Part shown: positions 1 through 64,000 of the stretch, piece by piece
Numbering within the stretch: position 1 is the first letter of the stretch
How the letters are laid out: the number at the start of each line of letters is the position of its first letter
The notes under the pieces: model-generated
The model's database searches: none
Seen by the model: the letters and a program-made list of their open reading frames with translations, nothing else
Told to the model about the DNA's origin: nothing
Translations under genes and position numbers: made by a program
Source: Candidatus Synechococcus calcipolaris G9
Lineage (GTDB): Bacteria; Cyanobacteriota; Cyanobacteriia; Thermosynechococcales; Thermosynechococcaceae
Length of the DNA stretch: 64,000 nucleotides
Direction: 5' to 3'
NCBI RefSeq assembly: GCF_029582805.1
Contig: NZ_JAKKUT010000002.1
Location: 644,001 to 708,000 of the forward strand

Positions 1-2
1 GT

Positions 3-3000
3 TTAGCATGTCGAACGTTTGTATTTCCAGCAATTTTAGAAGAGGGGCTAAAGCATCTTTGGAAAGAAGCTAACTTTGCAATTTATGAGTTAGCCCCACT
101 TCGCCGTATAGACATTATCGAAGCCGCGAAAGCTGAAGGACTTTCTTCTGATGATTTTCTAAAGGAAATTGATCAGAAAGATGTTGTGCCACTGGCAATC
201 AAACCAATCACTTTAGGTTTTTTGCTGAATACCTATCGTAAACATAATGGTCAGTTTCCGCCTAACCAGAAGCTGTATGAACTTTACCTTGAGGGATGCC
301 AAGAGCTATGTGCTGAACCGAAGGATAAAGAGCGTCATCCGCTAAGGTCAGTAAGTCATCTGGTTCCCGAAAAGCGTCTAATAGTTGCGGCTCGTATTGC
401 TGCAATTACAATTTTTGCGAACCGATTTGCAATATGGTTAGGCAGCAGAGCTGATATACCTGATGAGGACGTATTTCTCAATAATCTCTATGGTGACTAT
501 GAAAAGATAAATGGAAGTCCGTTTGAGATTACCAATAAAGTTATTAATGAGGTTTTAGATACTGGTTTATTCTCATCCCGTGGGTTGCATCGAATGGGAT
601 GGGCACATCAAACCTATGCTGAATTTCTAGCCGCTTGGTATTTGACCCAGCACGAAACACCTCTAGCACAGATAAGAAATTTAATCTTTTCATCTGAAGA
701 TCCAAATCATAAACTGATTCCTCAGCTTCATGAAACAGCGGCATGGCTAGCTAGCATGAGGTTAGATGTGCTTCAAGAGATCATCAAAACAGATCCAGAT
801 GTTCTTTTGCAAACTGATGTGCCTACTGATGCAGAGATCAGAGCATCTATTGTAGAGAACTTGTTGAAACAGTATGAAGAAGGAAAACTATTTGATAGAG
901 GTGGAAATAACTATCACAACTACGCGAAGCTCAAGCATTCTGGATTGGTTGAGCAATTACGCCCTTATATCTGTGATTCCAGTAAGAAGGTTGATGCACG
1001 AGATCTAGCGATCGATATTGCTGAAGTTTGTGAAATCTCTGAGCTTCAGGATGAGTTAGCAGAACTCGCTCTTGACTCAACACAATCAATCTATTTGAGA
1101 GTGAGCGCAGCTAATGCAATTTGTTCAGTTGGTAATGCAACTACGAGATTGAAGCTAAAGCCGCTTGCGACTGAACGATTGCCAGAGGATAAGGACGGTC
1201 GGCTTAAGGGATATGCTTTGAAAGCTGTTTGGCCAGATCATTTGACAGTAGAGGAATTATTTCAAACTCTGACTCGACCAAAGAAGAGGAACTTTTTTGG
1301 TGGCTATCAATGGTTTATTAACCATGAGTTAGTTCCGCAACTTCGGTCAGAACACTTGGTGGTTGCTCTTGATTGGCTTAAAGGACAAGGTCTACGATGC
1401 TTTGGACATCCATTTGAGGAATTTGGAGATGCCCTTCTCTTCAAAGCATGGGAAAACTTCGATTTACCTGGAGTAGCAGAAAGTTTCACTCAAGTAGCTC
1501 TAGTCCAGTGGGAAGAGCATCAGAAGATTATTACCTATAATAGACAGCTACAAGAGCAATTTGCTTCTTCGCTTTTGCACGATAGCAAAAAACGACGTAC
1601 TCTAATCGAGCAAGCTGTTTTGGCTATTTCAGGAACAGGAAAAGATCCATTCTTTCTATTAAGCTCCTTAACAGAAGCTATTTTGGTTTCAGAAGATATT
1701 TTCTGGATGCTTGAAAAACTCCAAACTTCTAATGGTGAAGCGGCTCAGAAAATTTGGGCACAACTGATTCAGTGGAGTTTCAACCGCCAGAATGTCAATC
1801 AAATAGATGCAATTATTGTAGCCACTGAGACTAATAATATTTTGCAAGAAGTTTTTTCATCTTACTTTGCGCCTATTGAGCTAAATTCATCTCAAGTTAA
1901 AAAAATGAGGGTTGATCACCTCAGAGTGGAAGAAATGCAAGCGCATAGACAAAATCCTCCTTTGCTAGATCCACCACCCAGAGAACGAGTCCTCCAAGTT
2001 TTAGAAAAGTTAGAATCTGGAGATTTATCTGCTTGGTGGCAGCTTAATATGGAAATGACTCTCAAACCTGATAGCACACACTATGATAATGAGTTTGAAT
2101 TAGATTTGACTAAGCTTCCTGGATGGCAAGATGCAGAAGAGGCTATTCAAATAAGAATTATTGAAGGCGCGAAGGAGTATGTTCAGAAGCAAGATGATGT
2201 AGATTATGACTGGATAGGGACGAACACTTTCAACCGACCCGCGTTAGCAGGTTGCAGAGCTTTACAGCTACTTTCGACAAAAAGCTCAGATTTCTTAGAA
2301 AATCTCCCACCTGAAATATGGCAAAGATGGGCACCTATCATCATTGGTACTAGGATTAGCAATCAACATGAAGATTCCTATTTAGAAATAGCTAGGCACG
2401 CTTACCTAAATGCTTCTCAAGAATTTATCCAGACTTTGATAGCGCTGATTAACAAAGAGAATCAGGAACATAGCTATCTATCTGTGATTGATCACCTTGA
2501 TAGGTGCTGGAATGAGCAGTTGAAGTTGGTTTTGTTAGAAAAGGCTAAAGATCCATCACTTAAACCCAAATGCATCGGGCAACTACTTGAAGAACTTCTA
2601 AAGCAAGGATTAAATGAAGCTAAAGACTTTGCCAGATCTCTGATTTCTTTGCCCCTGTCATTAGATGAGAATGAGCGCGAAAAAGCTCTAATGGCTTCTA
2701 GAGTACTAGTTGAAAATTCAGATCCATCCAGTTGGTCATTCATCTGGACACTCATTCAGCAAGATTCATCATTTGGGCGGGAAATTCTTGAATTAGTTGC
2801 CTATCGTTACTCACACGGAATTCAGCTAAATTTAGCTGAGCTACAATTGGCTGACCTCTATATTTGGCTAGTGCATGAATATCCTTACAATGAAGATCCT
2901 GAGCATAGTGAGATGATAGCTTACGCCGTCACAGCTAGAGATGGTATTGCAAGACTAAGAGATAGTGTTTTATCACAATTGAAAGAACGAGGGACTCAAG

Positions 3001-3566
3001 AAGCCTGTACTGAAATTCAACGTCTTATCCAAGAACTACCGGATATTACTTGGCTTAGCAAAGTCCTGATCGATGCTCAGGCAAATATGCGTCGCAATAC
3101 TTGGAAGCCATCCACGCCAGAGCAGATTTTGCAACTTGTAGGTAGTCATCAGATAACCAATCAAAATACACATATTCAGACAGGAGTTCTAATTATGCCG
3201 GGATCGAATAATCCAAATCTTAACTTTGGTGGTTCTGTAGGAGCAGTTAATTTCAATAGCACCGTCCATGGAGATCAAATCGGTACAGTACATAACTATA
3301 CTTCAGACCAAAATTTGGTAGAAGCCTTTGATGAGATTCAGCAGATTTTCAACCTGCTTACTCAAACTTATCCAACTTCAACCGCATCCGAGCAACAGAT
3401 TGTTGTGGCAGAGGCAGTAAAGGAGGTACAGCAAAACCCAACTTTGATGATGCGTGTGAAAGTTGGCGGACAGGCATTCCTCTTTGAAGCACTGCAAAAG
3501 GCTTCAGATCAGTGGTGGATTAGCCCATTTTTGAAAGCGATCGAAGCCGGAATTAAAGGTGAGTAA
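3..3566 (+). CDS. NACHT-type STAND protein, C-terminal part (5' end outside window)
   Basis: The frame is open from the left edge, so at least the nucleotide-binding P-loop lies outside the window; 1187 residues are visible. The first ~230 read like the winged-helix/arm region that follows a NACHT ATPase: a LAPLRRIDIIEAA stretch, then PLAIKPITLGFLL, then HQTYAEFLAAWYL near residue 201, a variant of the HQxFxEFLAA signature. Then come ~850 residues of alpha-helical, HEAT-like repeats, the usual ligand-sensing superhelix. The last ~115 residues (nt 3195-3566) form a separate module: a Gly/Asn-rich beta-prone stretch (NFGGSVGAVNFN...) followed by a helical domain with EIQQIFNLLTQTYPT. I recall similar tails on cyanobacterial conflict proteins. 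The likely role is sensing of phage or other threats. Position next to a broken antitoxin and IS elements, and the absence of HIP1 sites, fit an accessory origin. The effector is not visible. Confidence 0.8.
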   Translation, partial: LACRTFVFPAILEEGLKHLWKEANFAIYELAPLRRIDIIEAAKAEGLSSDDFLKEIDQKDVVPLAIKPITLGFLLNTYRKHNGQFPPNQKLYELYLEGCQELCAEPKDKERHPLRSVSHLVPEKRLIVAARIAAITIFANRFAIWLGSRADIPDEDVFLNNLYGDYEKINGSPFEITNKVINEVLDTGLFSSRGLHRMGWAHQTYAEFLAAWYLTQHETPLAQIRNLIFSSEDPNHKLIPQLHETAAWLASMRLDVLQEIIKTDPDVLLQTDVPTDAEIRASIVENLLKQYEEGKLFDRGGNNYHNYAKLKHSGLVEQLRPYICDSSKKVDARDLAIDIAEVCEISELQDELAELALDSTQSIYLRVSAANAICSVGNATTRLKLKPLATERLPEDKDGRLKGYALKAVWPDHLTVEELFQTLTRPKKRNFFGGYQWFINHELVPQLRSEHLVVALDWLKGQGLRCFGHPFEEFGDALLFKAWENFDLPGVAESFTQVALVQWEEHQKIITYNRQLQEQFASSLLHDSKKRRTLIEQAVLAISGTGKDPFFLLSSLTEAILVSEDIFWMLEKLQTSNGEAAQKIWAQLIQWSFNRQNVNQIDAIIVATETNNILQEVFSSYFAPIELNSSQVKKMRVDHLRVEEMQAHRQNPPLLDPPPRERVLQVLEKLESGDLSAWWQLNMEMTLKPDSTHYDNEFELDLTKLPGWQDAEEAIQIRIIEGAKEYVQKQDDVDYDWIGTNTFNRPALAGCRALQLLSTKSSDFLENLPPEIWQRWAPIIIGTRISNQHEDSYLEIARHAYLNASQEFIQTLIALINKENQEHSYLSVIDHLDRCWNEQLKLVLLEKAKDPSLKPKCIGQLLEELLKQGLNEAKDFARSLISLPLSLDENEREKALMASRVLVENSDPSSWSFIWTLIQQDSSFGREILELVAYRYSHGIQLNLAELQLADLYIWLVHEYPYNEDPEHSEMIAYAVTARDGIARLRDSVLSQLKERGTQEACTEIQRLIQELPDITWLSKVLIDAQANMRRNTWKPSTPEQILQLVGSHQITNQNTHIQTGVLIMPGSNNPNLNFGGSVGAVNFNSTVHGDQIGTVHNYTSDQNLVEAFDEIQQIFNLLTQTYPTSTASEQQIVVAEAVKEVQQNPTLMMRVKVGGQAFLFEALQKASDQWWISPFLKAIEAGIKGE

Positions 3567-3601
3567 TGGATCATATCTGAATAATCAATGGAGAAAAAAG
3601 C

Positions 3602-3670
3602 ATGCAAATCACGATCGATCTACCGCCAGATATTGAACAAGACTTGACTCGGCAAGCTGACCCTGACTGA
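3602..3670 (+). pseudogene. Antitoxin N-terminus truncated by IS3 insertion
   Basis: An ATG at 3602, preceded by GGAG about 10 nt upstream, opens a frame reading MQITIDLPPDIEQDLTRQA, the typical start of small cyanobacterial ribbon-helix-helix/VapB-like antitoxins. After 18 codons the sequence passes into the left inverted repeat of the IS3 element (from 3658) and stops at 3668-3670. The rest of the antitoxin and any toxin are missing on the far side of the IS, where an unrelated IS630 fragment begins. The product would be non-functional. Confidence 0.6.
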
Positions 3671-3717
3671 AAAAAGTGGACAAACTCCAAGAGTCGCCAA
3701 TGAAGGAGAATGTCCAA

Positions 3718-4026
3718 ATGAGCCAAAAACCAAGACGAACATTTACTGCCGAACAAAAAGCTCAAGCTGTGGCAATTGTGCAACAGTCAGGGAAGCCGAT
3801 CAGCCACGTCGCCCAGGAAATGGGTTTGACAGAAAGTGCCCTACGCCAATGGGTCAAACAAGCAATCATTGACCAGGGTGGTGGCAACCAAGGGGCATTG
3901 ACCACGCAGGAACGGGCGGAACTGACGGCATTACGCAAAGACTTGAAGCGGGTCGAGATGGAGCGTGATTTCCTAAAAAAAGCCGCAGCCTTCTTTGCAC
4001 GGGAAAGTTCAGACCCTATGAGCTAA
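3718..4026 (+). CDS. IS3-family transposase OrfA (HTH subunit)
   Basis: 102 residues if started at the ATG at 3718, which has AAGGAG ten bases upstream; GTG 3676 and ATG 3700 are in frame but lack such a site. An N-terminal helix-turn-helix of the transposase_8 type (FTAEQKAQAVAIV, then VAQEMGLTESALRQWVKQ) is followed by a leucine-zipper-like heptad segment (LTALRKDLKRVEMERDFLKKAAAFFA) that mediates multimerisation. A slippery A AAA AAG motif (3976-3982) near the 3' end allows -1 frameshifting into orfB, giving the OrfAB transposase. OrfA alone normally binds the ends and regulates transposition. Confidence 0.92.
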   Translation: MSQKPRRTFTAEQKAQAVAIVQQSGKPISHVAQEMGLTESALRQWVKQAIIDQGGGNQGALTTQERAELTALRKDLKRVEMERDFLKKAAAFFARESSDPMS

Positions 4027-4061
4027 TCGATGCCCAGAAGGCACATTTTCCCATCAGCCTG

Positions 4062-4898
4062 ATGTGCCAGGTCTTAAAGCAATCGAGAAGTGGCTATTAT
4101 GCCTGGTGCAACCGACCATTATCGCCCCGAGGTAAGGAGAATGAGACATTGAGCCAAATGATTCAACAGATTCAGCAAGAGAGCCGTCAAACCTATGGCT
4201 CACCGAGGATACAAGCAGCCTTAGCTGCTCAAGGCTTCCCGATCAGCCGTCAACGGGTGATCCGATTAATGGCAAACTTGGGGATCAATGCCCATCTGCG
4301 ACGGAAATTTAAGGGAACAACGGATTCAAATCATCGGCTACCGATAGCAGAGAATACCTTAGATCGTTGCTTTAAGACAGATGCCTCAGACCAAGTGTGG
4401 GTGGCCGATATCACCTATATCTGGACAGCCGAAGGATGGGTCTATCTAGCGGTCATTCTCGACCTATTCTCTCGTAGGGTGGTGGGATGGTCTATTGCCG
4501 AGCATTTGCGCACCGAACTGGTTTTGACCGCGTTGTCTGCCGCCTTGGGACACCGGAAACCGTCAAGCGCTGGTTTATTATTTCACTCAGACCGGGGGTC
4601 ACAATATGCCAGTCACGACTATCAACAGGCACTAAGGCAAGCTAATATAGCCTGTAGTATGAGCCGTCGGGGCAACTGCTGGGATAATGCGGTCGCTGAA
4701 CGCTTTTTCGGCACGATAAAAACCGAGCTGATTCACCCCACGGTGTTTCCAAACCGGGCGATTGCCAGGACGACCATTGTTGAATGGATTGAAGTCTTCT
4801 ACAACCGTAAACGCCTTCATTCCACTCTCGGTTTTCTATCCCCTGCTCAATTTGAGGATCAGTATTACCGCTCCCTAATTTCACCCATTTCCGCTTAA
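4062..4898 (+). CDS. IS3-family transposase OrfB (DDE catalytic domain)
   Basis: 278 residues from ATG 4062; in the frameshifted OrfAB product the reading frame joins at about 3981 and continues through RPYELIDAQKAHFPISLMCQ. An HTH_21 region (YGSPRIQAALAAQG) precedes the rve integrase core. The DDE triad is visible: Asp in WVADITYIW, Asp in LFHSDRGSQYAS and Glu in NAVAERFFGTIK, with exactly 35 residues between the second Asp and the Glu. The frame is intact to the stop, so this copy is potentially active. Confidence 0.93.
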   Translation: MCQVLKQSRSGYYAWCNRPLSPRGKENETLSQMIQQIQQESRQTYGSPRIQAALAAQGFPISRQRVIRLMANLGINAHLRRKFKGTTDSNHRLPIAENTLDRCFKTDASDQVWVADITYIWTAEGWVYLAVILDLFSRRVVGWSIAEHLRTELVLTALSAALGHRKPSSAGLLFHSDRGSQYASHDYQQALRQANIACSMSRRGNCWDNAVAERFFGTIKTELIHPTVFPNRAIARTTIVEWIEVFYNRKRLHSTLGFLSPAQFEDQYYRSLISPISA

Positions 4899-4929
4899 TT
4901 TCACTGTCCACTTTTTCCAGACATGGTCA

Positions 4930-5137
4930 CTTGGGTTCCCCAGTAGTTCAATTTGAGACCCTCTATCCCTTGTTCCTGGTAGCGTTGACAGCACGCACTC
5001 ACAAACCCGATGGATACCTGGAGGACATCACGGATTTCCCGATAGGTATCGTTTTGTTGACTCATGTGTACAGCAAGAGCACGTTTGAGTTCTCGGGGGT
5101 TGGGATTGCTTTGGATGAACTGTTCGAGGGTTTCCAT
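4930..5137 (-). pseudogene. IS630-family transposase, N-terminal fragment
   Basis: On the minus strand from ATG 5137 the frame reads METLEQFIQSNPNPRELKRA and continues through a winged HTH (YREIRDVLQVSIGFVSACCQ) to LKLNYWGTQV, matching the start of cyanobacterial IS630-type transposases. It runs straight into the right end of the IS3 element at 4929, where the homologous sequence is cut after about 70 codons; the last residues are IS3 inverted-repeat sequence. The DDE domain is missing and is not found on the other side of the IS3. It is a dead fragment. Confidence 0.75.
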
Positions 5138-5229
5138 GGGGGTGGTCTAAATTTTTCTCTAAGGACTCCTCTCAGTTTAACTCTTGTTCATAATTTATTT
5201 CAGATCGCTATAGCAATGAGATCGTCAGG

Positions 5230-5997
5230 ATGGAGCGTTTAGAACACAGTCATAATCGTCTAGTTTTGCGCGATCGCCCGTGGCTATTTTGGATCATGGG
5301 AGTCGTGTTCATCGGCATGATTACCTTCCCCCTCTTTACAATTGGCAAACATGAGGTTCTTTGCCGTCGATTTACACCCACGGATGGACAATGCCGACTA
5401 ACAAGTAGGTATATCTTGGCGGGAACCCGGATTCAGCGTGTTCCGATTCAAGCAATTCAGGAAGCGCGAGTGGATTCTAAACGAAGTCGCAACAGCCGCA
5501 GCTACCAAGTACAATTGATTACCCGTGAAGGGATCGTTAGATTTGGAACCTATAACTCCGGGGCCCAATGGCATAACAGTTTAGCTAGTCGCATCAATCA
5601 ATTTGTGACTAATCCGCAAATTGTAGAACTACAAGAGGAGCGGGACGATCGCTGGTTTGCCCTTGGCATTAGTAGCATATTTATCTGTTCTGCGCTTGTG
5701 ATGGTACTTGGCTTTGGCAAAACTTTGATTCTTGATTTTGATAAGACCCAAGGCACTCTCACCATGACCTATAAGGGGGTTTTTGGTCAAACCGTCCGGG
5801 AATATAATCTTCAGTATATTCATGCTGTTGATGTGGAATCAGCGCGATCCTCCAAGGGGGGAATGGTTTATGGCATAACCCTCGTCATGAATTCTGGCGA
5901 TCGGGTGCCAATACGAAGCTATAAAACCAGCAACCGCAAGCCCAAAGAGGAAACCGCCGCCGACATTCGCACATTTTTAGGTCTGAAACCCTTTTAA
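5230..5997 (+). CDS. Conserved membrane protein with two TM segments
   Basis: 255 residues, family not recognised. Hydrophobic segments at about residues 18-36 (PWLFWIMGVVFIGMITFPLF) and 145-168 flank a ~100-residue soluble region. A second soluble domain follows (FDKTQGTLTMTYKGVFG, then a basic SYKTSNRKPKEETAADIRTF). The two soluble segments look related: both are short beta-rich stretches of PH-like character, as often seen in small cyanobacterial membrane proteins. The start ATG 5230 follows GTCAGG. It is the first core gene after the IS island and contains the first HIP1 site of the window at about 5271. It converges with queF, only 6 bp apart. Confidence 0.7.
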   Translation: MERLEHSHNRLVLRDRPWLFWIMGVVFIGMITFPLFTIGKHEVLCRRFTPTDGQCRLTSRYILAGTRIQRVPIQAIQEARVDSKRSRNSRSYQVQLITREGIVRFGTYNSGAQWHNSLASRINQFVTNPQIVELQEERDDRWFALGISSIFICSALVMVLGFGKTLILDFDKTQGTLTMTYKGVFGQTVREYNLQYIHAVDVESARSSKGGMVYGITLVMNSGDRVPIRSYKTSNRKPKEETAADIRTFLGLKPF

Positions 5998-6003
5998 GAA
6001 TGA

Positions 6004-6429
6004 TTAAAGGTTTGCTCCCTGAACATGGTGAACCTCAATCACCGTATGCACATTTCCCCGGGGCGCAAAGTCACCTTTGATGGTCATCCCTAGGGGATCA
6101 CAGGCAGCCACTAGGTCATCCAAAATTTGATTGACTGATTCTTCGTGGGAAATGTAGCGATCGCGATAGCTATTGATATAAAGCTTGATGGCTTTGAGTT
6201 CAACGACGGTTTGATCCGGGTAATAGGTGATATGAATCGTTGCAAAATCCGGGTAGCCAGAAAACGGACATTTGCAGGTAAATTCAGGCAGAGTAATGTC
6301 AATGGTATAACGGCGGCCTGGGCGCGGATTGGGAAAGGTTATGAGCTTACCCTCGGCAATGTCCCGTTCACCGTACTTGATATCTGGGGAAGCCATTTCC
6401 GATGAGGACTCTAGGGATGGGTTGGGCAT
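6004..6429 (-). CDS. queF: NADPH-dependent 7-cyano-7-deazaguanine (preQ0) reductase
   Basis: 141 residues, the short unimodular (type I) QueF of the tunnel-fold family, cytoplasmic. It reduces the nitrile of preQ0 to the aminomethyl group of preQ1, the last free-base step before insertion into tRNA in queuosine synthesis. The catalytic Cys lies in FTCKCPFSGYPDFA and forms the thioimide intermediate; the family motif ELKAIKLYI is present, as are SHEESVNQILDDL and the closing His/Glu region. Start ATG 6429 gives MPNPSLESSSEM. Two perfect 17-bp tandem repeats lie directly upstream (6440-6473). No other queuosine genes are in the window. Confidence 0.93.
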   Translation of the reverse strand: MPNPSLESSSEMASPDIKYGERDIAEGKLITFPNPRPGRRYTIDITLPEFTCKCPFSGYPDFATIHITYYPDQTVVELKAIKLYINSYRDRYISHEESVNQILDDLVAACDPLGMTIKGDFAPRGNVHTVIEVHHVQGANL

Positions 6430-6439
6430 AGGATTACAA

Positions 6440-6473
6440 TTACGTCGAAATTAATTTTACGTCGAAATTAATT
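6440..6473. repeat. Two perfect tandem copies of a 17-bp repeat upstream of queF
   Basis: TTACGTCGAAATTAATT occurs at 6440-6456 and again at 6457-6473 without a gap, followed by two copies of TTAATTCACA up to about 6489. The block starts 11 bp in front of the queF ATG, so it lies in its leader or promoter. It could be a protein-binding site or simple slippage; the sequence does not decide. Confidence 0.8.
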
Positions 6474-6627
6474 CACAGTTAATTCACAATTAAAAATGAT
6501 AGGGGTAGAGAAACAACAGCAATAAGGGGTGTCAATAAAGGGTATAGTAACCTGTGTCATCAAAATCATTCTAAATCATCGGATTGGGAATAACGATGCT
6601 GACGTTGCCATAGCCCTATACCTGTTT

Positions 6628-7989
6628 ATGATACCCCCATCCCCCCGCCTCCTTTGTTTGAGTAATGGCCACGGCGAAGATGAGATCGCAACGGCTATTT
6701 TAGTCGCCATTCAAGCATTGGATCCCCAACTGCCCTTAGCCGCATTGCCCATTGTCGGTGAAGGAAAGCGTTACCAGCGGCATCAAATTAGAATCATTGG
6801 GCGGGTTCAGGCGATGCCTTCGGGGGGATTCATCTATATGGATCGGCGACAGCTATGGCGGGATATTCAAGGGGGCCTGGTTCGTTTAACTCTGGATCAA
6901 TTGAAAACAATTTGGCGATGGGCAAAACAGGTGGGGCGATCGCCCCAGCCCGCCTTAGTGTTAGCGGTGGGAGACATTGTGCCCCTGTTATTTGCCTGGT
7001 TGAGTGGCATCAATTATGTCTTTATTGGCACGGCCAAATCGGAATATTACCTACGCACGGAGGAGGGATGGCTGGATCATACCCCCTGGTCTGAGCGATG
7101 GTTGGGGGGAGCCTATGCCCCTTGGGAACGATGGTTAATGGCTCGCCCTCGGTGCTTGGGGGTCTTTCCCCGGGATTTCCTAACCACGGAAACCCTAATG
7201 TCACGGCGGATTAGGGCCTTTGATCTGGGTAATCCGATGATGGATGATTTGCCGCCACCTAGGATCACTCGTCCAGACCTGCCCTACACCTATGTTGTTA
7301 CCCTATTGCCAGGCTCCCGGCCCCCAGAGGCCTACGAGAATTGGCAGCGGATGATCGAGGCAGCAACAAATTATAGTCAACAGCCCGATCCTAGCCATCC
7401 CCCAGCGTCATCGTTACTGTTGGCGGCGATCGCCCCAGGGTTAGAGAACGCAACATTGATTCAGGAAATGGAAACCCAGGGCTGGCAATCGATTTCCTGG
7501 CCACCAGAGTTGGCAATGATGGGCTTTGCGGAAACGGAACAGCGGCTATGGCAGCGGGGGCTGTGCTTTCTGGCCCTTACCCAAAGGGCTTTTGCGGCCT
7601 GTGTCCATTTAGCAGACGGGGCGATCGCCATGGCCGGAACCGCCACGGAGCAATGTGTGGGGCTGGGGAAACCGGTCGTCACCTTTGCCGGAAATGGCCC
7701 CCAATTCACCCTAAACTTTGCCCTGAATCAAGCACGGTTACTGGGGTGTTCCATTGAGCGGGTGGAGTCCCCCGAACTTGCCTTTCCACGGTTACGGGCC
7801 CTATTGCAGAATCCGACGCAGTTAGAGCAGATCCGCCGCAATGGTCAAAAACGCTTAGGGGCACCGGGGGCCGCAAAACGTATTGGCCAGAAGATACTAG
7901 AGTTGGGATTTGGGATTCAGTCTGACCATGAATCAAAAGATCCCTCTGCCAATGGCAGTAAACTTGAAAGAGACCGATCGGGTAAATAA
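6628..7989 (+). CDS. Lipid-A-disaccharide synthase-related protein
   Basis: The frame opens at GTG 6529 but the homologous region begins at PRLLCLSNGHGEDEIA, so ATG 6628 (453 aa) is the better start, although neither has a clear ribosome-binding site. The protein resembles the cyanobacterial LpxB-related family (glycosyltransferase GT-B fold): an N-terminal SNGHGED loop, a central VLAVGDIVPLLFAW and FIGTAKSEYY, and a C-terminal nucleotide-sugar site with LLPGSRPPEAYENW and AGTATEQCVGLGKPV. The acceptor and product are not established; a role in outer-membrane glycolipid assembly is an inference from the family. It leads a rightward cluster with an ABC ATPase 17 bp downstream and a GT2 enzyme. 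Confidence 0.75.
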   Translation: MIPPSPRLLCLSNGHGEDEIATAILVAIQALDPQLPLAALPIVGEGKRYQRHQIRIIGRVQAMPSGGFIYMDRRQLWRDIQGGLVRLTLDQLKTIWRWAKQVGRSPQPALVLAVGDIVPLLFAWLSGINYVFIGTAKSEYYLRTEEGWLDHTPWSERWLGGAYAPWERWLMARPRCLGVFPRDFLTTETLMSRRIRAFDLGNPMMDDLPPPRITRPDLPYTYVVTLLPGSRPPEAYENWQRMIEAATNYSQQPDPSHPPASSLLLAAIAPGLENATLIQEMETQGWQSISWPPELAMMGFAETEQRLWQRGLCFLALTQRAFAACVHLADGAIAMAGTATEQCVGLGKPVVTFAGNGPQFTLNFALNQARLLGCSIERVESPELAFPRLRALLQNPTQLEQIRRNGQKRLGAPGAAKRIGQKILELGFGIQSDHESKDPSANGSKLERDRSGK

Positions 7990-8006
7990 ACCCCTCAACA
8001 GGATAG

Positions 8007-9038
8007 ATGGACGCACACATGAACGCAGTTAGGGTTGAACATCTACGCAAGACCTACGGCAAGGTGGAAGCAATTCGAGATGTTTCCTTTGAAATTGAGG
8101 CGGGAAAAATCTTTGGTCTCCTTGGCCCCAATGGCTCCGGTAAAACAACCACCCTCCGCTGTCTCTGTACCCTTTCTATTCCCGATGGCGGTGAACTCGA
8201 AGTCTGTGGTATCCCGGTGGTGCAGTCGCCGCGACTGGTGCGGCAAAAGCTGGGCTATGTGGCCCAGGATGTGGCTCTGGATAAGATTTTAACGGGCCAA
8301 GAGTTTCTGGAATTACAGGCCGCCCTCTACCACCTCCCCCGGCCCCTGATTCGGGAGCGGATTGACTCGATCTTGAAACTACTGGACTTAGAGGAATGGC
8401 GCGATCGCCCCTGTGGAACCTACTCCGGTGGGATTCGCAAGCGGTTTGATCTGGCGGCGGGATTACTACACCAACCCCAGGTGTTAGTCCTGGATGAACC
8501 CACGGTGGGCCTAGATATTGAAAGCCGTCAGGTGATTTGGCGCATCTTGCAGGAACTCAGAGATCAGGGACTCACCATTTTATTAACCAGTCATTATCTA
8601 GAAGAGGTGGATGCCCTCAGCGATCGGGTGGCGATTATTGACCATGGCAAGGTGATTGCCTCCGGGGAACCCGAGGTTTTGAAATCCCAGTTAGGGGGCG
8701 ATCGCATTACCCTACGCATTCGCGAGTTTACCCCCCTCGAAGAAGCAGAACGGGCCCGCGATCTCCTCATGGGTCTCGACGTTGTTCAAGATGTCATTAT
8801 CAATGGGGCCCAGGGAAACACCCTCAACTTAGTGGTCACACCCCAGGCCGATGTCCTCAGTCGAGTTCAGGAAACCCTCCATCAGATGGGTTTACCCGCC
8901 TTTGGTATTGCCCAATCCCGTCCCAGTCTAGATGATGTGTACCTAGCCGCCACCGGGAAAACCCTCCTCGATGCGGATCTGGCTGCCGCCAACCAACGGG
9001 ATGCAAAAAAACTGCGTCAGGAAGCAATGAAACGTTAA
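8007..9038 (+). CDS. ABC transporter ATP-binding protein (DrrA/CcmA type)
   Basis: 343 residues from ATG 8007; ATG 8019 would also do. Walker A is [11 protein letters not shown] near residue 40, the Q-loop is VAQDVALD, the signature is [15 protein letters not shown], Walker B is [12 protein letters not shown] and the switch His is in [13 protein letters not shown]-terminal extension of ~90 residues ([14 protein letters not shown]...) is the regulatory domain typical of DrrA-like exporters. No permease gene is adjacent, so the membrane partner must be encoded elsewhere. The stop is followed one base later by the GT2 start codon, so the two genes are translationally close. Confidence 0.9.
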
Positions 9039-9039
9039 A

Positions 9040-9726
9040 ATGCTGTCGGTTGTCATCCCTTGCTATAACGAAGTTGAAACCATTGAAGCGGTGATTCAGG
9101 CCGTTAAAGCAACGCCTATCCCATCCCTAGAAATTATTATTGTGGATGACTATTCAACGGATGGAACCCGTCAGCTTTTGCAGGATCACCTTGCCAAAAC
9201 CGTAGATCAAGTCATCTACCACGAAAAAAACCAAGGAAAGGGGGCGGCCCTCCGCACCGGATTTGCTGTTGCCCGGGGAGATATTGTCATTGTCCAGGAT
9301 GCGGATTTGGAGTATGACCCCCAGGAATACCCCACGATGATTGAGCCAATCCTAAATAATAAAGCCGATGTGGTCTTTGGATCCCGGTTTCAGGGGGGAC
9401 GGCCCCATCGAGTGGTTTACTACTGGCATCGGGTGGGCAATGGTTTTTTGACAACCCTTTCTAATATTTTTACGAATATCAACTTAACGGATATGGAAAC
9501 CTGTTACAAAGCCTTCCGCCGCGAGATCATTCAGGGAATTAACATCTGTGAAAATCGCTTTGGTTTTGAACCAGAAATCACTGCCAAGGTCGCTAAACTG
9601 AATTGCCGTATCTATGAGGTTGGCATTTCTTACTATGGGCGTACCTATAAAGAGGGTAAAAAAATTGGCTGGCGGGATGGCTTTCGGGCCATCTATTGCA
9701 TTCTCCGCTATAACCTCTTTGCCTAA
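9040..9726 (+). CDS. Family 2 glycosyltransferase (DPM1/polyprenyl-phosphate type)
   Basis: 228 residues. The N-terminal GT-A fold starts [18 protein letters not shown], followed by [12 protein letters not shown] and the metal/nucleotide-sugar binding [11 protein letters not shown] (DxD at ~88-90). FGSRFQGG and the acceptor-region [12 protein letters not shown] match dolichyl/polyprenyl-phosphate sugar synthases of bacteria. There are no C-terminal membrane helices, so it is a soluble or peripheral enzyme likely to load a sugar onto a lipid carrier; donor unknown. It starts one base after the ABC ATPase stop. Confidence 0.87.
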
Positions 9727-9836
9727 GGTCCGGTATCTCCAGGGTGGTAATTGTGGTGGATGATGGGTTAATCTCCTAAATTCCGGTCAAGGAGTGGGGT
9801 ATACTCAATAGGTAGTTCTCAGCAGGCGCAGGAATT

Positions 9837-10274
9837 GTGGAACTATCCTCTAAAAGCGAGTATGCTCTTTTGGCCCTCCTGGAAATGTCTGAGGCCTATC
9901 GCAAAGAAGAGCCGATGCAAATCCGTCAAATTGCTGCTATGCACAATATTCCCGATCGCTACCTAGAGCAATTATTGGCAACTCTGCGGCGGCAAGGGTT
10001 AATTCGCAGTCAGCGGGGGGCAAGGGGGGGCTATCTTTTGGCCAAAGCTCCTTGGCATGTCACCCTCTTGGATGTCCTAGATTGTATTGAGGGGGTGGAT
10101 ACGACCCCTACCCATCCTGCAACCCACAGTGAAGACCTAGAGCGCAGTGTAATTCGAGCGGCCTGGCAAGAAGCCTGTCAAGCAGCTAATACGGTCTTAG
10201 AAAACTATACGCTTCAGGATCTGTGCGATCGCCGCCGCAGCAAAAAACAACTCGATATTATGTATTACATTTAA
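9837..10274 (+). CDS. Rrf2-family transcriptional regulator (CymR-like)
   Basis: 145 residues from GTG 9837, with CAGGA a few bases upstream and a TATACT box at 9800-9805. The winged HTH is complete: [18 protein letters not shown], then [33 protein letters not shown] split over the recognition helix, then [10 protein letters not shown] wing. The three clustered cysteines that hold the Fe-S cluster in IscR are absent (the Cys residues are dispersed in [15 protein letters not shown] and DLCDR), which argues for a cluster-free CymR-like regulator. The gene sits 23 bp upstream of cysK. In Bacillus, CymR acts in a complex with CysK, so control of sulfur metabolism is a reasonable inference. Confidence 0.88.
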
Positions 10275-10297
10275 ACCTTAGAGGAGAAAGAACTTCC

Positions 10298-11260
10298 ATG
10301 AATATTGCAGCGGATATTACGGTGCTGATTGGTCGGACTCCCTTAGTGCAATTGAACCGAATTCCGGCCACAGAAGGTTGTCTGGCCCGAATTGTGGTGA
10401 AACTTGAGAGCATGAATCCCGCCGCATCCGTCAAGGATCGCATTGGCATCAGCATGATTAATGAGGCGGAAAAAGAGGGTGTCATTACCCCTGGGAAAAC
10501 GGTCTTAGTGGAGCCAACCTCTGGAAATACGGGCATTGCCCTAGCCATGGTTGCAGCGGCAAAGGGATACCGGTTGATTTTGACGATGCCGGAAACCATG
10601 AGTTCGGAGCGACGGGCTATGTTGCGGGCCTACGGGGCCGAGTTGGAATTAACCCCTGGCATTGGTGGTATGAGTGGCTGTATTCAGCGGGCCCAGGAAA
10701 TTGTCAAGTCCTTACCCGATGCCTTTATGCTGCAACAGTTTAGTAACCCGGCCAATCCTAAGATTCACCGCAATACGACCGCAGAAGAAATCTGGCAAGA
10801 TACCGATGGGGAAGTGGACATTTTAGTCTCTGGAGTAGGCACAGGGGGTACAATTACGGGGGTGGCAGAGGTGATTAAGCAACGGAAGCCATCCTTTCAG
10901 GCGATCGCCGTTGAGCCAGTGAATAGTCCCGTCCTATCCGGCGGCAGTCCTGGCCCCCACAAAATTCAAGGCATTGGGGCCGGGTTTGTCCCCCCAGTTT
11001 TAAGATTAGATCTGGTGGATGAAGTGATTGCGGTGAGTGATGATCAGGCGATCGCCTACGGTCGTCGCTTAGCCCGAGAAGAGGGCCTCCTTTCGGGAAT
11101 TTCCAGTGGAGCCGCCCTCTATGCCGCTATTCAGGTGGGACAACGCCCCGAAAATGAAGGGAAACTGATTGTGATGGTACAACCAAGTTTTGGGGAACGG
11201 TATCTCACCACACCCCTGTTCCAGGATGCGGAACCCCTCACACCCTACCTACAAAAATAG
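10298..11260 (+). CDS. cysK: Cysteine synthase A (O-acetylserine sulfhydrylase)
   Basis: 320 residues from ATG 10298, chosen because GAGGAG lies 10-15 bases upstream; the longer frame (10223) overlaps the Rrf2 gene. A PLP fold-type II enzyme making cysteine from O-acetylserine and sulfide in the cytoplasm. The PLP Lys is in [11 protein letters not shown], the substrate loop is [13 protein letters not shown], the phosphate-binding loop is [11 protein letters not shown], and [11 protein letters not shown] is the C-terminal PLP N1 motif. Length is normal for CysK. Overlap-free, co-directional coupling with the Rrf2 regulator suggests a two-gene operon. Confidence 0.93.
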
Positions 11261-11343
11261 TGCAAATGAAAAATAAATCAACTAAATCAACAATGACTTA
11301 AACGATGCTATTCCTGCGGCGATCGGCAAGAATCTAGATAGCG

Positions 11344-12153
11344 ATGCATCCCATCAAAAGCCCTCTTCGTTATCCCGGCGGCAAATCAAAAGCTCTCGGA
11401 AAAATTCTGCCCCAGTTTCCAGCGGTGATTCAAGAATATCGGGAACCCTTTCTTGGTGGCGGCTCTGTTTTTTTAGCGGCGCGGCAACTCCCAGGCTATC
11501 AAATCAAACATTACTGGATCAATGATCTGAATCTTGATCTCCATTGCTTTTGGTTAGTTGCCCAAAGAGAGATTAATTCCCTGGTCGAAACAGTAACAAA
11601 CATCTGGCAAACCCGCAGGGATGGTAGAGAGTTATTTCGTTCTTTAACGACTGAAAACCTAGACTTAACGGAATTTGATCGGGCCGTTCGCTTTTTCATC
11701 CTCAATCGGATCACCTTCTCTGGAACCGTTGATTCCGGCGGCTATTCCCAGCAGGCCTTTGAGCGGCGATTTACCCTATCCTCTATCCACCGCCTCCATA
11801 AATTAGCCGATCAACTCTCAGCAACCTGCATAACAAATCAAGATTATGAGACCCTTTTATTTGAGCCTGGGGAGCAGGTCTTTATCTTTTTAGATCCGCC
11901 TTACCTGAGTGCCACCAAATCTAAACTCTATGGCCGCAAAGGGGATCTACATACGAGCTTTGATCATGAAAAATTTGCTAAAAATATGTATCAATGCCCC
12001 CACAAATGGCTGATCACCTACGATGATTCCCCAGAAATAAGAGATCTCTTTCACTTCGCCACCATCAGCGAATGGACCCTTCAGTACGGCATGAACAACT
12101 ATAAACAGGACGGCGCAGCAGCAGGTCGAGAGCTATTCATTAAAAACTATTAA
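11344..12153 (+). CDS. D12-class (Dam-type) DNA adenine-N6 methyltransferase
   Basis: 269 residues, full length for the family. KSPLRYPGGKSKALGKIL is the N-terminal substrate/SAM segment, YREPFLGGGSVFLA is motif I (FxGxG) and FIFLDPPYLSATKSKLY contains the catalytic DPPY. LNRITFSGTVDSGGYSQ and WLITYDDSPEIRDLF are further D12 motifs. No restriction endonuclease is adjacent, so it is a solitary methylase. The target cannot be read from sequence; GATC is plausible because Dam-like enzymes are of this class and GATC is the core of HIP1. A 38-codon minus-strand frame overlaps its 3' end (12150-12265) without a start codon. Confidence 0.88.
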   Translation: MHPIKSPLRYPGGKSKALGKILPQFPAVIQEYREPFLGGGSVFLAARQLPGYQIKHYWINDLNLDLHCFWLVAQREINSLVETVTNIWQTRRDGRELFRSLTTENLDLTEFDRAVRFFILNRITFSGTVDSGGYSQQAFERRFTLSSIHRLHKLADQLSATCITNQDYETLLFEPGEQVFIFLDPPYLSATKSKLYGRKGDLHTSFDHEKFAKNMYQCPHKWLITYDDSPEIRDLFHFATISEWTLQYGMNNYKQDGAAAGRELFIKNY

Positions 12154-12281
12154 TCAAGCGCACCTCGATTAATTCAAAATTTGGGGCGATCGCAAACGAG
12201 ATTTCAATGGTTTCAGCCTCTATTTTTAGCAGATCGAGCAATTTTTCGAGGTACTCTTAATACAACTCAATAAAAATGACT

Positions 12282-13283
12282 CTAGCGACGCTTTTTACCA
12301 GAAAAACGATCCATAAACGTTGATACCCGTCCCAATAATGACTTGGATTCCGCTGCGGTAACTTGTTCGATCACTGGCGGATCTCCCGTCATGCCCACCG
12401 GTTCAAAGACCTTAATGTCCTGGTCCCCCACGGTAATATTGCCCTTGCGCCCTAAAATCACCTGGGACTGTACCTGGGCATAGACCGACTCAGACATTAA
12501 AATACTGGTTTTAGCCCGTACATTACTCGCTTCAATCTGCTGGGATAAACTGACCGCAGAGCCGACGGGAATAATTAAATCCAGCCGCTGGGGATCCGCC
12601 GCCACCAGTACCACCTCAGCAAAATGTAAACCAATAGTTAAATTCAAGGGTTGATAGGATAATTGTCCCAGAAAATGATTAAGTTCTTCTTGGGATTTCA
12701 GCATTTCCAGGCCTGCCCACACCGCCTGCGCCGCTGAATTACTTTCGTGATTGATTCCAAACGTGGCAATAGCCAGATGATCCATATAGTTATTGATCAC
12801 CCCACCATACTGATGAACAATTTTGTGTAAACACTGAAAATAGCGGCTCATAGTGTAGAACGTATCATAGGGAAAATTAATTTCATCAAAATTAGTCGCC
12901 CCTCGGATCTTTGCCACTAATAGGGTAACGGCCTTTTTATTCCCTGTTGTGCCGCTGGAAAACTGATGATCCACAATATCAATATCTTGATCATCATTCA
13001 CTAATCGCCGTACCTTGACATCCCCTTGCAGCACCTTGGTTTGGCAAGCGAGGCGCACATGAAAGGGAAAATCTAGCTTTTTAGCTAGGGCAATTTCACT
13101 TTGGGTGGCATCGGTACAGTTTTCAATTCCTTCGAGCAGCATGACCCGGCACGTTGAACAGTAGGCCTGGCCACCACACACATTGGTAATGGGAATATCC
13201 CCATTGAGTAAGCCATCGAGAATGGTCTGCCCTGATTCAAGATCAACAGATTTATTGTCAGGATAACAAACAACCTGAGGCAT
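12282..13283 (-). CDS. 2Fe-2S ferredoxin fused to a degenerate class III nucleotidyl cyclase domain
   Basis: 333 residues. Residues 1-95 are a 2Fe-2S domain with ligands Cys36, Cys42, Cys45 and Cys80 (NVCGGQAYCSTC and LACQT), the C-x5-C-x2-C spacing of adrenodoxin-type ferredoxins. From residue 117 a class III adenylate/guanylate cyclase fold follows (KAVTLLVAKIRGATNF, HKIVHQYGGVINNYMDHLAI). The first metal Asp of FADIRG is Lys125, and the transition-state Asn and Arg (normally VNLAARL) are replaced in AVSLSQQIEA; only the second Asp, 168, remains. The domain is therefore probably not a standard cyclase. A redox-controlled binding or scaffold role is an inference. The divergent neighbour at 13421 shares the promoter gap. 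Confidence 0.85.
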   Translation of the reverse strand: MPQVVCYPDNKSVDLESGQTILDGLLNGDIPITNVCGGQAYCSTCRVMLLEGIENCTDATQSEIALAKKLDFPFHVRLACQTKVLQGDVKVRRLVNDDQDIDIVDHQFSSGTTGNKKAVTLLVAKIRGATNFDEINFPYDTFYTMSRYFQCLHKIVHQYGGVINNYMDHLAIATFGINHESNSAAQAVWAGLEMLKSQEELNHFLGQLSYQPLNLTIGLHFAEVVLVAADPQRLDLIIPVGSAVSLSQQIEASNVRAKTSILMSESVYAQVQSQVILGRKGNITVGDQDIKVFEPVGMTGDPPVIEQVTAAESKSLLGRVSTFMDRFSGKKRR

Positions 13284-13420
13284 AAAAACATCCCCTTTTT
13301 AGCAATTAGGCCTATCGTACCTACAATTTAATGACTTAGATTAAAATAGGATTAGTTTAAGATTAAATTTTATCTTTGTATTTCTGAACTTTTTTAGAAT
13401 CCTTCACGAGTAAACTTACA

Positions 13421-13669
13421 TTGTCTCCCCCCGATCCCTCCTATCTAAGTCGTTTACGTAGGGAAGCTCAGGCTCCTTTCCGTGGACTACGCCAGGTGTT
13501 TTATCTTGTTTTTGCGGCATCGGGCCTTATGGGAGGTTTTATTCTTTTCCTCAAGGCGATCGCTGGCCACGGAGGAGAGGATATTGGCTGGAGTCTAGCC
13601 CTACAGATCGGTGTCGTGGTAGTCATGCTCAGTCTATGGCGATGGGAACAGCAACGTTCCCCAAAATAG
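13421..13669 (+). CDS. Small DUF3493-like membrane protein
   Basis: 82 residues from a TTG start at 13421 (SPPDPSYLSRLRREAQAPFR). A basic N-terminal segment of ~25 residues is followed by two hydrophobic helices (VFYLVFAASGLMGGFILFL and LALQIGVVVVMLSLW), ending WRWEQQRSPK. This layout matches small cyanobacterial and chloroplast proteins of the DUF3493/LPA1-type family linked to photosystem II assembly. The identification rests on layout and the N-terminal motif, so it is tentative. It diverges from the ferredoxin-cyclase gene; 13670-13836 downstream holds nothing I can support. Confidence 0.6.
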   Translation: MSPPDPSYLSRLRREAQAPFRGLRQVFYLVFAASGLMGGFILFLKAIAGHGGEDIGWSLALQIGVVVVMLSLWRWEQQRSPK

Positions 13670-13836
13670 AGATGGACATGTGCCGCAATGGCTATGGGAA
13701 AAGCTGGGGGTTGAAGCAACCTATCATGCAGTTATCAAATGACCTGTTATCGTCTCAAGGCAAAATTGAGAGTTGCTCGTCCTCAGCTCCAGAACTCATG
13801 ATGACCCTATCTGCCCTGAATGCTAGTAAATGGGGG

Positions 13837-14661
13837 TTAGAGTGCCCTCAGCCAAGTCTCTAGATCGTGGAGGTTTTGAAAATCTAACAGATCTTCTCCC
13901 AAGGATTCCAATTGCTCCAGGGATAGAGCATTGATTTGGGTTACAAATGCATCAGGGGTGGGCCCCACTCGGCGAGTGAGTAATCGCAGGATGAGCGTAC
14001 AGGCTTCCTCCCGTTGCCCCTCCTGCCGTCCTTCTTGTCGTCCTTCTTGGAGAATGTCTTGATAAATGACCGATTCGCGCATCATTCCCTCCCGAAAAAT
14101 ACTTTTAATAAGCTCCTTACTGTACTGTAACCCAGCCAATAGTTGAACGACGTTACTCAAGTCCTGCCGCGATTGGACTGATTCAATTTCACCAATTTTA
14201 TCGGCGACGGACTGCAATAGGGCTGCTTCATTTTCTGTTTTACCCAAGACCGCAAAAGGAAGCAGGGGCGGAATCCTAAAAAATTGATTGGGGTCTTCTT
14301 CCCAGAGTTTAATCACTCGATAGCGATGAATAGTGCTTGGCAACTCAAAGACATTGGGCACATGAACCTTTGTTCGCCGTAGCAAAATCAAGACTTGGAC
14401 AATCTTGCAGTGATGGGTGCGATAGAGTCTCAGCCAATAGTCCAGCATTCGTAAGGGCAATGTCGGCTCTGGCTCGACTTGAAATTCTAAATGGAGAATA
14501 CAGTTCTGGGTCTGCACCAATGTTACGGAATCGGCGCGGATGGGTTCGAGGTTCAGTTCTGTTTTCAGGATTGATACATTTTCTGAGGAATCCTTGAGGA
14601 GCCACTGGGTAAAGGCGGTGGGATATTTTTCCGCTAGGTATTTACAGAGGTTGTCGCGCAT
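13837..14661 (-). CDS. Rpn/DUF4351 family PD-(D/E)XK nuclease-like protein
   Basis: 274 residues. The N-terminal half has the Rpn-family nuclease core (IRADSVTLVQ ... CILHLEFQVEPE, giving the Asp and the Glu-x-Gln of the active site). A charged repeat segment follows (LQEGRQEGRQEGQREEA), then a C-terminal DUF4351 domain (LILRLLTRRVG ... INALSLEQLESLGEDLLDF). These proteins are numerous in cyanobacteria and related to recombination-promoting nucleases; the biological role is unclear. The gene lies 21 bp downstream of lpxC on the same strand and may be transcribed with it. Confidence 0.85.
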   Translation of the reverse strand: MRDNLCKYLAEKYPTAFTQWLLKDSSENVSILKTELNLEPIRADSVTLVQTQNCILHLEFQVEPEPTLPLRMLDYWLRLYRTHHCKIVQVLILLRRTKVHVPNVFELPSTIHRYRVIKLWEEDPNQFFRIPPLLPFAVLGKTENEAALLQSVADKIGEIESVQSRQDLSNVVQLLAGLQYSKELIKSIFREGMMRESVIYQDILQEGRQEGRQEGQREEACTLILRLLTRRVGPTPDAFVTQINALSLEQLESLGEDLLDFQNLHDLETWLRAL

Positions 14662-14682
14662 TTTCCCAAAAGAAACATTTTT

Positions 14683-15555
14683 CTATCCAAGATGATGCTC
14701 AATGGCGATCGCCAGTTGGGTATGTAAATGATGGCTCGCCTTAAACGCAACATAGTGGGCAACAGGAGGTACGCCAAGGAGGGATAGATCTCCCCAAAAA
14801 TCGAGAATTTTATGACGTACCGGCTCATCGGCAAAACGTAGGGGGGGATTCAACCAGCCCTCATGACTACAAACCAGGGCATTTTCAAGACTTCCCCCTT
14901 GAATTAAGCCAGCCGAACGTAGTTGCTCAACTTGTTCAGCAAAACCAAAGGTACGGGCCGGGGCAATCTCGTGACTTAAATCACTTAACTCTACGGTTCG
15001 CCACTGTTGACCAATCACCGCATAGTCAAATTCAATGCCGTAACTCAGGCGCGTCCGAGGGGACGGGAATGCGGCAACAAAGGCCTCTCCAGCATGGATG
15101 GTGATCGCCTCGCTTAGGATGCGTTGGTTGCGAGGAGAATCCTGGAGAATGACTCCAGACTCAAGGATCGGCCCTAACCAGGCCTGGGCAGATCCATCTA
15201 GCAACGGGACTTCTGGACCCGTGATTTGAATGATTACATTATCAACGCCAGCGATCGCTAGGGCCGCTAATAAATGCTCCACTGTTCGTATAGATACATC
15301 AGACGCAATCAGTTCCGTTGATAGTTGACTGGAGCGAACCTGTTGCACCTGGGCTTTAATGCCTGGGCGATCGGGTAAATCCACCCGGACAAAGACGCGG
15401 CCATAATCCACTGGCGCAGGCTCTAGGCAGACCTTTACATCTAGTCCAGAATGGAGACCAATTCCTGACCAGCTTAATGAGCGGACGAGGGTGTGTTGGC
15501 GATCGCTAAGAATGGGCGATCGCTGGGACAACACCTGCACATCCTGAACCCCCAT
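14683..15555 (-). CDS. lpxC: UDP-3-O-acyl-N-acetylglucosamine deacetylase
   Basis: 290 residues. The zinc-dependent deacetylase catalyses the committed step of lipid A synthesis. Zinc and catalytic residues are in the expected order: His in SIRTVEHLLAALAI, then HKILDFWGDLSLLG giving His and Asp, and the general-base His in FKASHHLHTQLA. The N-terminal substrate-grip LVRSLSWSGIGLHSG is present and VPLLDGSAQAW is typical. It starts 2 bp after the bamA stop, so the two outer-membrane biogenesis genes are probably translationally coupled. Confidence 0.94.
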   Translation of the reverse strand: MGVQDVQVLSQRSPILSDRQHTLVRSLSWSGIGLHSGLDVKVCLEPAPVDYGRVFVRVDLPDRPGIKAQVQQVRSSQLSTELIASDVSIRTVEHLLAALAIAGVDNVIIQITGPEVPLLDGSAQAWLGPILESGVILQDSPRNQRILSEAITIHAGEAFVAAFPSPRTRLSYGIEFDYAVIGQQWRTVELSDLSHEIAPARTFGFAEQVEQLRSAGLIQGGSLENALVCSHEGWLNPPLRFADEPVRHKILDFWGDLSLLGVPPVAHYVAFKASHHLHTQLAIAIEHHLG

Positions 15556-15557
15556 CT

Positions 15558-17630
15558 CTAAAACCGTTCTCCAATACCAAAACTAAATGCAGTCCCCCCT
15601 TCATTATTCCAACCAAAGTCAATCCGAACATTACCCAGGGGCGTATTCACCCGTACCCCCCCACCGTAACCAACCCCTTCCCCAGGCTTACCCCGGACAA
15701 TACCCGGTTGACCCGGAACATTGGACTGGGTTCCCAGGAGGCTAGCAGCATCCACAAACAGGGCACCACCAATGATATTGAAGACGGGAAAGCGGTATTC
15801 TACCGTGCCTTGAATAAAACTCCGACCAGAACCGAGGGATCCTTCTTCCCAACCCCGTACCGAATTTGACCCGCCAAGGGTAAAGGCTTCGTAGGGTGGC
15901 AAATCACCAAACACACTTCCGGCCTGTAGGTTAAAGGCTAGGGTTTGGGGGCCCTCAATCTTTAAGAAACCCACCGGAATAAAATAACTATAGCTACCCC
16001 GTACCCGATTCATTAAGATATTGCCATTTCCCGCCGGAATGGATTGCTCTGTTCCCAGACGGATCACGCTACCACTGGTGGCTCGGATCGGATCATTCCG
16101 TAAATCTCGCAGAATTGCCGCCTGAACCGTCAACAGATTATCCCGGCCCGTACTATTAAAGGTGAGGGGGTTGCCCAGTACATCCGTGGGCACAATAGTG
16201 AAGGAGGCATCTCGCGAAGTCACCTGTTGAAACTGTAAACCCAGGGAACCAATCCAGGAGGTACGAATCTGCTCTCGCTCCTTGGTAAAGGGCCGGGTGA
16301 AGACCACCGCTGTCCCTAGCCGGTTAATCCGGGGTAGACTGCCATTGGCCAAGGGAACATCAATGGGGCCATTGCTAAAGACATAGGGCACAGTAATCCG
16401 GTTAAATAGATTCGCCGTATAGGACGTGCGAAAGGGGTCTCCCTTAATCCAGGGATCCGTGAAGCTAATATCAAATAGAAGTTCGCCACGAGTACCCCCC
16501 TGAACTTCCGTATTAAATTTATAATTACGACCAAGAAGATTATTTTGTTGAAAAGCTACCGTACCAAAGAAACCGGAACCAGAACTAAACCCAGCTCCCG
16601 CCGAAATACTGCCGGTATTGCGTTCAGTAATGTTGAGTATCAGATTGACTTTGCGTGGATCCTGACCCGGTTCTAGAGCTACCTGAACATCGTCAAAAAG
16701 ACCTAGATCAAAGAGCCGCCGCAAGTCCCCCTGGACCGTCTCTTGATTTAAGACTTCCCCTGGCTGGGTATCCATTTCCCGACTAATAATGTAGTCACGG
16801 GTTCGTTGCTTGCCTGGCTCCCCTTCTTTATCCAGAAAATTAAAGGTAATTTGCTCCACAACTCCTTCTGCAACCTGTATCGTGATCACGCCATCGGAGT
16901 CAATCTGAGGAGTCCCCACGACTTGACCCAGAATATAGCCTCGATCCTTGTAAAACGTATTAATCTGCTCAATCCCTTCCTGGAGTTCCTTGAGGTTAAT
17001 ATTGCGACCAACCTGGGGAGCGAAAATTTCCGTCACTTCTTCTTGGGTCAGGATTTGGTTGCCAGCGACTTGTACCGCCCGCAGAATTGGATAGGGTTGG
17101 ACATTAAAGGTGACACGCACCCCCAAGGGGGTATCTGATGGTTCGGCTCGCACATCGGCAAAAAAGCCGGTACCGTAAATGGCATTGGTATCCTGTTGGA
17201 GTTGACTCCGGGTCGCCGTACTGCCAGGGCGGGTAGAGATGACCTGGTAGACCAGTTGTTCAAGTTCGGGCGTGGCCCCTCGGACGACAACTTCGGCAAT
17301 GAGGACTTGGGGTTCACTGTCTGTTTGTGGTGGTTGGCCAAAGGGTAAACCGGGGGGTGCTGGGGCCGGAACTGCTGGCACGTCGTTGGGAGGCTCTCCC
17401 TGGGGGGCTGTTTCTATACCCGGTGGCTCCACTTCGGGAACTGCAAGGTCATCGGTGGGGGGAACCGTTAGTTCTGGATCGGCGGGCAATGCCGGAGTAT
17501 CCGCCGGAATATCCGTTTGTCCTCGGGCAGGTTCCACGATCGTGCATAGAGCGATCGCCAAGAGCGTTGATAAGCTAAAGGCGGCCCAGGAGCGGGCTAG
17601 GCCAGACGGCCGGGTTGGCTGAAGCATCAT
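15558..17630 (-). CDS. bamA: Outer-membrane assembly protein Omp85/BamA
   Basis: 690 residues from ATG 17630 (MMLQPTRPSGLARSW...), chosen because a signal peptide follows directly (LSTLLAIALCTIVEPARG); the frame itself opens at 17771. A ~70-residue Pro/Glu-rich linker (PADTPALPADPEL...) precedes three POTRA domains: VLIAEVVVRGATPELEQLV, LRAVQVAGNQILTQEEV and ITFNFLDKEGEPG/GEVLNQETV, the cyanobacterial number. From FSSGSGFFGTVAFQQNN a C-terminal 16-strand barrel follows, with the VRGWEEGSLG lid-lock (VRGF/Y-type) motif and a final aromatic SFGIGERF. It inserts beta-barrel proteins in the outer membrane and forms an operon with lpxC. Confidence 0.94.
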   Translation of the reverse strand: MMLQPTRPSGLARSWAAFSLSTLLAIALCTIVEPARGQTDIPADTPALPADPELTVPPTDDLAVPEVEPPGIETAPQGEPPNDVPAVPAPAPPGLPFGQPPQTDSEPQVLIAEVVVRGATPELEQLVYQVISTRPGSTATRSQLQQDTNAIYGTGFFADVRAEPSDTPLGVRVTFNVQPYPILRAVQVAGNQILTQEEVTEIFAPQVGRNINLKELQEGIEQINTFYKDRGYILGQVVGTPQIDSDGVITIQVAEGVVEQITFNFLDKEGEPGKQRTRDYIISREMDTQPGEVLNQETVQGDLRRLFDLGLFDDVQVALEPGQDPRKVNLILNITERNTGSISAGAGFSSGSGFFGTVAFQQNNLLGRNYKFNTEVQGGTRGELLFDISFTDPWIKGDPFRTSYTANLFNRITVPYVFSNGPIDVPLANGSLPRINRLGTAVVFTRPFTKEREQIRTSWIGSLGLQFQQVTSRDASFTIVPTDVLGNPLTFNSTGRDNLLTVQAAILRDLRNDPIRATSGSVIRLGTEQSIPAGNGNILMNRVRGSYSYFIPVGFLKIEGPQTLAFNLQAGSVFGDLPPYEAFTLGGSNSVRGWEEGSLGSGRSFIQGTVEYRFPVFNIIGGALFVDAASLLGTQSNVPGQPGIVRGKPGEGVGYGGGVRVNTPLGNVRIDFGWNNEGGTAFSFGIGERF

Positions 17631-17804
17631 TGATTCAATCACTACACACACCACAAAAATTAAAAGGCTAAAAATAGCCCAATCGGGCCGTATTCTACCG
17701 CAGTCTTGCTCAACGTGACAGCCTTTAGGCACCAACCCGATCTCAGAAACTGGTCTATGGTGGACTGCCAAAATTGTGCTGGACTAGGAAAATTGCTTTA
17801 ATAC

Positions 17805-18365
17805 TCAGGAGCGCGGGGAACTCCGCAAAAACTTAGATAAAAGAAGTTTATCAGGGAAAAACCAGGCGGGAATTGTACTCTCTTGAGAGTAACCCAACTG
17901 ATGGTACAGAAAGCGGGCGGGATGATTCATGGCTAAAACATGGAGATAGACCCGATCGCATCGCTGCTCTTTTAACCAATCCTCCGCCGCTAATAGCAGA
18001 GCCCGGCCAATACCTTGGCGGCGATAGTCAGGATGCACTGCCAAATTAGATAGATAGGGGTGGGATTTACCTCGTCCTGGTAAAAGACGTTGACTAACTT
18101 CTAGACTACCCAGGAGTTTGAGGCGATCCTGAATGGGAGCTAACACCATAAAATAGATGGAATGCTCAATGGAATGATGGTAGCGTAGGCAGAGATCGTT
18201 ATAGATTCCCAGTTGCAGCAGTCGTCTAAACCAGTGGAGCCAATGCTCTGGGGGATAAAAACAAAGGGCAATCAGTTCGGCAATGCTAGACAAATGCTCT
18301 AGGTTTGCCCGTTGGATTGAATATGCTACCCGAGGTAACTTTTGAGGGGGTTCCGTGCACGTCAC
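17805..18365 (-). CDS. GNAT-family N-acetyltransferase (plastid GNAT-like)
   Basis: 186 residues. The acetyl-CoA motif A is PYLSNLAVHPDYRRQGIGRALL (R-x-x-G-x-G/A) near residue 110-130, followed by CDRVYLHVLAMNHPARFLYHQLGY, the usual motif B. It resembles the single-copy cyanobacterial GNATs related to plant plastid acetyltransferases; the substrate is unknown. The gene follows the hydrolase-like gene by 17 bp and precedes bamA by 174 bp on the same strand. Confidence 0.87.
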   Translation of the reverse strand: MTCTEPPQKLPRVAYSIQRANLEHLSSIAELIALCFYPPEHWLHWFRRLLQLGIYNDLCLRYHHSIEHSIYFMVLAPIQDRLKLLGSLEVSQRLLPGRGKSHPYLSNLAVHPDYRRQGIGRALLLAAEDWLKEQRCDRVYLHVLAMNHPARFLYHQLGYSQESTIPAWFFPDKLLLSKFLRSSPRS

Positions 18366-18382
18366 ACCAGTGGCCTATTGAC

Positions 18383-19438
18383 TCAAGCTTCCAGAATTAT
18401 ACGACTTCCCCGCAGGGCCGCAAGGGCCGGACTCGCCTGCCAGTCCTGGGTCAATAGGAGTTGAATTAGTTGGGCCGATCGCGCGCTGGTGGGTTCATCC
18501 CGAAGACCTAAATAATGGCTGGCGGTGTGATAGCTATCGTTACCAATGGTTTGAATCAGACCATCGGCATTATCCAGCAGGTTTTTGAACTGGGTTTGAA
18601 TGTGACTCCAAAGGCCCACATTGCGAACATTACTGAGGGACTCTGCCACGAGGTCTTGCCGATGCTGAATTAAAATGGTTTGCGATCGCAATTCTAGGGG
18701 TAAATCTTCAAACAGGATCACGGGGCCGTAGCCAATAATCCGCAGGGTCTCCATCCACTTTGTTTGGGGTAGGAGCATTTCACGGACAATTTGACAGGCC
18801 AGGGCGGCAATAATCAATCCCTGACTATGGGCAACCAGAAAAATGTCGGCCCCCAGTTGCAAGCTCCGCAGGATTTCGTAGGCTAGGCGCAGGGTGGGCC
18901 GCGGTGCCCCGGCCGGATAGGAACCGTAAAAGTATTGACTAAACTCAGACCAGCCCATGCGCTGCACAAAGGGCAGTTTCAACAGGGCATCTAAGTTTGA
19001 GCTAGCCTGATCACTGAGGGGTTGATCCTGGGGCGATCGCTGTAATGTTTGGGCAACGGCTAACATATCCGTTTCCGGCTCTAGATCTAGAACCGACAAC
19101 CGCTGCACTAATTCCGCATATTCCCGCCGCCGCTGTTCCAGGGAACCGTAAGCAGAGGCCGAGGTGCTAGAACCCGAAACCTGTTGCAATTCCGGCCAAA
19201 AGCGATATAGTTCTGCTTTTCCCAATAAACTTTCGAGGACATCCGCATGAAAGCCACTGGTCTGGTTATGCACCCCCAAAATATCTAGGGGATGGCTGGT
19301 CGTTAGACGGGCAAGGGCCCTTAAGTCCCGCTGCTGTTTTTCAACGGTGCTGGTAATACCATTGACATGAATGAGGCGGCGGCGACGGCCCGCGGGGGGA
19401 TAGTCCGCCAACGTAATTAAAAAACCATCAGGAGACAT
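18383..19438 (-). CDS. Alpha/beta-hydrolase-like protein of unknown function
   Basis: 351 residues. A nucleophile-elbow signature (FLVAHSQGLIIAALAC, G/AxSxG type) lies near residue 200, preceded by a typical strand-helix pattern and by the oxyanion-like LIHVNGITST near the N-terminus. A candidate His is in YHTASHYLG near residue 306. The middle section (residues 90-170) is a variable Ser/Gln-rich insert. It fits a serine hydrolase/lipase fold, but no named family is evident. Its start overlaps the VOC gene by 11 bp, indicating translational coupling. Confidence 0.7.
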   Translation of the reverse strand: MSPDGFLITLADYPPAGRRRRLIHVNGITSTVEKQQRDLRALARLTTSHPLDILGVHNQTSGFHADVLESLLGKAELYRFWPELQQVSGSSTSASAYGSLEQRRREYAELVQRLSVLDLEPETDMLAVAQTLQRSPQDQPLSDQASSNLDALLKLPFVQRMGWSEFSQYFYGSYPAGAPRPTLRLAYEILRSLQLGADIFLVAHSQGLIIAALACQIVREMLLPQTKWMETLRIIGYGPVILFEDLPLELRSQTILIQHRQDLVAESLSNVRNVGLWSHIQTQFKNLLDNADGLIQTIGNDSYHTASHYLGLRDEPTSARSAQLIQLLLTQDWQASPALAALRGSRIILEA

Positions 19439-19865
19439 GACCCAATTCCCAGAGAAATTCTAGGGGCAACCCATCACTATCCGCCACAAAGGCGACCTGA
19501 TAGAGGCGATCGCCAATAACTTGCTGGGTTGGCTTCAGGAGCAACTGCCAAGGTAGGCCCTGTTCCCCCAACTGGGTTTTGAAGGTATCCAGCCAGTCTG
19601 CCAAGGTTAGCCGATCGCCGAGGTGAACCGTCAGGTCAAAGGAGAGGTGGTAGTAGCCCACATAGTGCTGATCATGGAACCCATCCACCGCCGGTTTAGG
19701 TTCGGGGATCGCCAACAGTTCAATGCGACTATCCCAACCCACCAACCAACAGGCCAGGGTATAGCCCGTCGTAAAGCGAGTTTCCATCCTAAACCCTAGA
19801 CATTCATAGAAGGCGATCGCCCGATGAATATCAGCGGTACGAATCGAAATATGATGCAAGCCCAT
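19428..19865 (-). CDS. VOC-superfamily (glyoxalase-like) protein
   Basis: 145 residues with the paired beta-alpha-beta-beta-beta modules of the VOC fold: LHHISIRTADIHRAIAFYECLGF and a second module with LYQVAFVADSDGLPLEFLWEL. Candidate metal ligands are His4, Glu in RIELLAI, His in YYHLSFDL and Glu in PLEFL, as in glyoxalase I-like enzymes. The substrate is unknown. It is the first gene of a leftward run (VOC, hydrolase-like, GNAT). Confidence 0.82.
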   Translation of the reverse strand: MGLHHISIRTADIHRAIAFYECLGFRMETRFTTGYTLACWLVGWDSRIELLAIPEPKPAVDGFHDQHYVGYYHLSFDLTVHLGDRLTLADWLDTFKTQLGEQGLPWQLLLKPTQQVIGDRLYQVAFVADSDGLPLEFLWELGHVS

Positions 19866-19948
19866 ATAAGAACGATTAACTGACTATTCTCGAATTTGGA
19901 TATTATTTGGATGCGATCGCCAAGGTCTTTTTGTTCCTTCTCGTTATT

Positions 19949-21271
19949 TTAGGTGACGGCCCGCGTCCGTTGCTTCCTGTCCTTTAGGATTGTCCGGGTG
20001 GGGGACAGATTCCCATGGGATGGTGCTGACGCAGCGGGGCGACGTTGACGACGGGGCCGACCTTTATTGGTGGGCTTACCAGGGGCGGGGGGCTGCTGGC
20101 TGGGTTCAAAACCTGGGATCACTTCCTGGGGTAAGGATTGCTTAATCAGTTTTTGAATGGAGCGCAGTTGACTGTACTCGTCGCCACAGACCAGGGAAGA
20201 GGCTTTGCCGTTGGCTCCGGCCCGACCGGTACGGCCAATGCGGTGAATATAATCTTCCGAGCAATCCGGTAAATCATAGTTGACGACGTGGGGTAACTGG
20301 TTAATGTCAATGCCCCGGGCGGCAATATCCGTGGCCACTAAGACCTGAACACTGGCCTGCTTAAACTTAGACAGGGCCCGCATTCGCATCGCTTGGGTTT
20401 TATTCCCATGGATGGCGATCGCCGAAATTTGCTCCTGGGTCAGTTGTTTGACGAGGCGGTCTGCACCGTGTTTAGTGCGGGTAAAGACCAACATCTGATC
20501 ATTTTGGGCCTGTTGAATCAGGTGGGTGAGGAGATGGTGCTTGCGCTCGCGATCGACAAGATAGACCATTTGCGCCACCGTATCGGCGGTCACTTGGCTG
20601 GAACGAATATCAATGAGAGTTGGCTCCTGGAGCAAGCTGGAGGCAAACCCCTTCACCTCATGGATGAGGGTGGCAGAAAAGAGTAGGTTTTGCCGTTCTT
20701 GGGGTAGGTAGGAAATAATCCGACGAATATCGCGGATAAATCCCATGTCTAACATGCGATCGGCTTCATCCAGAACCAGCATTTCCACCTGGGAGAGGCT
20801 GAGATTGCCCTGCTGGAGATGATCCAGGAGCCGTCCAGGGGTAGCAACTAAAATATCCACCCGACCCCGCAACTGACGAATTTGGGGACTCATGGCCATG
20901 CCGCCAAAAATAGTCATGGACTTGAGCCGTAGGTGGGTACTATACCGCTGCACACTGGCTTCCACTTGCAGAGCCAGTTCCCGGGTTGGGGCTAAAATCA
21001 AGGCTCGAATCGCTCCACGATGAACCTTTGTAGGCTTATTGGTGGCTTTAGCCGTTGGCGGCGGTAATTCCTCCCGTTCCGACAACTTGTGAAGCATGGG
21101 CAAAACAAAGGCTGCTGTTTTACCAGTCCCTGTTTGGGCGATCGCCAACAGATCCTTGCCGGCCAGTACCTCAGGGATACCTTGGATTTGAATGGGGGTT
21201 GGCTCTGTATAGCCACAGTCCACAACAGCGCGAACGATCGGCTCAGATAAACCAAAATCAGAAAAAAGCAT
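19949..21271 (-). CDS. DEAD-box ATP-dependent RNA helicase (RhlE type)
   Basis: About 440 residues from ATG 21271 (MLFSDFGLSEPIVRAVV); the frame opens 7 codons earlier. All core motifs are present in order: Q-motif with PTPIQIQGIP, motif I AIAQTGTGKTAAF, PTRELALQ, motif II VLDEADRMLDMGF, motif III LFSATL, VFTRTKHGADRLV, ATDIAARGIDI and motif VI HRIGRTGRAG. The ~60-residue C-terminus is basic and disordered (NKGRPRRQRRPAAS), a typical RNA-binding tail. Such helicases unwind mRNA structure and serve in ribosome assembly or cold acclimation. Divergent from the methyltransferase gene across 184 bp. Confidence 0.93.
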   Translation of the reverse strand: MLFSDFGLSEPIVRAVVDCGYTEPTPIQIQGIPEVLAGKDLLAIAQTGTGKTAAFVLPMLHKLSEREELPPPTAKATNKPTKVHRGAIRALILAPTRELALQVEASVQRYSTHLRLKSMTIFGGMAMSPQIRQLRGRVDILVATPGRLLDHLQQGNLSLSQVEMLVLDEADRMLDMGFIRDIRRIISYLPQERQNLLFSATLIHEVKGFASSLLQEPTLIDIRSSQVTADTVAQMVYLVDRERKHHLLTHLIQQAQNDQMLVFTRTKHGADRLVKQLTQEQISAIAIHGNKTQAMRMRALSKFKQASVQVLVATDIAARGIDINQLPHVVNYDLPDCSEDYIHRIGRTGRAGANGKASSLVCGDEYSQLRSIQKLIKQSLPQEVIPGFEPSQQPPAPGKPTNKGRPRRQRRPAASAPSHGNLSPTRTILKDRKQRTRAVT

Positions 21272-21455
21272 TAAGACTCCGCAAAATAACATCAGCCTAC
21301 TGCCACGATCGGCATCAGTCTTAGGCGGATTGGATAAGCTACAGGATCCAGAAAACTACGGCAGCATCAATTAACAGACTGTGGATAAAGGCCACCTTAA
21401 CGTAGAGACTAGTCTATAGGCACTCTAGCACAGCCTCGCGGAATAGGTATCAATC

Positions 21456-22187
21456 ATGGCAGACTACGATTCCATTGCCCAGTCCTTTCAGCAAACCTGC
21501 GCCTTTCCCTTTCGTTGGCACAGTGAAGCCTACACCTATCTCAATCTGATTGGCCCGGTTCAGGGATTATCCATTCTTGATCTAGCCTGTGGTGATGGCA
21601 TCTACAGTCGTCATTTCAAATCCCAGGGGGCGGCCCGGGTCGTCGGCGTTGATATTTCAGCGGCCATGATTGATCTAGCCCGATCGCAGCAGCCCGATCT
21701 AGAAATTGAATACTATGTGGCGGATGTGGCCCATCTGGAAAAAATCGCCAACTTTGATCTTGTGGTTGCCTCGTACCTGCTGAACCATGCCGCCGATGCC
21801 TGCACCCTAGGACAAATGGCCCGGGCGATCGCCGAAAATCTAAAACCTGGGGGAAAATTTATTAGCGTCAACAATCATCTAGAGCAGGATCCCGCCAGCT
21901 ACGATCGCTGCTTGACCTACAACTACCGCAAGCAAGCCGATCTACCCCTAGAGGACGGTCGCCCCATTCACCTCACCTTCTATTTGCCCGATGGCAGCAA
22001 CTTCACCATTACGGATTACTACCTGAGCCAAGCCACCTATGAACAGGCCTTTGCCCAGGCTGGCTTCCAATCCCTGGAGTGGTGCTATCCCCAAGTATCT
22101 GCCGCAGGGATCGAGGAATTTGGCCAGGACTACTGGCAAGACTTCCTGCGTTACCCGCCAATTATTTTATTAAAATGTCAGTTGTAA
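21456..22187 (+). CDS. Class I SAM-dependent methyltransferase
   Basis: 243 residues. Motif I is SILDLACGDGIYSRHF with the acidic ribose-binding loop VVGVDISAAMIDLAR, and FDLVVASYLLNHA is motif IV; together these form the Rossmann-like SAM-binding fold. The C-terminal half (LKPGGKFISVNNHLEQDP...) is typical of small-molecule methyltransferases of the Methyltransf_25 type. The substrate cannot be inferred. Confidence 0.87.
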   Translation: MADYDSIAQSFQQTCAFPFRWHSEAYTYLNLIGPVQGLSILDLACGDGIYSRHFKSQGAARVVGVDISAAMIDLARSQQPDLEIEYYVADVAHLEKIANFDLVVASYLLNHAADACTLGQMARAIAENLKPGGKFISVNNHLEQDPASYDRCLTYNYRKQADLPLEDGRPIHLTFYLPDGSNFTITDYYLSQATYEQAFAQAGFQSLEWCYPQVSAAGIEEFGQDYWQDFLRYPPIILLKCQL

Positions 22188-22564
22188 GGAAATCTAAAGA
22201 AAATCAAGAATTTCTTTGCCAATTTAGTAGCCCTAGGGGAAAGTCCGTGATACCTTAAGAAATGGCACACCTAAGGTTTAGATAAAGTTTAGATGCCTCA
22301 CCGCCTCGGTTCAGTCTTATTTTATTTGCGTTAAAGTGAAAAACTTTCTCCAGCGACCGCTATCTAATTGTTTTGTCGCAAACAGTTTTCTATTATCTAA
22401 AATGATGTCTCAACGTTGGGTCAGGGGGATGGGTGTATCAACCCGCTGAACACGGTGAGTTCAAATGTGACGGTTTCAATTTACGGCCCGGCCGATGTTT
22501 GTCTGTGGCTTGGCCCATGGTTCTTTAGATACAACGGGTGATTCTACTTTTAGGAGGTATTTTT
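22188..22564 (+). promoter_or_regulatory. 377-bp leader/promoter region of the RNA-binding protein gene
   Basis: No gene longer than a few codons is supported here. The AT-rich first half (22240-22420) should hold the promoter. The second half is GC-richer and ends in a strong AGGAGG at 22552-22557, eight bases before the rbp ATG. Long 5' leaders are common for cyanobacterial rbp genes and often mediate cold induction; I see no defined riboswitch or terminator. Confidence 0.4.
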
Positions 22565-23044
22565 ATGTCTATTCGTCTGTATGTTGGTAACTTGCCCCGG
22601 GAACTCAATCGTGATGAACTAGAGACCCTACTCCACACCGAAGTCGGTGACGTGGGTTCAGCCAAACTCATCACCGATCGCAAAACCGGCAAATGTCGTG
22701 GCTTTGGCTTTGTGACGGTGGAAACCGAAGAGCAGGCCGATCAAGTGATTGAAAAACTCAATGGTCACGTCTTTAAGGAGAATACCCTTAAGATTGAAAA
22801 GGCGAATGACAAGCCCAAGACCGATGGCAAAGATGAGCGGGACGACAAAGAAACCGCCGCTGCCAGCCCAGCTCGGAGTAGTCGCCGTAATACCAAGGGC
22901 AAAAACACCAATCGGCGTACTGCCGGCAATAGCCCTAGTGATTCAGCCCCCATCTCCAGTGAAGCGGCTCAACCGGATCCCCGTTGGGCTGATGCCCTCG
23001 CCCAATTAAAAGAACGTTTGATGGCCCAGGCTGGAAATCCTTAA
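22565..23044 (+). CDS. RRM-type RNA-binding protein (cyanobacterial Rbp)
   Basis: 159 residues from ATG 22565, fixed by AGGAGG at 22552. One RNA-recognition motif covers residues 1-80: RNP2 is IRLYVGNLP and RNP1 is KCRGFGFVTV, both with the aromatic residues that stack on RNA. The C-terminal ~75 residues are low-complexity and charged (KPKTDGKDERDDKETAAASPARSSRR is the core of it), longer than the short Gly-rich tail of many Rbp proteins. The final helix WADALAQLKERLMAQ is distinct. Expected role: mRNA stability or localisation, possibly cold adaptation. Confidence 0.92.
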   Translation: MSIRLYVGNLPRELNRDELETLLHTEVGDVGSAKLITDRKTGKCRGFGFVTVETEEQADQVIEKLNGHVFKENTLKIEKANDKPKTDGKDERDDKETAAASPARSSRRNTKGKNTNRRTAGNSPSDSAPISSEAAQPDPRWADALAQLKERLMAQAGNP

Positions 23045-23107
23045 ATTAACCGATAGAATCAGAAGCAAGTCTTGTGTTAATGATTCCATGGGGTAGGGGT
23101 GAGGCTA

Positions 23108-23857
23108 ATGGAGCGTGAGATTCCGGTTGCAGAACGATTAAGTCCTCCGGGGGCTAAGGCTCCGTCATCCCGTTTTTCTATAGGTTTAGTTAAGCTCTCC
23201 CTTGGCCTCGTTTTCCTGGTGAGTTTGGTGGGCCTTGGCGGTTGGCTTGGCTGGCGATCCCTAGGAATCTCTCAGGCTCCTGGCAATGAATCTCCAGAGT
23301 CTGCACCCCCAGAAAATCACATCGATGCGGACAATATTCTAGGTCATTTGGCCTATGCGGAGGCTCCTCTAACGGATCTCCAACCCATCAGTGCCGATAG
23401 TCAAATTCAATTGCGATCGGCGGCGGCGACTAAATTTAGGGAAATGGTTGATGCTGCCCAGTTTGATGGCGTTGCTATTATTCCCCTATCCGGCTTTCGC
23501 TCCCAGGGCGATCAAGATTATCTGTTCTTTGAGATCAAAGAGCAACGGGCCCAAGGGGCATCGGAACGGGCCCAGGTCAGTGCTCCTCCAGGTTTCAGTG
23601 AGCATCATACGGGCTATGCGGTGGATATTGGGGATCCCTCCCAAACGGACACCCACCTCAAGGTCAGCTTTGAGGAAACCCCTGCCTTTGAGTGGATGGT
23701 GGCCCACGCACCGCGCTATAGTTTTGAACTGTCCTTTCCCCGTAATAACCCCCAGGGCATTAGCTACGAGCCTTGGCATTGGCGGTTTGTGGGCGATCGC
23801 CACAGCTTGGAAACCTTTTATCGGGCCCGCGAGTTGGCCTCCCAGGAAACACCCTAA
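23108..23857 (+). CDS. D-alanyl-D-alanine carboxypeptidase, VanY/M15 family
   Basis: 249 residues from ATG 23108 (GAGG upstream); GTG 23099 is in frame. A membrane anchor lies at about residues 25-50 (LVKLSLGLVFLVSLVGLGGW), followed by a periplasmic M15B peptidase domain. Zinc ligands are visible: His in FSEHHTGYAVDIGD with the Asp, and His in YEPWHWRFVGD. SGFRSQGDQDYLF is the substrate-binding segment. It trims the terminal D-Ala of peptidoglycan stem peptides. Confidence 0.9.
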   Translation: MEREIPVAERLSPPGAKAPSSRFSIGLVKLSLGLVFLVSLVGLGGWLGWRSLGISQAPGNESPESAPPENHIDADNILGHLAYAEAPLTDLQPISADSQIQLRSAAATKFREMVDAAQFDGVAIIPLSGFRSQGDQDYLFFEIKEQRAQGASERAQVSAPPGFSEHHTGYAVDIGDPSQTDTHLKVSFEETPAFEWMVAHAPRYSFELSFPRNNPQGISYEPWHWRFVGDRHSLETFYRARELASQETP

Positions 23858-23896
23858 GGGACTGGGACATTTTCAGCAAAGGGAGAGCAAGTAACC

Positions 23897-24055
23897 ATGC
23901 TCGTACTACTACTGGCTTTACTTTCTTTGATCAGCATCAAAATTGTCGAAATTACGGTGCATTTACCCCTAGACTTTTTCCGTTGGATTCATATTCCTGG
24001 ACTTGTAACCTGGATCGGCCTATTAATCCTGCTAACGTGGCTTATGGCTCCCTAG
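23897..24055 (+). CDS. Small hydrophobic protein, 52 aa
   Basis: ATG 23897 is preceded by GGGAGAG at 23881-23887 and opens a 52-codon frame. The product is almost entirely two membrane helices, LVLLLALLSLISIKIVEI and VTWIGLLILLTWLMAP, joined by a short His/Asp/Arg-containing loop (HLPLDFFRWIH). It follows the carboxypeptidase gene by 39 bp. I do not recognise a family. The good ribosome-binding site and clean two-helix hydropathy support a real gene. Confidence 0.55.
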   Translation: MLVLLLALLSLISIKIVEITVHLPLDFFRWIHIPGLVTWIGLLILLTWLMAP

Positions 24056-24183
24056 GCCAGAATCTAGACGAGAATGTACGGATTTTGCCCCTAGTTTCTG
24101 AATAAATTGGCGAGATCGCCCGTAAATTTTTTACATTCTTAAACATTTCTTCACATTTCCGGTACAATTGAAGGATAAAGGAA

Positions 24184-24582
24184 ATGAAACAGACCCGTGG
24201 CTTCGTGAAAATTTTCAAAAAAGCATTAATTTTAGCTATTCTCCAATCCTTCGGCTACACCCAAGGAATCATGGCTCAATCCGTTCCCCGACTTAGGGCA
24301 GGCAGACTTTACCCAGAAATTCGAGAACAACTCATCAACCGAGGTTGGCAGCCAATCGTTAACGAAGAACTACTAGAGGCAACCACCACCACCCCCGTTG
24401 TTGCCCACCTGCTACGGCAGAATTATACGGAACTTATTTCATGTCTGCCCATTGGCATTGACGTATGTGCCTTTCAATTTCGTAATCGTCGCGGCGATGT
24501 CCTAGAGATCAGTACGGTTCATTTGCCGATCACACCAGATGGTACCTTAAGTAGTTGGGCACTGCGGCGGGTTTCCCGTTAA
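24184..24582 (+). CDS. Small secreted protein of unknown function
   Basis: 132 residues. A basic start (MKQTRGFVKIFKK) and hydrophobic core (ALILAILQSFGYTQG) form a signal peptide with probable cleavage after GIMAQS. The mature ~100 residues include two Cys (SCLPIGIDVCAF) that could form a disulfide in the periplasm, and a NRGWQPIV segment common in small cyanobacterial periplasmic proteins. Family not recognised. It converges with the aminotransferase gene; three TAAAAGTG repeats lie in the 40-bp gap. Confidence 0.6.
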   Translation: MKQTRGFVKIFKKALILAILQSFGYTQGIMAQSVPRLRAGRLYPEIREQLINRGWQPIVNEELLEATTTTPVVAHLLRQNYTELISCLPIGIDVCAFQFRNRRGDVLEISTVHLPITPDGTLSSWALRRVSR

Positions 24583-24590
24583 AGCACCCC

Positions 24591-24631
24591 TAAAAGTGCC
24601 CTTCTTAAAAGTGCCCCCTTACTTAAAAGTG
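24591..24631. repeat. Three copies of TAAAAGTG between convergent genes
   Basis: TAAAAGTG occurs at 24591-24598, 24606-24613 and 24624-24631, the first two followed by CCC. The last overlaps the end of the aminotransferase gene. Probably replication slippage in a short intergenic gap. Confidence 0.5.
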
Positions 24632-25798
24632 AATATGGGCCTTTTTCATGCGATCCAGGGCTTCTCCGAGGCGATCGCAATCGGCAATTAAACTCACCCG
24701 CACAAAACCTTCGCCCCCCTCCCCAAAGGCATTACCTGGGGTAACAACCACACCGGTTTCCTGTAAGAGCTTCAGGGCAAAATCCGTAGAGCCAATACCG
24801 GGGGGACAGGGTACCCACAAATACATAGTGGCTTTAGTTTTGGGAACCTGCCAACCCAATTGGGCAAATCCTTCAATTAAAAAGTCGCGACGGCTACGGT
24901 AGCGATCGCAGACGCTTTCTAGATAGCTATCGGGCAAATTGAGGGCCGTTTCCGCCGCCGTTTGCAGAACCGCAAATAGGCCATAATCTAAATTGGTCTT
25001 GAGGGTACGCAACCCCTGAATAATATGGCGATTACCCACGACAAAGCCCACCCGCCAACCGGCCATATTATAGGTTTTTGAGAGGGTGTGAAATTCGACG
25101 CCAATCTCTTTAGCTCCAGGAATCTCCAACAAGCTCGTGGGTTGATAGCCATCAAAGGCCAGTTCGGCGTAGCAGAGATCATGCACCAAAAGAATGTGAT
25201 ATTCGTGGGCAAAGGCAACGATATCTTCAAAAAACTGGCGGGGAGCGGTGGCAGCGGTTGGATTACTGGGGTAGTTAAAATACAAAATTTTTGCCTTGCG
25301 GGCCACCTCCACCGGAATCGCATTCAGGTCAATCAACCAGTCCTGTTCAGCCTTTAGGTGCAGGTGATAGATCTGGGCCCCAGCGATCGCCGGGCCGCGA
25401 AAATGGGCCGGATAGGCCGGACTGGGCACGAGAACCACATCCCCCGGATTAATATAGGCCAGGGCCAAATGGGTGAGACCCTCCTTGGATCCCAGAAGAG
25501 GTAGGGCTTCCCCATCGGGGTCTAAACTCACGCCATAGCGGCGGTGATACCACTGGGTAATGGCCTGGCGAAAATGGGCCGTGCCCTCAAAGGGCGGATA
25601 GCCATGGTAGCTGGCCACCTCAAAGGCCGCGATCGCCGCATCAATCACCGGTCGGGGGGCAAAGCCATCGGGATTTCCCATGCCGAGATCAATTAAATCC
25701 AAGCCCTGCTGCCGCGCCCGGGTTTTCAGTTCATCTAAGCGGGCAAATACGTAGGGGGGTAAGGAACGCAGTCGCTCCGCAGGTTGAATCCAGTCCAT
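24623..25798 (-). CDS. Class I aminotransferase (aspartate/LL-diaminopimelate type)
   Basis: 391 residues, PLP fold type I. The Schiff-base Lys is in FHTLSKTYNMAGWRVGF, the cofactor-binding region is YFNYPSNPTAATA and VHDLCYAELAF, and the C-terminal Arg is in GFVRVSLI. The N-terminal DLGMGNPDGFAP matches the cyanobacterial group annotated as aspartate aminotransferase or LL-diaminopimelate aminotransferase, so the substrate is an acidic amino acid or a lysine-pathway intermediate. It lies 6 bp downstream of the Fe-ADH family gene and is likely co-transcribed with it. Confidence 0.87.
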   Translation of the reverse strand: MDWIQPAERLRSLPPYVFARLDELKTRARQQGLDLIDLGMGNPDGFAPRPVIDAAIAAFEVASYHGYPPFEGTAHFRQAITQWYHRRYGVSLDPDGEALPLLGSKEGLTHLALAYINPGDVVLVPSPAYPAHFRGPAIAGAQIYHLHLKAEQDWLIDLNAIPVEVARKAKILYFNYPSNPTAATAPRQFFEDIVAFAHEYHILLVHDLCYAELAFDGYQPTSLLEIPGAKEIGVEFHTLSKTYNMAGWRVGFVVGNRHIIQGLRTLKTNLDYGLFAVLQTAAETALNLPDSYLESVCDRYRSRRDFLIEGFAQLGWQVPKTKATMYLWVPCPPGIGSTDFALKLLQETGVVVTPGNAFGEGGEGFVRVSLIADCDRLGEALDRMKKAHIHF

Positions 25799-25804
25799 AG
25801 TAGG

Positions 25805-26962
25805 TTAGGTATTTCCCCCATCGGCGGCGATCGCCCCTGAGAATAGGGTATTTTCCTGGGTGGATACCATCGCCGCTAACACCTGATCGGGACTAACGGC
25901 AAAGGGCAAGCGATGAATATCAGACTCTTTAGCACAGGCGATTTCTGCCACATTTTGAAGTCCTTCTAAACTAACCCCCGCCAACCCCAAATCCGTTAGG
26001 CTCATGGGCAACCCCACCTGTTGATAAAACTGACAGAGTTGCTGTCGCCCCGAACGGGCCAGTTGACTCCCTTGGATCAGTTCCTCTAGACGCAATTGCA
26101 CCAAAATTCCGTAGGCAACCTTCTCGCCATGGAGGGTCTGTTTACTCTCTGGCAGGTGGGTTAAGCCATTATGAATTGCATGGGCCGCCACCGTGCGACA
26201 TTGGGCCCCGCCCAGTCCGCCAATGAGACCGGCCATTAGCACCGTCCCATCCACCACCTCTTGCCAATCCCCATCCGAAGAGTTCAGGGCAGGAAGAGAC
26301 TTTTGCAGAAGAATATCTCGCAGCACTCGCGCCTGTTGAACCGCCCCAATCACCAAGGTTTGGGTACTATGTCCGCTACTAATTGACGCTTCATACCATT
26401 TGGCCAGGGCATCCCCAATTCCTGCCACCAGGGTACGCCTGGGCGCAGTTTGCACCAGTTGATAGTCCAAAATCAAGAGCGCGGGGCAATGGGCCAATGG
26501 CACATCGTAGGCAAAGGCACCATCAGGACTGTAGATATTGGAAAGGGCAGTCCAGGCAGCACAGGTGGCCCCTGAAGAGGGAATAGTCACCACCGGGCAA
26601 TGGGTTTGTTCCCCCAGCAGTTTTGCGGTATCCAGGGACTTACCCCCTCCTACCCCAAGGATGACATCAGCCCGATGCTGCTTCGCTTGAGACTTCAAGG
26701 AGGCTAAACTCACTTCAGAACATTCGCCACTAAAATCAGCAAAGTCAAGATTAAGCCCATGCTCCCCGGCGATCGCCCCCCAAGTGGAAGCCAATTGTTT
26801 TCGTAAACGGGACGAAGTAACGACAAGGGGACGTGTTCCCAGGGCGGCAATGGAACCACCGGATTCGGGCAAAACACCCCAACCCCGCAAGACCTGATTA
26901 GGAGCAATCGTCAGGGGCGATAAAGAAGTAGGGGTGGAAGAATGATTAGAAGCAGACACCAA
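25805..26962 (-). CDS. Iron-containing alcohol dehydrogenase family protein (GldA-like)
   Basis: 385 residues. The NAD(P)-binding motif is ADVILGVGGGKSLDTAKLLG, followed by VVTIPSSGATCAAWTALSN. The metal-binding His positions of the family (TVAAHAIHNGL and LHGEKVAYG) and an upstream GIGDALAKWYEA Asp are retained. The mixture fits the glycerol/glycerol-1-phosphate dehydrogenase branch rather than a short-chain alcohol dehydrogenase. The substrate is uncertain. It diverges from the Crp-family gene at 27215. Confidence 0.83.
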   Translation of the reverse strand: MVSASNHSSTPTSLSPLTIAPNQVLRGWGVLPESGGSIAALGTRPLVVTSSRLRKQLASTWGAIAGEHGLNLDFADFSGECSEVSLASLKSQAKQHRADVILGVGGGKSLDTAKLLGEQTHCPVVTIPSSGATCAAWTALSNIYSPDGAFAYDVPLAHCPALLILDYQLVQTAPRRTLVAGIGDALAKWYEASISSGHSTQTLVIGAVQQARVLRDILLQKSLPALNSSDGDWQEVVDGTVLMAGLIGGLGGAQCRTVAAHAIHNGLTHLPESKQTLHGEKVAYGILVQLRLEELIQGSQLARSGRQQLCQFYQQVGLPMSLTDLGLAGVSLEGLQNVAEIACAKESDIHRLPFAVSPDQVLAAMVSTQENTLFSGAIAADGGNT

Positions 26963-27214
26963 GTAAAAAAGGTCGAGACGATAGAGAGTAAAGGGAATAA
27001 GTCAAATAAACTAATCTTAATGGTAACGTTGTTGAATATATTTTACCTGCAAATATTTTATTGATCCCCTAGAACAATTTCCCTGGTATCGGAGATCGCC
27101 GTAGGTCTCTCTGCATAAATAGGCATGATCCCCCTAAAATACCCACACTATCCATCAGCTAGAAGGCAAATGTCCAGTAGGCTATGTATAGGGTTGTTAC
27201 TCAAAGCGTGATCC

Positions 27215-27919
27215 ATGGAAACCGAAGACTTTAGTAAGTTGTTTCCCCTTTTTGATGCCAGTTCGGCCGATGCCCTATCCTCAATGCTGTCAGTGGCCTG
27301 GCAAAATGAATACCCTGCTGGCCGCGCCATCTTAATTGAAGATGCCTGGGGAAATGCCCTGTACTTTATCCTGGATGGATGGGTCAAGGTTCGCCGTCTG
27401 CTAGCCAATAACGAAGATACAACCCTCGCCATTCTTGGCCCTGGGGATTTCTTTGGCGAAATGGCCATTCTCGATCAATCCCCCAGATCCACAGATGTGG
27501 TTGCCCTCACCCAGGCCCACGTCCTATCCGTACCGGCCCAAAAATTTACCCAAGTCTTGATGAAGGAGCCTCAACTCCACTATCGAATGCTACAACTGAT
27601 GGCCCAGCGTCTCCGTCAAACCAATACCCGTTTAGAGACCCAGCACCAGCCCGCCGCCGTTAAGCTAGCCCATGTCCTTGTGAATTTGGGCCAACGCTAC
27701 GGGAAACGCCAGGAAGGTTCTTCTGCGGCTGCCACCATACTGAATATTCCCATTGGGGATCTGGCGGACTTATCCAGCATTAACACCGATGATGCCACAA
27801 AATTGATGGCAAAATTATCAGAAAAAGGCTGGGTTAAAGTTGATGCTGCCCACCATGCCCTTCTCCTCAATATGCCTCAACTGGAACAATTAGCCCACCA
27901 AACTGGAGCATCAACCTAG
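27215..27919 (+). CDS. Crp/Fnr-family regulator with cyclic-nucleotide-binding domain
   Basis: 234 residues. The N-terminal cNMP domain has a well-conserved phosphate-binding cassette, FGEMAILDQSPRSTDVVAL (GE...PRST), so cAMP or cGMP binding is likely. The dimerisation helix follows (RMLQLMAQRLRQTNTR) and the C-terminal winged HTH has PIGDLADLSSINTDDATKLM as recognition region. The HTH is divergent from CRP, so the operator cannot be guessed. It diverges from the Fe-ADH gene across 252 bp. Confidence 0.88.
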   Translation: METEDFSKLFPLFDASSADALSSMLSVAWQNEYPAGRAILIEDAWGNALYFILDGWVKVRRLLANNEDTTLAILGPGDFFGEMAILDQSPRSTDVVALTQAHVLSVPAQKFTQVLMKEPQLHYRMLQLMAQRLRQTNTRLETQHQPAAVKLAHVLVNLGQRYGKRQEGSSAAATILNIPIGDLADLSSINTDDATKLMAKLSEKGWVKVDAAHHALLLNMPQLEQLAHQTGAST

Positions 27920-28251
27920 GCAGATCAAAGGAAGCAATCCCCCGGCCATTGCCAACAATTTCTTCCTTGGCGATCTGAAATATTTCTTTACGTAATTTCA
28001 CGGATGATTGACTACAGCCCCTTAAAGTACAATTATCGAGAAGGCAGGTATACTTTTGTAATCATCTTTCCTAAGTAAAAAAATATCTCCTTTAATATTT
28101 AGGACTTGGCAAGTATCACACCAAAATATGGTGTCTGGGTATTTTTAGTCTTGCTCCAGTATGGCTTTACGACAATCAGGGTGGTCTTTCTAAATAAAAA
28201 TTTTTGATAACGAACTTGGCGATGAACGCAGCTCTAGAGGAGCATTAATGC
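27920..28251 (+). promoter_or_regulatory. 332-bp intergenic region upstream of the repeat protein gene
   Basis: No gene is supported. The stretch is AT-rich between 28000 and 28220 and should contain the promoter of the next gene; AGAGGAG at 28236-28242 is its ribosome-binding site. No hairpin followed by a T-run is obvious for the upstream crp-like gene. Confidence 0.35.
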
Positions 28252-29724
28252 ATGGATGGTTACAATGGCAATTATGGTTATGAAGGCAGCTCTTCCGTAG
28301 CTGTCCGCCCCCTTAGTCAGTCTGGACAGATGGACGATCGCGATTTATTAAAAGAGTTCGTTAGTAATCTTGTTGAAAATAAGTCGCGGATGCTGGCCAA
28401 TCGGCAACTGCGGGTAGAGATACTATTTGACGAGGTGCAACTGACTTGTCATAAAGATGGCATGATTGCCCGCATGAAGACGGATACCCAGCCTATTGCC
28501 CTAGAGGTTCGTGAAATATCTTCCTATCGAGGTTTGCTTCAAGATATACTCATCGATTTCAATATCTTTTTGATTGGCAAAGCCTCAACGAAGGGGTTTT
28601 TTCGTTATGAACCCCGCAGTATTCCCGATGGTTATGACTTACAATACACGGAAGCGGGTGTACTCTGGAAAGATCGCTGGAATCGTGGCAGGCGGAACAA
28701 AAATCGGGGGCAATTGACAGGAGTTGATGCCATGTTTCTCCATCGTGGGACATGGTACCCGATTCAAAATGTGACCGCAGGCAATGGCTTTGTTGTCCTG
28801 CGAACCCTGGGGGATGAGGCAACCATGAGTGCTTCAGATTTCATCCCATGGCTTAAGAAAAAAGAAGAAGCAACGGTAACCGATGATTCTCCTAGCCAAG
28901 TCAGTCAACATAAAATGGGGGCCCGCCTAGGGAATGTTGCCAGTGCCCCGACCCAAATCATTACCAGCCCCGATGAATTTAATGCCAGTGATCCCCAAAC
29001 CCTCCTCCAGCGATCGCCAGAAGAAGAGGAAGATGATGACCATTCCAAGCCTGAACTGTCAAAATTAGCGGCTCCTATGTCACCCCAAAGCACTCCTATG
29101 CCCCCCTTGCCCCCAGAATCGGATGATTTATACGAAGATCAAACGATCGCCTATGTGGATCCCAACTATGGGCAAAAACCGGGTGAACCTGTGTCCCAAG
29201 GGTACCATCCGCCATCTCAAGAACATCATCCGCCCGTAGAAACTGCGGAAAATTACGACGATCAGACCATTGCCTACGTCCATCCCAATTACCAGCAATC
29301 CCAGGGTTATCCCCAACAGCCTCAGCAACCCCAGCAAAATTACGCTGATCAATACGATGATCAGACCATTGCCTACGCCCCTCCCAATTATCACCCCCCT
29401 CAAGGGTATCCCCAGCATCCCCAACAGCCTCAACCCTACTACCAGCAACCCCAAGGGTATCCCCAACAGCCTCAGCAACCCTACTATGAGGATCACAGTT
29501 CCGGCTATCCCCATACCAACTATGGTCAGGGGCAAAATTATGGGGCACCTCCCCCCTTACCACGCCAGTATCATGTTGATCCCAATGTGCAAATGGCCCT
29601 AACCTATCTCCAATCCAGTTTGGCCTACCTGCTACAGGTGGAGCAAAAGAGCCCCAATACCCATGCGGCGATTCGTTCCACCAGTATGGCCATTCAAAGC
29701 CTTTTGACTATTCTTAATGCCTAA
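28252..29724 (+). CDS. Low-complexity repeat protein with DQTIAY motifs
   Basis: 490 residues, family not recognised. Residues 1-215 form an apparently folded domain (DDRDLLKEFVSNLVENKSRM, then VDAMFLHRGTWYPIQNV). Residues 215-430 are disordered and Pro/Gln/Tyr-rich. Three repeats carry (E/D)DQTIAY(V/A)xPNY at about 297, 340 and 375, followed by GYPQQPQQP blocks. A short C-terminal helical domain follows (MALTYLQSSLAYLLQVEQKS ... IQSLLTILNA). The Tyr/Gln/Pro tail suggests multivalent assembly or condensate formation. Whether the DQTIAY motif is a phospho- or ligand-binding peptide is open. Confidence 0.8.
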   Translation: MDGYNGNYGYEGSSSVAVRPLSQSGQMDDRDLLKEFVSNLVENKSRMLANRQLRVEILFDEVQLTCHKDGMIARMKTDTQPIALEVREISSYRGLLQDILIDFNIFLIGKASTKGFFRYEPRSIPDGYDLQYTEAGVLWKDRWNRGRRNKNRGQLTGVDAMFLHRGTWYPIQNVTAGNGFVVLRTLGDEATMSASDFIPWLKKKEEATVTDDSPSQVSQHKMGARLGNVASAPTQIITSPDEFNASDPQTLLQRSPEEEEDDDHSKPELSKLAAPMSPQSTPMPPLPPESDDLYEDQTIAYVDPNYGQKPGEPVSQGYHPPSQEHHPPVETAENYDDQTIAYVHPNYQQSQGYPQQPQQPQQNYADQYDDQTIAYAPPNYHPPQGYPQHPQQPQPYYQQPQGYPQQPQQPYYEDHSSGYPHTNYGQGQNYGAPPPLPRQYHVDPNVQMALTYLQSSLAYLLQVEQKSPNTHAAIRSTSMAIQSLLTILNA

Positions 29725-29795
29725 TCTCAATTCTCAATGGCTAATCTTAATGCCTGATATTTGCTCCTAGAATGTTGAATGGGAGCTAGTCGGGG

Positions 29796-31112
29796 CTAGT
29801 CATAGTCAATGGTGGGAGGAGCTTCGAGCCGCAGGCGCACCGAATCGCGGTGAGAGATGAGTCCTTCGGCTTCCGCTAGAGCCATAATGGCATTCCCTTG
29901 CTTACGCAGGGCGGTGGGGCTGTACTGAATCAGGCTGGAATGCTTAATGAAAGTTTCAACCCCTAGGGCTGAGGCATAGCGGGCTGCCCCAGAGGTGGGT
30001 AGGGTGTGGTTTGGGCCGGCTATGTAGTCGCCAACGGCTTCCGGGGTGGAGTAACCCATGAAAATAGCACCGGCATGGCGAATCTGATCGACCAAATCCC
30101 AGGGGGTTTCAATTTCTAGCTCCAAGTGTTCTGGGGCAAACTCATTGGAGAGTTGGGCCGCCACCTCTAGGGACTCAACTACGCCAATGAGACCATAATG
30201 GGCGATCGCCTTTTCCGTGAGTAATCGCCGGGGATGCTCCGCCAACTGATCGAGGACAACCGCTGCCACCTGCTCCGCTAACGATAAAGAGGGGGTGAGT
30301 AAAATGGCTGCTGCTAGGGGATCATGCTCGGCTTGGGCTAACATGTCTGCCGCAATATGGCAGGGGTTGGCCCCTTCATCGGCAATAATTAACACTTCTG
30401 AGGGGCCGGCCAGGGAATCAATCCCCACCTTGCCGAAAACCTGTTTTTTGGCCAACGTAACGTAGATATTGCCGGGCCCTGTAATCACATCTACGGCCGG
30501 AATCGTGGCGGTACCATAGGCCAAGGCAGCGATCGCCTGGGCCCCACCCACCCGATAAATTTCGTCGATACCCGCTTCCTGGGCTGCCACTAAGACCGCT
30601 GGATTAATGGCCCGATTTTGCCCTGGAGGAGTCACCATGACAATTTGGGATACACCGGCCACCTTTGCGGGAATGGCATTCATTAACACCGTGCTGGGAT
30701 AGGCCGCTCGCCCGCCAGGAACATAGATCCCCGCCACATCCACAGGGGTATAGCGTTTACCTAGAACCACCTGATCCGGGTTGAACTGCACCCAACTTTT
30801 GGGCAGATGTTGGCGATGGAAATGCTCAATTTGTTTGTGGGCTAGACGGATGGCATCTAGAAGTTCCTTGGAGACCTGTTGATAGGCTGCATCCAGTTCA
30901 TCGCCCTTGACTCGCAGGGTTTCTACAGTCAGATCAACCTGATCAAACTCGGCCGTGTAATGGACTAAGGCGCGATCGCCCTGTCGCTGAACCGTTTGCA
31001 AAATTTGTTGAACCGTCGCTTCCTTGTGAACAATGTCATTCTGCTGGATGCGATCGCAAATGCGGCGCAATTCTAAGCGAAGTTCTGATAACTGAGGGAT
31101 GATTCGCAGCAT
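29796..31112 (-). CDS. hisD: Histidinol dehydrogenase
   Basis: 438 residues. It oxidises L-histidinol to histidine in two NAD-dependent steps, the end of histidine synthesis. Signature region: GPSEVLIIADEGANPCHIAADMLAQAEHD; metal ligands and catalytic His residues are in EFAPEHLELE and GPNHTLPTSGAARYAS. NAD-binding GIYVPGGRAAYPST is present. Full length, ending VRLRLEAPPTIDYD. It diverges from prs, 220 bp away; no other his genes are adjacent. Confidence 0.96.
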   Translation of the reverse strand: MLRIIPQLSELRLELRRICDRIQQNDIVHKEATVQQILQTVQRQGDRALVHYTAEFDQVDLTVETLRVKGDELDAAYQQVSKELLDAIRLAHKQIEHFHRQHLPKSWVQFNPDQVVLGKRYTPVDVAGIYVPGGRAAYPSTVLMNAIPAKVAGVSQIVMVTPPGQNRAINPAVLVAAQEAGIDEIYRVGGAQAIAALAYGTATIPAVDVITGPGNIYVTLAKKQVFGKVGIDSLAGPSEVLIIADEGANPCHIAADMLAQAEHDPLAAAILLTPSLSLAEQVAAVVLDQLAEHPRRLLTEKAIAHYGLIGVVESLEVAAQLSNEFAPEHLELEIETPWDLVDQIRHAGAIFMGYSTPEAVGDYIAGPNHTLPTSGAARYASALGVETFIKHSSLIQYSPTALRKQGNAIMALAEAEGLISHRDSVRLRLEAPPTIDYD

Positions 31113-31374
31113 GATCGTTTAATGAACGAAGAGCCTCTATCAAAAGCGAAGAAGTCATGAATCTATTCACTAGCTTACAGCGGTTTTCTAAGTTGCACAG
31201 GCTACATCCCCACTGTTTTTGAATTTCTTGAAAGAAAGTTGGCTAAAGCTTGCTACTCCATACCCCTAAAAATATCAATGGCTCACCCCTAGGACATAAA
31301 TTCAATCTTAAGATACATTTCTTCTTGAAAAAAAAATGATAAAATTACAGGGAAGGCTTCCTTGGGGATGTGTT

Positions 31375-32364
31375 GTGATTCATACTGTTACATTGCCCTC
31401 TGTTAATCCCTCCTATCTGTCCGATCATAGTCGTCTCAAACTTTTCTCAGGATCAGCAAATATCCCCCTTGCCCAAGAAATCGCCCGCTATCTTGGAATT
31501 GATCTCGGCCCCATGGTGCGAAAACAATTTGCCGATGGTGAGCTTTATGTGCAAATCCAAGAGTCTATCCGGGGCTGTGATGTCTACTTAATTCAGCCCA
31601 CCTGCCATCCGGTGAATGATCACCTCATGGAACTATTGATCATGATCGATGCCTGTCGCCGGGCCTCGGCTCGACAGGTGACCGCAGTGATTCCCTACTA
31701 TGGCTATGCCCGGGCCGATCGCAAAACCGCCGGTCGAGAGTCCATTACCGCCAAGCTGGTGGCCAATCTCATTACCCAGGCCGGTGCCAGTCGGGTTTTA
31801 GCCATGGATCTACACTCTGCCCAGATTCAGGGGTACTTTGATATTCCCGTAGATCATGTCTACGGTTCGCCGGTGATTTTAGATTATCTCCGCAGTAAGC
31901 GGCTTTCTGATCTGGTCGTCGTCTCCCCCGATGTGGGGGGTGTGGCCCGGGCCCGGGCCTTTGCCAATAAGCTGGATGATGCTCCCCTAGCCATTATTGA
32001 TAAACGCCGTCAGGGGCATAATGTGGCAGAGGTGATGAATGTGGTTGGGGATGTGCGGGGAAAAATAGCGGTTCTTGTGGACGACATGATTGATACCGCT
32101 GGGACTATTGTGGAAGGGGCGGCCCTACTGCGTCGGGAAGGGGCCAAACAGGTCTATGCCTGCGCCACCCATGCGGTGTTTTCGCCCCCAGCGCGGGAGC
32201 GGCTTTCCAGTGGTGTCTTTGAAGAGGTCATTGTCACCAATACTATTCCCGTTGCCCCTGAAAATCTGTTTCCCCAGTTAACGGTTCTGTCCGTGGCCAG
32301 TATTTTAGGGGAAACTATTTGGCGGGTGCATGAGGATAGTTCGGTGAGTAGCATGTTTCGCTAG
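31375..32364 (+). CDS. prs: Ribose-phosphate pyrophosphokinase
   Basis: 329 residues from GTG 31375, which has GGGGA six bases upstream; ATG 31336 is in frame but has no ribosome-binding site, so the start is uncertain. It makes PRPP from ribose 5-phosphate and ATP. Visible motifs: LKLFSGSANIPLAQEIA, FADGELYVQIQESIRG, PYYGYARADRKT, MDLHSAQIQGYFDIP and the PRPP-binding VLVDDMIDTAGTIVEGA. All are class I PRPP synthase hallmarks. It lies 84 bp upstream of purH on the same strand, a functional link because PRPP feeds purine synthesis. Confidence 0.93.
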   Translation: MIHTVTLPSVNPSYLSDHSRLKLFSGSANIPLAQEIARYLGIDLGPMVRKQFADGELYVQIQESIRGCDVYLIQPTCHPVNDHLMELLIMIDACRRASARQVTAVIPYYGYARADRKTAGRESITAKLVANLITQAGASRVLAMDLHSAQIQGYFDIPVDHVYGSPVILDYLRSKRLSDLVVVSPDVGGVARARAFANKLDDAPLAIIDKRRQGHNVAEVMNVVGDVRGKIAVLVDDMIDTAGTIVEGAALLRREGAKQVYACATHAVFSPPARERLSSGVFEEVIVTNTIPVAPENLFPQLTVLSVASILGETIWRVHEDSSVSSMFR

Positions 32365-32448
32365 GGGACTGTTCTGGTTTATTCTAGGCTAGTCGAACGG
32401 CATTAAATCAACAGCATTTAAGTCCAGCAGCATTGGGAGAATAGCCCT

Positions 32449-34008
32449 ATGGCACGATATGCCCTATTGAGTGTTTCCGATAAAACAGGGCTGATTGAAT
32501 TAGCTCAATCTCTGGTGGATCGGTTTGGTTTTGAACTGATCAGTAGTGGGGGTACGTCAACGGTTCTAGAAGCAGCGGGCATACCCACGATCAAGGTCGC
32601 TGACTACACAGGCTTTCCAGAGATATTGGCTGGTCGGGTGAAGACGCTGCATCCGCGCATTCATGGTGGGATTTTAGCCCGACGCGATCGCCCGGAGGAT
32701 CAACGGGATTTAGGGGAGCATAATGTCTACCCCATTGATCTGGTGGTGGTGAATCTCTATCCCTTTCAGGCTACCATTGCCCAGCCTAATGTTTCCCTGG
32801 CGGAGGCGATCGAGCAGATTGATATTGGTGGCCCCACCTTAATTCGAGCGGCGGCGAAAAATTTTGCCCATGTGACGGTGCTCTCTTCCCCTACCCAGTA
32901 TGCGGATTACCTGGCTGAATTACGGCAACGGGAAACCCCCAGTGCTGAATTTCGTCACGAATGTGCCCAAGCGGCCTTTTGGCATACCGCAGCCTACGAT
33001 CAGGCCATTGCCGCCTACCTGAGTCAATCCCCAACAACAACACCAACTCCAGAGGCTCTCCCCGCTGTGTTTAACCTGACGGGCCGTCGCCAACAACTCC
33101 TACGCTACGGCGAAAATCCTCACCAACAGGCGGCCTGGTACTATACTGGCTCCATGGCTACGGGGTGGGCTGCCGCTAACTTGGTTCAGGGCAAGGAACT
33201 CAGTTTTAATAACCTCCTGGATTTAGAAGCAGCCCGATCTATCATCCGAGAGTTTTGTGGCGATCGCGTCCAACCCACTGCGGTGGTCGTTAAACATACC
33301 AATCCCTGTGGTGTTGCCGAAGGGAAAACCATTGCCGATGCCTATCAACGCGCCTTGGCTGCGGATTCTGTATCGGCCTTTGGCGGCATTGTCGCCCTAA
33401 ACCAAGCCATTGATCCTGAGACGGCCACCGTCCTGAGCAAAACGTTTCTGGAATGTGTGGTTGCCCCGGACTGTCATCCCGATGCCCTAAAAATACTCAA
33501 GGCCAAGCCCAAACTACGACTGCTGCTCTTGCCGGATTTAACCCAGGGGCCCGATGTGGCCATCCGGGCGATCGCCGGTGGATTTTTAGTTCAGGATATT
33601 CACCACGTTCCTTCCGTGGCAGAGGATTGGGAAGTGGTGACGGAAACTAAACCCACCCCTGACCAATTAGAGGAACTCATCTTTGCCTGGAAAGTGGTTA
33701 AGCATGTTAAATCCAATGCCATTGTCGTCAGTCGAGATCGGGCCACCCTCGGGATTGGGGCGGGGCAGATGAATCGGGTGGGATCGGTACAAATTGCCCT
33801 TTCCGATGCTGAAGATAAGGCCAAGGGAGCGGTGCTGGCCAGTGATGGTTTTTTCCCCTTTGCCGACTCGGTGCAAACGGCGGCGATCGCCGGAATTAGT
33901 TGTATTATTCAGCCAGGGGGTAGTTTACGGGATAATGACTCCATTCAGGCGGCCAATGAAGCAGGCATTGTCATGATTTGTACCAACCGACGTTATTTCC
34001 GTCACTAG
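32449..34008 (+). CDS. purH: Bifunctional AICAR formyltransferase/IMP cyclohydrolase
   Basis: 519 residues, the last two steps of IMP synthesis. The N-terminal cyclohydrolase (MGS-like fold) has LLSVSDKTGLIELAQ, FELISSGGTSTVLE and GRVKTLHPRIHGGILARRD. The transformylase domain from about residue 200 has LRYGENPHQQAAWY, VVKHTNPCGVAEG (catalytic Lys-His), SAFGGIVALN and VKSNAIVVSRD. Ends AGIVMICTNRRYFRH. Full length and intact. Confidence 0.96.
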   Translation: MARYALLSVSDKTGLIELAQSLVDRFGFELISSGGTSTVLEAAGIPTIKVADYTGFPEILAGRVKTLHPRIHGGILARRDRPEDQRDLGEHNVYPIDLVVVNLYPFQATIAQPNVSLAEAIEQIDIGGPTLIRAAAKNFAHVTVLSSPTQYADYLAELRQRETPSAEFRHECAQAAFWHTAAYDQAIAAYLSQSPTTTPTPEALPAVFNLTGRRQQLLRYGENPHQQAAWYYTGSMATGWAAANLVQGKELSFNNLLDLEAARSIIREFCGDRVQPTAVVVKHTNPCGVAEGKTIADAYQRALAADSVSAFGGIVALNQAIDPETATVLSKTFLECVVAPDCHPDALKILKAKPKLRLLLLPDLTQGPDVAIRAIAGGFLVQDIHHVPSVAEDWEVVTETKPTPDQLEELIFAWKVVKHVKSNAIVVSRDRATLGIGAGQMNRVGSVQIALSDAEDKAKGAVLASDGFFPFADSVQTAAIAGISCIIQPGGSLRDNDSIQAANEAGIVMICTNRRYFRH

Positions 34009-34028
34009 ATCTCTAGGGGTTATTGCAG

Positions 34029-35168
34029 GTGAAACAACGCTTTGGAGTCATCAGTGATCCCCACATTACCTTGCCCCATACGGTTCCCCCAGGGCGATCG
34101 TCCTTTCTCTTAACCGACGTAAGTTTAGCGGCCTTTGAAATTGCCGTCAAACATCTGGCAGAACTGGGCATTGATTTTCTGCTGATCCCAGGGGATTTAA
34201 CCCGTGATGGTGAAGTGGATAATCACTCTTGGCTACGGGATATGTTAGCTGGTTTACCCTTTCCTACCTATGTAATTCCCGGTAATCATGATGTTCCTGT
34301 TCCCCAAGGAGAGAATGGAATCATTGGCTGGCATGAGTTTCCCCAGTACTACCAAAATGCCGGTTATGGCGAAACAGATCAGCTATATTACACCTGCTCT
34401 CCAGCGGCAGGACTGCGGCTGATCGCCCTCAATTCCAATCAATTTGATTCCCAGGGGAGACAAGTCGGTTGCTTAGATGATGCCCAACTGAGTTGGTTAA
34501 CCCAGGTTTTAGCAGCTATCCCCAAGGATGAATTGATCCTCGTGATGGTGCATCACAACCTACTGGAGCATTGGCCCGGCCAAGGAAAGCATCCCATGGG
34601 GCTACGCTATATGCTGGACAATCGGCGGCTACTCTTGGAATTGCTGCACCAGGCAGAAGTTTCTTTGGTTTTCACGGGGCATCTTCATGTCCAAGACATT
34701 GCCTACGAAAAGGGTATCTATGAGATTACCACTGGCTCCTTGGTGAGCTATCCCCATCCCTATCGTCTAGTTGAGCTAAATTCCCAGGACAACGGTGGCT
34801 GGAACCTAGATATTCAATCCTTTCGAGTTGAAGCCACTCCCCACTATCCTGACCTGCAAACCTCCTCCCGCAAATGGATGGGCGATCGCAGTGCCCCCTT
34901 TTTAATTCGGTTTTTGATGGCACCTCCCCTTAATTTAGATGAAGCCACTGCCCAGGCCCTAGTGCCGGATCTAAAGGATTTTTGGCCCCAGATTGCCGCC
35001 GGAGATCCCCGGGTAAACTTACCGGATTTGCCAGCGGATTGGCAGACCTATTTTGCCCGTTTTAATCATCAAGAACCCCCTGGCTGTCCCCATTTAGGGG
35101 ATAATGCCATGGAAATCCAATTACCACTCCATTCTTCTCGGTCTGAAGCCTTGCGCTGTTCGTCCTGA
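34029..35168 (+). CDS. Calcineurin-like metallophosphoesterase
   Basis: 379 residues from GTG 34029 or two codons more from TTG 34023; AGGGG at 34014 could serve either. The five metallophosphoesterase motifs are in order: VISDPHITLP, IPGDLTRDG, VIPGNHDVPV, VMVHHNLLEHW and FTGHLHVQD, giving a dinuclear metal centre. It resembles 3',5'-cyclic-nucleotide phosphodiesterase-like (CpdA-type) enzymes; substrate unproven. The C-terminal ~100 residues are specific to this protein. Its stop TGA overlaps the ATG of the glycosyltransferase (TGATGG), indicating translational coupling. Confidence 0.87.
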   Translation: MKQRFGVISDPHITLPHTVPPGRSSFLLTDVSLAAFEIAVKHLAELGIDFLLIPGDLTRDGEVDNHSWLRDMLAGLPFPTYVIPGNHDVPVPQGENGIIGWHEFPQYYQNAGYGETDQLYYTCSPAAGLRLIALNSNQFDSQGRQVGCLDDAQLSWLTQVLAAIPKDELILVMVHHNLLEHWPGQGKHPMGLRYMLDNRRLLLELLHQAEVSLVFTGHLHVQDIAYEKGIYEITTGSLVSYPHPYRLVELNSQDNGGWNLDIQSFRVEATPHYPDLQTSSRKWMGDRSAPFLIRFLMAPPLNLDEATAQALVPDLKDFWPQIAAGDPRVNLPDLPADWQTYFARFNHQEPPGCPHLGDNAMEIQLPLHSSRSEALRCSS

Positions 35169-36382
35169 TGGTAATTCCAAAATTGCCTCTGCGGATATTA
35201 ATGCTCCACAATTTTTATCAATTTAGTGGCGGTGAGGAGGTATCCATGGAGGCCGAAATTAATCTGCTGCGGCAGGCGGGCCATCAGGTGACATTGTTCA
35301 GTAAAGATAATCAAGAAATTGATCACTACTCCCTAGCCCAAACTCTACAACTCCCCCTGAAGACCGTTTGGAATCTGTCAAGCTACAGGGATGTTCGTCA
35401 GGAATTACAATACCATCAGAGTCAGATATTACACGTTCAAAACTTTTTTCCCCTATTTTCTCCCGCAGTCCATGGGGCGGCCCGTTCGTTAGATATTCCG
35501 ACTGTTCAACATTTACGAAATTTTCGCTTAGGTTGCTTAAATCCCTGGCTCCGTCGTCAAAACAAAATTTGTCGGGACTGTGTGGGTAAAAATCCTTGGC
35601 GGGGGGTGATCTATCGCTGCTATCGTCAATCACTGCCCGCTTCCTTAACTCTTTGGGGAATGGTTACTTGGCACCGTTGGAGCCGGACTTGGCATCACCT
35701 GGTAGATGGATTTATTACCCCTAGTCGTTTTGCAGCAGAGCTTTTGAGTCAGATGGGAATTCCGGGCGATCGCCTTTATGTCAAGCCCAATACCACCCCC
35801 GATCCCTTTGCCCTAGCGCATCATCACCCTAGCCCGTTACCCCCATCCCCACGATTTTTATTTATTGGGCGTTTGTCTGCCGAAAAAGGGTTAGACCTAT
35901 TGTTAAGGGCATGGGCAGAGTTACCCGTTTCAGATTGGTTTTTAGAGATTTTAGGAGATGGCCCCGATCGCGATCGCCTGCAACACTATGTCCAAGAGCG
36001 ACAATTAAAAGGCGTAACATTTCACGGCCACCAACCGAAGCCGATACTTCATCAATGGATGCAGCAGGCCACGGCCGTCGTCATTCCTTCCCAGGGCTAT
36101 GAAACCTTTGGGCGAACGGTGATTGAGGCCTATGCCCATGGCCGAGCAGTTCTTGCATCTGATCTGGGGGCCTTGCCAGAATTGATGATCGAAGGGGAAA
36201 CGGGATTTCTGGTAGAACCTGCTAATATTTTTGCTTGGAAAGAGCGCATCCTTTGGGCAGGGGAGCATTTAACTGAGATGGAAACCATGGGCCGGCGATC
36301 GCGCCAAGTGTATTTGCAGAACTACACACCCGAGGTAAATTACCAGCAGTTAATAGAAATTTATGACAAGGTACTGCGTTGA
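35168..36382 (+). CDS. Family 4 glycosyltransferase
   Basis: 404 residues, GT-B fold. The N-terminal half has ILMLHNFYQFSGGEEVSMEAE, a typical acceptor-side start of capsule or exopolysaccharide GT4 enzymes, and CRDCVGKNPWRGVIYRCYR, a Cys-bearing insert seen in such enzymes. The C-terminal donor domain has FLFIGRLSAEKGLDLLLRAW, ILGDGPDRDRL and the E-x7-E motif within PSQGYETFGRTVIEAYAHG. It probably adds a sugar in cell-surface polysaccharide assembly. It overlaps the phosphoesterase by one base. Confidence 0.9.
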   Translation: MVIPKLPLRILMLHNFYQFSGGEEVSMEAEINLLRQAGHQVTLFSKDNQEIDHYSLAQTLQLPLKTVWNLSSYRDVRQELQYHQSQILHVQNFFPLFSPAVHGAARSLDIPTVQHLRNFRLGCLNPWLRRQNKICRDCVGKNPWRGVIYRCYRQSLPASLTLWGMVTWHRWSRTWHHLVDGFITPSRFAAELLSQMGIPGDRLYVKPNTTPDPFALAHHHPSPLPPSPRFLFIGRLSAEKGLDLLLRAWAELPVSDWFLEILGDGPDRDRLQHYVQERQLKGVTFHGHQPKPILHQWMQQATAVVIPSQGYETFGRTVIEAYAHGRAVLASDLGALPELMIEGETGFLVEPANIFAWKERILWAGEHLTEMETMGRRSRQVYLQNYTPEVNYQQLIEIYDKVLR

Positions 36383-36430
36383 CACCTTTCTCGCCCTGAA
36401 GGTGTGGGGATACCCCGTGTCTGACGGCAG

Positions 36431-36655
36431 TTAGCCCTCACTAATTTGTTCTTCGGCCCGCTCTAGGAGGGTGTCATGGACGTGCTCTTCGTGGTGACGT
36501 TGCTCTGCTGCTAGCTCCCGTGCCTCTTCTGCTAGATCATTCGTGTCACTCTTTTCAAGATTTTCTTCAGCGCGACTGAGTAGATTTTCCTCTTGATGGT
36601 CAATGTCTTGCCGTTTTTGGGCACTTTGCTCCCGGGCGGATTCATTGATACTCAT
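36431..36655 (-). CDS. Small charged coiled-coil protein, 74 aa
   Basis: ATG 36655 follows TAGGAGA. The product is almost wholly Glu/Ala/Arg/Gln with no hydrophobic core (LLSRAEENLEKSDTNDL, ELAAEQRHHEEHVHD, LLERAEEQISEG), compatible with a helical, possibly stress-related protein. The repeated LLxRAEExx motif appears twice. Family not recognised. It is the last gene before the attC cluster; the last HIP1 site on this side is at about 36296. Confidence 0.6.
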   Translation of the reverse strand: MSINESAREQSAQKRQDIDHQEENLLSRAEENLEKSDTNDLAEEARELAAEQRHHEEHVHDTLLERAEEQISEG

Positions 36656-36723
36656 GGAAAAATTCTCCTAATGTTGTTAGCCGACCTTTCTTAATTGTAT
36701 GGGATATGTTGACTCGCCTCCTG

Positions 36724-36832
36724 TCACTCAGAAAGCTCCGAACTAATTTCCACTAACGTTTCCCCAGAACGTAGTAGCTCTAGTGCTTTTGGTAAAACTG
36801 AACTCAGAATTTTTTGCAGACGAGCATTTGAC
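36724..36832 (-). pseudogene. C-terminal remnant of an antitoxin-like gene cut by an IS3 end
   Basis: On the minus strand an open frame enters from the IS3 stub and reads ARLQKILSSVLPKALELL then RSGETLVEISSELSE before the stop at 36724. The length and composition suggest the tail of a small regulatory or antitoxin protein. It has no start codon of its own because the IS3 terminus (36833) replaces the 5' part. I cannot name the family. Confidence 0.4.
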
Positions 36833-36943
36833 TGACCCTGACTGAAAAAAGTGGACAAACTTCAAGAGTCGCCAATGAAGGAGAATGTCCAAATGACCCA
36901 AAAACCAAGACGAACATTTACTGCCGAACAAAAAGCTGAAGCA
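36833..36943 (+). mobile_element. IS3 left-end stub 1 (111 bp)
   Basis: From TGACCCTGACTGAAAAAAGT onward this matches the first ~110 bp of the complete IS at 3658 with a few substitutions, including the orfA start and codons for QKPRRTFTAEQKAEA. It ends abruptly one base before the attC-1 core site at 36944. The rest of the IS is absent. Confidence 0.9.
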
Positions 36944-37029
36944 GCCTAACGGTGTAGTTGTGCTGCGGCAAGTAGTGTCAAACTCCCATCAATAACCTCC
37001 CTTGCGTCCGCATCAACGCAGTGTTGGGC
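36944..37029 (-). other. attC-like integron recombination site 1 (86 bp)
   Basis: Plus strand starts GCCTAAC (36944-36950) and ends GTTGGGC (37023-37029), matching the RYYYAAC and GTTRRRY core sites. Seen on the minus strand, TGCGGAC near the R'' side pairs with GCCGCA near R' with the extra unpaired bases typical of attC L boxes. It lies 30 bp beyond the mazF stop, where a cassette's attC belongs. The GTCCG to GTTRRRY spacing (17 nt) is the same as in sites 2, 3 and 5. Confidence 0.8.
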
Positions 37030-37059
37030 TGCTGAGAACTATGAGTGATTGCTTGGTCG

Positions 37060-37407
37060 CTACAGAAGCAATGACTCGATCTTTGCCTGTACTTCCTCAA
37101 CGACACTAACTTGAACAGACTCAACAAACTGAACGCCACGAGCTTTCCAGTCCAGACACTTGATTTGATCGGCAAGAATTACTCCTTGAGTCTGCAACTC
37201 AGGTGGCAGAGGGACTTCAAAGGGATATCCTTTCTGCTGTTTGGTGATGGGCATCAACAAGGCTAGAGAACTTTTCGCGTTGTAACTACAAGGTGAAAGA
37301 ACAAAAGCAGGTCGATGCCCCCTTTGTTCATGACCTTTGGTTGGATCAAAGTCCAGGTAGACAATATCTCCCCGATCTGGGATATAGCGGTTTGTGGGTG
37401 CTACCAA
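37060..37407 (-). CDS. mazF: MazF/PemK-family endoribonuclease toxin
   Basis: 115 residues. The PemK/MazF SH3-like barrel begins PDRGDIVYLDFDPTKGHEQRGHRP (shown in part: the conserved Gly-Asp, then QRGHRPAFVLSP), with the catalytic Arg in QRGHRP and the Thr/Ser-bearing LLMPITKQQKGYPFEV. DQIKCLDWKARG is the usual C-terminal motif. It should cleave mRNA when freed from its antitoxin. Its start overlaps mazE by 7 bp. The pair is a gene cassette ending in attC-1; toxin-antitoxin cassettes are common in integrons and stabilise arrays. Confidence 0.92.
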   Translation of the reverse strand: MVAPTNRYIPDRGDIVYLDFDPTKGHEQRGHRPAFVLSPCSYNAKSSLALLMPITKQQKGYPFEVPLPPELQTQGVILADQIKCLDWKARGVQFVESVQVSVVEEVQAKIESLLL

Positions 37408-37643
37408 AATTCATTTCCCACCGACATCCCACTTTCAACCTCAGTATGCAGATTCTCTGGTGTGATGGCAGAAATCAGATCCTCCAAGGAGTACCGCTTT
37501 CGGGTTCTGGGCTTGATGACGAGGTTACCATCGATCACCACAAGATCAACCTCAACACCTTCGGTAAGATGAATCTCTTTAACTAAGTGCTGGGGAAGTC
37601 GAATGGCTAAACTATTTCCCCACTTCGCCACTGTCGCAACCAT
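37401..37643 (-). CDS. mazE: MazE/AbrB-type antitoxin
   Basis: 80 residues. The N-terminal swapped-hairpin DNA-binding domain reads VAKWGNSLAIRLPQHLVKEI, the standard MazE signature, followed by LVVIDGNLVIKPRTRKRYSL. The acidic C-terminus (EDLISAITPENLHTEVESG) would bind the toxin. It overlaps mazF by 7 bp and lies first in the operon, allowing autorepression. Confidence 0.92.
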   Translation of the reverse strand: MVATVAKWGNSLAIRLPQHLVKEIHLTEGVEVDLVVIDGNLVIKPRTRKRYSLEDLISAITPENLHTEVESGMSVGNEFW

Positions 37644-37827
37644 AGGTTGAACCTTACCTTTAGTTTAGTTGGATCACTGTAATTTGATCCTTTGAAGAAA
37701 CGTATATACAGAGTATCTACATTGTAGCGACTTGGTAGAAGCTTGGCAATTACGGGGAGAAAGAGAACTGAACCCTGAATGCCTCGCCCAAGACTTGCGG
37801 TGCTGCCCTTAGCGACAACCTGAATCA

Positions 37828-37912
37828 GCCCAACGGTTGAATTGAGCGGCGATCGTTTTTTGAGTTCAACACCAAAAATCTCTATTACGTCCGCTCTAAT
37901 GGTTTGTTATGC
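37828..37912 (-). other. attC-like integron recombination site 2 (85 bp)
   Basis: Core sites GCCCAAC (37828-37834) and GTTATGC (37906-37912) bound the site. On the minus strand, TTAGAGCGGACG and CGCCGCTCAA pair as L boxes with one extra base. The GNAT stop codon TAA (37907-37909) is inside the R'' core, a common arrangement in cassettes. Confidence 0.82.
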
Positions 37913-38386
37913 AGCCGACCAGGGAACCCACCTTAAAAAACATTGATTTCCGTGTTGTTCTGTAATTTCTGCTCCTAATCGATGATAAAAACTAAGTCCA
38001 CGAGTGTTTCTGGCATCAGCATTCCAAGCAAGATGGGTACAGTCATTTTCCTTGGCAATTTGAGCTAATTTAACCATTAATGCTGCTCCTGCACCTTGAC
38101 TTCTCATCTCGTCATCCACATACAAATCATCAAGCCAAACACTTGGCTGACCGGCAAATGATGAGTACCTGAATCCATATAATGCAAAGCCGACTTCATG
38201 CCCTGAAAACTCTGCAAACAAAACGTAAGAAAAGGGAATTAATCCGAAAAGTGTTTTGCGTATCTTGTCTTCAGATACTTGTAGCACACCAGAGAATGCA
38301 CCAATGTTTCGGTCAAATTTTGATTTCTTCTGGATGAACGAGAAAATGAGCGATACATCATCAGGAGTGGCAGATCTAACTTTCAT
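37907..38386 (-). CDS. GNAT N-acetyltransferase (cassette gene)
   Basis: 159 residues. Acetyl-CoA site VDDEMRSQGAGAALMVKLA near residue 100 and the C-terminal TRGLSFYHRLGAEI match spermidine/diamine-type GNATs (LDDLYVDDEM is characteristic). The start ATG 38386 gives MKVRSATPDDVSLIF. The stop codon lies within attC-2, and the cassette begins at attC-3 with an IS3 stub. Substrate unproven; polyamine-like amines or a drug are possible. Confidence 0.88.
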   Translation of the reverse strand: MKVRSATPDDVSLIFSFIQKKSKFDRNIGAFSGVLQVSEDKIRKTLFGLIPFSYVLFAEFSGHEVGFALYGFRYSSFAGQPSVWLDDLYVDDEMRSQGAGAALMVKLAQIAKENDCTHLAWNADARNTRGLSFYHRLGAEITEQHGNQCFLRWVPWSAA

Positions 38387-38498
38387 TGATTAATTTACGA
38401 TCGCGCTAGAATTTCCTCGCACAGTTTAACCTGACGCAATTTTGCCATCACTGATTTTAGGGTGCCACGTCACTGACAATCTCACCTCTACCGAAGAC

Positions 38499-38609
38499 TG
38501 ACCCTGACTGAAAAAAGTGGACAAACTCCAAGAGTCGCCAATGAAGGAGAATGTCCAAATGAGCCAAAAACCAAGACGAACATTTACTGCCGAACAAAAA
38601 GCTGAAGCA
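38499..38609 (+). mobile_element. IS3 left-end stub 2 (111 bp)
   Basis: The same 111-bp segment as stub 1, again starting TGACCCTGACTG and ending with GAAGCA directly before an attC core (attC-3, 38610). It differs from stub 1 at two positions (C for T and G for C). It is nearer to the complete copy at 3658 than stub 1 is. Confidence 0.9.
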
Positions 38610-38695
38610 GCATAACGGTGAAGTGCAGCGGCGGCAACTGACCTCGAACTCAGCACCAGCGGCTTGCATCCGTCCGTTGCAACGCAGTGTTAGGC
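38610..38695 (-). other. attC-like integron recombination site 3 (86 bp)
   Basis: Plus-strand ends are GCATAAC (38610-38616) and GTTAGGC (38689-38695). Minus-strand GTTGCAACGGAC near R'' is complementary to GCCGCTGCAC near R' apart from one extra base. The GTCCG motif is 17 nt from the R'' core, as in sites 1, 2 and 5. It terminates the mini-cassette 38696-38850. Confidence 0.8.
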
Positions 38696-38718
38696 TGATG
38701 CGCGGATTAGAGGGTCGC

Positions 38719-38799
38719 TTAGCCTGATTCTTCAGCATAGACCCAAATCTTACAACTGGGGCAATATCACCCTTCATGGGGTGCACTGACAAGAATCAT
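38719..38799 (-). pseudogene. Mini-cassette ORF with an in-frame TGA (CPSC peptide)
   Basis: Between attC-4 and attC-3 is only ~155 bp. A minus-strand ATG at 38799, with GGGAGA four bases upstream, reads MILVSAPHEG, then TGA, then YCPSCKIWVYAEESG and TAA. Reading TGA as Trp would give a 26-residue peptide with a Cys-x2-Cys knuckle. Most likely it is the decayed end of a zinc-ribbon-like cassette gene; no other reading frame in the cassette is better. Confidence 0.35.
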
Positions 38800-38850
38800 G
38801 CTCTCCCAGTGACCAGAGGTGAACAAGACGAGGGGGTTCCCAGCGCAGTA

Positions 38851-38936
38851 GCATAACGACCGCCTTCAGCAGCAGTAAGTGACTTTTGATTCCTAAGGAC
38901 AACCTGTTTCTGTCCGCTGCAACGCGCTTGTTAGGC
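38851..38936 (-). other. attC-like integron recombination site 4 (86 bp)
   Basis: Plus-strand ends are GCATAAC (38851-38857) and GTTAGGC (38930-38936), with GTCCGCTGCAACGCG near the R'' side, shared with site 5. The R' side (GACCGCCTTCAGCAGCAG) pairs less well than in sites 1-3. It lies 84 bp past the DUF4238 stop codon. Confidence 0.72.
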
Positions 38937-39019
38937 GAGGTTAATGCTCCCAATTTTCAGGATTTAATCAATAGTTATAATACAGAAAGAATTTTATCAT
39001 AATCAAATTTAGAAACAAA

Positions 39020-40102
39020 TTAACGTGAGTAGTTGGTTTGCGTTAGCTGTGAGAAATATTCAAAAGCTTCTGGATTTCTAACCCCATATACCGAATTATC
39101 AGCTTTTCTCTTGACATTAACGAAACTAGGCATAACACCGATTTTAAGTTGCTTAGAGTATACAATATGCCTGGTTCTAACGGTTTCGTTACCTAAAACC
39201 TCTACCTCATACTCTATACTTTTCTGCATATGTAGTGTCTTGCTCCCATAATGACGAAGCATAGATTTAATATTAGTCTCGCTCTTACGATCAAGAAACA
39301 CAACAAATGATTTTGAATTGATAGCTTGAAAAGAATTAAGTATTCCTACATCTTTAACATCGTGGACATCTGTTAACAAGCTATATTTTGACCCATACCT
39401 ATAAATCTCAGGATCATAGAGGCATAACATTAACCTAGGCGACAATGGCAAAAAAAGCTGCAATCCTTTTGTGCCAAAACCTGTTATTCCAGGATGGTCG
39501 AGGTCTCTATATAACCAGTTATACATGAAAACGGGATGATCCGAGATAAAGAAATCTAGAGCCGTTTTATTAATTGCAAGATGAAATTTCAGGTCGGTCA
39601 ATAGTATAGATGCGAAATAGCCTTGGAGCGTGAGAAGAGAAATTAAAGGTGCCTCATCATCAATCTTTAGCTTTACACCATCAGCATTTCGAGAATCCAT
39701 ACCATTTAAACGCAGAAGTTCTCTTGAAATAGATTGGATATTAGTTTGAATAATTGAATCCATCCTATCCATTACCTTAGGAGTTCGGGATAACAGTGTT
39801 GAAACAAATATCAGCAAACGAATCCAGTTTTCAGATGAATCTAGAACTGTTGTATCGTGATGAACAATAGAGCTAATTAATGGTGCAGTAGGAGCCTCAA
39901 TTTTTTGACTTAGGATATTTTCTACCATATTGTCTGTATCATAGAAGTAATTCTGAGAGCATATCTTCTTAATTGACTGGCTGTATCTGAATGAATATCT
40001 AGGAATGTCGAAAACATTCGTTTTTCTTTCTTTCTTGTCCTCCCAACTAAAGAATTTTAGAAGGCATTGAGGAACGTAATGCTGGTTTTTAGTGATTTGC
40101 AT
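39020..40102 (-). CDS. DUF4238 protein (cassette gene)
   Basis: 360 residues from ATG 40102 (MQITKNQHYVPQCLLKFFSW), the canonical DUF4238 start KNQHYVPQ; the frame opens at 40177 but those codons lie in attC-5. LDFFISDHPVFMYN near the middle and LQLFLPLSPRLMLCLYDPEIY are the other family motifs. DUF4238 proteins are scattered in accessory regions and plasmids; function is unknown. AT-rich coding sequence with no HIP1 site marks recent arrival. The attC-5 core lies 33 bp upstream of the ATG, so the leader is minimal. Confidence 0.88.
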   Translation of the reverse strand: MQITKNQHYVPQCLLKFFSWEDKKERKTNVFDIPRYSFRYSQSIKKICSQNYFYDTDNMVENILSQKIEAPTAPLISSIVHHDTTVLDSSENWIRLLIFVSTLLSRTPKVMDRMDSIIQTNIQSISRELLRLNGMDSRNADGVKLKIDDEAPLISLLTLQGYFASILLTDLKFHLAINKTALDFFISDHPVFMYNWLYRDLDHPGITGFGTKGLQLFLPLSPRLMLCLYDPEIYRYGSKYSLLTDVHDVKDVGILNSFQAINSKSFVVFLDRKSETNIKSMLRHYGSKTLHMQKSIEYEVEVLGNETVRTRHIVYSKQLKIGVMPSFVNVKRKADNSVYGVRNPEAFEYFSQLTQTNYSR

Positions 40103-40134
40103 AACTATGGAGTAATACGGAGACAAAGCAAAAC

Positions 40135-40190
40135 GCCTAACGATACCAAGGCGGCGAGAGAAGCGAGTCCGCTGCAACGCGTTGTTAGGC
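40135..40190 (-). other. attC-like integron recombination site 5 (56 bp)
   Basis: Ends are GCCTAAC (40135-40141) and GTTAGGC (40184-40190); with the core palindrome GCCTAAC/GTTAGGC it is the shortest and most classical of the five. GTCCGCTGCAACGCG near R'' is the same as in site 4, and GGCGGC near R' is partner to the GCGGAC box. It follows the stop of the 40265 gene by 74 bp. Confidence 0.8.
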
Positions 40191-40264
40191 AGCGGCGCTG
40201 CCGTGACGTGCTAGGTGGCGATCACTTAAAGAAGGTATAACACTAAAACTGTTTTGAAATAGAT

Positions 40265-41404
40265 CTACACATTTGCTGTTCCGAGTACAAGACCCGATGA
40301 ATTAACAGTGATATCAAAGTTAACGCTTTGCCAGTTTGATCTACCTATCTCATATCTTGCTTCTCTTAAATCTCTCGGATTTATAACGATTTGGACTTGC
40401 CGCCGACCTTCCATACCGGATTTCCAGCGTGTGATTGAATCATGCGATTGCTGAGCTATAACATATATGACGCTTGTATCCATGCCGATAAACATTAATC
40501 GATCTGTCCCTCGTCGGACTATTCCTGCAATTGAACCTTCTACGGTTCCACTTCGATTGGCAAGGAAAGATGTAGGAATACCAAAAGGTTCACCATTTAT
40601 ATCAACTAGGGTTAAACCGCTTAATACCTCAATGTTTTCAATATTTTCTAGAGCATAAATCCTCGTATTTAAAGCAATCAGAAGAAAAGGACGACCAATT
40701 AAGCGAATCAATCTTTCATAGAAGCGATATCTAGCTAAAACTTTAAACTGACTTGCTGATGTAAATGGTCTAGGCAAAGGGGGATCTACTAGCCAAATTC
40801 TTGCTGAACTACTATCATTACGAGGTATTGCTGCAATTGCTCCAATTAAGATGTCAGAAGGTCTTTTAGGTTTCTGCTCCTGTTTTTTCTCTTTAATATG
40901 ACGTTTATGGCTTGAAATGCTAGATGTTTTTTTCATTACATCTTCAACAATAGAAGCTTTACACTCAAGTACTAAAAAATCACTTCCGGTTGAAGCAATT
41001 TGAAAATCCAAATTTTTCTTATTTTCTATACTGATTTTCTCCCAATCAGCCGGGGTTGTACCGAGTACTCTACCCATCGCATATAAAGTCGCGCCTACTC
41101 CTACACGTTCGATTCTGTGATTTTCCATTTCTTGAGGAGAAAATCTGGCAACCAATGTTCTCCCCTTAATCTCATAGTAATCAAGAAATTCATCGAACCT
41201 GTCGAAGGCTCGTTCTACGAGTTCTTCTCTACTAATCCAATTCGGTTGATTCTTTTGCTCCATAAACATAGACTCAGCCAAGAGATCTAAAGGCTCAACA
41301 TCGAACCCAGAAGCAACAAGATCATGTATTTCTTTTGCGAAAGTTGTACGTTCAAATAATCTCGACTCTTCTCCATCATAGTAGTTAACATCAAAGTGAA
41401 GCAT
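40265..41404 (-). CDS. Unknown protein with PD-(D/E)XK nuclease-like signature (cassette gene)
   Basis: 379 residues, family not recognised. Near residue 133 a strand-turn-strand reads NLDFQIASTGSDFLVLECKA, i.e. Asp133, then 13 residues, then Glu147-Cys-Lys149. This is the spacing of PD-(D/E)XK nucleases (D-x(n)-ExK) with a hydrophobic beta-strand before the Glu. The C-terminal half is alpha/beta (RRGTDRLMFIGMDTSVIYVI, KSGMEGRRQVQIVI). The upstream helical domain (ELVERAFDRFDEFLDYY) could bind a partner or DNA. A restriction-like or defence nuclease is the working inference. No HIP1 site; AT-rich codon use. Confidence 0.6.
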   Translation of the reverse strand: MLHFDVNYYDGEESRLFERTTFAKEIHDLVASGFDVEPLDLLAESMFMEQKNQPNWISREELVERAFDRFDEFLDYYEIKGRTLVARFSPQEMENHRIERVGVGATLYAMGRVLGTTPADWEKISIENKKNLDFQIASTGSDFLVLECKASIVEDVMKKTSSISSHKRHIKEKKQEQKPKRPSDILIGAIAAIPRNDSSSARIWLVDPPLPRPFTSASQFKVLARYRFYERLIRLIGRPFLLIALNTRIYALENIENIEVLSGLTLVDINGEPFGIPTSFLANRSGTVEGSIAGIVRRGTDRLMFIGMDTSVIYVIAQQSHDSITRWKSGMEGRRQVQIVINPRDLREARYEIGRSNWQSVNFDITVNSSGLVLGTANV

Positions 41405-42052
41405 CTTCGCTGTTCAGAAATACGCAGTAAGTTATCTCTTGCTACCTATACATACTTTGCACCGAAAGAGTGGCAATATGAACAGTTTTTCGCAAAAATG
41501 CTCTTGGATATTCAACTACATCGTTAACAGAGAAACAGCCATAGCAGTTAGAGAGCTTAAGCTATTGATTGATTAATAGCTCTATCAGTAGAACCATGAT
41601 TGATCAATCTTGACACACAGACAACTAACTCGACAGTACGTCTCGCAAACAGCCTAAGCCGCCTAACTATTGATTAGAAAGCGATTAGTAGCCTAACTAA
41701 TTTAGTAATGGAAAACCAGAACTCTCTATTCATAAAGATAGAATGCACTCTAGCACATAAATATACAGGTGTCAAAAATTGCTAGCTTTAGCATATACAA
41801 AACTTCATTTTTTTCCAAACCCCTTAACAAGCAAGGTTTTTAGCGTAGTAGAAAGCGAATAGTATACAAAATCAAGCGGGTATGCACTTTAGCTAAAAAA
41901 GGCTACAAGCCTTTAATACTCAAAGTTATTCCGCTAAATTTAAGGAGTGTTATACCGGATATTTTTCCATGGAGTCCTTGCTCCCATATCCTCCGAAGCG
42001 GAAACTCTATAATGGCCCCCAAAAACTGGACAGGTGCTTAAGCTCTGACGGC
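41405..42052. other. 648-bp AT-rich intergenic region at the right end of the cassette cluster
   Basis: No protein gene is supported. It should hold the promoter of the leftward cassette gene at 40265. Two isolated GCCTAAC core-like 7-mers (about 41659 and 41688) have no partner GTTRRRY in range and are not called as attC. At 42013-42033 there is CCCCCAAAAACTGGACAGG, reminiscent of an IS3-family terminus, but it is too short to call. The first HIP1 site after the cluster is at about 42105. Confidence 0.4.
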
Positions 42053-44005
42053 TTACATTGGCGGGGGTTCTGCAATGGGAATGGTAAAGTGAAATTGACT
42101 CCCGCGATCGCGGCCCGCCGATTCGGCCCAAATTTTCCCTCCCAGGTTAGTAATAATTTGCCGACAAATGGCTAATCCTAGTCCCGTTCCCCCAGCAGAG
42201 CGACGCAGGGCCCCCTCTTCTTGGTAAAAGCGATCGAAAATGGTTTCCAGGCGATCGGGCTCAATGCCCCGCCCCGTATCCGTGACTGTTACTTCCAGCA
42301 TTCCTGCCGCATTGGCAATGGCGGCAATGGAGACTTCCCCAGACTGCTCCGTAAATTTACAGGCATTATCAATGAGTTTGGATAGCACTTCCACTAACCA
42401 TTCGCCATCGGCCCGCACCAGGGGTAAGTTCTCCGGTAATATCGTGACGATCGCCGGTAATTCGTCCTTGGGACTGCGGAGACTACTCAGGGCTAAATCC
42501 ACCAATTCTTGCATCGGCAACGCTTCAGGATGCCATTGAACCCGGCCACTTTCCAACTGGGATAGGGTCAAAAAGTCTTGGATCAGTTTTCGCATACGCT
42601 CAGCATCGGTGAGGGCCGTGGTCAGCATCACTTGCCGCATTTCCAGGGACATATCCGGTTCACTGGCTAAACTTTCCAGGCAAATTTGGATCGTTGAAAG
42701 GGGGGTTCGCAATTCGTGGCCCGTAATAGCAATCAGATTACTGCGGGTGCGATCGAGGGCCTCTAACTGGACATTGAGATCCTCTAAATCAGCATAGGCT
42801 TCCGCTTGGATCAGAGCTACCCCCACCTGGGTTGCGATCGCCTCCACCAGGGCATCATCCCCATCTTCCCAGGGGCAAGCTTGGCCACTATGGAGTTCCA
42901 CCATTCCCAGGAGACGACCTTGATAGAGAACCGGAGCCAGGATCAAGGATTCAATCCCTAGATTCCCTAAAAATTTGGCAAACTCTGGTACATTCGCCAG
43001 ATGGGGGTCTTCCCCTAGACTGGTTACAATCACCGGGAGTTGCTGCTGAACCGCCTGCTGAAATAGGGGATTTTTATGGAGGGGCCAAAATTGCTTCCGC
43101 AGGCTGGGGTAGCCATCTTTGATGGCCTCATAGTGAATGGGCACACTGGTATCATTGGCCCGGCATTGGTAAATTACACAGCGATCGCTGCCAATGGCTT
43201 GGCCCAATTCCTGAACGGCCACCGTTAAAATTTGAGAAGGATCCAAGGAGCGACGGATGGCGGTGGTAATGGAGTTTGTTAGGCGTTCCTTCCGCTCTTG
43301 AATCGTAATTTGGCGATAGGCCTTAATTTGCTTATATTGACCCGCCTGTAAATAGGTGACAAGGCGATCGGTAAAGGGGGCGGGATCCGTGGGGTGGCTC
43401 CCGTGGGCCTCGGCCCGCTCCACCAGTTTCATGCCCTTGGCCAATTTAGATTTGAGTTCCGGTCGATACTGACCAATTCGCCCTAGGAGTATCCGCGCTG
43501 CTGTGGCAGTGATTCCCCGGTCAAAAGTCCATATGCCCTCAAAACGGCGAGCCTGATCCATGGGCGGAGAACCTATTGCCAGGCGTGATTTTTGGGCCGA
43601 TCCGGCTTTCATTTCTCGGCAAATTAAACAGGCACTATAGTCGAAACCCAGTACCAGTAAATGCCACTCTTGACTTAGACCATCCTGGGGATCAAAGGCA
43701 ATGGTTTCATAAAAGTCAGAGCAGTTGCGAAATTCAGTTTCCGGGGCCGCTAAGATGTAGACCTGACTTGTTTTATTGGCAATGCGTTGGTAGCGATGGG
43801 CTTCTTGGCGATAAAATCGTTCCCGCTGAAAACAGGCCACAATCAGGGGCGCGTCATTCCCCGCTAAGACCTGATCTTCCATGGCATGGGAAAGAGCCGT
43901 TAAAGAAGCCTTAAAATAAATCTGCGATCGCAGATGTGACTGAGCAGCCAGTAACTCCTGCAATACGGATGAGCCAATTACCTTGGATTTCATTAGATCG
44001 GGCAC
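42053..44005 (-). CDS. DICT-GAF hybrid sensor histidine kinase
   Basis: 650 residues (ATG 43993 is an alternative start). Residues 1-190 resemble the cyanobacterial DICT sensory domain (SVLQELLAAQSHLRSQIYFK, HLLVLGFDYSACLIC). A GAF domain follows (RSLDPSQILTVAVQELGQ, CVIYQCRAND...MVELHSGQACPWEDGD). The kinase core has the phosphoacceptor His in LIAITGHELRTPLSTIQI, N-box LIDNACKFTEQSG, G1 VTDTGRGIEPD and G2 GGTGLGLAI. It is soluble. No response regulator gene is adjacent. The signal is unknown; GAF domains of this kind often bind tetrapyrroles, but the usual chromophore Cys is not obvious. Confidence 0.9.
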   Translation of the reverse strand: MPDLMKSKVIGSSVLQELLAAQSHLRSQIYFKASLTALSHAMEDQVLAGNDAPLIVACFQRERFYRQEAHRYQRIANKTSQVYILAAPETEFRNCSDFYETIAFDPQDGLSQEWHLLVLGFDYSACLICREMKAGSAQKSRLAIGSPPMDQARRFEGIWTFDRGITATAARILLGRIGQYRPELKSKLAKGMKLVERAEAHGSHPTDPAPFTDRLVTYLQAGQYKQIKAYRQITIQERKERLTNSITTAIRRSLDPSQILTVAVQELGQAIGSDRCVIYQCRANDTSVPIHYEAIKDGYPSLRKQFWPLHKNPLFQQAVQQQLPVIVTSLGEDPHLANVPEFAKFLGNLGIESLILAPVLYQGRLLGMVELHSGQACPWEDGDDALVEAIATQVGVALIQAEAYADLEDLNVQLEALDRTRSNLIAITGHELRTPLSTIQICLESLASEPDMSLEMRQVMLTTALTDAERMRKLIQDFLTLSQLESGRVQWHPEALPMQELVDLALSSLRSPKDELPAIVTILPENLPLVRADGEWLVEVLSKLIDNACKFTEQSGEVSIAAIANAAGMLEVTVTDTGRGIEPDRLETIFDRFYQEEGALRRSAGGTGLGLAICRQIITNLGGKIWAESAGRDRGSQFHFTIPIAEPPPM

Positions 44006-44063
44006 AAAGCCGCAACGCTACCCTAGATTACCAAAAAAAGAAGCGATCGCCCCAGTCAGGATT

Positions 44064-44390
44064 CTAGTCAAGGTTGAGTAAGTTATCTTCTTCGTGGGTT
44101 TGAATCACACAATCGGAGGTGGCATAGGCCGCACACAGCAACGCGAAGCCCGCCTTTAATTCCTTATCTTTCAAGAAGGAGTGATCCGACTGATCTAGGG
44201 TACCACTGACAATCCGCCCGGCACAGTTCACACAGGCCCCCGCCCGACAGGAATAGGGAAGATCAATCCCCTGCACCTCTGCTGCATCTAAAATATATTC
44301 ATCGCCATGGACTTTAATCGTTTTCTTTAGACCAATGGCATCATTGACTAACGTGACACTATAAACTTTGCCGTGATCATGCTTGGTCAT
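44064..44390 (-). CDS. Plant-type 2Fe-2S ferredoxin
   Basis: 108 residues. The cluster ligands are in [15 protein letters not shown] and FALLCAAY, i.e. C-x4-C-x2-C plus a distal Cys about 30 residues later, the PetF pattern. It begins with [15 protein letters not shown] and ends EEDNLLNLD, and is slightly longer and less acidic than the major photosynthetic ferredoxin, so it is likely one of the minor ferredoxins (PetF3-like). Electron carrier in the cytoplasm. It lies 58 bp from the histidine kinase gene on the same strand. Confidence 0.9.
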
Positions 44391-44820
44391 AGGTTCCCCC
44401 TATCCGATACGGGTTGACACTTAATAATATCCTAACCATTTTTTACGGATTTATCACTTTATATCTTTTTCATATCTTTCATATTAAGTTAAGCATGGGA
44501 CAAATTGAAACTTAAAATAATATAAAATTTCAAAGACTATACTAACTTCAAACACTATGCTAAGAAGCTGTGGCTGAACTTATTCTGGCTCCCTGAATTT
44601 TAAGAATGTTGGTCGATAAAAAATCCAATAATTAGTCCTTCTCTAACGGTCAATAAAGTTCTTATAAAGTTGCTATCATGGGACACACCAAAGCCGCTAT
44701 TCTTTGGGAGCTATCTTTCATTAAACAATACCGCCGAAGCCAATGGCAAAGCGATATACAGGTTGATAGATTTGTACAAAAAACTTAATTATTGGAAATA
44801 TTTCTACCCCGCGTTGGGAA
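44391..44820. promoter_or_regulatory. 430-bp AT-rich divergent promoter region
   Basis: No gene is supported. The gap separates the leftward ferredoxin gene from the rightward 1058-aa protein gene, so it carries both promoters. It is strongly AT-rich from 44440 to 44660, with several TATAAT-like hexamers but no single convincing pair of boxes. Confidence 0.35.
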
Positions 44821-47800
44821 ATGGTAATGCTGAATAAAATTCCAGAGAAATATATGCATCTGGTGCGCTGGAGTCTGGCCCTTGGCTGGCTGGTCTTGAT
44901 TACATCCCTCTTTTATGATCCCATCTCTGAAGCTTTGACGGATCCGGCCTCTGGCAGCCCCTTTCGTTTACGGGGCGACTGTCTCAGTTTTCAGGGGGAG
45001 TGCAAAGAGCCGATTCCTTACCCAATGGGGGCACGCATTTTTTGGGGCATGGTGGTTCCATCGGTGGTGGTGACCTTAGTTACCCTGAGTCACGAGGCCT
45101 GGCGACGGCTTTGTCCCTTGGCCTTTTTCTCCCAAATTCCCCGCTCCCTAGGGTGGCAGCGCAAACGGAAAATTACCAATCCCCAGACGAAAAAAACTCG
45201 CTATGAGTTGGTGGCCATTGAGGCGAATTCCTGGCTGGGGCGCAATCGTCTGTATGTGCAAATGGGCCTATTGTTTTTGGGTTTGGTGGTTCGCCTCCTT
45301 TTTGTCAACTCCGATCGCTGGGCCTTGGGCGTGTTTCTGATCGTGGTGATTTTGCTGGCGATCGCAGTGGGCTTTTTATATCCCGGAAAATCCTGGTGTC
45401 AGTATTTTTGCCCCATGGCTCCGGTGCAGGAAATTTATACCGGCCCCCGGGGTCTGTTGGGGAGTGAGGCCCATCAGGGCGGTCCCCAGGGCATTACCCA
45501 GTCCATGTGCCGCTCCGTAACGGACAAGGGGACGGAAAAAAGTGTTTGTGTCAGTTGCCAGTCCCCCTGCATGGATATTGATGCGGAGCGGGCCTACTGG
45601 GATCGGGTGCAGCAGCCGGAGCGGCGATTACTTTACTACGGGTATTTGGGCCTGGTAATTGGTTTTTTCCTGTACTTCTTTTTCTATACCGGGAATGCCA
45701 ATTTCTTGGGGGGCACGGTTTGGCTAGAGCGGCAACAACTCTCGACCCTTATGGGGCCGGGTTTTTATATTGGTGGCACTGCATGGCCTATTCCTAAATT
45801 AGTGGCGGTTCCCCTAACCTTAGGGGTCTTTGTTGCCCTCACCTATGGCTTGGGGTTTGGCATCGAGGGGGCCTATCGCCAGTACCTAAAGGGTAAATCC
45901 GTAACATTGCCCGAATCGACCCTGCGTCACCAGTTGTTTACCCTCTTTGCCTTTAGTGCCTTTACCTGTCTCTACTTTTTGGGGGTTCGTCCCACCTTGG
46001 GTTGGCTGCAACCCTTTCGGCCTTTGGTGGATTGGGGTTTAGTTGTGGCGATCGCCCTTTGGTGTTATCGAACCCTGGGGCGCAGTGCGGATCAATACCA
46101 ACGGGAAAGCGTCAGTCACAGCTTGCGGCGGCAATTGGCCAAATTTGGCCCGGATCTGGATCGGGTCTTGGGGGGGCGATCGCTCTCGGATCTGCGCACC
46201 GATGAAGTGTATGTCCTAGCCAAAGTATTACCCGGCTTTAATCATCAAAAGAGCCTGCAGATCTATCGGGAAGTGCTGCGGGAAGCCCTGGAAAATGGCA
46301 CCGTTAATTCCGTGAGTAGTTTAGTGGTACTCCAAGGGTTGCGGAATCAGTTGGGCATTAGTGACACAGAACACCAGCAACTCTTACAGGATGTGGGCAT
46401 TAATGATCCTGGGCTACTATCCCCAGAGAAGGCAGCTTCTCGGGAACAGCGGTTACGTCTGCGGGGCTACCGCCAGTCCATTGAAGGTCTCTTTTTGGAG
46501 GGGGTGCAGGGGGGAATTCCCCTCAACGAGATGATCACCCAAAAACAGGATGCTCTCCAGGCCCTCAAGCAGGAATACAACATTAATCCAGAGGAGGAAG
46601 CCACGGTTTTAGCGGAACTGTTGAATCAGAATAGTATTTTTTACAAATCCGGCGAGAAATTACTTCAACAACTGCACCTCCTCCATCAGCAACGCCAAAT
46701 TCTCCGCCAGAGTTCTCCCCTGACTGCGCCCGTCTACGACTTTTTGATTCATTTCCTCGATGGTCAACAGCAGATGGTGAGTCAACAGTTTTTAGGTATT
46801 CTTGAGATTTTGGGTAACACCCCAGAGGCGATGAACCTCGCCCAAGCTGTAGGTAGCCAACTGCCCGATGATCCCCTTTTTCAATCGGCCCTATTGCGCC
46901 ATTCCCCAGCAATGCCTCCTTGGCGCGATCGCCTCAGCCCGGCCATTTTTAATCAGTTGCAACGATTACAGACAGAAACCCGAGTGCGTTTAGAGGAGAG
47001 TGGATCGGCGAAGCAGGGGAAAACCCTAGGGGTGTTGACGGATCTGCTGCAATCCCCTGAAGCCCTGATCCGGGCGGCCAGTTTGTGGGCGATCGCCCAG
47101 ATTGATGCTAAGGCAGGAAAACAGTATGCAGCCCAACTGGGCCAGGCCCCTGCGAGAACCCTGGATATTGACAACATTGTCGCCGATACCGCCCAAGGAA
47201 TTTTAGGTAAATCCACCCCAACTGCCCAGCCCATCGAAAACCTAGAGATTACCATTGATCACGTCCAGACGACCCAGGTGCAATTTTGGCATCAGACCCG
47301 CATTACCATTGGTCGGGATCCCGGGAATGATGTGGTTATTCCTGATAGTCGCGTCTCCCGAAACCACGCGGTCTTAGACATTAGCACTCAGGGCGTACAC
47401 CTCCAGGATTTGGGCAGTGTCAATGGCTTGGTCTATCAAAATAAGGTGATTCACAAAGAGACCATTCCCCTGAAATCCGGCGATCGCATTGGTTTTAGTC
47501 GTTCAGGCAGCCCCGCCATTGTCGTTAGTTGGCAAACGTCTAGGGATACTGCTATGGGTTTGAGTACCCTGGAAAAAGCCCTTTGGTTAGCCCATGCCCC
47601 CCTCTTTCGGGACATTCCCCACTTGGATCTATTGGAATTAGCCCTAGCGAGTCAGGTGCGGGGGTATCATCCTGGAAATTCCCTTTGTATTATTGGCGAT
47701 ACCGCCGATGAGGTTCTACTCCTTGTGCGGGGATCCGCCGATGTTCAGGTGGGCACAACCTCCAGTTTGGTGCGGTTGGGAACCATTACTCCCGGACAAA

Positions 47801-47997
47801 CCCTTGGGGAATTGGCGGTACTGACCCAAGGTAATCGCACGGCCACGGTGGTTGCCACTGCTGAGTCTACCTACGTTTTAGCCATTCCGGCCGCCTCCTT
47901 CCGGGCCCTCCTAGATTCCCATTTGGACATGACCCGCCAAGTACTAACCCTGGTGAGCGATCGCCTCCAGCAGACCCTAAATCAACTTTCCGCCTAA
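44821..47997 (+). CDS. Membrane Fe-S protein (NapH/CcoG-like) fused to FHA and cyclic-nucleotide-binding domains
   Basis: 1058 residues. The N-terminal ~420 are a polytopic membrane domain with cysteine motifs RRLCPLAFFSQ (~96), WCQYFCPMAP (~192) and MCRSVTDKGTEKSVC followed by VSCQSPCMDID (~229-246). The last gives C-x10-C-x2-C-x3-C, as in 4Fe-4S NapH/NosR/CcoG relatives. Residues ~420-810 are alpha-helical with no recognised domain. An FHA domain follows (TIGRDPGNDVVI, RVSRNHAVLD, GSVNGL: phosphothreonine-binding residues present). A C-terminal cNMP-binding domain (LGELAVLTQGNRTATVV) lacks the canonical PRSA. A membrane redox protein responding to phosphorylation and a ligand is the inference. 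It heads an operon with the genes at 48007 and 48860. Confidence 0.85.
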   Translation: MVMLNKIPEKYMHLVRWSLALGWLVLITSLFYDPISEALTDPASGSPFRLRGDCLSFQGECKEPIPYPMGARIFWGMVVPSVVVTLVTLSHEAWRRLCPLAFFSQIPRSLGWQRKRKITNPQTKKTRYELVAIEANSWLGRNRLYVQMGLLFLGLVVRLLFVNSDRWALGVFLIVVILLAIAVGFLYPGKSWCQYFCPMAPVQEIYTGPRGLLGSEAHQGGPQGITQSMCRSVTDKGTEKSVCVSCQSPCMDIDAERAYWDRVQQPERRLLYYGYLGLVIGFFLYFFFYTGNANFLGGTVWLERQQLSTLMGPGFYIGGTAWPIPKLVAVPLTLGVFVALTYGLGFGIEGAYRQYLKGKSVTLPESTLRHQLFTLFAFSAFTCLYFLGVRPTLGWLQPFRPLVDWGLVVAIALWCYRTLGRSADQYQRESVSHSLRRQLAKFGPDLDRVLGGRSLSDLRTDEVYVLAKVLPGFNHQKSLQIYREVLREALENGTVNSVSSLVVLQGLRNQLGISDTEHQQLLQDVGINDPGLLSPEKAASREQRLRLRGYRQSIEGLFLEGVQGGIPLNEMITQKQDALQALKQEYNINPEEEATVLAELLNQNSIFYKSGEKLLQQLHLLHQQRQILRQSSPLTAPVYDFLIHFLDGQQQMVSQQFLGILEILGNTPEAMNLAQAVGSQLPDDPLFQSALLRHSPAMPPWRDRLSPAIFNQLQRLQTETRVRLEESGSAKQGKTLGVLTDLLQSPEALIRAASLWAIAQIDAKAGKQYAAQLGQAPARTLDIDNIVADTAQGILGKSTPTAQPIENLEITIDHVQTTQVQFWHQTRITIGRDPGNDVVIPDSRVSRNHAVLDISTQGVHLQDLGSVNGLVYQNKVIHKETIPLKSGDRIGFSRSGSPAIVVSWQTSRDTAMGLSTLEKALWLAHAPLFRDIPHLDLLELALASQVRGYHPGNSLCIIGDTADEVLLLVRGSADVQVGTTSSLVRLGTITPGQTLGELAVLTQGNRTATVVATAESTYVLAIPAASFRALLDSHLDMTRQVLTLVSDRLQQTLNQLSA

Positions 47998-48006
47998 GAT
48001 AGCTCC

Positions 48007-48906
48007 ATGACTGATTCATCACCATTCCCTGCCACCGATCTTACAAATACTGAAAATACTGATCTCACCCATCTTTTTGTCTATGGAACCCTTACCCAAG
48101 GCCTAGGTCTCTCCGACAGATTAGCCAACGCCACCTTTCTCGGCCATGGATTGACCCAGGGGAGGTTATACGATTTGGGTTCCTTTCCGGGATTCAAAGC
48201 CGCAGACCATGCCCAGGAGGTTGTTTATGGTGAGTTATATCAAGTGGATGCTGAAACCCTAAGAACGTTAGATGGCATTGAGGGCTATGATCCCAATCAA
48301 ATCGATGATTCAATGTACATCCGAGAAATGATACCAGTTGTGAGTTTCCAAGATGGTAGAACCGTTCATGCCCAAGTCTACGTTTACCAAAAAAATATTA
48401 CCCCTCAGCATCAAATTCCCCATGGTGATTATCGACGCTACCTCCAGGAAAGGGAAGACGGGCTGCATTGGTATATTGCCTATGGTTCTAATATGAGTTC
48501 TGAGCGGCTTTTAGATCGCATCTCCACAGTTTATGACAATCAAGTGGGCTTTCTTGACGGTTACCAACTGGTCTTTAATAAGAAAAATCCACGCTGGGGA
48601 ACCGCGGCCAATCTTCGCTATCGCGGCCAGGGCTATCGCTGTCCCTTTGTGGCCTATGCCCTAGACCGGGAAGACTTACACCAACTCGATTCCTTTGAAG
48701 GTGAACCCTCCCACTATGTTCGTCTGGGACTCCCCTTTACGACATCATCGGGCAAGCGTTCCTTGGGGCATATTTATCTGGCGCACCCCCAGCGGCTAGT
48801 GGCGGAATCCCCTCCCTTGGCGGAGTATCTGGGTTATCTTTATCACGGTTATCAAGAACATGACTTCGACCCCATCTTTGATCCCTTTACAACAGGCAAC
48901 GGCTGA
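48007..48906 (+). CDS. Double gamma-glutamylcyclotransferase-like protein (AIG2/GGCT fusion)
   Basis: 299 residues, two GGCT folds in tandem. Domain 1 (24-140) has the VYGTLTQGLGL substrate loop and catalytic Glu in LRTLDGIEGYDP. Domain 2 (150-290) has the WYIAYGSNMSSERL loop and Glu in LHQLDSFEGEPSHYVR, closer to ChaC/GGCT enzymes. Such domains release 5-oxoproline from gamma-glutamyl peptides or amines; a role in glutathione or gamma-glutamylamine turnover is inferred. It starts 9 bp after the 1058-aa gene. Confidence 0.85.
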   Translation: MTDSSPFPATDLTNTENTDLTHLFVYGTLTQGLGLSDRLANATFLGHGLTQGRLYDLGSFPGFKAADHAQEVVYGELYQVDAETLRTLDGIEGYDPNQIDDSMYIREMIPVVSFQDGRTVHAQVYVYQKNITPQHQIPHGDYRRYLQEREDGLHWYIAYGSNMSSERLLDRISTVYDNQVGFLDGYQLVFNKKNPRWGTAANLRYRGQGYRCPFVAYALDREDLHQLDSFEGEPSHYVRLGLPFTTSSGKRSLGHIYLAHPQRLVAESPPLAEYLGYLYHGYQEHDFDPIFDPFTTGNG

Positions 48907-49198
48907 TTTGATAGCGATCGCCCAGGGATTGGTCAACTATCCTTGGACGGAAAAGCAACACAGTCTTGTTGTGAAGATTCAACGGGCGAGCCACCTCCTC
49001 CAGAGCAAACTTGCAGAAGAGCCGGATCAAGACCTGCGTCGCTACCGCCATGATCTGCGAACTCCCCTGACGGTTATTTTGGGATACTCTGAAATACTGA
49101 TGAGTCAACCCACCCTGCGGGATTTACCGGATCTGATACAGGTCTATCGGCAGGGGCAGCAAATCCTTGGTTTAATTGCCCAGTTACAGGAGTTGTGA
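48860..49198 (+). CDS. Stand-alone histidine-kinase phosphoacceptor (HisKA) domain protein
   Basis: 112 residues from ATG 48860, overlapping the preceding gene by 47 bp; a TTG at 48908 is an alternative. The H-box is clear, RRYRHDLRTPLTVILGYSEIL, with a following second helix (LIQVYRQGQQILGLIAQLQ), so a full DHp hairpin is present. No ATPase domain follows: the gene ends 20 residues after the hairpin. It could be a phosphotransfer or dimerisation partner for another kinase. The downstream 49199-49303 gap has no ATPase fragment, so this is not a simple frameshift. Confidence 0.65.
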   Translation: MTSTPSLIPLQQATADLIAIAQGLVNYPWTEKQHSLVVKIQRASHLLQSKLAEEPDQDLRRYRHDLRTPLTVILGYSEILMSQPTLRDLPDLIQVYRQGQQILGLIAQLQEL

Positions 49199-49303
49199 TC
49201 TGATCCAGCCTGATTTACGCCAAACATCTGTTTCCGAAATGGTAACTGGGATCTATTTCCCGGAGATCGCCCTTAGGCTAGAACTATCACTGGAGAAGCT
49301 ATT

Positions 49304-50719
49304 ATGCGACAACCCATTGTCTTGTCTGTGAGTCTAGCGGCCCTACTCGGTCTGGGAACCGCCCTATCCCTTTTATCACCGCGATCGCCCCACAGCCCAC
49401 CCCTATCCGCAGGACTAACCATGATTGATCCGGCCCTAGCGCAAGATTCTTGGGGTATTGAATCCCGCCCCTCCCAATCCCCGTCATCGCCTTCGGAGGT
49501 GGCCTTGAATTTGGAGGCTTACACCCAGTACCGCAGTGTGATTGAGCGGACTCGCACCATGGTTGGGGATGCCAATGCCCAACGGCTGGCCCAACAGTAT
49601 GGCCTGAATATCTTAAACGTCACCTGGGAAGATACGGGTCGCTATCAAAATTCGGCGGTGGGCCCCAATATCAGTGATATGACGATTCAAGTTCAGCAAT
49701 TTAATCCCCAATCTCGCAGCTACGACTTGAGTTTAATGCCCGTGATCCGCTTTCCAAATTTTACGGATAAGACCGCCGATATTCCCCTGGATCGCTTTTT
49801 CATTCGTGTGGGTAATGAAAAGGGACGGGATCTAAAACGGATTAGCCTGCGAGAGTATTTAGGTAATTTTCGTAAATATCTCCATAATTCCCGCTCTTGG
49901 AAAGGTTCCGGAAAATCCCTCCTAGCTCCCCGAGATAGCCATGCCCTCGTTAGTGCCCAGGCCTGTTTCTTACCGATTCCCCAAGGCCGTGAAGCTATCT
50001 TTAATCCAGTGCTGTTTAACTATCAATCCTATGAAAAAAATCCAGCGGTTTTAGCCATTTTAATTACCCGCCAAGGCACCAGTGCCACGATCATTGATAA
50101 TCAGCGGGATGGATTTGAGGCGGGCCGCACGTGGGGACAGCGGCTATTTTTTAACAAGAATGGTGAACGGGCCAGCCTTACCGGGCAACGGGCCAGTGAT
50201 GTTTCTCTGGGGGGGGTAACGGTTGACCCGGGCCAAGGGATTAGTTCGGAAGAAGCAGAAGCGGCAGGCCTAAATATGGTGATGCTGATTCAAGTCCCCC
50301 TCAAGCAACAACCCCGCACCCGGCAAAGTTTAGGTGGCGTTCCCTTGATGATGCCCGCTGCCCCCTCTGCAATGGAATCGGATGTTGCCGGACGTTCCTC
50401 CAATGTGGAAGCTGCTGTGATTAGCCATGGCGAGGTGGAAGGCCCCTTCACGGAAATTGATAACCTGGCGATCGAGCGGGATCCCGATTTCCCAATTCGG
50501 GTGACGGTACAGTTTTATAAGGCTACCGATAATGGGGTTGTTTCCGAGGCAGATATAAGCCACATCAATGACCAAATTGCCAAGGTCTACAGCAATGCCG
50601 ATTATGTCGGTAGTTTAGTTGTCGATGGCGATACGGGCCGGCCCACCGAATACGATGGTCCCAAAAACGAACCCCCGGACTGGTGGTATAATTTCTGGCA
50701 ACGTTTTCATAACCAATAG
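49304..50719 (+). CDS. Secreted conserved protein of unknown function
   Basis: 471 residues. A signal peptide (MRQPIVLSVSLAALLGLGTA) is followed by a low-complexity Pro/Ser linker and a long soluble region (LNLEAYTQYRSVIERTRTMVG; LAQQYGLNILNVTWEDTGRY). Repeated segments with conserved Asp/Asn (VRVGNEKGRD, GGVTVDPGQG) do not point to a known enzyme. It converges with the EI24 gene, 3 bp apart. Periplasmic or outer-membrane-associated location is inferred. Confidence 0.65.
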   Translation: MRQPIVLSVSLAALLGLGTALSLLSPRSPHSPPLSAGLTMIDPALAQDSWGIESRPSQSPSSPSEVALNLEAYTQYRSVIERTRTMVGDANAQRLAQQYGLNILNVTWEDTGRYQNSAVGPNISDMTIQVQQFNPQSRSYDLSLMPVIRFPNFTDKTADIPLDRFFIRVGNEKGRDLKRISLREYLGNFRKYLHNSRSWKGSGKSLLAPRDSHALVSAQACFLPIPQGREAIFNPVLFNYQSYEKNPAVLAILITRQGTSATIIDNQRDGFEAGRTWGQRLFFNKNGERASLTGQRASDVSLGGVTVDPGQGISSEEAEAAGLNMVMLIQVPLKQQPRTRQSLGGVPLMMPAAPSAMESDVAGRSSNVEAAVISHGEVEGPFTEIDNLAIERDPDFPIRVTVQFYKATDNGVVSEADISHINDQIAKVYSNADYVGSLVVDGDTGRPTEYDGPKNEPPDWWYNFWQRFHNQ

Positions 50720-50722
50720 GGT

Positions 50723-51502
50723 TTATCGCCCGCCATTAAGTTGGGGTGATTCAGGTGATGCATCCACGGTATCAACTTTCGTTGCACCATAGACTAGGAG
50801 GGCTGCCCCTACCACCCCACTGGCCGGAACCAGTAATATGCCCAGGAGGGGAATAAATAACCCCAAAACTTGGGCTGACCCTAGGCCTTGAATTTCCGGC
50901 CAGTAGCGGCGAGTTTTTTGGAAACGTTCCTTCAGGGTTTGACTTTGTTTTTCTAGCAAATAGTCAAAACTCCCCCGACCGAGAAAATAGCCACTAATCA
51001 ATAGCATGACAATGGGTTGACCGGGGCCCAAAAATAGGGTTAGCCCCAGACATAGCAACTGTAAGATGGCATCCCGAAGAGCAAACCAGCCACCAATGAG
51101 GGCATTTTGGATATCTCGCCACCAGCCGACTTCAATGGGCTGCCCTGTCAGAATAATTTCTACTCGATTGAGTAGGGGCCCCAGAAAGGGTATGACCACA
51201 AGGGGTACTAGGGTTTGATAGCCAATCAGGGTGACAAATAGGGCGATCGCCCCCGCTAGGATATTGGCGAGGACTTCATAGGTGGCTAACCAGGTGCGAT
51301 CGTTGCCATGGTAGAGGTGCAAGACCCCATCCCGCACCGTAAAAAAGCCCAGAAGAATTAATATCAGTCCTAAGGACAGGCTGAGCAAAGCGGGCAATAG
51401 CAAGTAGCCCCAGAGACGATGGTGGGCAATGAACCCCAAACCCCGAAAAAATGCCCCAAATCCCCGCAGATAGCGACCCGGCCAGGCCAACAATCGGATC
51501 AT
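50723..51502 (-). CDS. EI24/CysZ-family membrane protein
   Basis: 259 residues with four to six hydrophobic segments, e.g. LLLPALLSLSLGLILILLGF and IALFVTLIGYQTLVPLVVIP. The LLPALLSLSL region, the FFTVRDG loop and the GRGSFDYLLEKQ stretch near 170 match the EI24 (etoposide-induced 2.4) family; E. coli CysZ is a sulfate transporter of the same fold. Substrate unknown here. Confidence 0.78.
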   Translation of the reverse strand: MIRLLAWPGRYLRGFGAFFRGLGFIAHHRLWGYLLLPALLSLSLGLILILLGFFTVRDGVLHLYHGNDRTWLATYEVLANILAGAIALFVTLIGYQTLVPLVVIPFLGPLLNRVEIILTGQPIEVGWWRDIQNALIGGWFALRDAILQLLCLGLTLFLGPGQPIVMLLISGYFLGRGSFDYLLEKQSQTLKERFQKTRRYWPEIQGLGSAQVLGLFIPLLGILLVPASGVVGAALLVYGATKVDTVDASPESPQLNGGR

Positions 51503-51507
51503 TTCCT

Positions 51508-51621
51508 TTAAGCGTTCCTTACGTTGCTTTTTTGAGATTTGATTATAGATGGTTTTGCAGTCACTTCATCAGAAAAGAGAGCAATAATGATGTTAGTATC
51601 GAGTAAAAACCTACCACTCAT
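51508..51621 (-). pseudogene. VapC PIN-domain toxin, N-terminal remnant
   Basis: ATG 51621 overlaps the antitoxin stop and reads MSGRFLLDTNIIIALFSDEV, the exact start of a PIN-domain toxin with the first catalytic Asp in LLDTN. It diverges into unrelated codons and stops after 37, so the remaining ~100 residues and three acidic residues are lost. Confidence 0.75.
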
Positions 51622-51838
51622 CGACATCTATCTATTCGCAATCCTGCTCAATTGCTTCACACATCAACTGAAGGTCATTGGAAGGAATTGAAACAGCAAA
51701 ACGCAATAATTGCTGCCCTGGCGTACCACGAACCTCTGCCTTTACCAAGGTGCGCACAAATTCAAGCACCTACCATTACAAATGCTGAGGCATGACCTGC
51801 AATTGTTCAACAACTTCTTCGATGATAGGGGTATTTAT
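51611..51838 (-). pseudogene. VapB antitoxin, decayed
   Basis: The minus strand encodes NTPIIEEVVEQLQVMPQHL, stop, W, stop, VLEFVRTLVKAEVRGTPGQQ and LLRFAVSIPSNDLQLMCEAI, a common cyanobacterial VapB. The initiator codon is ATA instead of ATG, and three in-frame stops interrupt the frame (two after QHL, one after DCE). The coding pattern is otherwise continuous to DVDEW and its stop at 51611. It cannot make antitoxin, consistent with the truncated toxin. Confidence 0.8.
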
Positions 51839-51904
51839 TCTACTCTCCCTACCACCATCCTACACCGTTTCCCCAGAGCGCAGAAGCCCAAGTGCCTGGA
51901 GGGG

Positions 51905-52567
51905 CTAAAGAACGGGTTGAATGGCAAGGGGGGTCAGAATTAAATGGCGATCGCGATCGCAGGTGATCCAATTTTCCTGGCGCATTTTACCCAATAACCG
52001 CGTAATCGTCACCCGGCTGGTGCCAATGGCACTGGCTAACTGTTGATGGGTTAGTCGCACACTCAGGCGTGTTCCTTGGGGATGGCTTTGCCCCACTTCC
52101 TGTTTCAACAAAAACAACAAATGCCGTAGCCGCTCTTCAATGCGACGATGACTGGAAATGGCTAATAGAGCTTCCCCTTGCCGCAACCGCCGACTTAAAC
52201 CACGAAATAAACTTTGGGTTAGGTTGGGGGAGGATTCAACTTCCGCGAGGGTAAAGGACATGACTTCTACGGTCGTCAAGGCCCGAGCTTGGTAGGCGGT
52301 TAAGGCGGTTAGGGGACTGCCAAAGGTCATCCCTGGAGTGGCTAATCCTAAAATGACTTCATCACCGCTGGCATGGAGGAGATTTAGCTGAACTACACCC
52401 CGGCTCACAACCCACAGGCGATCGCTTTCCAGCCAAATATTATCTCCGCTGGCAAATGTATAAAACTTAGACTGGGGAATACTTGGGGTTGGATGGCGAA
52501 AGATGGCCTCTAAAACTTCCAGGCGATTGGGGGAATCGAGGGAGGGGGAGGAGGAAAACGAAGGCAT
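51905..52567 (-). CDS. Crp/Fnr-family transcriptional regulator (CysR/NtcA-like)
   Basis: 220 residues. An N-terminal cyclic-nucleotide-like sensor domain (DRLWVVSRGVVQLNLLH, EVILGLATPGMTFGS) lacks the GE...RS(A/T) cNMP cassette, so it is unlikely to bind cAMP. The C-terminal winged HTH is well conserved: VRLTHQQLASAIGTSRVTIT then RLLGKMRQENWI, near-identical in pattern to NtcA-type recognition helices. Its closest match in kind is the cyanobacterial NtcA/CysR group, i.e. nutrient control. It lies 77 bp downstream of trpE on the same strand. Confidence 0.85.
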   Translation of the reverse strand: MPSFSSSPSLDSPNRLEVLEAIFRHPTPSIPQSKFYTFASGDNIWLESDRLWVVSRGVVQLNLLHASGDEVILGLATPGMTFGSPLTALTAYQARALTTVEVMSFTLAEVESSPNLTQSLFRGLSRRLRQGEALLAISSHRRIEERLRHLLFLLKQEVGQSHPQGTRLSVRLTHQQLASAIGTSRVTITRLLGKMRQENWITCDRDRHLILTPLAIQPVL

Positions 52568-52644
52568 AGGATTAGACCTAGGGTATCTGTGACTACACTA
52601 GGCTGAGAATGTAAAGACGAGTTAATGGTTTTTTCAAGTTTTCG

Positions 52645-54171
52645 TTAAGATGCTTGCCCTAGGGCTGAAATTGCTTCGAGGAGTCCCCGCGCCTTATTGA
52701 GGGTTTCTTCATATTCTTTGTGGGGATCCGAATCGGCTACTAGACCCGCACCCGCTTGCACATGGATCACATGCTCATTTTCCTCTTGTTGTTGTACCAC
52801 CATAGTGCGAATGGCGATCGCCGTATTGAGTTGACCTTCAAAATCATAGTACCCGTAGGCTCCAGAATAGGGCCCGCGTCGACAGCCTTCAAGTTCATGA
52901 ATAATTTCCATGGCGCGAATCTTGGGGGCACCGCTGACGGTTCCGGCGGGAAAACAGGCTTGGAGGAGATCCCATGCGGTGCAATGGGGTGACAGATCCC
53001 CGACAACATTACTGACAATGTGCATGACGTGGGAATACCGCTCAATCAGCATAAAGTCTTCAACATTGACCGTCCCTTGGCGGCAAACTCGCCCTAGATC
53101 ATTCCGACCCAGATCCACCAACATAACGTGTTCGGCCACTTCCTTGGCATCGGCTAATAGTTCGCTGCCTAGTTGTTGATCTTGCTCGTAGGTTTGGCCC
53201 CGCTTTCGCGTTCCGGCAATGGGGCGGACGGTTGCCCGCAGGTGGTTAGGGGTGGCTTCGGTGTAGTCTGCCTTGACCATGACTTCAGGGCTAGAGCCAA
53301 TAATTTGCCAGGTCTTAAAGTGAAAATAGGCCATGTAGGGGGATGGATTAATCAGCCGCAGCGATCGGTATAGGGCAAAGGGGTCTCCCTGGTAGGTGGC
53401 ACTCAATCGCTGGGATAGGACAACTTGAAAAATATCTCCCGCACCAATGTAGGCTTTGGCTTTCTCAACATTCTGGCGAAAGGCTTCGGGAGTGACATTA
53501 CTGGTGAAGTTGGGGGTCTGCTGGTGGGGGTTCCAACTCAAAAGACTTTGCTGAGAATCTACGGGGGTTTGTAATTTAACCATTAGATGATCCAGGCGAT
53601 CGCTGGCTTGTTGATAGACCGTCGCCAGATCTGCCCCTTCGCGAGTATCGGCATAGACAACGGCCCAAATTTTCCGCTTCACCTGATCAAAAATCAAAAC
53701 CTGATCCATCTGCATCCAGAGACCATCGGGTAAATCCTCCGGTTGGGCGGGATGGGTAGGGACACGGGGTTCAATCCAATGGATCAGTTCATAGCCCCAA
53801 AAGCCAAAGAGGCCACCAATGCCGGGGGGAAGTTCCGGCCGCTTTACTGGCTCATAGGGAACTAAACAATCTCGGAGAATATCAAAGGGATTGCCCTGAA
53901 AAACCTGAATTTGCCCATTGCGGTGGGTTTGGGTGGTTTCTGCGCCACGGGTTTCTAGTACCCATAGGGGGTCACAGCCGAGGAGGCTATAGCGGCCAAG
54001 GTGTTCGCCCCCCTCTACGGATTCCAGTAAAAAATTGTAGGGGCGATCGCGGCAAACTCGATACCAGGCAGACACCGGGGTGTCTAGATCCGCTACCCAT
54101 TCTCGATAGACGGGTATAAAGTTGCCTTGGGTTGCTAACTGGCAAAATTTTTCAAATTCAGGATTGGTCAT
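52645..54171 (-). CDS. trpE: Anthranilate synthase component I
   Basis: 508 residues. The large subunit converts chorismate to anthranilate with ammonia from TrpG, starting tryptophan synthesis. The feedback-binding LLES motif is present (NFLLESVEGGEHLGRYS). The chorismate-binding core has VLSQRLSATYQGDPFALYR, GSSPEVMV, RPIAGTRKRG, DLGRNDLGRVC, FPAGTVSGAPKIRAMEII and RRGPYSGAYGYYD. A block of four 13-bp tandem repeats sits between its start and the upstream gene. No trpG is adjacent. Confidence 0.95.
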   Translation of the reverse strand: MTNPEFEKFCQLATQGNFIPVYREWVADLDTPVSAWYRVCRDRPYNFLLESVEGGEHLGRYSLLGCDPLWVLETRGAETTQTHRNGQIQVFQGNPFDILRDCLVPYEPVKRPELPPGIGGLFGFWGYELIHWIEPRVPTHPAQPEDLPDGLWMQMDQVLIFDQVKRKIWAVVYADTREGADLATVYQQASDRLDHLMVKLQTPVDSQQSLLSWNPHQQTPNFTSNVTPEAFRQNVEKAKAYIGAGDIFQVVLSQRLSATYQGDPFALYRSLRLINPSPYMAYFHFKTWQIIGSSPEVMVKADYTEATPNHLRATVRPIAGTRKRGQTYEQDQQLGSELLADAKEVAEHVMLVDLGRNDLGRVCRQGTVNVEDFMLIERYSHVMHIVSNVVGDLSPHCTAWDLLQACFPAGTVSGAPKIRAMEIIHELEGCRRGPYSGAYGYYDFEGQLNTAIAIRTMVVQQQEENEHVIHVQAGAGLVADSDPHKEYEETLNKARGLLEAISALGQAS

Positions 54172-54179
54172 CCTACTTA

Positions 54180-54231
54180 CACATTAGTTCGGCACATTAG
54201 TTCGGCACACTAGGTCGGCAGATTAAGGCGG
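54180..54231. repeat. Four tandem 13-bp repeats in the trpE leader
   Basis: On the plus strand CACATTAGTTCGG is at 54180-54192 and again perfect at 54193-54205, followed by CACACTAGGTCGG (54206-54218) and CAGATTAAGGCGG (54219-54231). The block ends 9 bp in front of the trpE ATG (minus strand). Degeneration increases away from the gene. It may be a protein-binding array or RNA leader, or simple slippage. Confidence 0.8.
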
Positions 54232-54243
54232 ACGGGGTCTTGC

Positions 54244-54828
54244 CTATTCTCTCCTAGGGATATCCTTTTCAGCAACCGGGGACATCTGCCAATGATCGGC
54301 AGATTGGAGCAATTGCCGCGCCCGCTGAATATCGGCTTCATATTTTTGTCGGTGCTGATCCTGTTCGGCTGGACTTAACCCATTTCGACCCTGGGTTAAC
54401 CTCAGGGGGTGTTTGGTTGGGTCATGACTCTGATGGAGACTGTGGGCCAGAAATAAGTAGCGATCGCCCGTATCTATTTTCCACAGCACTTCGCATTCGG
54501 CCCAGGCACAGGTCCCCTTGAGATGGGGCAAGCCCGATGGGGTGAGTTGGTAATCCAGTCCTGTAAATTTATCGCAATCAAAGCCAGAGTACAAACCAAA
54601 GTGACTTAACCAGGGGATTTGATCCGTTGCTAACAAATGAATGAAAAACTGGCCACGGCGATCTATGAACTGGCAAGTTTGGCCCGTTGGCGAGAGGGCA
54701 ACTATTAAACGGAGTGGGTCTGGAATCAAACTGATCGGCATGACCCAAGTGGCAATCTGTCCCGCCAACTGATCTCCTAGGGCGGTTGTCAATAGATAAA
54801 TTTCTGGATCTGCCTGTTCAAACAGCAT
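54244..54828 (-). CDS. Flavin-reductase-like FMN-binding protein
   Basis: 194 residues. The fold of the split-barrel flavin reductase family is suggested by QIATWVMPISLIPDPLRLIVAL, QFFIHLLATDQIPWLSHFGL and GLPHLKGTCAWAECEVLWKI, which are the family's FMN-binding and NAD(P)H-side segments. It resembles the C-terminal flavin reductase module of cyanobacterial flavodiiron proteins. The C-terminus (EQDQHRQKYEADIQRARQLL) is a charged helix. Upstream of trpE on the same strand. Confidence 0.78.
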   Translation of the reverse strand: MLFEQADPEIYLLTTALGDQLAGQIATWVMPISLIPDPLRLIVALSPTGQTCQFIDRRGQFFIHLLATDQIPWLSHFGLYSGFDCDKFTGLDYQLTPSGLPHLKGTCAWAECEVLWKIDTGDRYLFLAHSLHQSHDPTKHPLRLTQGRNGLSPAEQDQHRQKYEADIQRARQLLQSADHWQMSPVAEKDIPRRE

Positions 54829-55445
54829 TAACGAACCTCAACCAGACAATAAAATAAACAGGACTTATGCAGAGTTATTTAATATTGAGGAATGAGATTT
54901 ACCAAATTAGACTACTGCCAATATTTACTCAGCAGTCCCGTCAACTATACCCTGACAAATCTGGCTGACCATCTTGAAGGGGTCAGTCTATAGGCCACAC
55001 AAGATAAACCTAGAGGTATCAATAAGCTATAAGCCTTGTCCTATAAGGGATTTAAGACGTTTATAGACAAACTTGGACTTAAATAATACGGAGAGAGAGT
55101 CACTATCAATGAGGCTCAAAATAGCCTTTATGACTAGGTTCATATAGAGGGTGCCCCAAAAGTGCCCCCAAAAGATCGTTGCTTGGAAAAGATGGGAATA
55201 GACTTTTATAGATACCGCCGGGCGTAAATTCCCTGTCATTGGCGTTTCATCTGCCAGCCCCAGAACTGGTGTGAACAGTGAGATGTTAGCTTATTATTTT
55301 CTTGTAAAAGTTTGAAGTCTCATTCAGACATGGGATGATTGCCTTAAGAATTTTTCATTTAACTGAACCCAGGTGTCCGCCTGGGTTTCTTTTTTTGGTG
55401 CATCCTCTCAGAAGCTTTTCCAAATATTACACCGTAGCAATGCAC
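54829..55445. other. 617-bp intergenic region at the left boundary of the integrated element
   Basis: No convincing coding sequence. A 70-codon minus-strand frame (55027-55239) has no ribosome-binding site and an atypical composition. No tRNA gene or clear direct repeat marking an attachment site was recognised. The region ends with a strong rho-independent terminator at 55366-55397. The junction between core chromosome and element is probably somewhere in here. Confidence 0.4.
55366..55397 (+). terminator. Rho-independent terminator
   Basis: Perfect 8-bp stem AACCCAGG (55366-55373) with CCTGGGTT (55380-55387), a 6-nt loop, followed by TCTTTTTTTGG. It terminates plus-strand transcription. 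No plus-strand protein gene ends upstream, so it may close a short non-coding RNA starting near an AT-rich promoter-like stretch at 55280-55310. Confidence 0.8.
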
Positions 55446-55820
55446 TCATGGTTCAACCTTACGTGGTCGCCCTCGCTTACGCTTGGTAGGCTGTTCTGCC
55501 ATCTCAGCGGATGGGGAAACATCCACCGCCGGTGATGGGGTGGATGTGCCTTGATGGGCGATCGCCCCGGATTCCTCCGGTGAGGGTGACATCAAATCCC
55601 GCCGGGCTGCTTCGGTGATGATTCTACGAAGCCATATAGAACGATTCTTAAGCCGCCTAATTTCTGCATCAATCGGCAATGGCACGGCCACGCAAATCGG
55701 CTCACCTAGCTTTACGCCAGGCGGAATATCTGGGGCTGGTGGGAATTGCTTTGCTAAAAATTCTGGGGTTTGTACAGGATTTGGATTGCCCCCAATACTT
55801 CCTTTTCGCTTCATTGTCAT
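55446..55820 (-). CDS. Repressor-like element protein with AT-hook tail (paralogue A)
   Basis: 124 residues, start ATG 55820 (or 55814). The core reads VPLPIDAEIRRLKNRSIWLR then RIITEAARRDLMSP, which is shared with the paralogue at 56738-57163 (AWLRRVITEAAEKELINP). A short acidic region leads to a C-terminal KRKRGRPRK, a near-perfect AT-hook binding the minor groove. The helical core resembles small DNA-binding proteins of the ribbon-helix-helix type. Three TATAAC-type operators lie immediately upstream (55841-55958), so autoregulation is likely. Confidence 0.65.
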   Translation of the reverse strand: MTMKRKGSIGGNPNPVQTPEFLAKQFPPAPDIPPGVKLGEPICVAVPLPIDAEIRRLKNRSIWLRRIITEAARRDLMSPSPEESGAIAHQGTSTPSPAVDVSPSAEMAEQPTKRKRGRPRKVEP

Positions 55821-55840
55821 ATCTCAAGACATAGCCAAGA

Positions 55841-55958
55841 TTATAACGGCATATAGCAGGATATAACGTGAATCATTAGCCCAACTTATGCTATCCAGTT
55901 ATAACGGGTTATATTCTTATCATCTATCTATTGTTTTATCCCATTATAACGGGTTATA
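55841..55958. promoter_or_regulatory. Palindromic operator-like sites TTATAACGGGTTATA
   Basis: The palindrome TTATAACGGGTTATA (arms ATAAC/GTTAT) occurs at 55899-55913 and 55944-55958. A related TTATAACGGCATATA is at 55841-55855 and a half site GATATAAC at 55860-55867. They sit between the divergent genes 55820 (minus) and 56035 (plus), the usual place for repressor operators. The two perfect copies are 45 bp apart centre to centre. Confidence 0.6.
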
Positions 55959-56034
55959 TTTGAATGCAAGTCAAAGGGGCGATCGCCTGCAAGCAAAACC
56001 GCCCCTATTCCCCCCAAAAGGAGATTTCCTCATT

Positions 56035-56478
56035 ATGACTTCTTTTAATGCACCCAAATTCACCAAGACCGCGAAAGAGTTGATCTATTCGGTCAGTAAT
56101 GCCTTTCGCATTTTGGGCCGCAAGTACCACGCTCTCAAGGTTGAAGTTTGGGGTAACTGTGTCTATGTGTGGGCGAAGGGTCAAGTTTCCCGATTCGTTT
56201 CTAAGAAAGCCTTCACTCAAAAGTTTGTTGACTTCCGTAAAGCTGGTGCAGTTGGCTTGGACGTTGTGAAAGTGCCCTTTGAGACGGGTGAGTACATGGT
56301 CAAGTCTGCCAGTAAAGACGGTTCGTACTTAGTTCAATGCCTGACTGATAAGCTCACTTGCACTTGCCAAGACTATCAAACCCAAGCCGCTGCCATGAAT
56401 AAGGCTTGCTGTAAGCACTGCTATGCGACTTTGAATTATCTCGGTTTTGACTCTCTATCTGCCTATATCGCTTCCTAG
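56035..56478 (+). CDS. SWIM-type zinc-finger protein
   Basis: 147 residues from ATG 56035 (AAGGAG at 56018-56023); the frame opens earlier at 55888 but lacks a ribosome-binding site. The C-terminal CTCQDYQTQAAAMNKACCKH matches the SWIM pattern CxC-x(n)-CxH, which binds zinc and DNA or protein. The N-terminal region has a tyrosine-rich domain (KYHALKVEVWGNCVYVWAKG). It is divergent from the repressor-like paralogue across the operator region, so it is likely controlled by it. Similar proteins occur on cyanobacterial mobile elements. Confidence 0.75.
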   Translation: MTSFNAPKFTKTAKELIYSVSNAFRILGRKYHALKVEVWGNCVYVWAKGQVSRFVSKKAFTQKFVDFRKAGAVGLDVVKVPFETGEYMVKSASKDGSYLVQCLTDKLTCTCQDYQTQAAAMNKACCKHCYATLNYLGFDSLSAYIAS

Positions 56479-56537
56479 TTCCTTGCCCTGGGTATGGCTT
56501 GAAACTGCCCAATTCCTTTATTTATGGAGAGATTATC

Positions 56538-56759
56538 ATGCGGACTATTGACGTGGACGAAAAGTTTTTTGAGTTGATCGTATTGCAACAGGAGTTAACC
56601 GCGATCTTGACAGCGATCGCCACCCAAGCTGGAATTGGTGATTTGCAAACCGTTCGGTCACTCGCCTATATCGGGATTCGTCTGGCGAATGATGCCATTG
56701 ATGTCACAGAGAAAGACGGGTTGGTGGAGGCGGTGGATCAAATTCGCTCGATGGTGTAA
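56538..56759 (+). CDS. Small element protein, 73 aa
   Basis: ATG 56538 with GGAGA eight bases upstream. MRTIDVDEKFFELIVLQQEL then TAILTAIATQAGIG and SLAYIGIRLANDAIDV: an alpha-helical protein without known motif. It follows the SWIM gene by 59 bp and its end overlaps the convergent gene 56738 by 22 bp. Confidence 0.55.
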   Translation: MRTIDVDEKFFELIVLQQELTAILTAIATQAGIGDLQTVRSLAYIGIRLANDAIDVTEKDGLVEAVDQIRSMV

Positions 56760-57163
56760 TCCCCCCATTGAGATAAACCATTTAGCCGCTTAATTTCAGC
56801 TTCCAGAGGGTGAACCAACGCAGTAGGTAACTGTAGAGGCTCACCCTCTTTCCATGGGATGCGTCGCCCCTCCACATGGAAATGGCCACCCCCTAGGGCA
56901 GGGTGAGAAATGAGTAACTCGACTTTTTGTTCAGCGATCGCCCCTGGTGTGGACGGATTGATCAATTCCTTCTCGGCTGCCTCGGTAATGACCCGCCGCA
57001 ACCATGCCCCTCGTTCCAATGTGGGCATCGCGGCGATCGCTGCCCGTATCTTCGGCAATACCTTCACGCTGATTGGCGAGGGATGTAACGGTTCATAGCC
57101 ATCCACTTTTTGATAGCAGTGAGATCGAAACTGTGGGGTTTGGGTAGGTTTAGGATTCGGCAT
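56738..57163 (-). CDS. Repressor-like element protein (paralogue B, partial duplication)
   Basis: 141 residues. Residues 30-75 contain RGAWLRRVITEAAEKELINP followed by STPGAIAEQ, aligning with paralogue A. The C-terminal part has a second, shortened copy of the adjacent region: GEPLQLPTALVHPLEAEIKR then RLNGLSQW, matching GEPICVAVPLPIDAEIRRL and KNRSIW of paralogue A. The fusion suggests an unequal exchange between paralogues. No AT-hook tail. Function probably DNA binding. Confidence 0.6.
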   Translation of the reverse strand: MPNPKPTQTPQFRSHCYQKVDGYEPLHPSPISVKVLPKIRAAIAAMPTLERGAWLRRVITEAAEKELINPSTPGAIAEQKVELLISHPALGGGHFHVEGRRIPWKEGEPLQLPTALVHPLEAEIKRLNGLSQWGDYTIERI

Positions 57164-57512
57164 CTATCGCAGTCTACGCTACCCTTCCAATCTAACCCGA
57201 TAAAGCAAATATTCTGGGCGATCGCCTGTGCAAATTTTGCAAAAACCGGATGGTTCGAGTTGAACACTCATCATTGATAAGCAAAATAGTTATACAGTAG
57301 ACTATGGGATAAGAAGGTTTGATATAAGAACCATTGTGTATGGGTAAGGGGATGAACTAAGTTATAGATGTGAGTGGTTACACGATACAAAAAACCGCTT
57401 ATCCCCTGACCAAAGCTGGTAGCCAGTCCACTTGCGAAACAGGGCACAATTATCCCAGCAGATCGGGACTGCTCTCCACAAACCCGACCCCCACAGTATT
57501 GAGGTTTTAGTT
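57164..57512. other. 349-bp non-coding region in the element
   Basis: It holds promoters for the divergent genes 57163 (minus) and 57513 (plus). The second half (57400-57500) is GC-richer and could fold as a structured leader. AGGGGAT near 57346 and ATCCCCT near 57402 form a long-range inverted repeat. I see no defined RNA family. Confidence 0.35.
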
Positions 57513-58277
57513 ATGTTCGCTGCATTTGCTGAATTTGCTGTTTCTGGTGTGGATTGCGCCTTCGCGATCGCCCGTTTTGCGTATTGCACCACTGTTTTAG
57601 CCATCGAGGTTGGCAAAGCCAGTTATACCGCTGGTCAAGCCGCCCGCAATGTGTTTGATGCCCATGTTGCCCCCCATATTCCTGCGATTCGATTCAATTG
57701 GAAGGGAGTGGCCATGGCCACGGATTCGTTTGTTCGTTCTACCTTGGAAGATTACTGGAGCTACTGGGATGGGGTCTGTCCTCGTCCTGCTCCGGCCAGT
57801 AGTATGTTGCTGACCGCTGCACCCAGTCCGATTGTGGGTTATCTGCCTGCGGTGAGTTCTGCCCCTCGGTTCATGCCTGCGGTGGTGGCTGATGTGGTCA
57901 TGCCCATGCCTGCCAAGTCTCGATTCATGCCTACCTTCTTGGGGGCGATCGCCGCTGCGATGACCATGAATGCGATGCCTGTACGGGCTGTGACCCCTGA
58001 TGTGATTGATGTTCCCGCTGTCACCGTTGAGGTTGAGAAGGTGGACTGCGTTGCCCCCTCCTCTACGGAATTGCGGGAGTTGGTCAGTGCCTCGCGCCGC
58101 AACTACTGCGAATTGTTAGCTGTGACCGCTGAGTTGGCGGAAGCCGTTGACTCTAATCTCAGCGATCGCTATGCCGCCATGGGCATCCGTGAGTTGCGTA
58201 AGGAGGCGGCCCGTCGTGGAGTCCCCAAATATTCCCGCAAGACCAAGGCTCAATTAATCCGTGAGCTAGTGGCTTGA
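57513..58277 (+). CDS. Element protein with C-terminal Rho_N/SAP-like domain
   Basis: 254 residues from ATG 57513 (TGAGG upstream). The C-terminal ~40 residues read AAMGIRELRKEAARRGVPKY then SRKTKAQLIRELV, the helix-extended-loop-helix pattern of Rho_N/SAP-type nucleic-acid-binding domains. The rest is Ala/Val/Pro-rich with several hydrophobic patches (TFLGAIAAAMTMNAM) and no recognised domain. Related proteins with the same tail occur in cyanobacterial and cyanophage genomes. Role unknown. Confidence 0.6.
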   Translation: MFAAFAEFAVSGVDCAFAIARFAYCTTVLAIEVGKASYTAGQAARNVFDAHVAPHIPAIRFNWKGVAMATDSFVRSTLEDYWSYWDGVCPRPAPASSMLLTAAPSPIVGYLPAVSSAPRFMPAVVADVVMPMPAKSRFMPTFLGAIAAAMTMNAMPVRAVTPDVIDVPAVTVEVEKVDCVAPSSTELRELVSASRRNYCELLAVTAELAEAVDSNLSDRYAAMGIRELRKEAARRGVPKYSRKTKAQLIRELVA

Positions 58278-58411
58278 CCCCTATCCCTCCGGCGATCGCT
58301 AAGTGCATTGATCACTAGGCGATCGCTGGAGCATCATGCTAAACCCTGAACTGGAGGGCAATTAGGGTGGTTTTACTGATCACAATGAGATCGGATTTCA
58401 TCGCAAAGTGA

Positions 58412-58771
58412 TCAAGCGATCGCTGGGGGTTGGGTGAGGAGAATAGTCGCACCGGCGCGATCGCCCGGCACATGATCTATGGACAAGCTAGGCAGACAGG
58501 AAAGGCGGTCATCCACGACCACACCGGCTTGCACCAAGGCATCAAGGATCGCACCGGCTAGATTGTCTAAATCACCCCGATGGGAGCCATGGAGGTGGAT
58601 TGTTGCCGTCACCCTCTTTAGGGGCTGCCAATGGGCAGGGAGTTGGTCGGTAATTTGGGCGATCGCCCCATCCTTCCATTGCCGATAGCCTTCCGGCAGA
58701 TAGGTGGTTTTGCCCGTAAAGCGGGGTCTGGCTTTGGGTGTAACTCGCCCCTCTAGGACTAGCTCAATCAC
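58412..58771 (-). CDS. RusA-family crossover junction endodeoxyribonuclease
   Basis: 119 residues, the length of RusA. Start MIELVLEGRVTPKARPRF matches the family's first strand and KxRPR motif. The acidic active-site cluster is HRGDLDNLAGAILDALVQAG followed by VVVDDRL, i.e. the DxDN and DD motifs. RusA resolves Holliday junctions and is typical of lambdoid phages and satellites, where it processes replication intermediates. Overlaps the upstream gene by 4 bp. Confidence 0.88.
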   Translation of the reverse strand: MIELVLEGRVTPKARPRFTGKTTYLPEGYRQWKDGAIAQITDQLPAHWQPLKRVTATIHLHGSHRGDLDNLAGAILDALVQAGVVVDDRLSCLPSLSIDHVPGDRAGATILLTQPPAIA

Positions 58772-59307
58772 AGATTGAACTTCCGAGTAGCGGCAATGAA
58801 CAGGCTGGAGGCTGCGGATCGATAGGTTTCTTCTTCCTTGGCTAGTTCCTCTAATTTGCCCTTGGATTGCATATAGCAGTAGGCATAGAGACTCCCCAAG
58901 TCTTCGCAGTATGCGGCGATCGCAGTCTTCTTATCGGCAGGGATGCCCGTCGGTGCAGCATTGGAGGGAACAGAGTATTTACCCGGCTGTTGGGAATGGG
59001 CCCGTGGTTCTGCCACTGGGCGATAGGTTGTTGGGGTTTTCCCGTCGGGAACCACCACGACAGTGTGCTTGGGTTTGCCGTTCTTGTCCTCCCCGTTGGG
59101 GATGAGTTGAACGAGACACCCCTTGGTCAGATCTCCCACACCATCACTTTCCCGCAAACTTTTCCAGATATTTCCTGCCTCGTCATCGGGGGCATAGGCG
59201 GTGTCGTGAAATAGGACAGATTGATAATAGCCATCATCGTATTTGGATGGCTTGGGGGCACTGATCGCCACTACGGTGCAGAGTAAAGAAGATAGAACCT
59301 TTGACAT
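58768..59307 (-). CDS. Element protein of unknown function
   Basis: 179 residues. A central region, VGDLTKGCLVQLIPNGEDKN then GKPKHTVVVVPDGKTP, reads like a five-stranded OB-type segment, which with the RusA neighbour could point to single-strand DNA binding. This is weak evidence. The C-terminal half is helical (YCEDLGSLYAYCYMQSKGKL). Its end overlaps the rusA start by 4 bp, so the two are translationally coupled. Confidence 0.5.
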   Translation of the reverse strand: MSKVLSSLLCTVVAISAPKPSKYDDGYYQSVLFHDTAYAPDDEAGNIWKSLRESDGVGDLTKGCLVQLIPNGEDKNGKPKHTVVVVPDGKTPTTYRPVAEPRAHSQQPGKYSVPSNAAPTGIPADKKTAIAAYCEDLGSLYAYCYMQSKGKLEELAKEEETYRSAASSLFIAATRKFNL

Positions 59308-59611
59308 AATAAATCCCCAGGTTACTATTTCTATTATAAACCCTAAACCCTTATGGTGTAAGGAATAGAGCCATTAACAGAATAATTATTAGAGGATTAT
59401 TTAGGAGGTGATAGGAGGCTGTAAAGTGGATAAAAATAATCAACCATTGGCTAAGTGAGATTTATTCATAGCAATTCAGGGCGATCTCTGTGGGGGGATG
59501 GGATCGTAATCAATTACGGTAGGAAACCTTTAAGCCTGGGCGATCGCCCCATCCATGGGGTAGACCTTAGATTGATAAAATAGGATTGGATGGGATTTTA
59601 GAGAGGTGAAA
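59308..59611. other. 304-bp non-coding region with a possible leader peptide
   Basis: A 10-codon frame GTG 59426 to TGA 59458 (VDKNNQPLAK) has an unusually strong AGGAGG just before it, but is too short to support. The remainder contains promoters for the divergent genes 59307 (minus) and 59612 (plus). Confidence 0.3.
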
Positions 59612-59779
59612 ATGATGGCTTCCAAATTACCGCCCTTTGATCGTCCAATCAGCAAGGCAGATCAGAAAGAGTTGAAAAAAGACTATAAGTCAATGGTTGA
59701 AGAATCCAAGAAATGGTGGGAGAAAGAACGCTCCAAGCGAGATTCCGACCTCGATATGTGGCAACCAGACCAAGATTAG
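59612..59779 (+). CDS. Small charged element protein, 55 aa
   Basis: ATG 59612 (or 59615) follows GAGAGGTGAAA. The product is helical and charged, KADQKELKKDYKSMVEESKK then WWEKERSKRDSDLDMW, without cysteine or known motif. It ends 6 bp before the convergent TerS-like gene. Antitoxin-like or regulatory roles are possible. Confidence 0.5.
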   Translation: MMASKLPPFDRPISKADQKELKKDYKSMVEESKKWWEKERSKRDSDLDMWQPDQD

Positions 59780-59785
59780 AGATCG

Positions 59786-60241
59786 CTACCTGAATCTTGG
59801 CTGCTGCCGCCACGCTTCCTCTAGTTTGCGAATAAAATCCTGTGGCTGGATGTCTAGCTCTACACAGCGTTTGATAATGTCCTCTATGGTTTCAGGACGA
59901 CGGGCCCGGTAGGCATCGAGTAATTTAACGAGGGCAGAGATCGCCCCCTCCTTGGATTTGACTGGAGCCATCAGCCCCCATTCCTTCACGTCTGCGATCG
60001 CTGCTTCCAGTAGTCCGATCTGGTCTATAGGGTCGTGTTGGCTAATGCGATGGGCGATCGCCCCCTGAATCGTGTCTGCTGCTGCCTGGGTTGCTAATTT
60101 ATCCGCTCCCCAGTTCTCGGCTTTGCACCGCCGCCGCGCCGTGGGATAGCTGACTCCATGCTTTGCTGCTAGGGCTTTCAGGTTTCCTTGCCCGGCAATG
60201 TAGTCTCTTTTGAGTTTGTGAATCGCAAAATCATTACTCAT
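59786..60241 (-). CDS. Terminase small subunit-like protein
   Basis: 151 residues from ATG 60241 (MSNDFAIHKLKRDYIAGQGN); the frame opens at 60310 without a better start. The N-terminal HTH reads LKALAAKHGVSYPTARRRCK followed by AENW, the typical terminase-small-subunit pattern (Y..G...l..lA.k.gvs..t.r.r...e.W). The remaining helices may form the oligomerisation core. In phages TerS selects DNA for packaging; without an adjacent TerL it could redirect a helper phage's packaging, as in satellites. Confidence 0.65.
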   Translation of the reverse strand: MSNDFAIHKLKRDYIAGQGNLKALAAKHGVSYPTARRRCKAENWGADKLATQAAADTIQGAIAHRISQHDPIDQIGLLEAAIADVKEWGLMAPVKSKEGAISALVKLLDAYRARRPETIEDIIKRCVELDIQPQDFIRKLEEAWRQQPRFR

Positions 60242-60545
60242 GAGGGATGCCTCTAAACGCCAGATTGCCCCCAAAAGTGCGATCGCAACATAGAAAGCAC
60301 CCGGGGGCAATTACATGAGTGAAGTGCTTGGTCAGCGAGTTTCTCCCGCTAGTGATGGTTGCCCACTTCTGGCTTCGTCCTATGCAGCGGCTAACTTGCA
60401 AGTCCACCAGCGTCACTTCCCACCCAGCACGGCGGTAGGCCTATATTTTAACCCACCCTACACTTCAGGGCGCAGGACATGAGGATTCTTGACGAGTTGA
60501 CCCCTAACTACGCCACTATAGAGGTAGTCGGTTGAAGGAAAAACA
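60242..60545. other. 304-bp region with one unsupported 55-codon ORF
   Basis: The plus strand has a frame ATG 60315 to TGA 60482 (MSEVLGQRVSPASDGCPLLA..., ending NPPYTSGRRT) without a ribosome-binding site. The DNA is GC-rich and looks like a remnant of another element, perhaps the 3' flank of an IS200/IS605-type unit, but I cannot prove it. The end carries the hicBA promoter region (GAAGGA before 60546). Confidence 0.3.
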
Positions 60546-60755
60546 ATGTTGATCCGCGTGATTCTGGAATGGGATAAGGACGCTGACGCTTACTCTGCAA
60601 CGTGCCCAGAGCTAAACTTTGTTTCCTCATGCGGCCACACAAAGGAAGAGGCGATCGCCAGTTTGAAAGAGGCGATCCAGTTGATGCTTGAACCCCTTCC
60701 TGACCAATTCCTTGACACGGACAATCCAAGAGAGACCTTGAAGTTAACCGTTTGA
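60546..60755 (+). CDS. hicB: HicB-family antitoxin
   Basis: 69 residues. The HicB core reads LIRVILEWDKDADAYSATCP and ELNFVSSCGHTKEEAIASLK, with the typical EAIQLMLEPLP helix. A C-terminal DNA-binding domain is not present, so it is the short form. Ribosome-binding site GAAGGA ten bases upstream. It precedes hicA by 30 bp, the less common B-A order. Confidence 0.85.
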   Translation: MLIRVILEWDKDADAYSATCPELNFVSSCGHTKEEAIASLKEAIQLMLEPLPDQFLDTDNPRETLKLTV

Positions 60756-60785
60756 TCTAGTCTGATACTGGACGTTAGGTAAGCT

Positions 60786-61001
60786 ATGCCCAAAACACCA
60801 CGACTAACAGCCAGTGAAGTTATCAAACAGTTAATAGCTGCTGGTTTTGTGGAGGTGGGACAAACAGGCTCCCATCGGAAACTTTTTCAACCAGACACCC
60901 GAAAAACAACGATTGTGCCAATTCATGGGAATAAAATCCTTCCTATTGGAACACTTAAGGCAATTGAAAAACAGTCAGGGATAAAATTCCTCCACAGTTA
61001 G
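60786..61001 (+). CDS. hicA: HicA-family mRNA interferase toxin
   Basis: 71 residues. dsRBD-like fold with ASEVIKQLIAAGFVEVGQTG and the catalytic His in GSHRKLFQ, followed by TTIVPIHGNKILPIGTLKAI. It cleaves mRNA when HicB is degraded. The pair could stabilise the element. Its end overlaps the convergent gene 60998 by 4 bp. Confidence 0.87.
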   Translation: MPKTPRLTASEVIKQLIAAGFVEVGQTGSHRKLFQPDTRKTTIVPIHGNKILPIGTLKAIEKQSGIKFLHS

Positions 61002-61495
61002 CGACTCGCTTGCGATGCCGCTTCCTTCAGGGCTTGGCGATCGCTGAACATCAACGCCGCCCAGAATCTTTTTTTCTCCTGGGGGAGAGTCCCGAAGACT
61101 TCGGCAAAAACAAGGAGTAGATCAGCCCAAATATCGGGGTCTTTGATCTGTTCTTGGCGGGCGATCGCCACAAACCGAAAGCACTCCCGCACGTCTGGGG
61201 ATAGTCGTAGGGCTTGGTTTAGTCGCTCCTGCTCTGCTTCGGTGCGATCGCCCGGCATAGTGGGAATCCCTAGGAGTTGGGCTAATTCCTGGATTTCTGG
61301 ATGTGGTGCGGGGCGATCGTCTACCGGATCGTGGGCATGGCTGAACCAATCAGGCCCCTTCGCTAAAGCTGCCTCTAGCCTCTCCAAATCCTCGCGGCTG
61401 CGTTCTGAAGGCTGGGCAGGAATGTGCAGGGCTTGGATTAACTGCCGGACTTGGCGGGGTCGCCAACCGTGATCTTTCGCAAAATTTGCATTCAT
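60998..61495 (-). CDS. Element protein with an internal duplicated segment
   Basis: 165 residues. Two similar helical segments, VRQLIQALHIPAQPSERSRE then DLERLEAAL and IQELAQLLGIPTMPGDRTEA then EQERLNQAL, about 50 residues apart, show an internal repeat. The C-terminal third is helical (IWADLLLVFAEVFGTLPQEK). Function unknown; sits just downstream of the helicase gene and its repeat-rich end. Confidence 0.55.
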   Translation of the reverse strand: MNANFAKDHGWRPRQVRQLIQALHIPAQPSERSREDLERLEAALAKGPDWFSHAHDPVDDRPAPHPEIQELAQLLGIPTMPGDRTEAEQERLNQALRLSPDVRECFRFVAIARQEQIKDPDIWADLLLVFAEVFGTLPQEKKRFWAALMFSDRQALKEAASQASR

Positions 61496-61578
61496 TCCTC
61501 AAAAATCCCCTCCCAGGAATCTGCCTCCAAATTCTCAGGAGAGTTGTTTTGCTCAAACTGGGCAAGATGGTCAAGATG

Positions 61579-61898
61579 CCCAAGATGACCGTTACTAGAA
61601 GCCTTGCCAGGAGAGGGTTTCAGACCATCTTGGGCAGTTTGATTTTCGGGTACAACTGCCCAAGATCGGGGTTATCTTCGCTGCCTTGCCCAAGATTCCC
61701 ATTGGTGATTTTTTTGCCATGAGTGCTTGTTGTCTCCAGAATCGACCCCTGATATTGGGATCCATCTTGGGCAGTTGGGGGGTTGATCTTGGGCACTTGC
61801 TCAACTGCCCAAGAAGGCTCAACCTCTTTCCCTGAGAGGGTTTTAGACACCCCATCTTGGGCATCTTGGGCATCTTGGGCATCTTGGGCAGTTTGGGC
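61579..61898. repeat. Iteron-like cluster of TCTTGGGCA (11 exact copies, both strands)
   Basis: CTTGGGC cores lie at 61629, 61766, 61788, 61856, 61865, 61874 and 61883 on the plus strand, and GCCCAAG at 61579, 61658, 61688 and 61807; all 11 extend to the 9-mer TCTTGGGCA. The four at 61856-61889 are tandem with a 9-bp period. The copies read as AQD, LGQ, PK or SWA in the overlapping protein, so DNA rather than protein sequence is conserved. A ~70-bp gap (61695-61765) with a T-run separates two groups. Confidence 0.85.
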
Positions 61899-64000
61899 AA
61901 AACTAATTCCTAAGATTACTGGGCGATAGTTTGTTGAATTTTCTATGCGCTCCCGCAGCTTTTTCGCTTTTGGAAAAATCTCCAGCAAACGGGACGCTAT
62001 TTGGTTCACACCCTTTACGTTTTTGTCGCCCCGTTTAGCCTGGTCAACCCAGGTGAGTTTTTCCTTGCCCTTGGCGGTGGTGGGTGGTTCGACAATCAAA
62101 GTGCCTTGCGAAATGTACCAATCCCGCAAACGCGCCCAAAGCTCGTTAACAGGAACCTGTCCGGTGGGGTCGGATACTAGCCCGGCATCCTCGCAAAACT
62201 GAAGCAGGTGACAAGATTCCCGCTGAATCTCATCAAGATAATGGTTAGTGGAAGAATAATCCACTCCCTCGATTACCACCGCTTGGAGGTGGGCGATCAG
62301 GTCGTTCAGGAATGCGGGAAGAATTTTGTCTTGAATAAAAGAAGGGTCTTCCTTGTATCGCGCGTCCGCCTGTAGCTGCCCTGCGACGGGGTTTTGCGCG
62401 TAGGTTTTGTTAAAAGGGACTATGCCCCACCGTGACTTGGTGGCCTCTAATTGCGCGACTAGATTAGGTGCTTCGTTGAGGTTAAAAAGAAAAACCGCTT
62501 TAGGCTGCTCCTGGATTGAATCCGAGTATTTTCGTTCAAAGTCGATTGGATCGCCGGTGATCGCCGCCCTCAAGCCTTTTAATTGGTCAATCCGCCCAAC
62601 GTCTGCATTCTCACTGGGCCAAGCGATCGCCGCCCCCCGCAAGGCATAAACGCCAAACTTCCGCCCTGAGTCATACGCTTGCCAGTCGGTCACAGAAACA
62701 CCACTGATTCGCCCCTGCCCCAGTAACATCTGACAAATTGACCGAAGGGTATCTTTGCCGTTTGAGCCGTCGCCTTTTAGAAATAGGGCCTTTACCGCCC
62801 GTCCCTTGAATTTGCGTACTGTGGACAGGTCAAGGCTTGCGGCGATCGTCTTCAGAAAAATCTCGCGGGGTTGAGGATCAAGACACTGCATGAGTTTGTT
62901 GTAGTCGCCGGGGTCAGCCTGGGGGTCGTAGGTTGCCGCAGGTTCACCTATATATAGATGTTTGGTGGGGTCGTGGGGCTGGAGTTCGACCGTCAAATTC
63001 TTCGCCTCCCAAACGAAGGATAGACACCCATTGCGACAGTTCAGCCCTGGGGGATTCACCTCGGTTACTGTACACCCGAATTTTTGCCACTCTAAAATTT
63101 GCTTAACGAAAGTCGGCTTGGCAAAAGGAAAAGTATCAATTTCGCCCATCGTCTTGTCGATTTTGGTGACACAATACCGATTGCAAAACGCCTGAAGTCG
63201 CGGGAACTCCGATTCGTCGGGCACAGCTTGATAATGGGTTCCCTCCCACTTGTACAAAGTATTCCCAAAGCAGATCCAAGATTCGTCCTTGGGGTAGAGG
63301 GCTGCACAGGCTTTTTGCAGGAATTCTGTGCCCTCGTCGGCGATCGCCTGGGGATGATCCTTTTTGGGCTGGGGAGAGGGGGACTGCTTAGTAACCGCCA
63401 ATAGGCAATTCTCCAGCTTGTCCTCCGAGAGGGAGGGCCCTGGGTTAGACGATTGTGCAGATCGCCAAATCAGATCCGCCTCCCGCGCATCCAGGGCAGG
63501 GTTGCAGCGGGCACAAAACGAATCGAAAAGACCACGAGGATCAGGGTAAAAGCCCTTGCCCCGCAGCCATTGAGCCGTTCCGATTAAATCGCGGGCTAGT
63601 GCTGCCCCGCTACTGTTCCGGCTGCCCTCTCCGGCTCCACCCGTCACTAAATCACGGTGTCGTACCGCTAAACAGGCAAGTAAAATCTCGTCGTCAGATT
63701 TATTGGATGGCAGGAGTAGTGAGGGTTCTGGAGGATTGGCCCGGCTTGGAACAATAGCCCGTAACTCCTGGAAGGAGCACCGCTTGCCCGTATTGCCCAC
63801 AATCGTAGATTTTTGCCCTGTGCCTTGGTGGACGGCTCCGGCAAGCCGCATTACCCGGCTGGGATTTTTCAGGCTGCGATCGCCTGAAGCAAATTCCAGT
63901 AGGTCGGATTGTAGTTTTTTCCACTCCCCAGGCGCGATCGGCTCGTCAAACACCCAGTAGGAGTGGATTGACTTGCCTCCGGTATCCACCTGGACTGTCG
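61620..64000 (-). CDS. AEP primase/SF3 (D5-like) helicase, start outside window
   Basis: 793 residues are visible and the frame is open through the right edge. The visible N-terminus (VDTGGKSIHSYWVF) is AEP-primase motif II (SxH), so motif I lies beyond. PSRVMRLAGAVHQGTGQKST is a typical primase-linker motif. The helicase has Walker A FLKGDGSNGKDTLRSICQ, a Walker B-like AAIAWPSENAD and sensor FLFNLNEAPN, i.e. superfamily 3 with D5-like N-terminal region. The C-terminal ~100 residues are low-complexity (AQDAQDAQDAQDG) because of the DNA repeats. It should initiate element replication; the iteron-like cluster overlaps its 3' end. Confidence 0.88.
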   Translation of the reverse strand, partial: TVQVDTGGKSIHSYWVFDEPIAPGEWKKLQSDLLEFASGDRSLKNPSRVMRLAGAVHQGTGQKSTIVGNTGKRCSFQELRAIVPSRANPPEPSLLLPSNKSDDEILLACLAVRHRDLVTGGAGEGSRNSSGAALARDLIGTAQWLRGKGFYPDPRGLFDSFCARCNPALDAREADLIWRSAQSSNPGPSLSEDKLENCLLAVTKQSPSPQPKKDHPQAIADEGTEFLQKACAALYPKDESWICFGNTLYKWEGTHYQAVPDESEFPRLQAFCNRYCVTKIDKTMGEIDTFPFAKPTFVKQILEWQKFGCTVTEVNPPGLNCRNGCLSFVWEAKNLTVELQPHDPTKHLYIGEPAATYDPQADPGDYNKLMQCLDPQPREIFLKTIAASLDLSTVRKFKGRAVKALFLKGDGSNGKDTLRSICQMLLGQGRISGVSVTDWQAYDSGRKFGVYALRGAAIAWPSENADVGRIDQLKGLRAAITGDPIDFERKYSDSIQEQPKAVFLFNLNEAPNLVAQLEATKSRWGIVPFNKTYAQNPVAGQLQADARYKEDPSFIQDKILPAFLNDLIAHLQAVVIEGVDYSSTNHYLDEIQRESCHLLQFCEDAGLVSDPTGQVPVNELWARLRDWYISQGTLIVEPPTTAKGKEKLTWVDQAKRGDKNVKGVNQIASRLLEIFPKAKKLRERIENSTNYRPVILGISFAQTAQDAQDAQDAQDGVSKTLSGKEVEPSWAVEQVPKINPPTAQDGSQYQGSILETTSTHGKKITNGNLGQGSEDNPDLGQLYPKIKLPKMV

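Follow-up and report, generated by a model that had tools for sequence, protein, structure and literature searches.

A widespread cyanobacterial clade of predicted ferredoxin-linked pseudocyclases

Comparison with described cyclases

The literature already contains cyclases that are linked to a ferredoxin and carry a predicted heme anchor. The passages of PMC4821796 that deal with them describe class IIIb adenylate cyclases of Proteobacteria, such as Q132R4 of Rhodopseudomonas palustris, which carry in front a cytochrome b-like anchor of six transmembrane segments predicted to bind heme. In these enzymes, as far as those passages describe them, the ferredoxin lies directly before the class III domain, an arrangement shared by the protein studied here, which is encoded in a stretch of 64,000 nucleotides from Candidatus Synechococcus calcipolaris G9 (hereafter, the window); however, the latter has neither the anchor nor the metal-binding Asp residues. 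Cyanobacteria also contain intact fusions of a [2Fe-2S] domain (Fer2) with a class III domain (25 in our set, e.g. L049, L026 and L036), which show the same domain order, cluster cysteines and C-terminal tail and a similar length, but differ in keeping the catalytic Asp/Asp/Asn/Arg in 25/25 cases, and which are presumably redox-controlled active cyclases.

Degenerate class III domains, having the cyclase fold without the full catalytic set, are represented by mammalian C2 and mycobacterial Rv0891c. Neither of them has a ferredoxin, and C2 keeps the Asn and Arg and works with C1, whereas the window copy keeps neither residue. A search of the open-licence PMC literature, conducted mostly at title and abstract level, returned no description of a cyanobacterial pseudocyclase clade. 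The sequences analysed here define such a clade, in which the redox domain appears to be untouched, the chemistry was most likely dropped once and new residues have become fixed. Sensing would here have become separated from catalysis in nature, and the clade would make it possible to test whether the cyclase fold can work as a module for binding or regulation under redox control.

The gene and its two domains

The ferredoxin-pseudocyclase gene occupies positions 12282-13283 of the minus strand, where an open frame of 333 amino acids with an ATG start spans the whole interval. The original prediction had placed a gene here, and this part stands; it had omitted the strand, and the plus strand across the same interval is full of stops. 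The gene stands alone in the window. Its neighbour at 11344-12153 (plus) converges with it, and an ORF of 82 aa with a TTG start and a DUF3493 domain (Low psii accumulation1 / Rep27), at 13421-13669 (plus), diverges from it across 137 bp. Scanning the locus for promoters and terminators gave results at chance level, and Rfam produced 0 matches between positions 12000 and 14000 of the window. Further out, at 9837-10274 (plus), lies an Rrf2-family regulator that overlaps at its end with the beginning of an ORF that looks by eye like a cysteine synthase, and at 13837-14661 (minus) a DUF4351 protein, relatives of which are found near the family locus of genome G112 and of Synechocystis salina (cluster 14).

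Residues 10-84 (13032-13256, minus) form a [2Fe-2S] Fer2 domain, recognized by Pfam above its cut-off (E 1.2e-10). The cluster cysteines Cys36, Cys42, Cys45 and Cys80, spaced C-x5-C-x2-C-x34-C, place it among the [2Fe-2S] ferredoxins of the adrenodoxin/ISC-like Fer2 type. The original prediction had pointed to this complete site, and in the family alignment all four cysteines are conserved in 29/29 degenerate and 25/25 intact members; Cys56 of the same domain is likewise invariant. No heme-type anchor of six transmembrane segments precedes Fer2, which starts at the N-terminus of the 333-aa protein.

The class III cyclase-fold domain follows at residues 116-285 (12429-12938, minus) and was delimited from Pfam, the alignment and a structure match. 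The Pfam model Guanylate_cyc scored 21.7 bits on these residues, just below its cut-off of 21.9. The structure was modelled from the window protein together with 12 of the 14 loci that a family profile search had named, giving a mean pLDDT of 72.8, with low confidence at the cluster loop (residues 33-45) and the tail. Residues 112-303 of the model aligned over 188 residues with the guanylyl cyclase Cya2 of Synechocystis (2w01) with a Z of 25.1 and an rmsd of 2.2, and Foldseek matched it to the class III cyclase fold with an E of 2.3e-13. Given the alignment to Cya2, which was the best structural match, the cyclase fold is secure, and its predicted position after Fer2 was borne out. Cya2 differs, however, in being an active enzyme with its metal Asps and in having no ferredoxin in the matched chain.

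The four catalytic residues of an active class III enzyme are all gone from this domain. In the first metal-Asp column, which holds Asp in 25/25 intact and 0/29 degenerate members, the window protein has Lys125 (codon at 12909-12911, minus), and the alignment puts Ser245 and Gln249 in place of the transition-state Asn and Arg; these three substitutions had been read correctly from the single sequence. The statement that only Asp168 remains must be corrected. Between Gly160-Gly161 and Phe175-Gly176 the family members align without gaps, and Asp168 falls in a column occupied by Gly in 28/29 degenerate and 25/25 intact members; the second metal-Asp column holds the adjacent His169 (12777-12779, minus). 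Therefore, all four catalytic positions are lost (K125, H169, S245, Q249), and neither the two metal Asps nor the Asn/Arg pair of an active class III cyclase is found. The observation from the single sequence was thus partly confirmed. Lys125 and His169 are private to the window copy among the 29 degenerate members, and this gene is, judging from the alignment, among the few of the clade to have lost all four residues; its loss of Asn and Arg may reflect further decay.

The protein ends in a basic amphipathic tail (residues 316-333; 12285-12338, minus). The mean best moment of the tail was 0.51 in the degenerate and 0.62 in the intact group, compared with 0.38 (sd 0.14) for 40-mers from elsewhere in these proteins, a difference that is suggestive only of an amphipathic tail in possible, weakly indicated contact with the membrane.

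Distribution and origin of the family

From a larger group, 388 cyanobacterial genomes belonging to this class were sampled evenly and searched, with no more than five candidates scored in each. This yielded 54 full-length ferredoxin-cyclase fusions in 52 genomes, the window copy included, and one further match of 85 residues; a clear gap separated the fusions (E < 1e-50) from the cyclase-only matches (E > 1e-15). The 54 were extracted in six frames and then aligned, leaving out an 88-aa stump from S. salina, and fell into two groups: 25 keep Asp/Asp/Asn/Arg and 29, among them the window copy, have neither Asp. The degenerate members are spread over 8 families and 15 genera, and include Pseudanabaena species, a Leptolyngbyaceae MAG, Oscillatoriales M59_W2019_021 and Cyanobacteria bacterium RI_101. 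The pseudocyclase clade is real and widespread, and the window gene, with its redox half intact, is a full member: it has the Fer2 fusion, lacks the metal Asps, falls within the one clade and carries D133, F137 and Y210.

Outside the class, 0/38 genomes from other classes of the phylum contained the fusion, and none was found in the viral contigs searched. A contig search with the single window protein gave 0 loci, and its repetition with the family alignment named 14. One degenerate member outside the 54, judged by eye to be without both Asps, comes from a MAG labelled Chloroflexaceae (SM1_2_4), which likely reflects a misbinned contig.

The fusion itself is wider than cyanobacteria. A tblastn search of plasmids returned 166 records, mostly from Rhizobium, 12 of which covered at least 80% of the query in one place. 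Five plasmid fusions (Rhizobium, Phyllobacterium and Tistrella) keep both Asps and the Arg in 5/5 cases and the Asn in 4/5, and a long N-terminal anchor is absent from two of them, L152 and L153. L152, on Rhizobium gallicum plasmid pRgalR602c (1501-2337), is a triple fusion of Fer2, an intact Asp/Asp/Asn/Arg cyclase and a C-terminal Rieske [2Fe-2S] domain. L154 and L156, on Rhizobium and Phyllobacterium plasmids, are ferredoxin-cyclases whose long N-terminal part is hydrophobic, and their genes are flanked by those for a glycosyltransferase and an FkbM methyltransferase. As for the intact cyanobacterial group (25 loci, L026 to L058), the base-selecting column holds Asn, Val or Ile in 25/25 and the standard Lys or Glu of adenylyl and guanylyl cyclases in 0/25, which makes the substrate of these proteins uncertain.

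In an unrooted tree the degenerate and intact groups were split by a branch with support of 100/98. When the tree, which has some long branches, was rooted on the five plasmid fusions, the 29 degenerate members formed one clade (100/99) inside the intact cyanobacterial proteins, with L026, of family group f24, as the closest intact relative (98/85). The degenerate clade was recovered from the Fer2 domain alone, an alignment of only 101 columns (91/87, in 92% of bootstrap trees), and from the cyclase domain after removal of the active-site columns (100/99), a tree in which the outgroup did not fall on one side of a branch. As far as these two control trees can tell, the possibility that separate losses were grouped artefactually by the damaged cyclase half can be rejected. 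Since the clade is nested within intact relatives and held in both controls, a single loss of the metal residues, without later regain, is most likely, in a family that either spread or was widely inherited. The original prediction had considered that intact orthologues would imply a local loss in this strain; intact proteins do exist, as a separate group, and with the loss shared by a clade of 29 genomes a local event is rejected.

Constraint and possible function

The possibility that only the ferredoxin is useful and that the cyclase half is a vestige in the process of being lost bears directly on how the two halves are conserved. After ten near-copies were dropped from the 29, columns invariant in the intact group were scored in the remaining 19: at least 75% of these members kept 29/33 of the Fer2 columns, versus 15/38 core and 7/24 other columns of the cyclase domain. 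Fer2 is therefore conserved far better than its partner half, and the Pfam cyclase score declines from 85.3 bits in intact L049 to 51.5 in L007 and to the sub-cut-off value of the window copy. In addition, S. salina LEGE 00031 has only the 88-aa Fer2 stump mentioned above (L104:10002-10268), about 60% identical to the start of the window gene, which ends soon after Cys80 and has no cyclase half downstream, implying that this half, or the whole gene, is dispensable there. However, because it lacks the final strand of the fold, the stump is more probably a gene in decay than a functional ferredoxin, and full-length frames are found in 29/30 degenerate-type loci, this stump being the exception. 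The cyclase half also shows low dN/dS and invariant residues of its own, described below, and we regard a mere vestige as rather improbable. An identity of the stump with Synechocystis Fed6 (ssl2559) was considered and dropped, as its gene neighbours do not match those in the relevant part of PMC4284462.

The pocket and the rest of the cyclase domain show different patterns of change. Across the 29 members the first metal position holds seven residues (T, S, G, R, A, K and N) and the second twelve (V, N, L, F, T, H and others), a variety that indicates loss of constraint at the pocket. On the other hand, nine residues have become newly fixed in the degenerate group (seven in the thinned set), and three of them, D133, F137 and Y210, are present in 29/29 degenerate and 0/25 intact members. 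D133 and F137, within residues 133-137 (DEINF; 12873-12887, minus), lie just past the old phosphate-binding turn in the sequence, and Y210 further on. Among eight Pseudanabaena genes, and thus within one genus, the pairs with finite dS gave a dN/dS of 0.04-0.14 for the cyclase domain and 0-0.08 for Fer2. The newly fixed residues and the low dN/dS together indicate that selection still maintains the cyclase half, in a role other than catalysis, and the early notion of a conserved fold without conserved chemistry finds good support in a loss common to 29 members. Some class III cyclases with altered residues do keep activity, and the cyclase fold is intact in the predicted model, which would be compatible with a nucleotide cyclase, or other nucleotide enzyme, whose active site is unusual. 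The replacement of both metal Asps by many residues, with Lys125 and His169 occurring in the window copy alone, speaks of drift instead of a redesigned metal site and renders such an activity very improbable; annotating these proteins as cyclases would be wrong.

The mammalian C1/C2 pair divides the labour, C2 lending Asn and Arg to a partner that has the Asps. Our protein could similarly act through another active class III cyclase, by pairing with it and placing it under redox control, which we consider unlikely in general, and the evidence for it differs among members. The C2 pattern, with Asn and Arg kept in the absence of Asps, occurs in 12/29 members, eight of them from Pseudanabaena, for which a C2-like role is possible on the basis of these residues; it is excluded for the window copy, whose Ser and Gln complete neither composite site. 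With no catalytic residue to lend, the window copy could only inhibit or modulate a cyclase, as a non-productive subunit. Potential partners are available: the window genome encodes three other cyclases with intact motifs (HAMP-, CHASE2- and FHA-type, labelled by eye), and in a looser search of eight genomes, G004, G029, G068 and G091 each had a single other cyclase above the Pfam cut-off, of the FHA type. An FHA-type cyclase was present in 28/29 degenerate genomes versus 254/388 overall (Fisher p 6e-5, uncorrected for ancestry). Nevertheless, this association is confounded by ancestry, as the FHA cyclase is widely found in the class, most genomes of the intact group included, and G014 has a degenerate member without it; such a cyclase is thus an available but not a dedicated partner. 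An intact ferredoxin-cyclase paralogue co-occurred in 2/29 genomes (G192 and G318), with 1.9 expected by chance, and no cyclase gene adjoins. Neither the window genome, the looser search of eight genomes nor the co-occurrence across 29 genomes revealed a dedicated partner, and the originally proposed heterodimer, in which another cyclase supplies the missing residues, was weakened accordingly. The specific version in which the state of the ferredoxin would set whether the dead half forms a non-productive heterodimer with the FHA-type or another class III cyclase, lowering messenger synthesis, seems to us of low probability. If the clade did control an active cyclase, electron flow would be tied to cAMP or cGMP.

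The reading that we find fairly probable is that of an old pseudocyclase family of soluble redox proteins in which the cyclase fold has been reused as a dimerisation or binding module. The sequences support the intact cluster site, the cyclase fold, the absence of all four catalytic residues, a single loss of the metal residues and selective maintenance; we infer the mechanism that extends beyond clade membership and the intact redox half, namely a loaded cluster, dimer formation, redox gating and a partner. The intact [2Fe-2S] domain would take or give an electron and so sense or carry redox state, and the C-terminal cyclase domain, presumably no longer making cAMP or cGMP, would serve dimerisation, a trait of class III cyclases, and the binding of a partner or ligand. 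The redox state of the cluster may then alter what the pseudocyclase half binds, and the redox-gated binding domain of the original prediction fits this proposal, leaving its interpretation as a whole partly supported. Alternatively, the pseudocyclase half may bring the ferredoxin to its redox partner, possibly at a membrane contacted by the C-terminal tail.

Different genera had no neighbour genes in common, and a conserved operon was therefore rejected. Within Pseudanabaena, the gene directly follows a 276-aa uncharacterised gene at 6/8 loci and directly precedes a GMC oxidoreductase at 5/8 (gap 21-30), and an SDR and a glyoxalase-like gene lie nearby at several of them. In this one genus, the neighbourhood hints at redox metabolism over signalling.

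Follow-up and report, generated by a model that had tools for sequence, protein, structure and literature searches.

In Candidatus Synechococcus calcipolaris G9, a primase-helicase gene contains at its 3' end a dense array of the 9-bp repeat TCTTGGGCA, placed on both strands and mostly inside the coding sequence. Judging from the sequence, this array is very probably a replication origin made of iterons that the encoded initiator itself binds; the reading is based on the logic of SaPI Rep/Cch2 and of PICI origins and on the lambda-like placement of the repeats. The coordinates of the array, the gene, and the element that carries them are collected in Table 1.

In the window (the whole stretch of 64,000 nucleotides that was analysed), TCTTGGGCA has 12 exact copies, where 1.0 would be expected and none of 100 shuffles reaches 12. 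Eleven of them are packed into positions 61577–61890, and the remaining copy is elsewhere in the window. Seven array copies are on the + strand and four are on the − strand; four + strand copies form a tandem with a 9-bp period at 61855–61890. This recount agrees with the preliminary description of this DNA, which had reported eleven exact copies on both strands, four of them in tandem at 9 bp. The cluster itself, which was placed at 61579–61898, stands, but its exact ends were a few bases off. The genome-wide count of the 9-mer, proposed there as a check, has a peak at the array only: 88 copies are present in 3,298,730 bases, and their sole cluster is this one. At the genome background density, the probability of 11 copies in 314 bp is about 8e-32.

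Table 1. Features of the repeat array, the primase-helicase gene, and the integrative element (window positions unless stated otherwise).
Feature	Position	Strand	Remark
PrimPol-SF3 (DUF5906) primase-helicase gene, 896 aa	61620..64000, continuing beyond the window end to contig C2:708310	-	
Proposed origin, iteron array: 11 exact TCTTGGGCA and degenerate copies	61559..61899	.	
AT-richest 40 bp of the array, at the symmetry axis; proposed melting site	61706..61745	.	AT 0.60
Left arm of the 45-nt inverted repeat	61546..61590	.	past the stop codon
Right arm of the 45-nt inverted repeat	61859..61903	.	within the coding sequence
165-aa ORF directly downstream of the array	60998..61495	-	no confident family
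HicA-like toxin	60786-61001	+	
HicB-like antitoxin	60546-60755	+	
Terminase-small-subunit-like / HTH protein	59786..60310	-	weak match
RusA-like Holliday junction resolvase	58412..58771	-	
Far-end copy of the 114-bp att-like direct repeat	54986..55099	.	
Near copy of the 114-bp repeat, overlapping the tRNA-Ser(GCT) 3' end	L005:12587-12700, beyond the window		92% identical

Copies of TCTTGGGCA with two mismatches prolong the 9-bp tandem at both flanks, on the − strand at 61559, 61568, and 61577 and on the + strand over 61855–61899. When the degenerate copies are included, the strand order of the array is − − − + − − in one half and + + − + + + + + in the other, with an AT-richer centre between them. 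The array is bounded by an inverted repeat whose arms are 87% complementary; its axis, at approximately 61725, lies beside a T-run and the AT peak, which is modest. Exact spacing symmetry in the window array is not above chance (2 pairs versus 2.3 in the null), so that its symmetry is confined to the strand order and the inverted arms.

The copies occupy all three phases relative to the primase-helicase gene. One of them, at 61577, is located beyond the stop codon (61620–61622); the preliminary description had noted a copy past the stop. Since they are found on both strands and in three phases, no single peptide repeat accounts for them. In synonymous-codon shuffles, which preserve the protein sequence and its codon usage, no 8-mer exceeds 6 copies in 420 bp, versus 10 observed in the window gene. 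A protein repeat was therefore rejected as the cause of the array, and the constraint acts on the DNA. The earlier claim that the conserved unit is the DNA and not the protein is borne out by the homologues as well, which keep DNA arrays at this place while the protein repeats are not conserved. It is highly improbable that the repeats are a by-product without DNA function, i.e., a low-complexity protein tail or a slippage-expanded 9-bp repeat comparable to cyanobacterial short tandem repeats. Such a by-product would fit the four copies in perfect 9-bp tandem, read as AQD repeats, and the disorder of the encoded linker, but not the use of both strands and three phases, the failure of every synonymous shuffle to reach the observed count, or the recurrence of the position with unrelated sequences, often in mirror order.

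The only Pfam match of the 896-aa protein is DUF5906. In the AlphaFold model, the PrimPol domain (residues 2–188) resembles the N-terminal AEP domain of the cyanophage S-2L PrimPol (PDB 6ZP9; Z 19.6, 37% identical). For residues 322–806, which comprise the SF3 helicase and the C-terminal domain, the top solved match is the SaPI5 primase-helicase (7om0, Z 24.6), and the profile match of the protein to the same enzyme (7ola) has an E value of 5.8e-24. The P4-family profile TIGR01613 gives 65.9 bits, below its curated cut-off of 108.7, and the CyRepA signature (DUF3854 and a DEXD helicase) is absent. The predicted fold stops at residue ~807 and is followed by a linker (residues 808–896) with pLDDT < 50. 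The array starts in the gene where the fold ends, and it is the array that encodes the linker residues. The C-terminal domain spans about residues 690–810, and its wing was located by structure alignment and sequence divergence, not from a DNA complex.

The gene belongs to an element of ~11.6 kb, which is flanked at tRNA-Ser by 114-bp direct repeats (92% identical). A tyrosine integrase with Phage_integrase and Arm-DNA-bind_3 matches adjoins the tRNA gene. The element thus has the attributes of an integrative element: a tyrosine integrase, insertion at a tRNA 3' end, and flanking direct repeats. The single weak terminase-small-subunit-like match is its only packaging-related gene, and no ParA/ParB-like gene was found in it among the families scanned. 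Near the far end of the element, at the start of an ORF with a SWIM domain, there are two copies (92%) of a 24-nt AT-rich repeat (55892–55960). Outside the element, at 3676–4898, an adjacent ORF pair resembles, by eye, an IS3-type transposase.

A search for homologues in 390 genomes of the class revealed relatives in 52 of them, and wider loci were then compared. An intragenic cluster of one 8-mer beating all 100 synonymous shuffles was found at 33 of the 51 chromosomal or contig loci, the window's included; this fraction is only descriptive because some loci are closely related and several are truncated at a contig or locus boundary. The arrays are mostly located 200–600 bases before the stop of the gene. 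Their units are 8–9-mers that differ among the homologues: TGAACCAAA, TGAATCAAA, TGAAGCAAA, GGTGATCCT, GGTGACCC, TGGTGCGG, TGGGGCGG, TGACTCAC, CAGTAACC, CTGACAAA, and others. Arrays are also present in genes with DUF3987 or AAA_25 helicases. No significant intragenic array was detected at several loci (L053, L056, L071, L076, L084, and L086). At L053 and L056, repeat clusters lie outside the gene, 4.5–5.7 kb upstream of the gene end, and at L071 and L084 they lie 1.1–1.8 kb downstream. Relatives in viral contigs were sought, and none was confirmed. The primase-helicase of the L066 locus (2099–5512) contains a Dam-type N6-adenine methyltransferase domain (residues 354–471, E 1.1e-15), together with Toprim-like matches.

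Relatives of the gene were found on 60 annotated plasmids, nearly all of them cyanobacterial. Among 19 plasmid genes tested, 11 have a significant intragenic array, whose count is not reached in any of 100 synonymous shuffles, one is borderline, and seven have none (L088, L094, L095, L099, L100, L112, and pANA02). The intragenic placement is thus common, not universal. Two such plasmids of Nostoc sp. C057 have the different units CCGCACCA and CCGACCCA. In pANA02 of Anabaena sp. 90, whose DUF5906 gene has no array, 17 copies of CTGTCACC are located at 44707–44987, between a four-helix-bundle gene and cas6. In L088 (NC_021575.1), the strongest cluster of the plasmid, 22 copies of CCTGAGCG in ~430 bp (14752–15179), is in a pentapeptide-repeat gene and is probably a protein repeat. 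The GC skew of 15 whole plasmids has minima and maxima that are not consistently at the array; this disagreement gives no support either way for the position of the origin.

Plasmid iterons have roles in copy control and incompatibility as well as in initiation. The array might accordingly be a site for control or partition, acting through copy-number handcuffing or autorepression or in the manner of a centromere, and be bound by the initiator or another protein, with replication starting elsewhere. The arrays found outside the gene in some homologues are consistent with this explanation, which we nevertheless consider unlikely. The small complete Cyanobacterium aponinum plasmids of 4,586 and 4,363 bp have no short-repeat cluster besides the array anywhere in the molecule, so no other cluster is offered as an origin; the absence of ParA/ParB-like genes in the window's element, among the families scanned, and the agreement of the layout with PICI origins also speak for an origin.

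Mirror layout of the array is a property of several homologues. At the L049 locus, the copies of one strand are spaced 21-11-12-31-9 and those of the opposite strand 9-31-12-11-21, with an AT-rich gap between them, and the plasmids with TGGTGCGG share this plan. The L048 array has a 9-bp pair, followed by an opposite single copy and more copies, and then by the mirror image; the orientations in the window array have the same order. Against a null of shuffled spacings and orientations, the mirror symmetry is beyond chance (at most 4 of 500 shuffles) in L048, L049, L051, L054, L083, L089, L091, L093, and L096.

One chromosome (genome G088) carries both of the elements L047 and L048, the former near a tmRNA gene and the latter near a tRNA-Ala gene. 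Their sequences share 99.9% identity across 3,949 bp, as far as the FPKVRR motif in the C-terminal domain. After this motif, a block of ~450 or 360 bp differs, which comprises the end of the C-terminal domain and the array; beyond it, the elements are again ~95% identical. The unit of the L048 array is GGGTCACC, and the L047 array consists of 13 copies of [GC]TTCCA, a count reached in none of 2,000 shuffles. L047 retains five copies of GGGTCACC near its 3' end, which are relics of the old iteron. A comparable case is presented by L087 and L097, which represent two small plasmids that, according to the records, occur together in strains AL20115 and AL20118: the identity is 95% between the helicases and 49% between the C-terminal parts, and the iterons differ. 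Over 496 pairs, the similarity of the iterons tracks that of the C-terminal part when the helicase is controlled for (partial r 0.29; 0 of 300 permutations). These swaps suggest that the C-terminal binding domain and the array may form an exchangeable cassette.

This joint change bears on whether the iterons, while being the origin, are recognised not by the primase-helicase but by a distinct small protein encoded by the element or the host. Small RHH or HTH proteins are frequently encoded beside these genes, and DUF3987 or AAA_25 genes carry arrays despite their different helicase. Even so, a separate binder is also considered unlikely: the iterons and the C-terminal part of the initiator change together in otherwise near-identical elements, and SaPI Rep and Cch2 themselves bind their iterons (PMC7581432).

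The proposed binding of the array by its own initiator has close parallels in known systems. In SaPI Rep and SCCmec Cch2, the C-terminal domain binds iterons directly downstream of its own gene (PMC7581432). PICI origins consist of an AT-rich region flanked by two iteron sets, immediately after the rep gene (PMC6092414). The system described here resembles the SaPI/PICI origin with its Rep in the SF3 primase-helicase fold (PDB 7OLA/7OM0), in the position of the iterons on the 3' side of the initiator gene, and in two iteron sets around an AT-rich stretch, with the modest AT peak of the window and the mirror arrangement of the homologues. Unlike in PICIs, the array is mostly inside the coding sequence, the stop codon of the window gene lying within it, and most relatives of the gene are cyanobacterial plasmids. 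In four Streptococcus satellites examined, the primase gene is followed by a gap of ~210–350 bp, which contains the best repeats in three cases (L103, L104, and L106), at +3 to +306 after the stop. The reading of the array as an iteron origin in the preliminary description is supported, the outcomes of the computational checks being those predicted there. The likeness to SaPI-type satellites that it proposed holds for the fold, which is closest to SaPI5, and for the 3' side, but not for the placement relative to the stop. Since the relatives are mostly plasmids, the element may be something other than a phage satellite, and a SaPI-like satellite was not adopted as its necessary identity. Cch2 shares a Primase_Cterm/D5-type helicase and the binding of repeats just downstream, but it has three iterons at an intergenic site.

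In lambda, the iteron origin likewise lies inside the coding sequence of its own initiator gene, O (PMC3985674). However, O is not a helicase, and its four 19-bp iterons occupy the central part of the gene, whereas the arrays of the window type lie at the 3' end of a primase-helicase gene and consist of 8–9-bp iterons in mirror order on both strands. In cyanophage S-2L, the PrimPol gene has no repeat cluster of this kind near its 3' end. CyRepA proteins likewise serve the replication of cyanobacterial plasmids and combine primase-like with helicase domains, but their helicase belongs to another family; the gene and its flank suffice for replication (PMC10079941). The openly available passages searched in that paper and in PMC10899382, PMC6066503, and PMC9978351 do not mention iterons inside cyanobacterial Rep genes. 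The array combines a SaPI-like layout with a lambda-like intragenic placement.

We propose that the element is integrative and plasmid-like, with the array as its replication origin and the primase-helicase as a self-loading initiator of the P4/SaPI5 type. The winged-helix-like C-terminal domain would bind the 9-bp iterons, and two oligomers would form, one on each mirror-image half of the array. The AT-rich centre would then melt, the SF3 helicase would load, and the PrimPol domain would prime. The origin would sit in DNA coding for the disordered C-terminal linker, where the amino-acid constraint is weak; therefore, the wing and its target would make up one short cassette, swappable by a single recombination event. 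Exchange of the cassette would alter the specificity of the origin and so, probably, compatibility. A wider generalization, to which we give about equal credence and doubt, is that cyanobacterial plasmids and integrative elements include a self-contained replicon class, common to DUF5906, DUF3987, and AAA_25 helicase genes, in which the initiator wing and a mirror-symmetric iteron origin form one intragenic exchangeable cassette, and swaps make new compatibility groups in one step.

To our knowledge, replication origins have been identified for only a minority of cyanobacterial plasmids and integrative elements. If the proposed reading is true, an origin could be recognised directly in the initiator gene sequence, which would also allow sister replicons to be sorted into compatibility groups, and small shuttle replicons would need one gene only. 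One short stretch of DNA would both encode a part of a protein and serve as the target of that protein. The natural cassette swaps make the protein–DNA co-evolution of an origin directly testable, and the different repeats of sister elements may permit them to share one cell.
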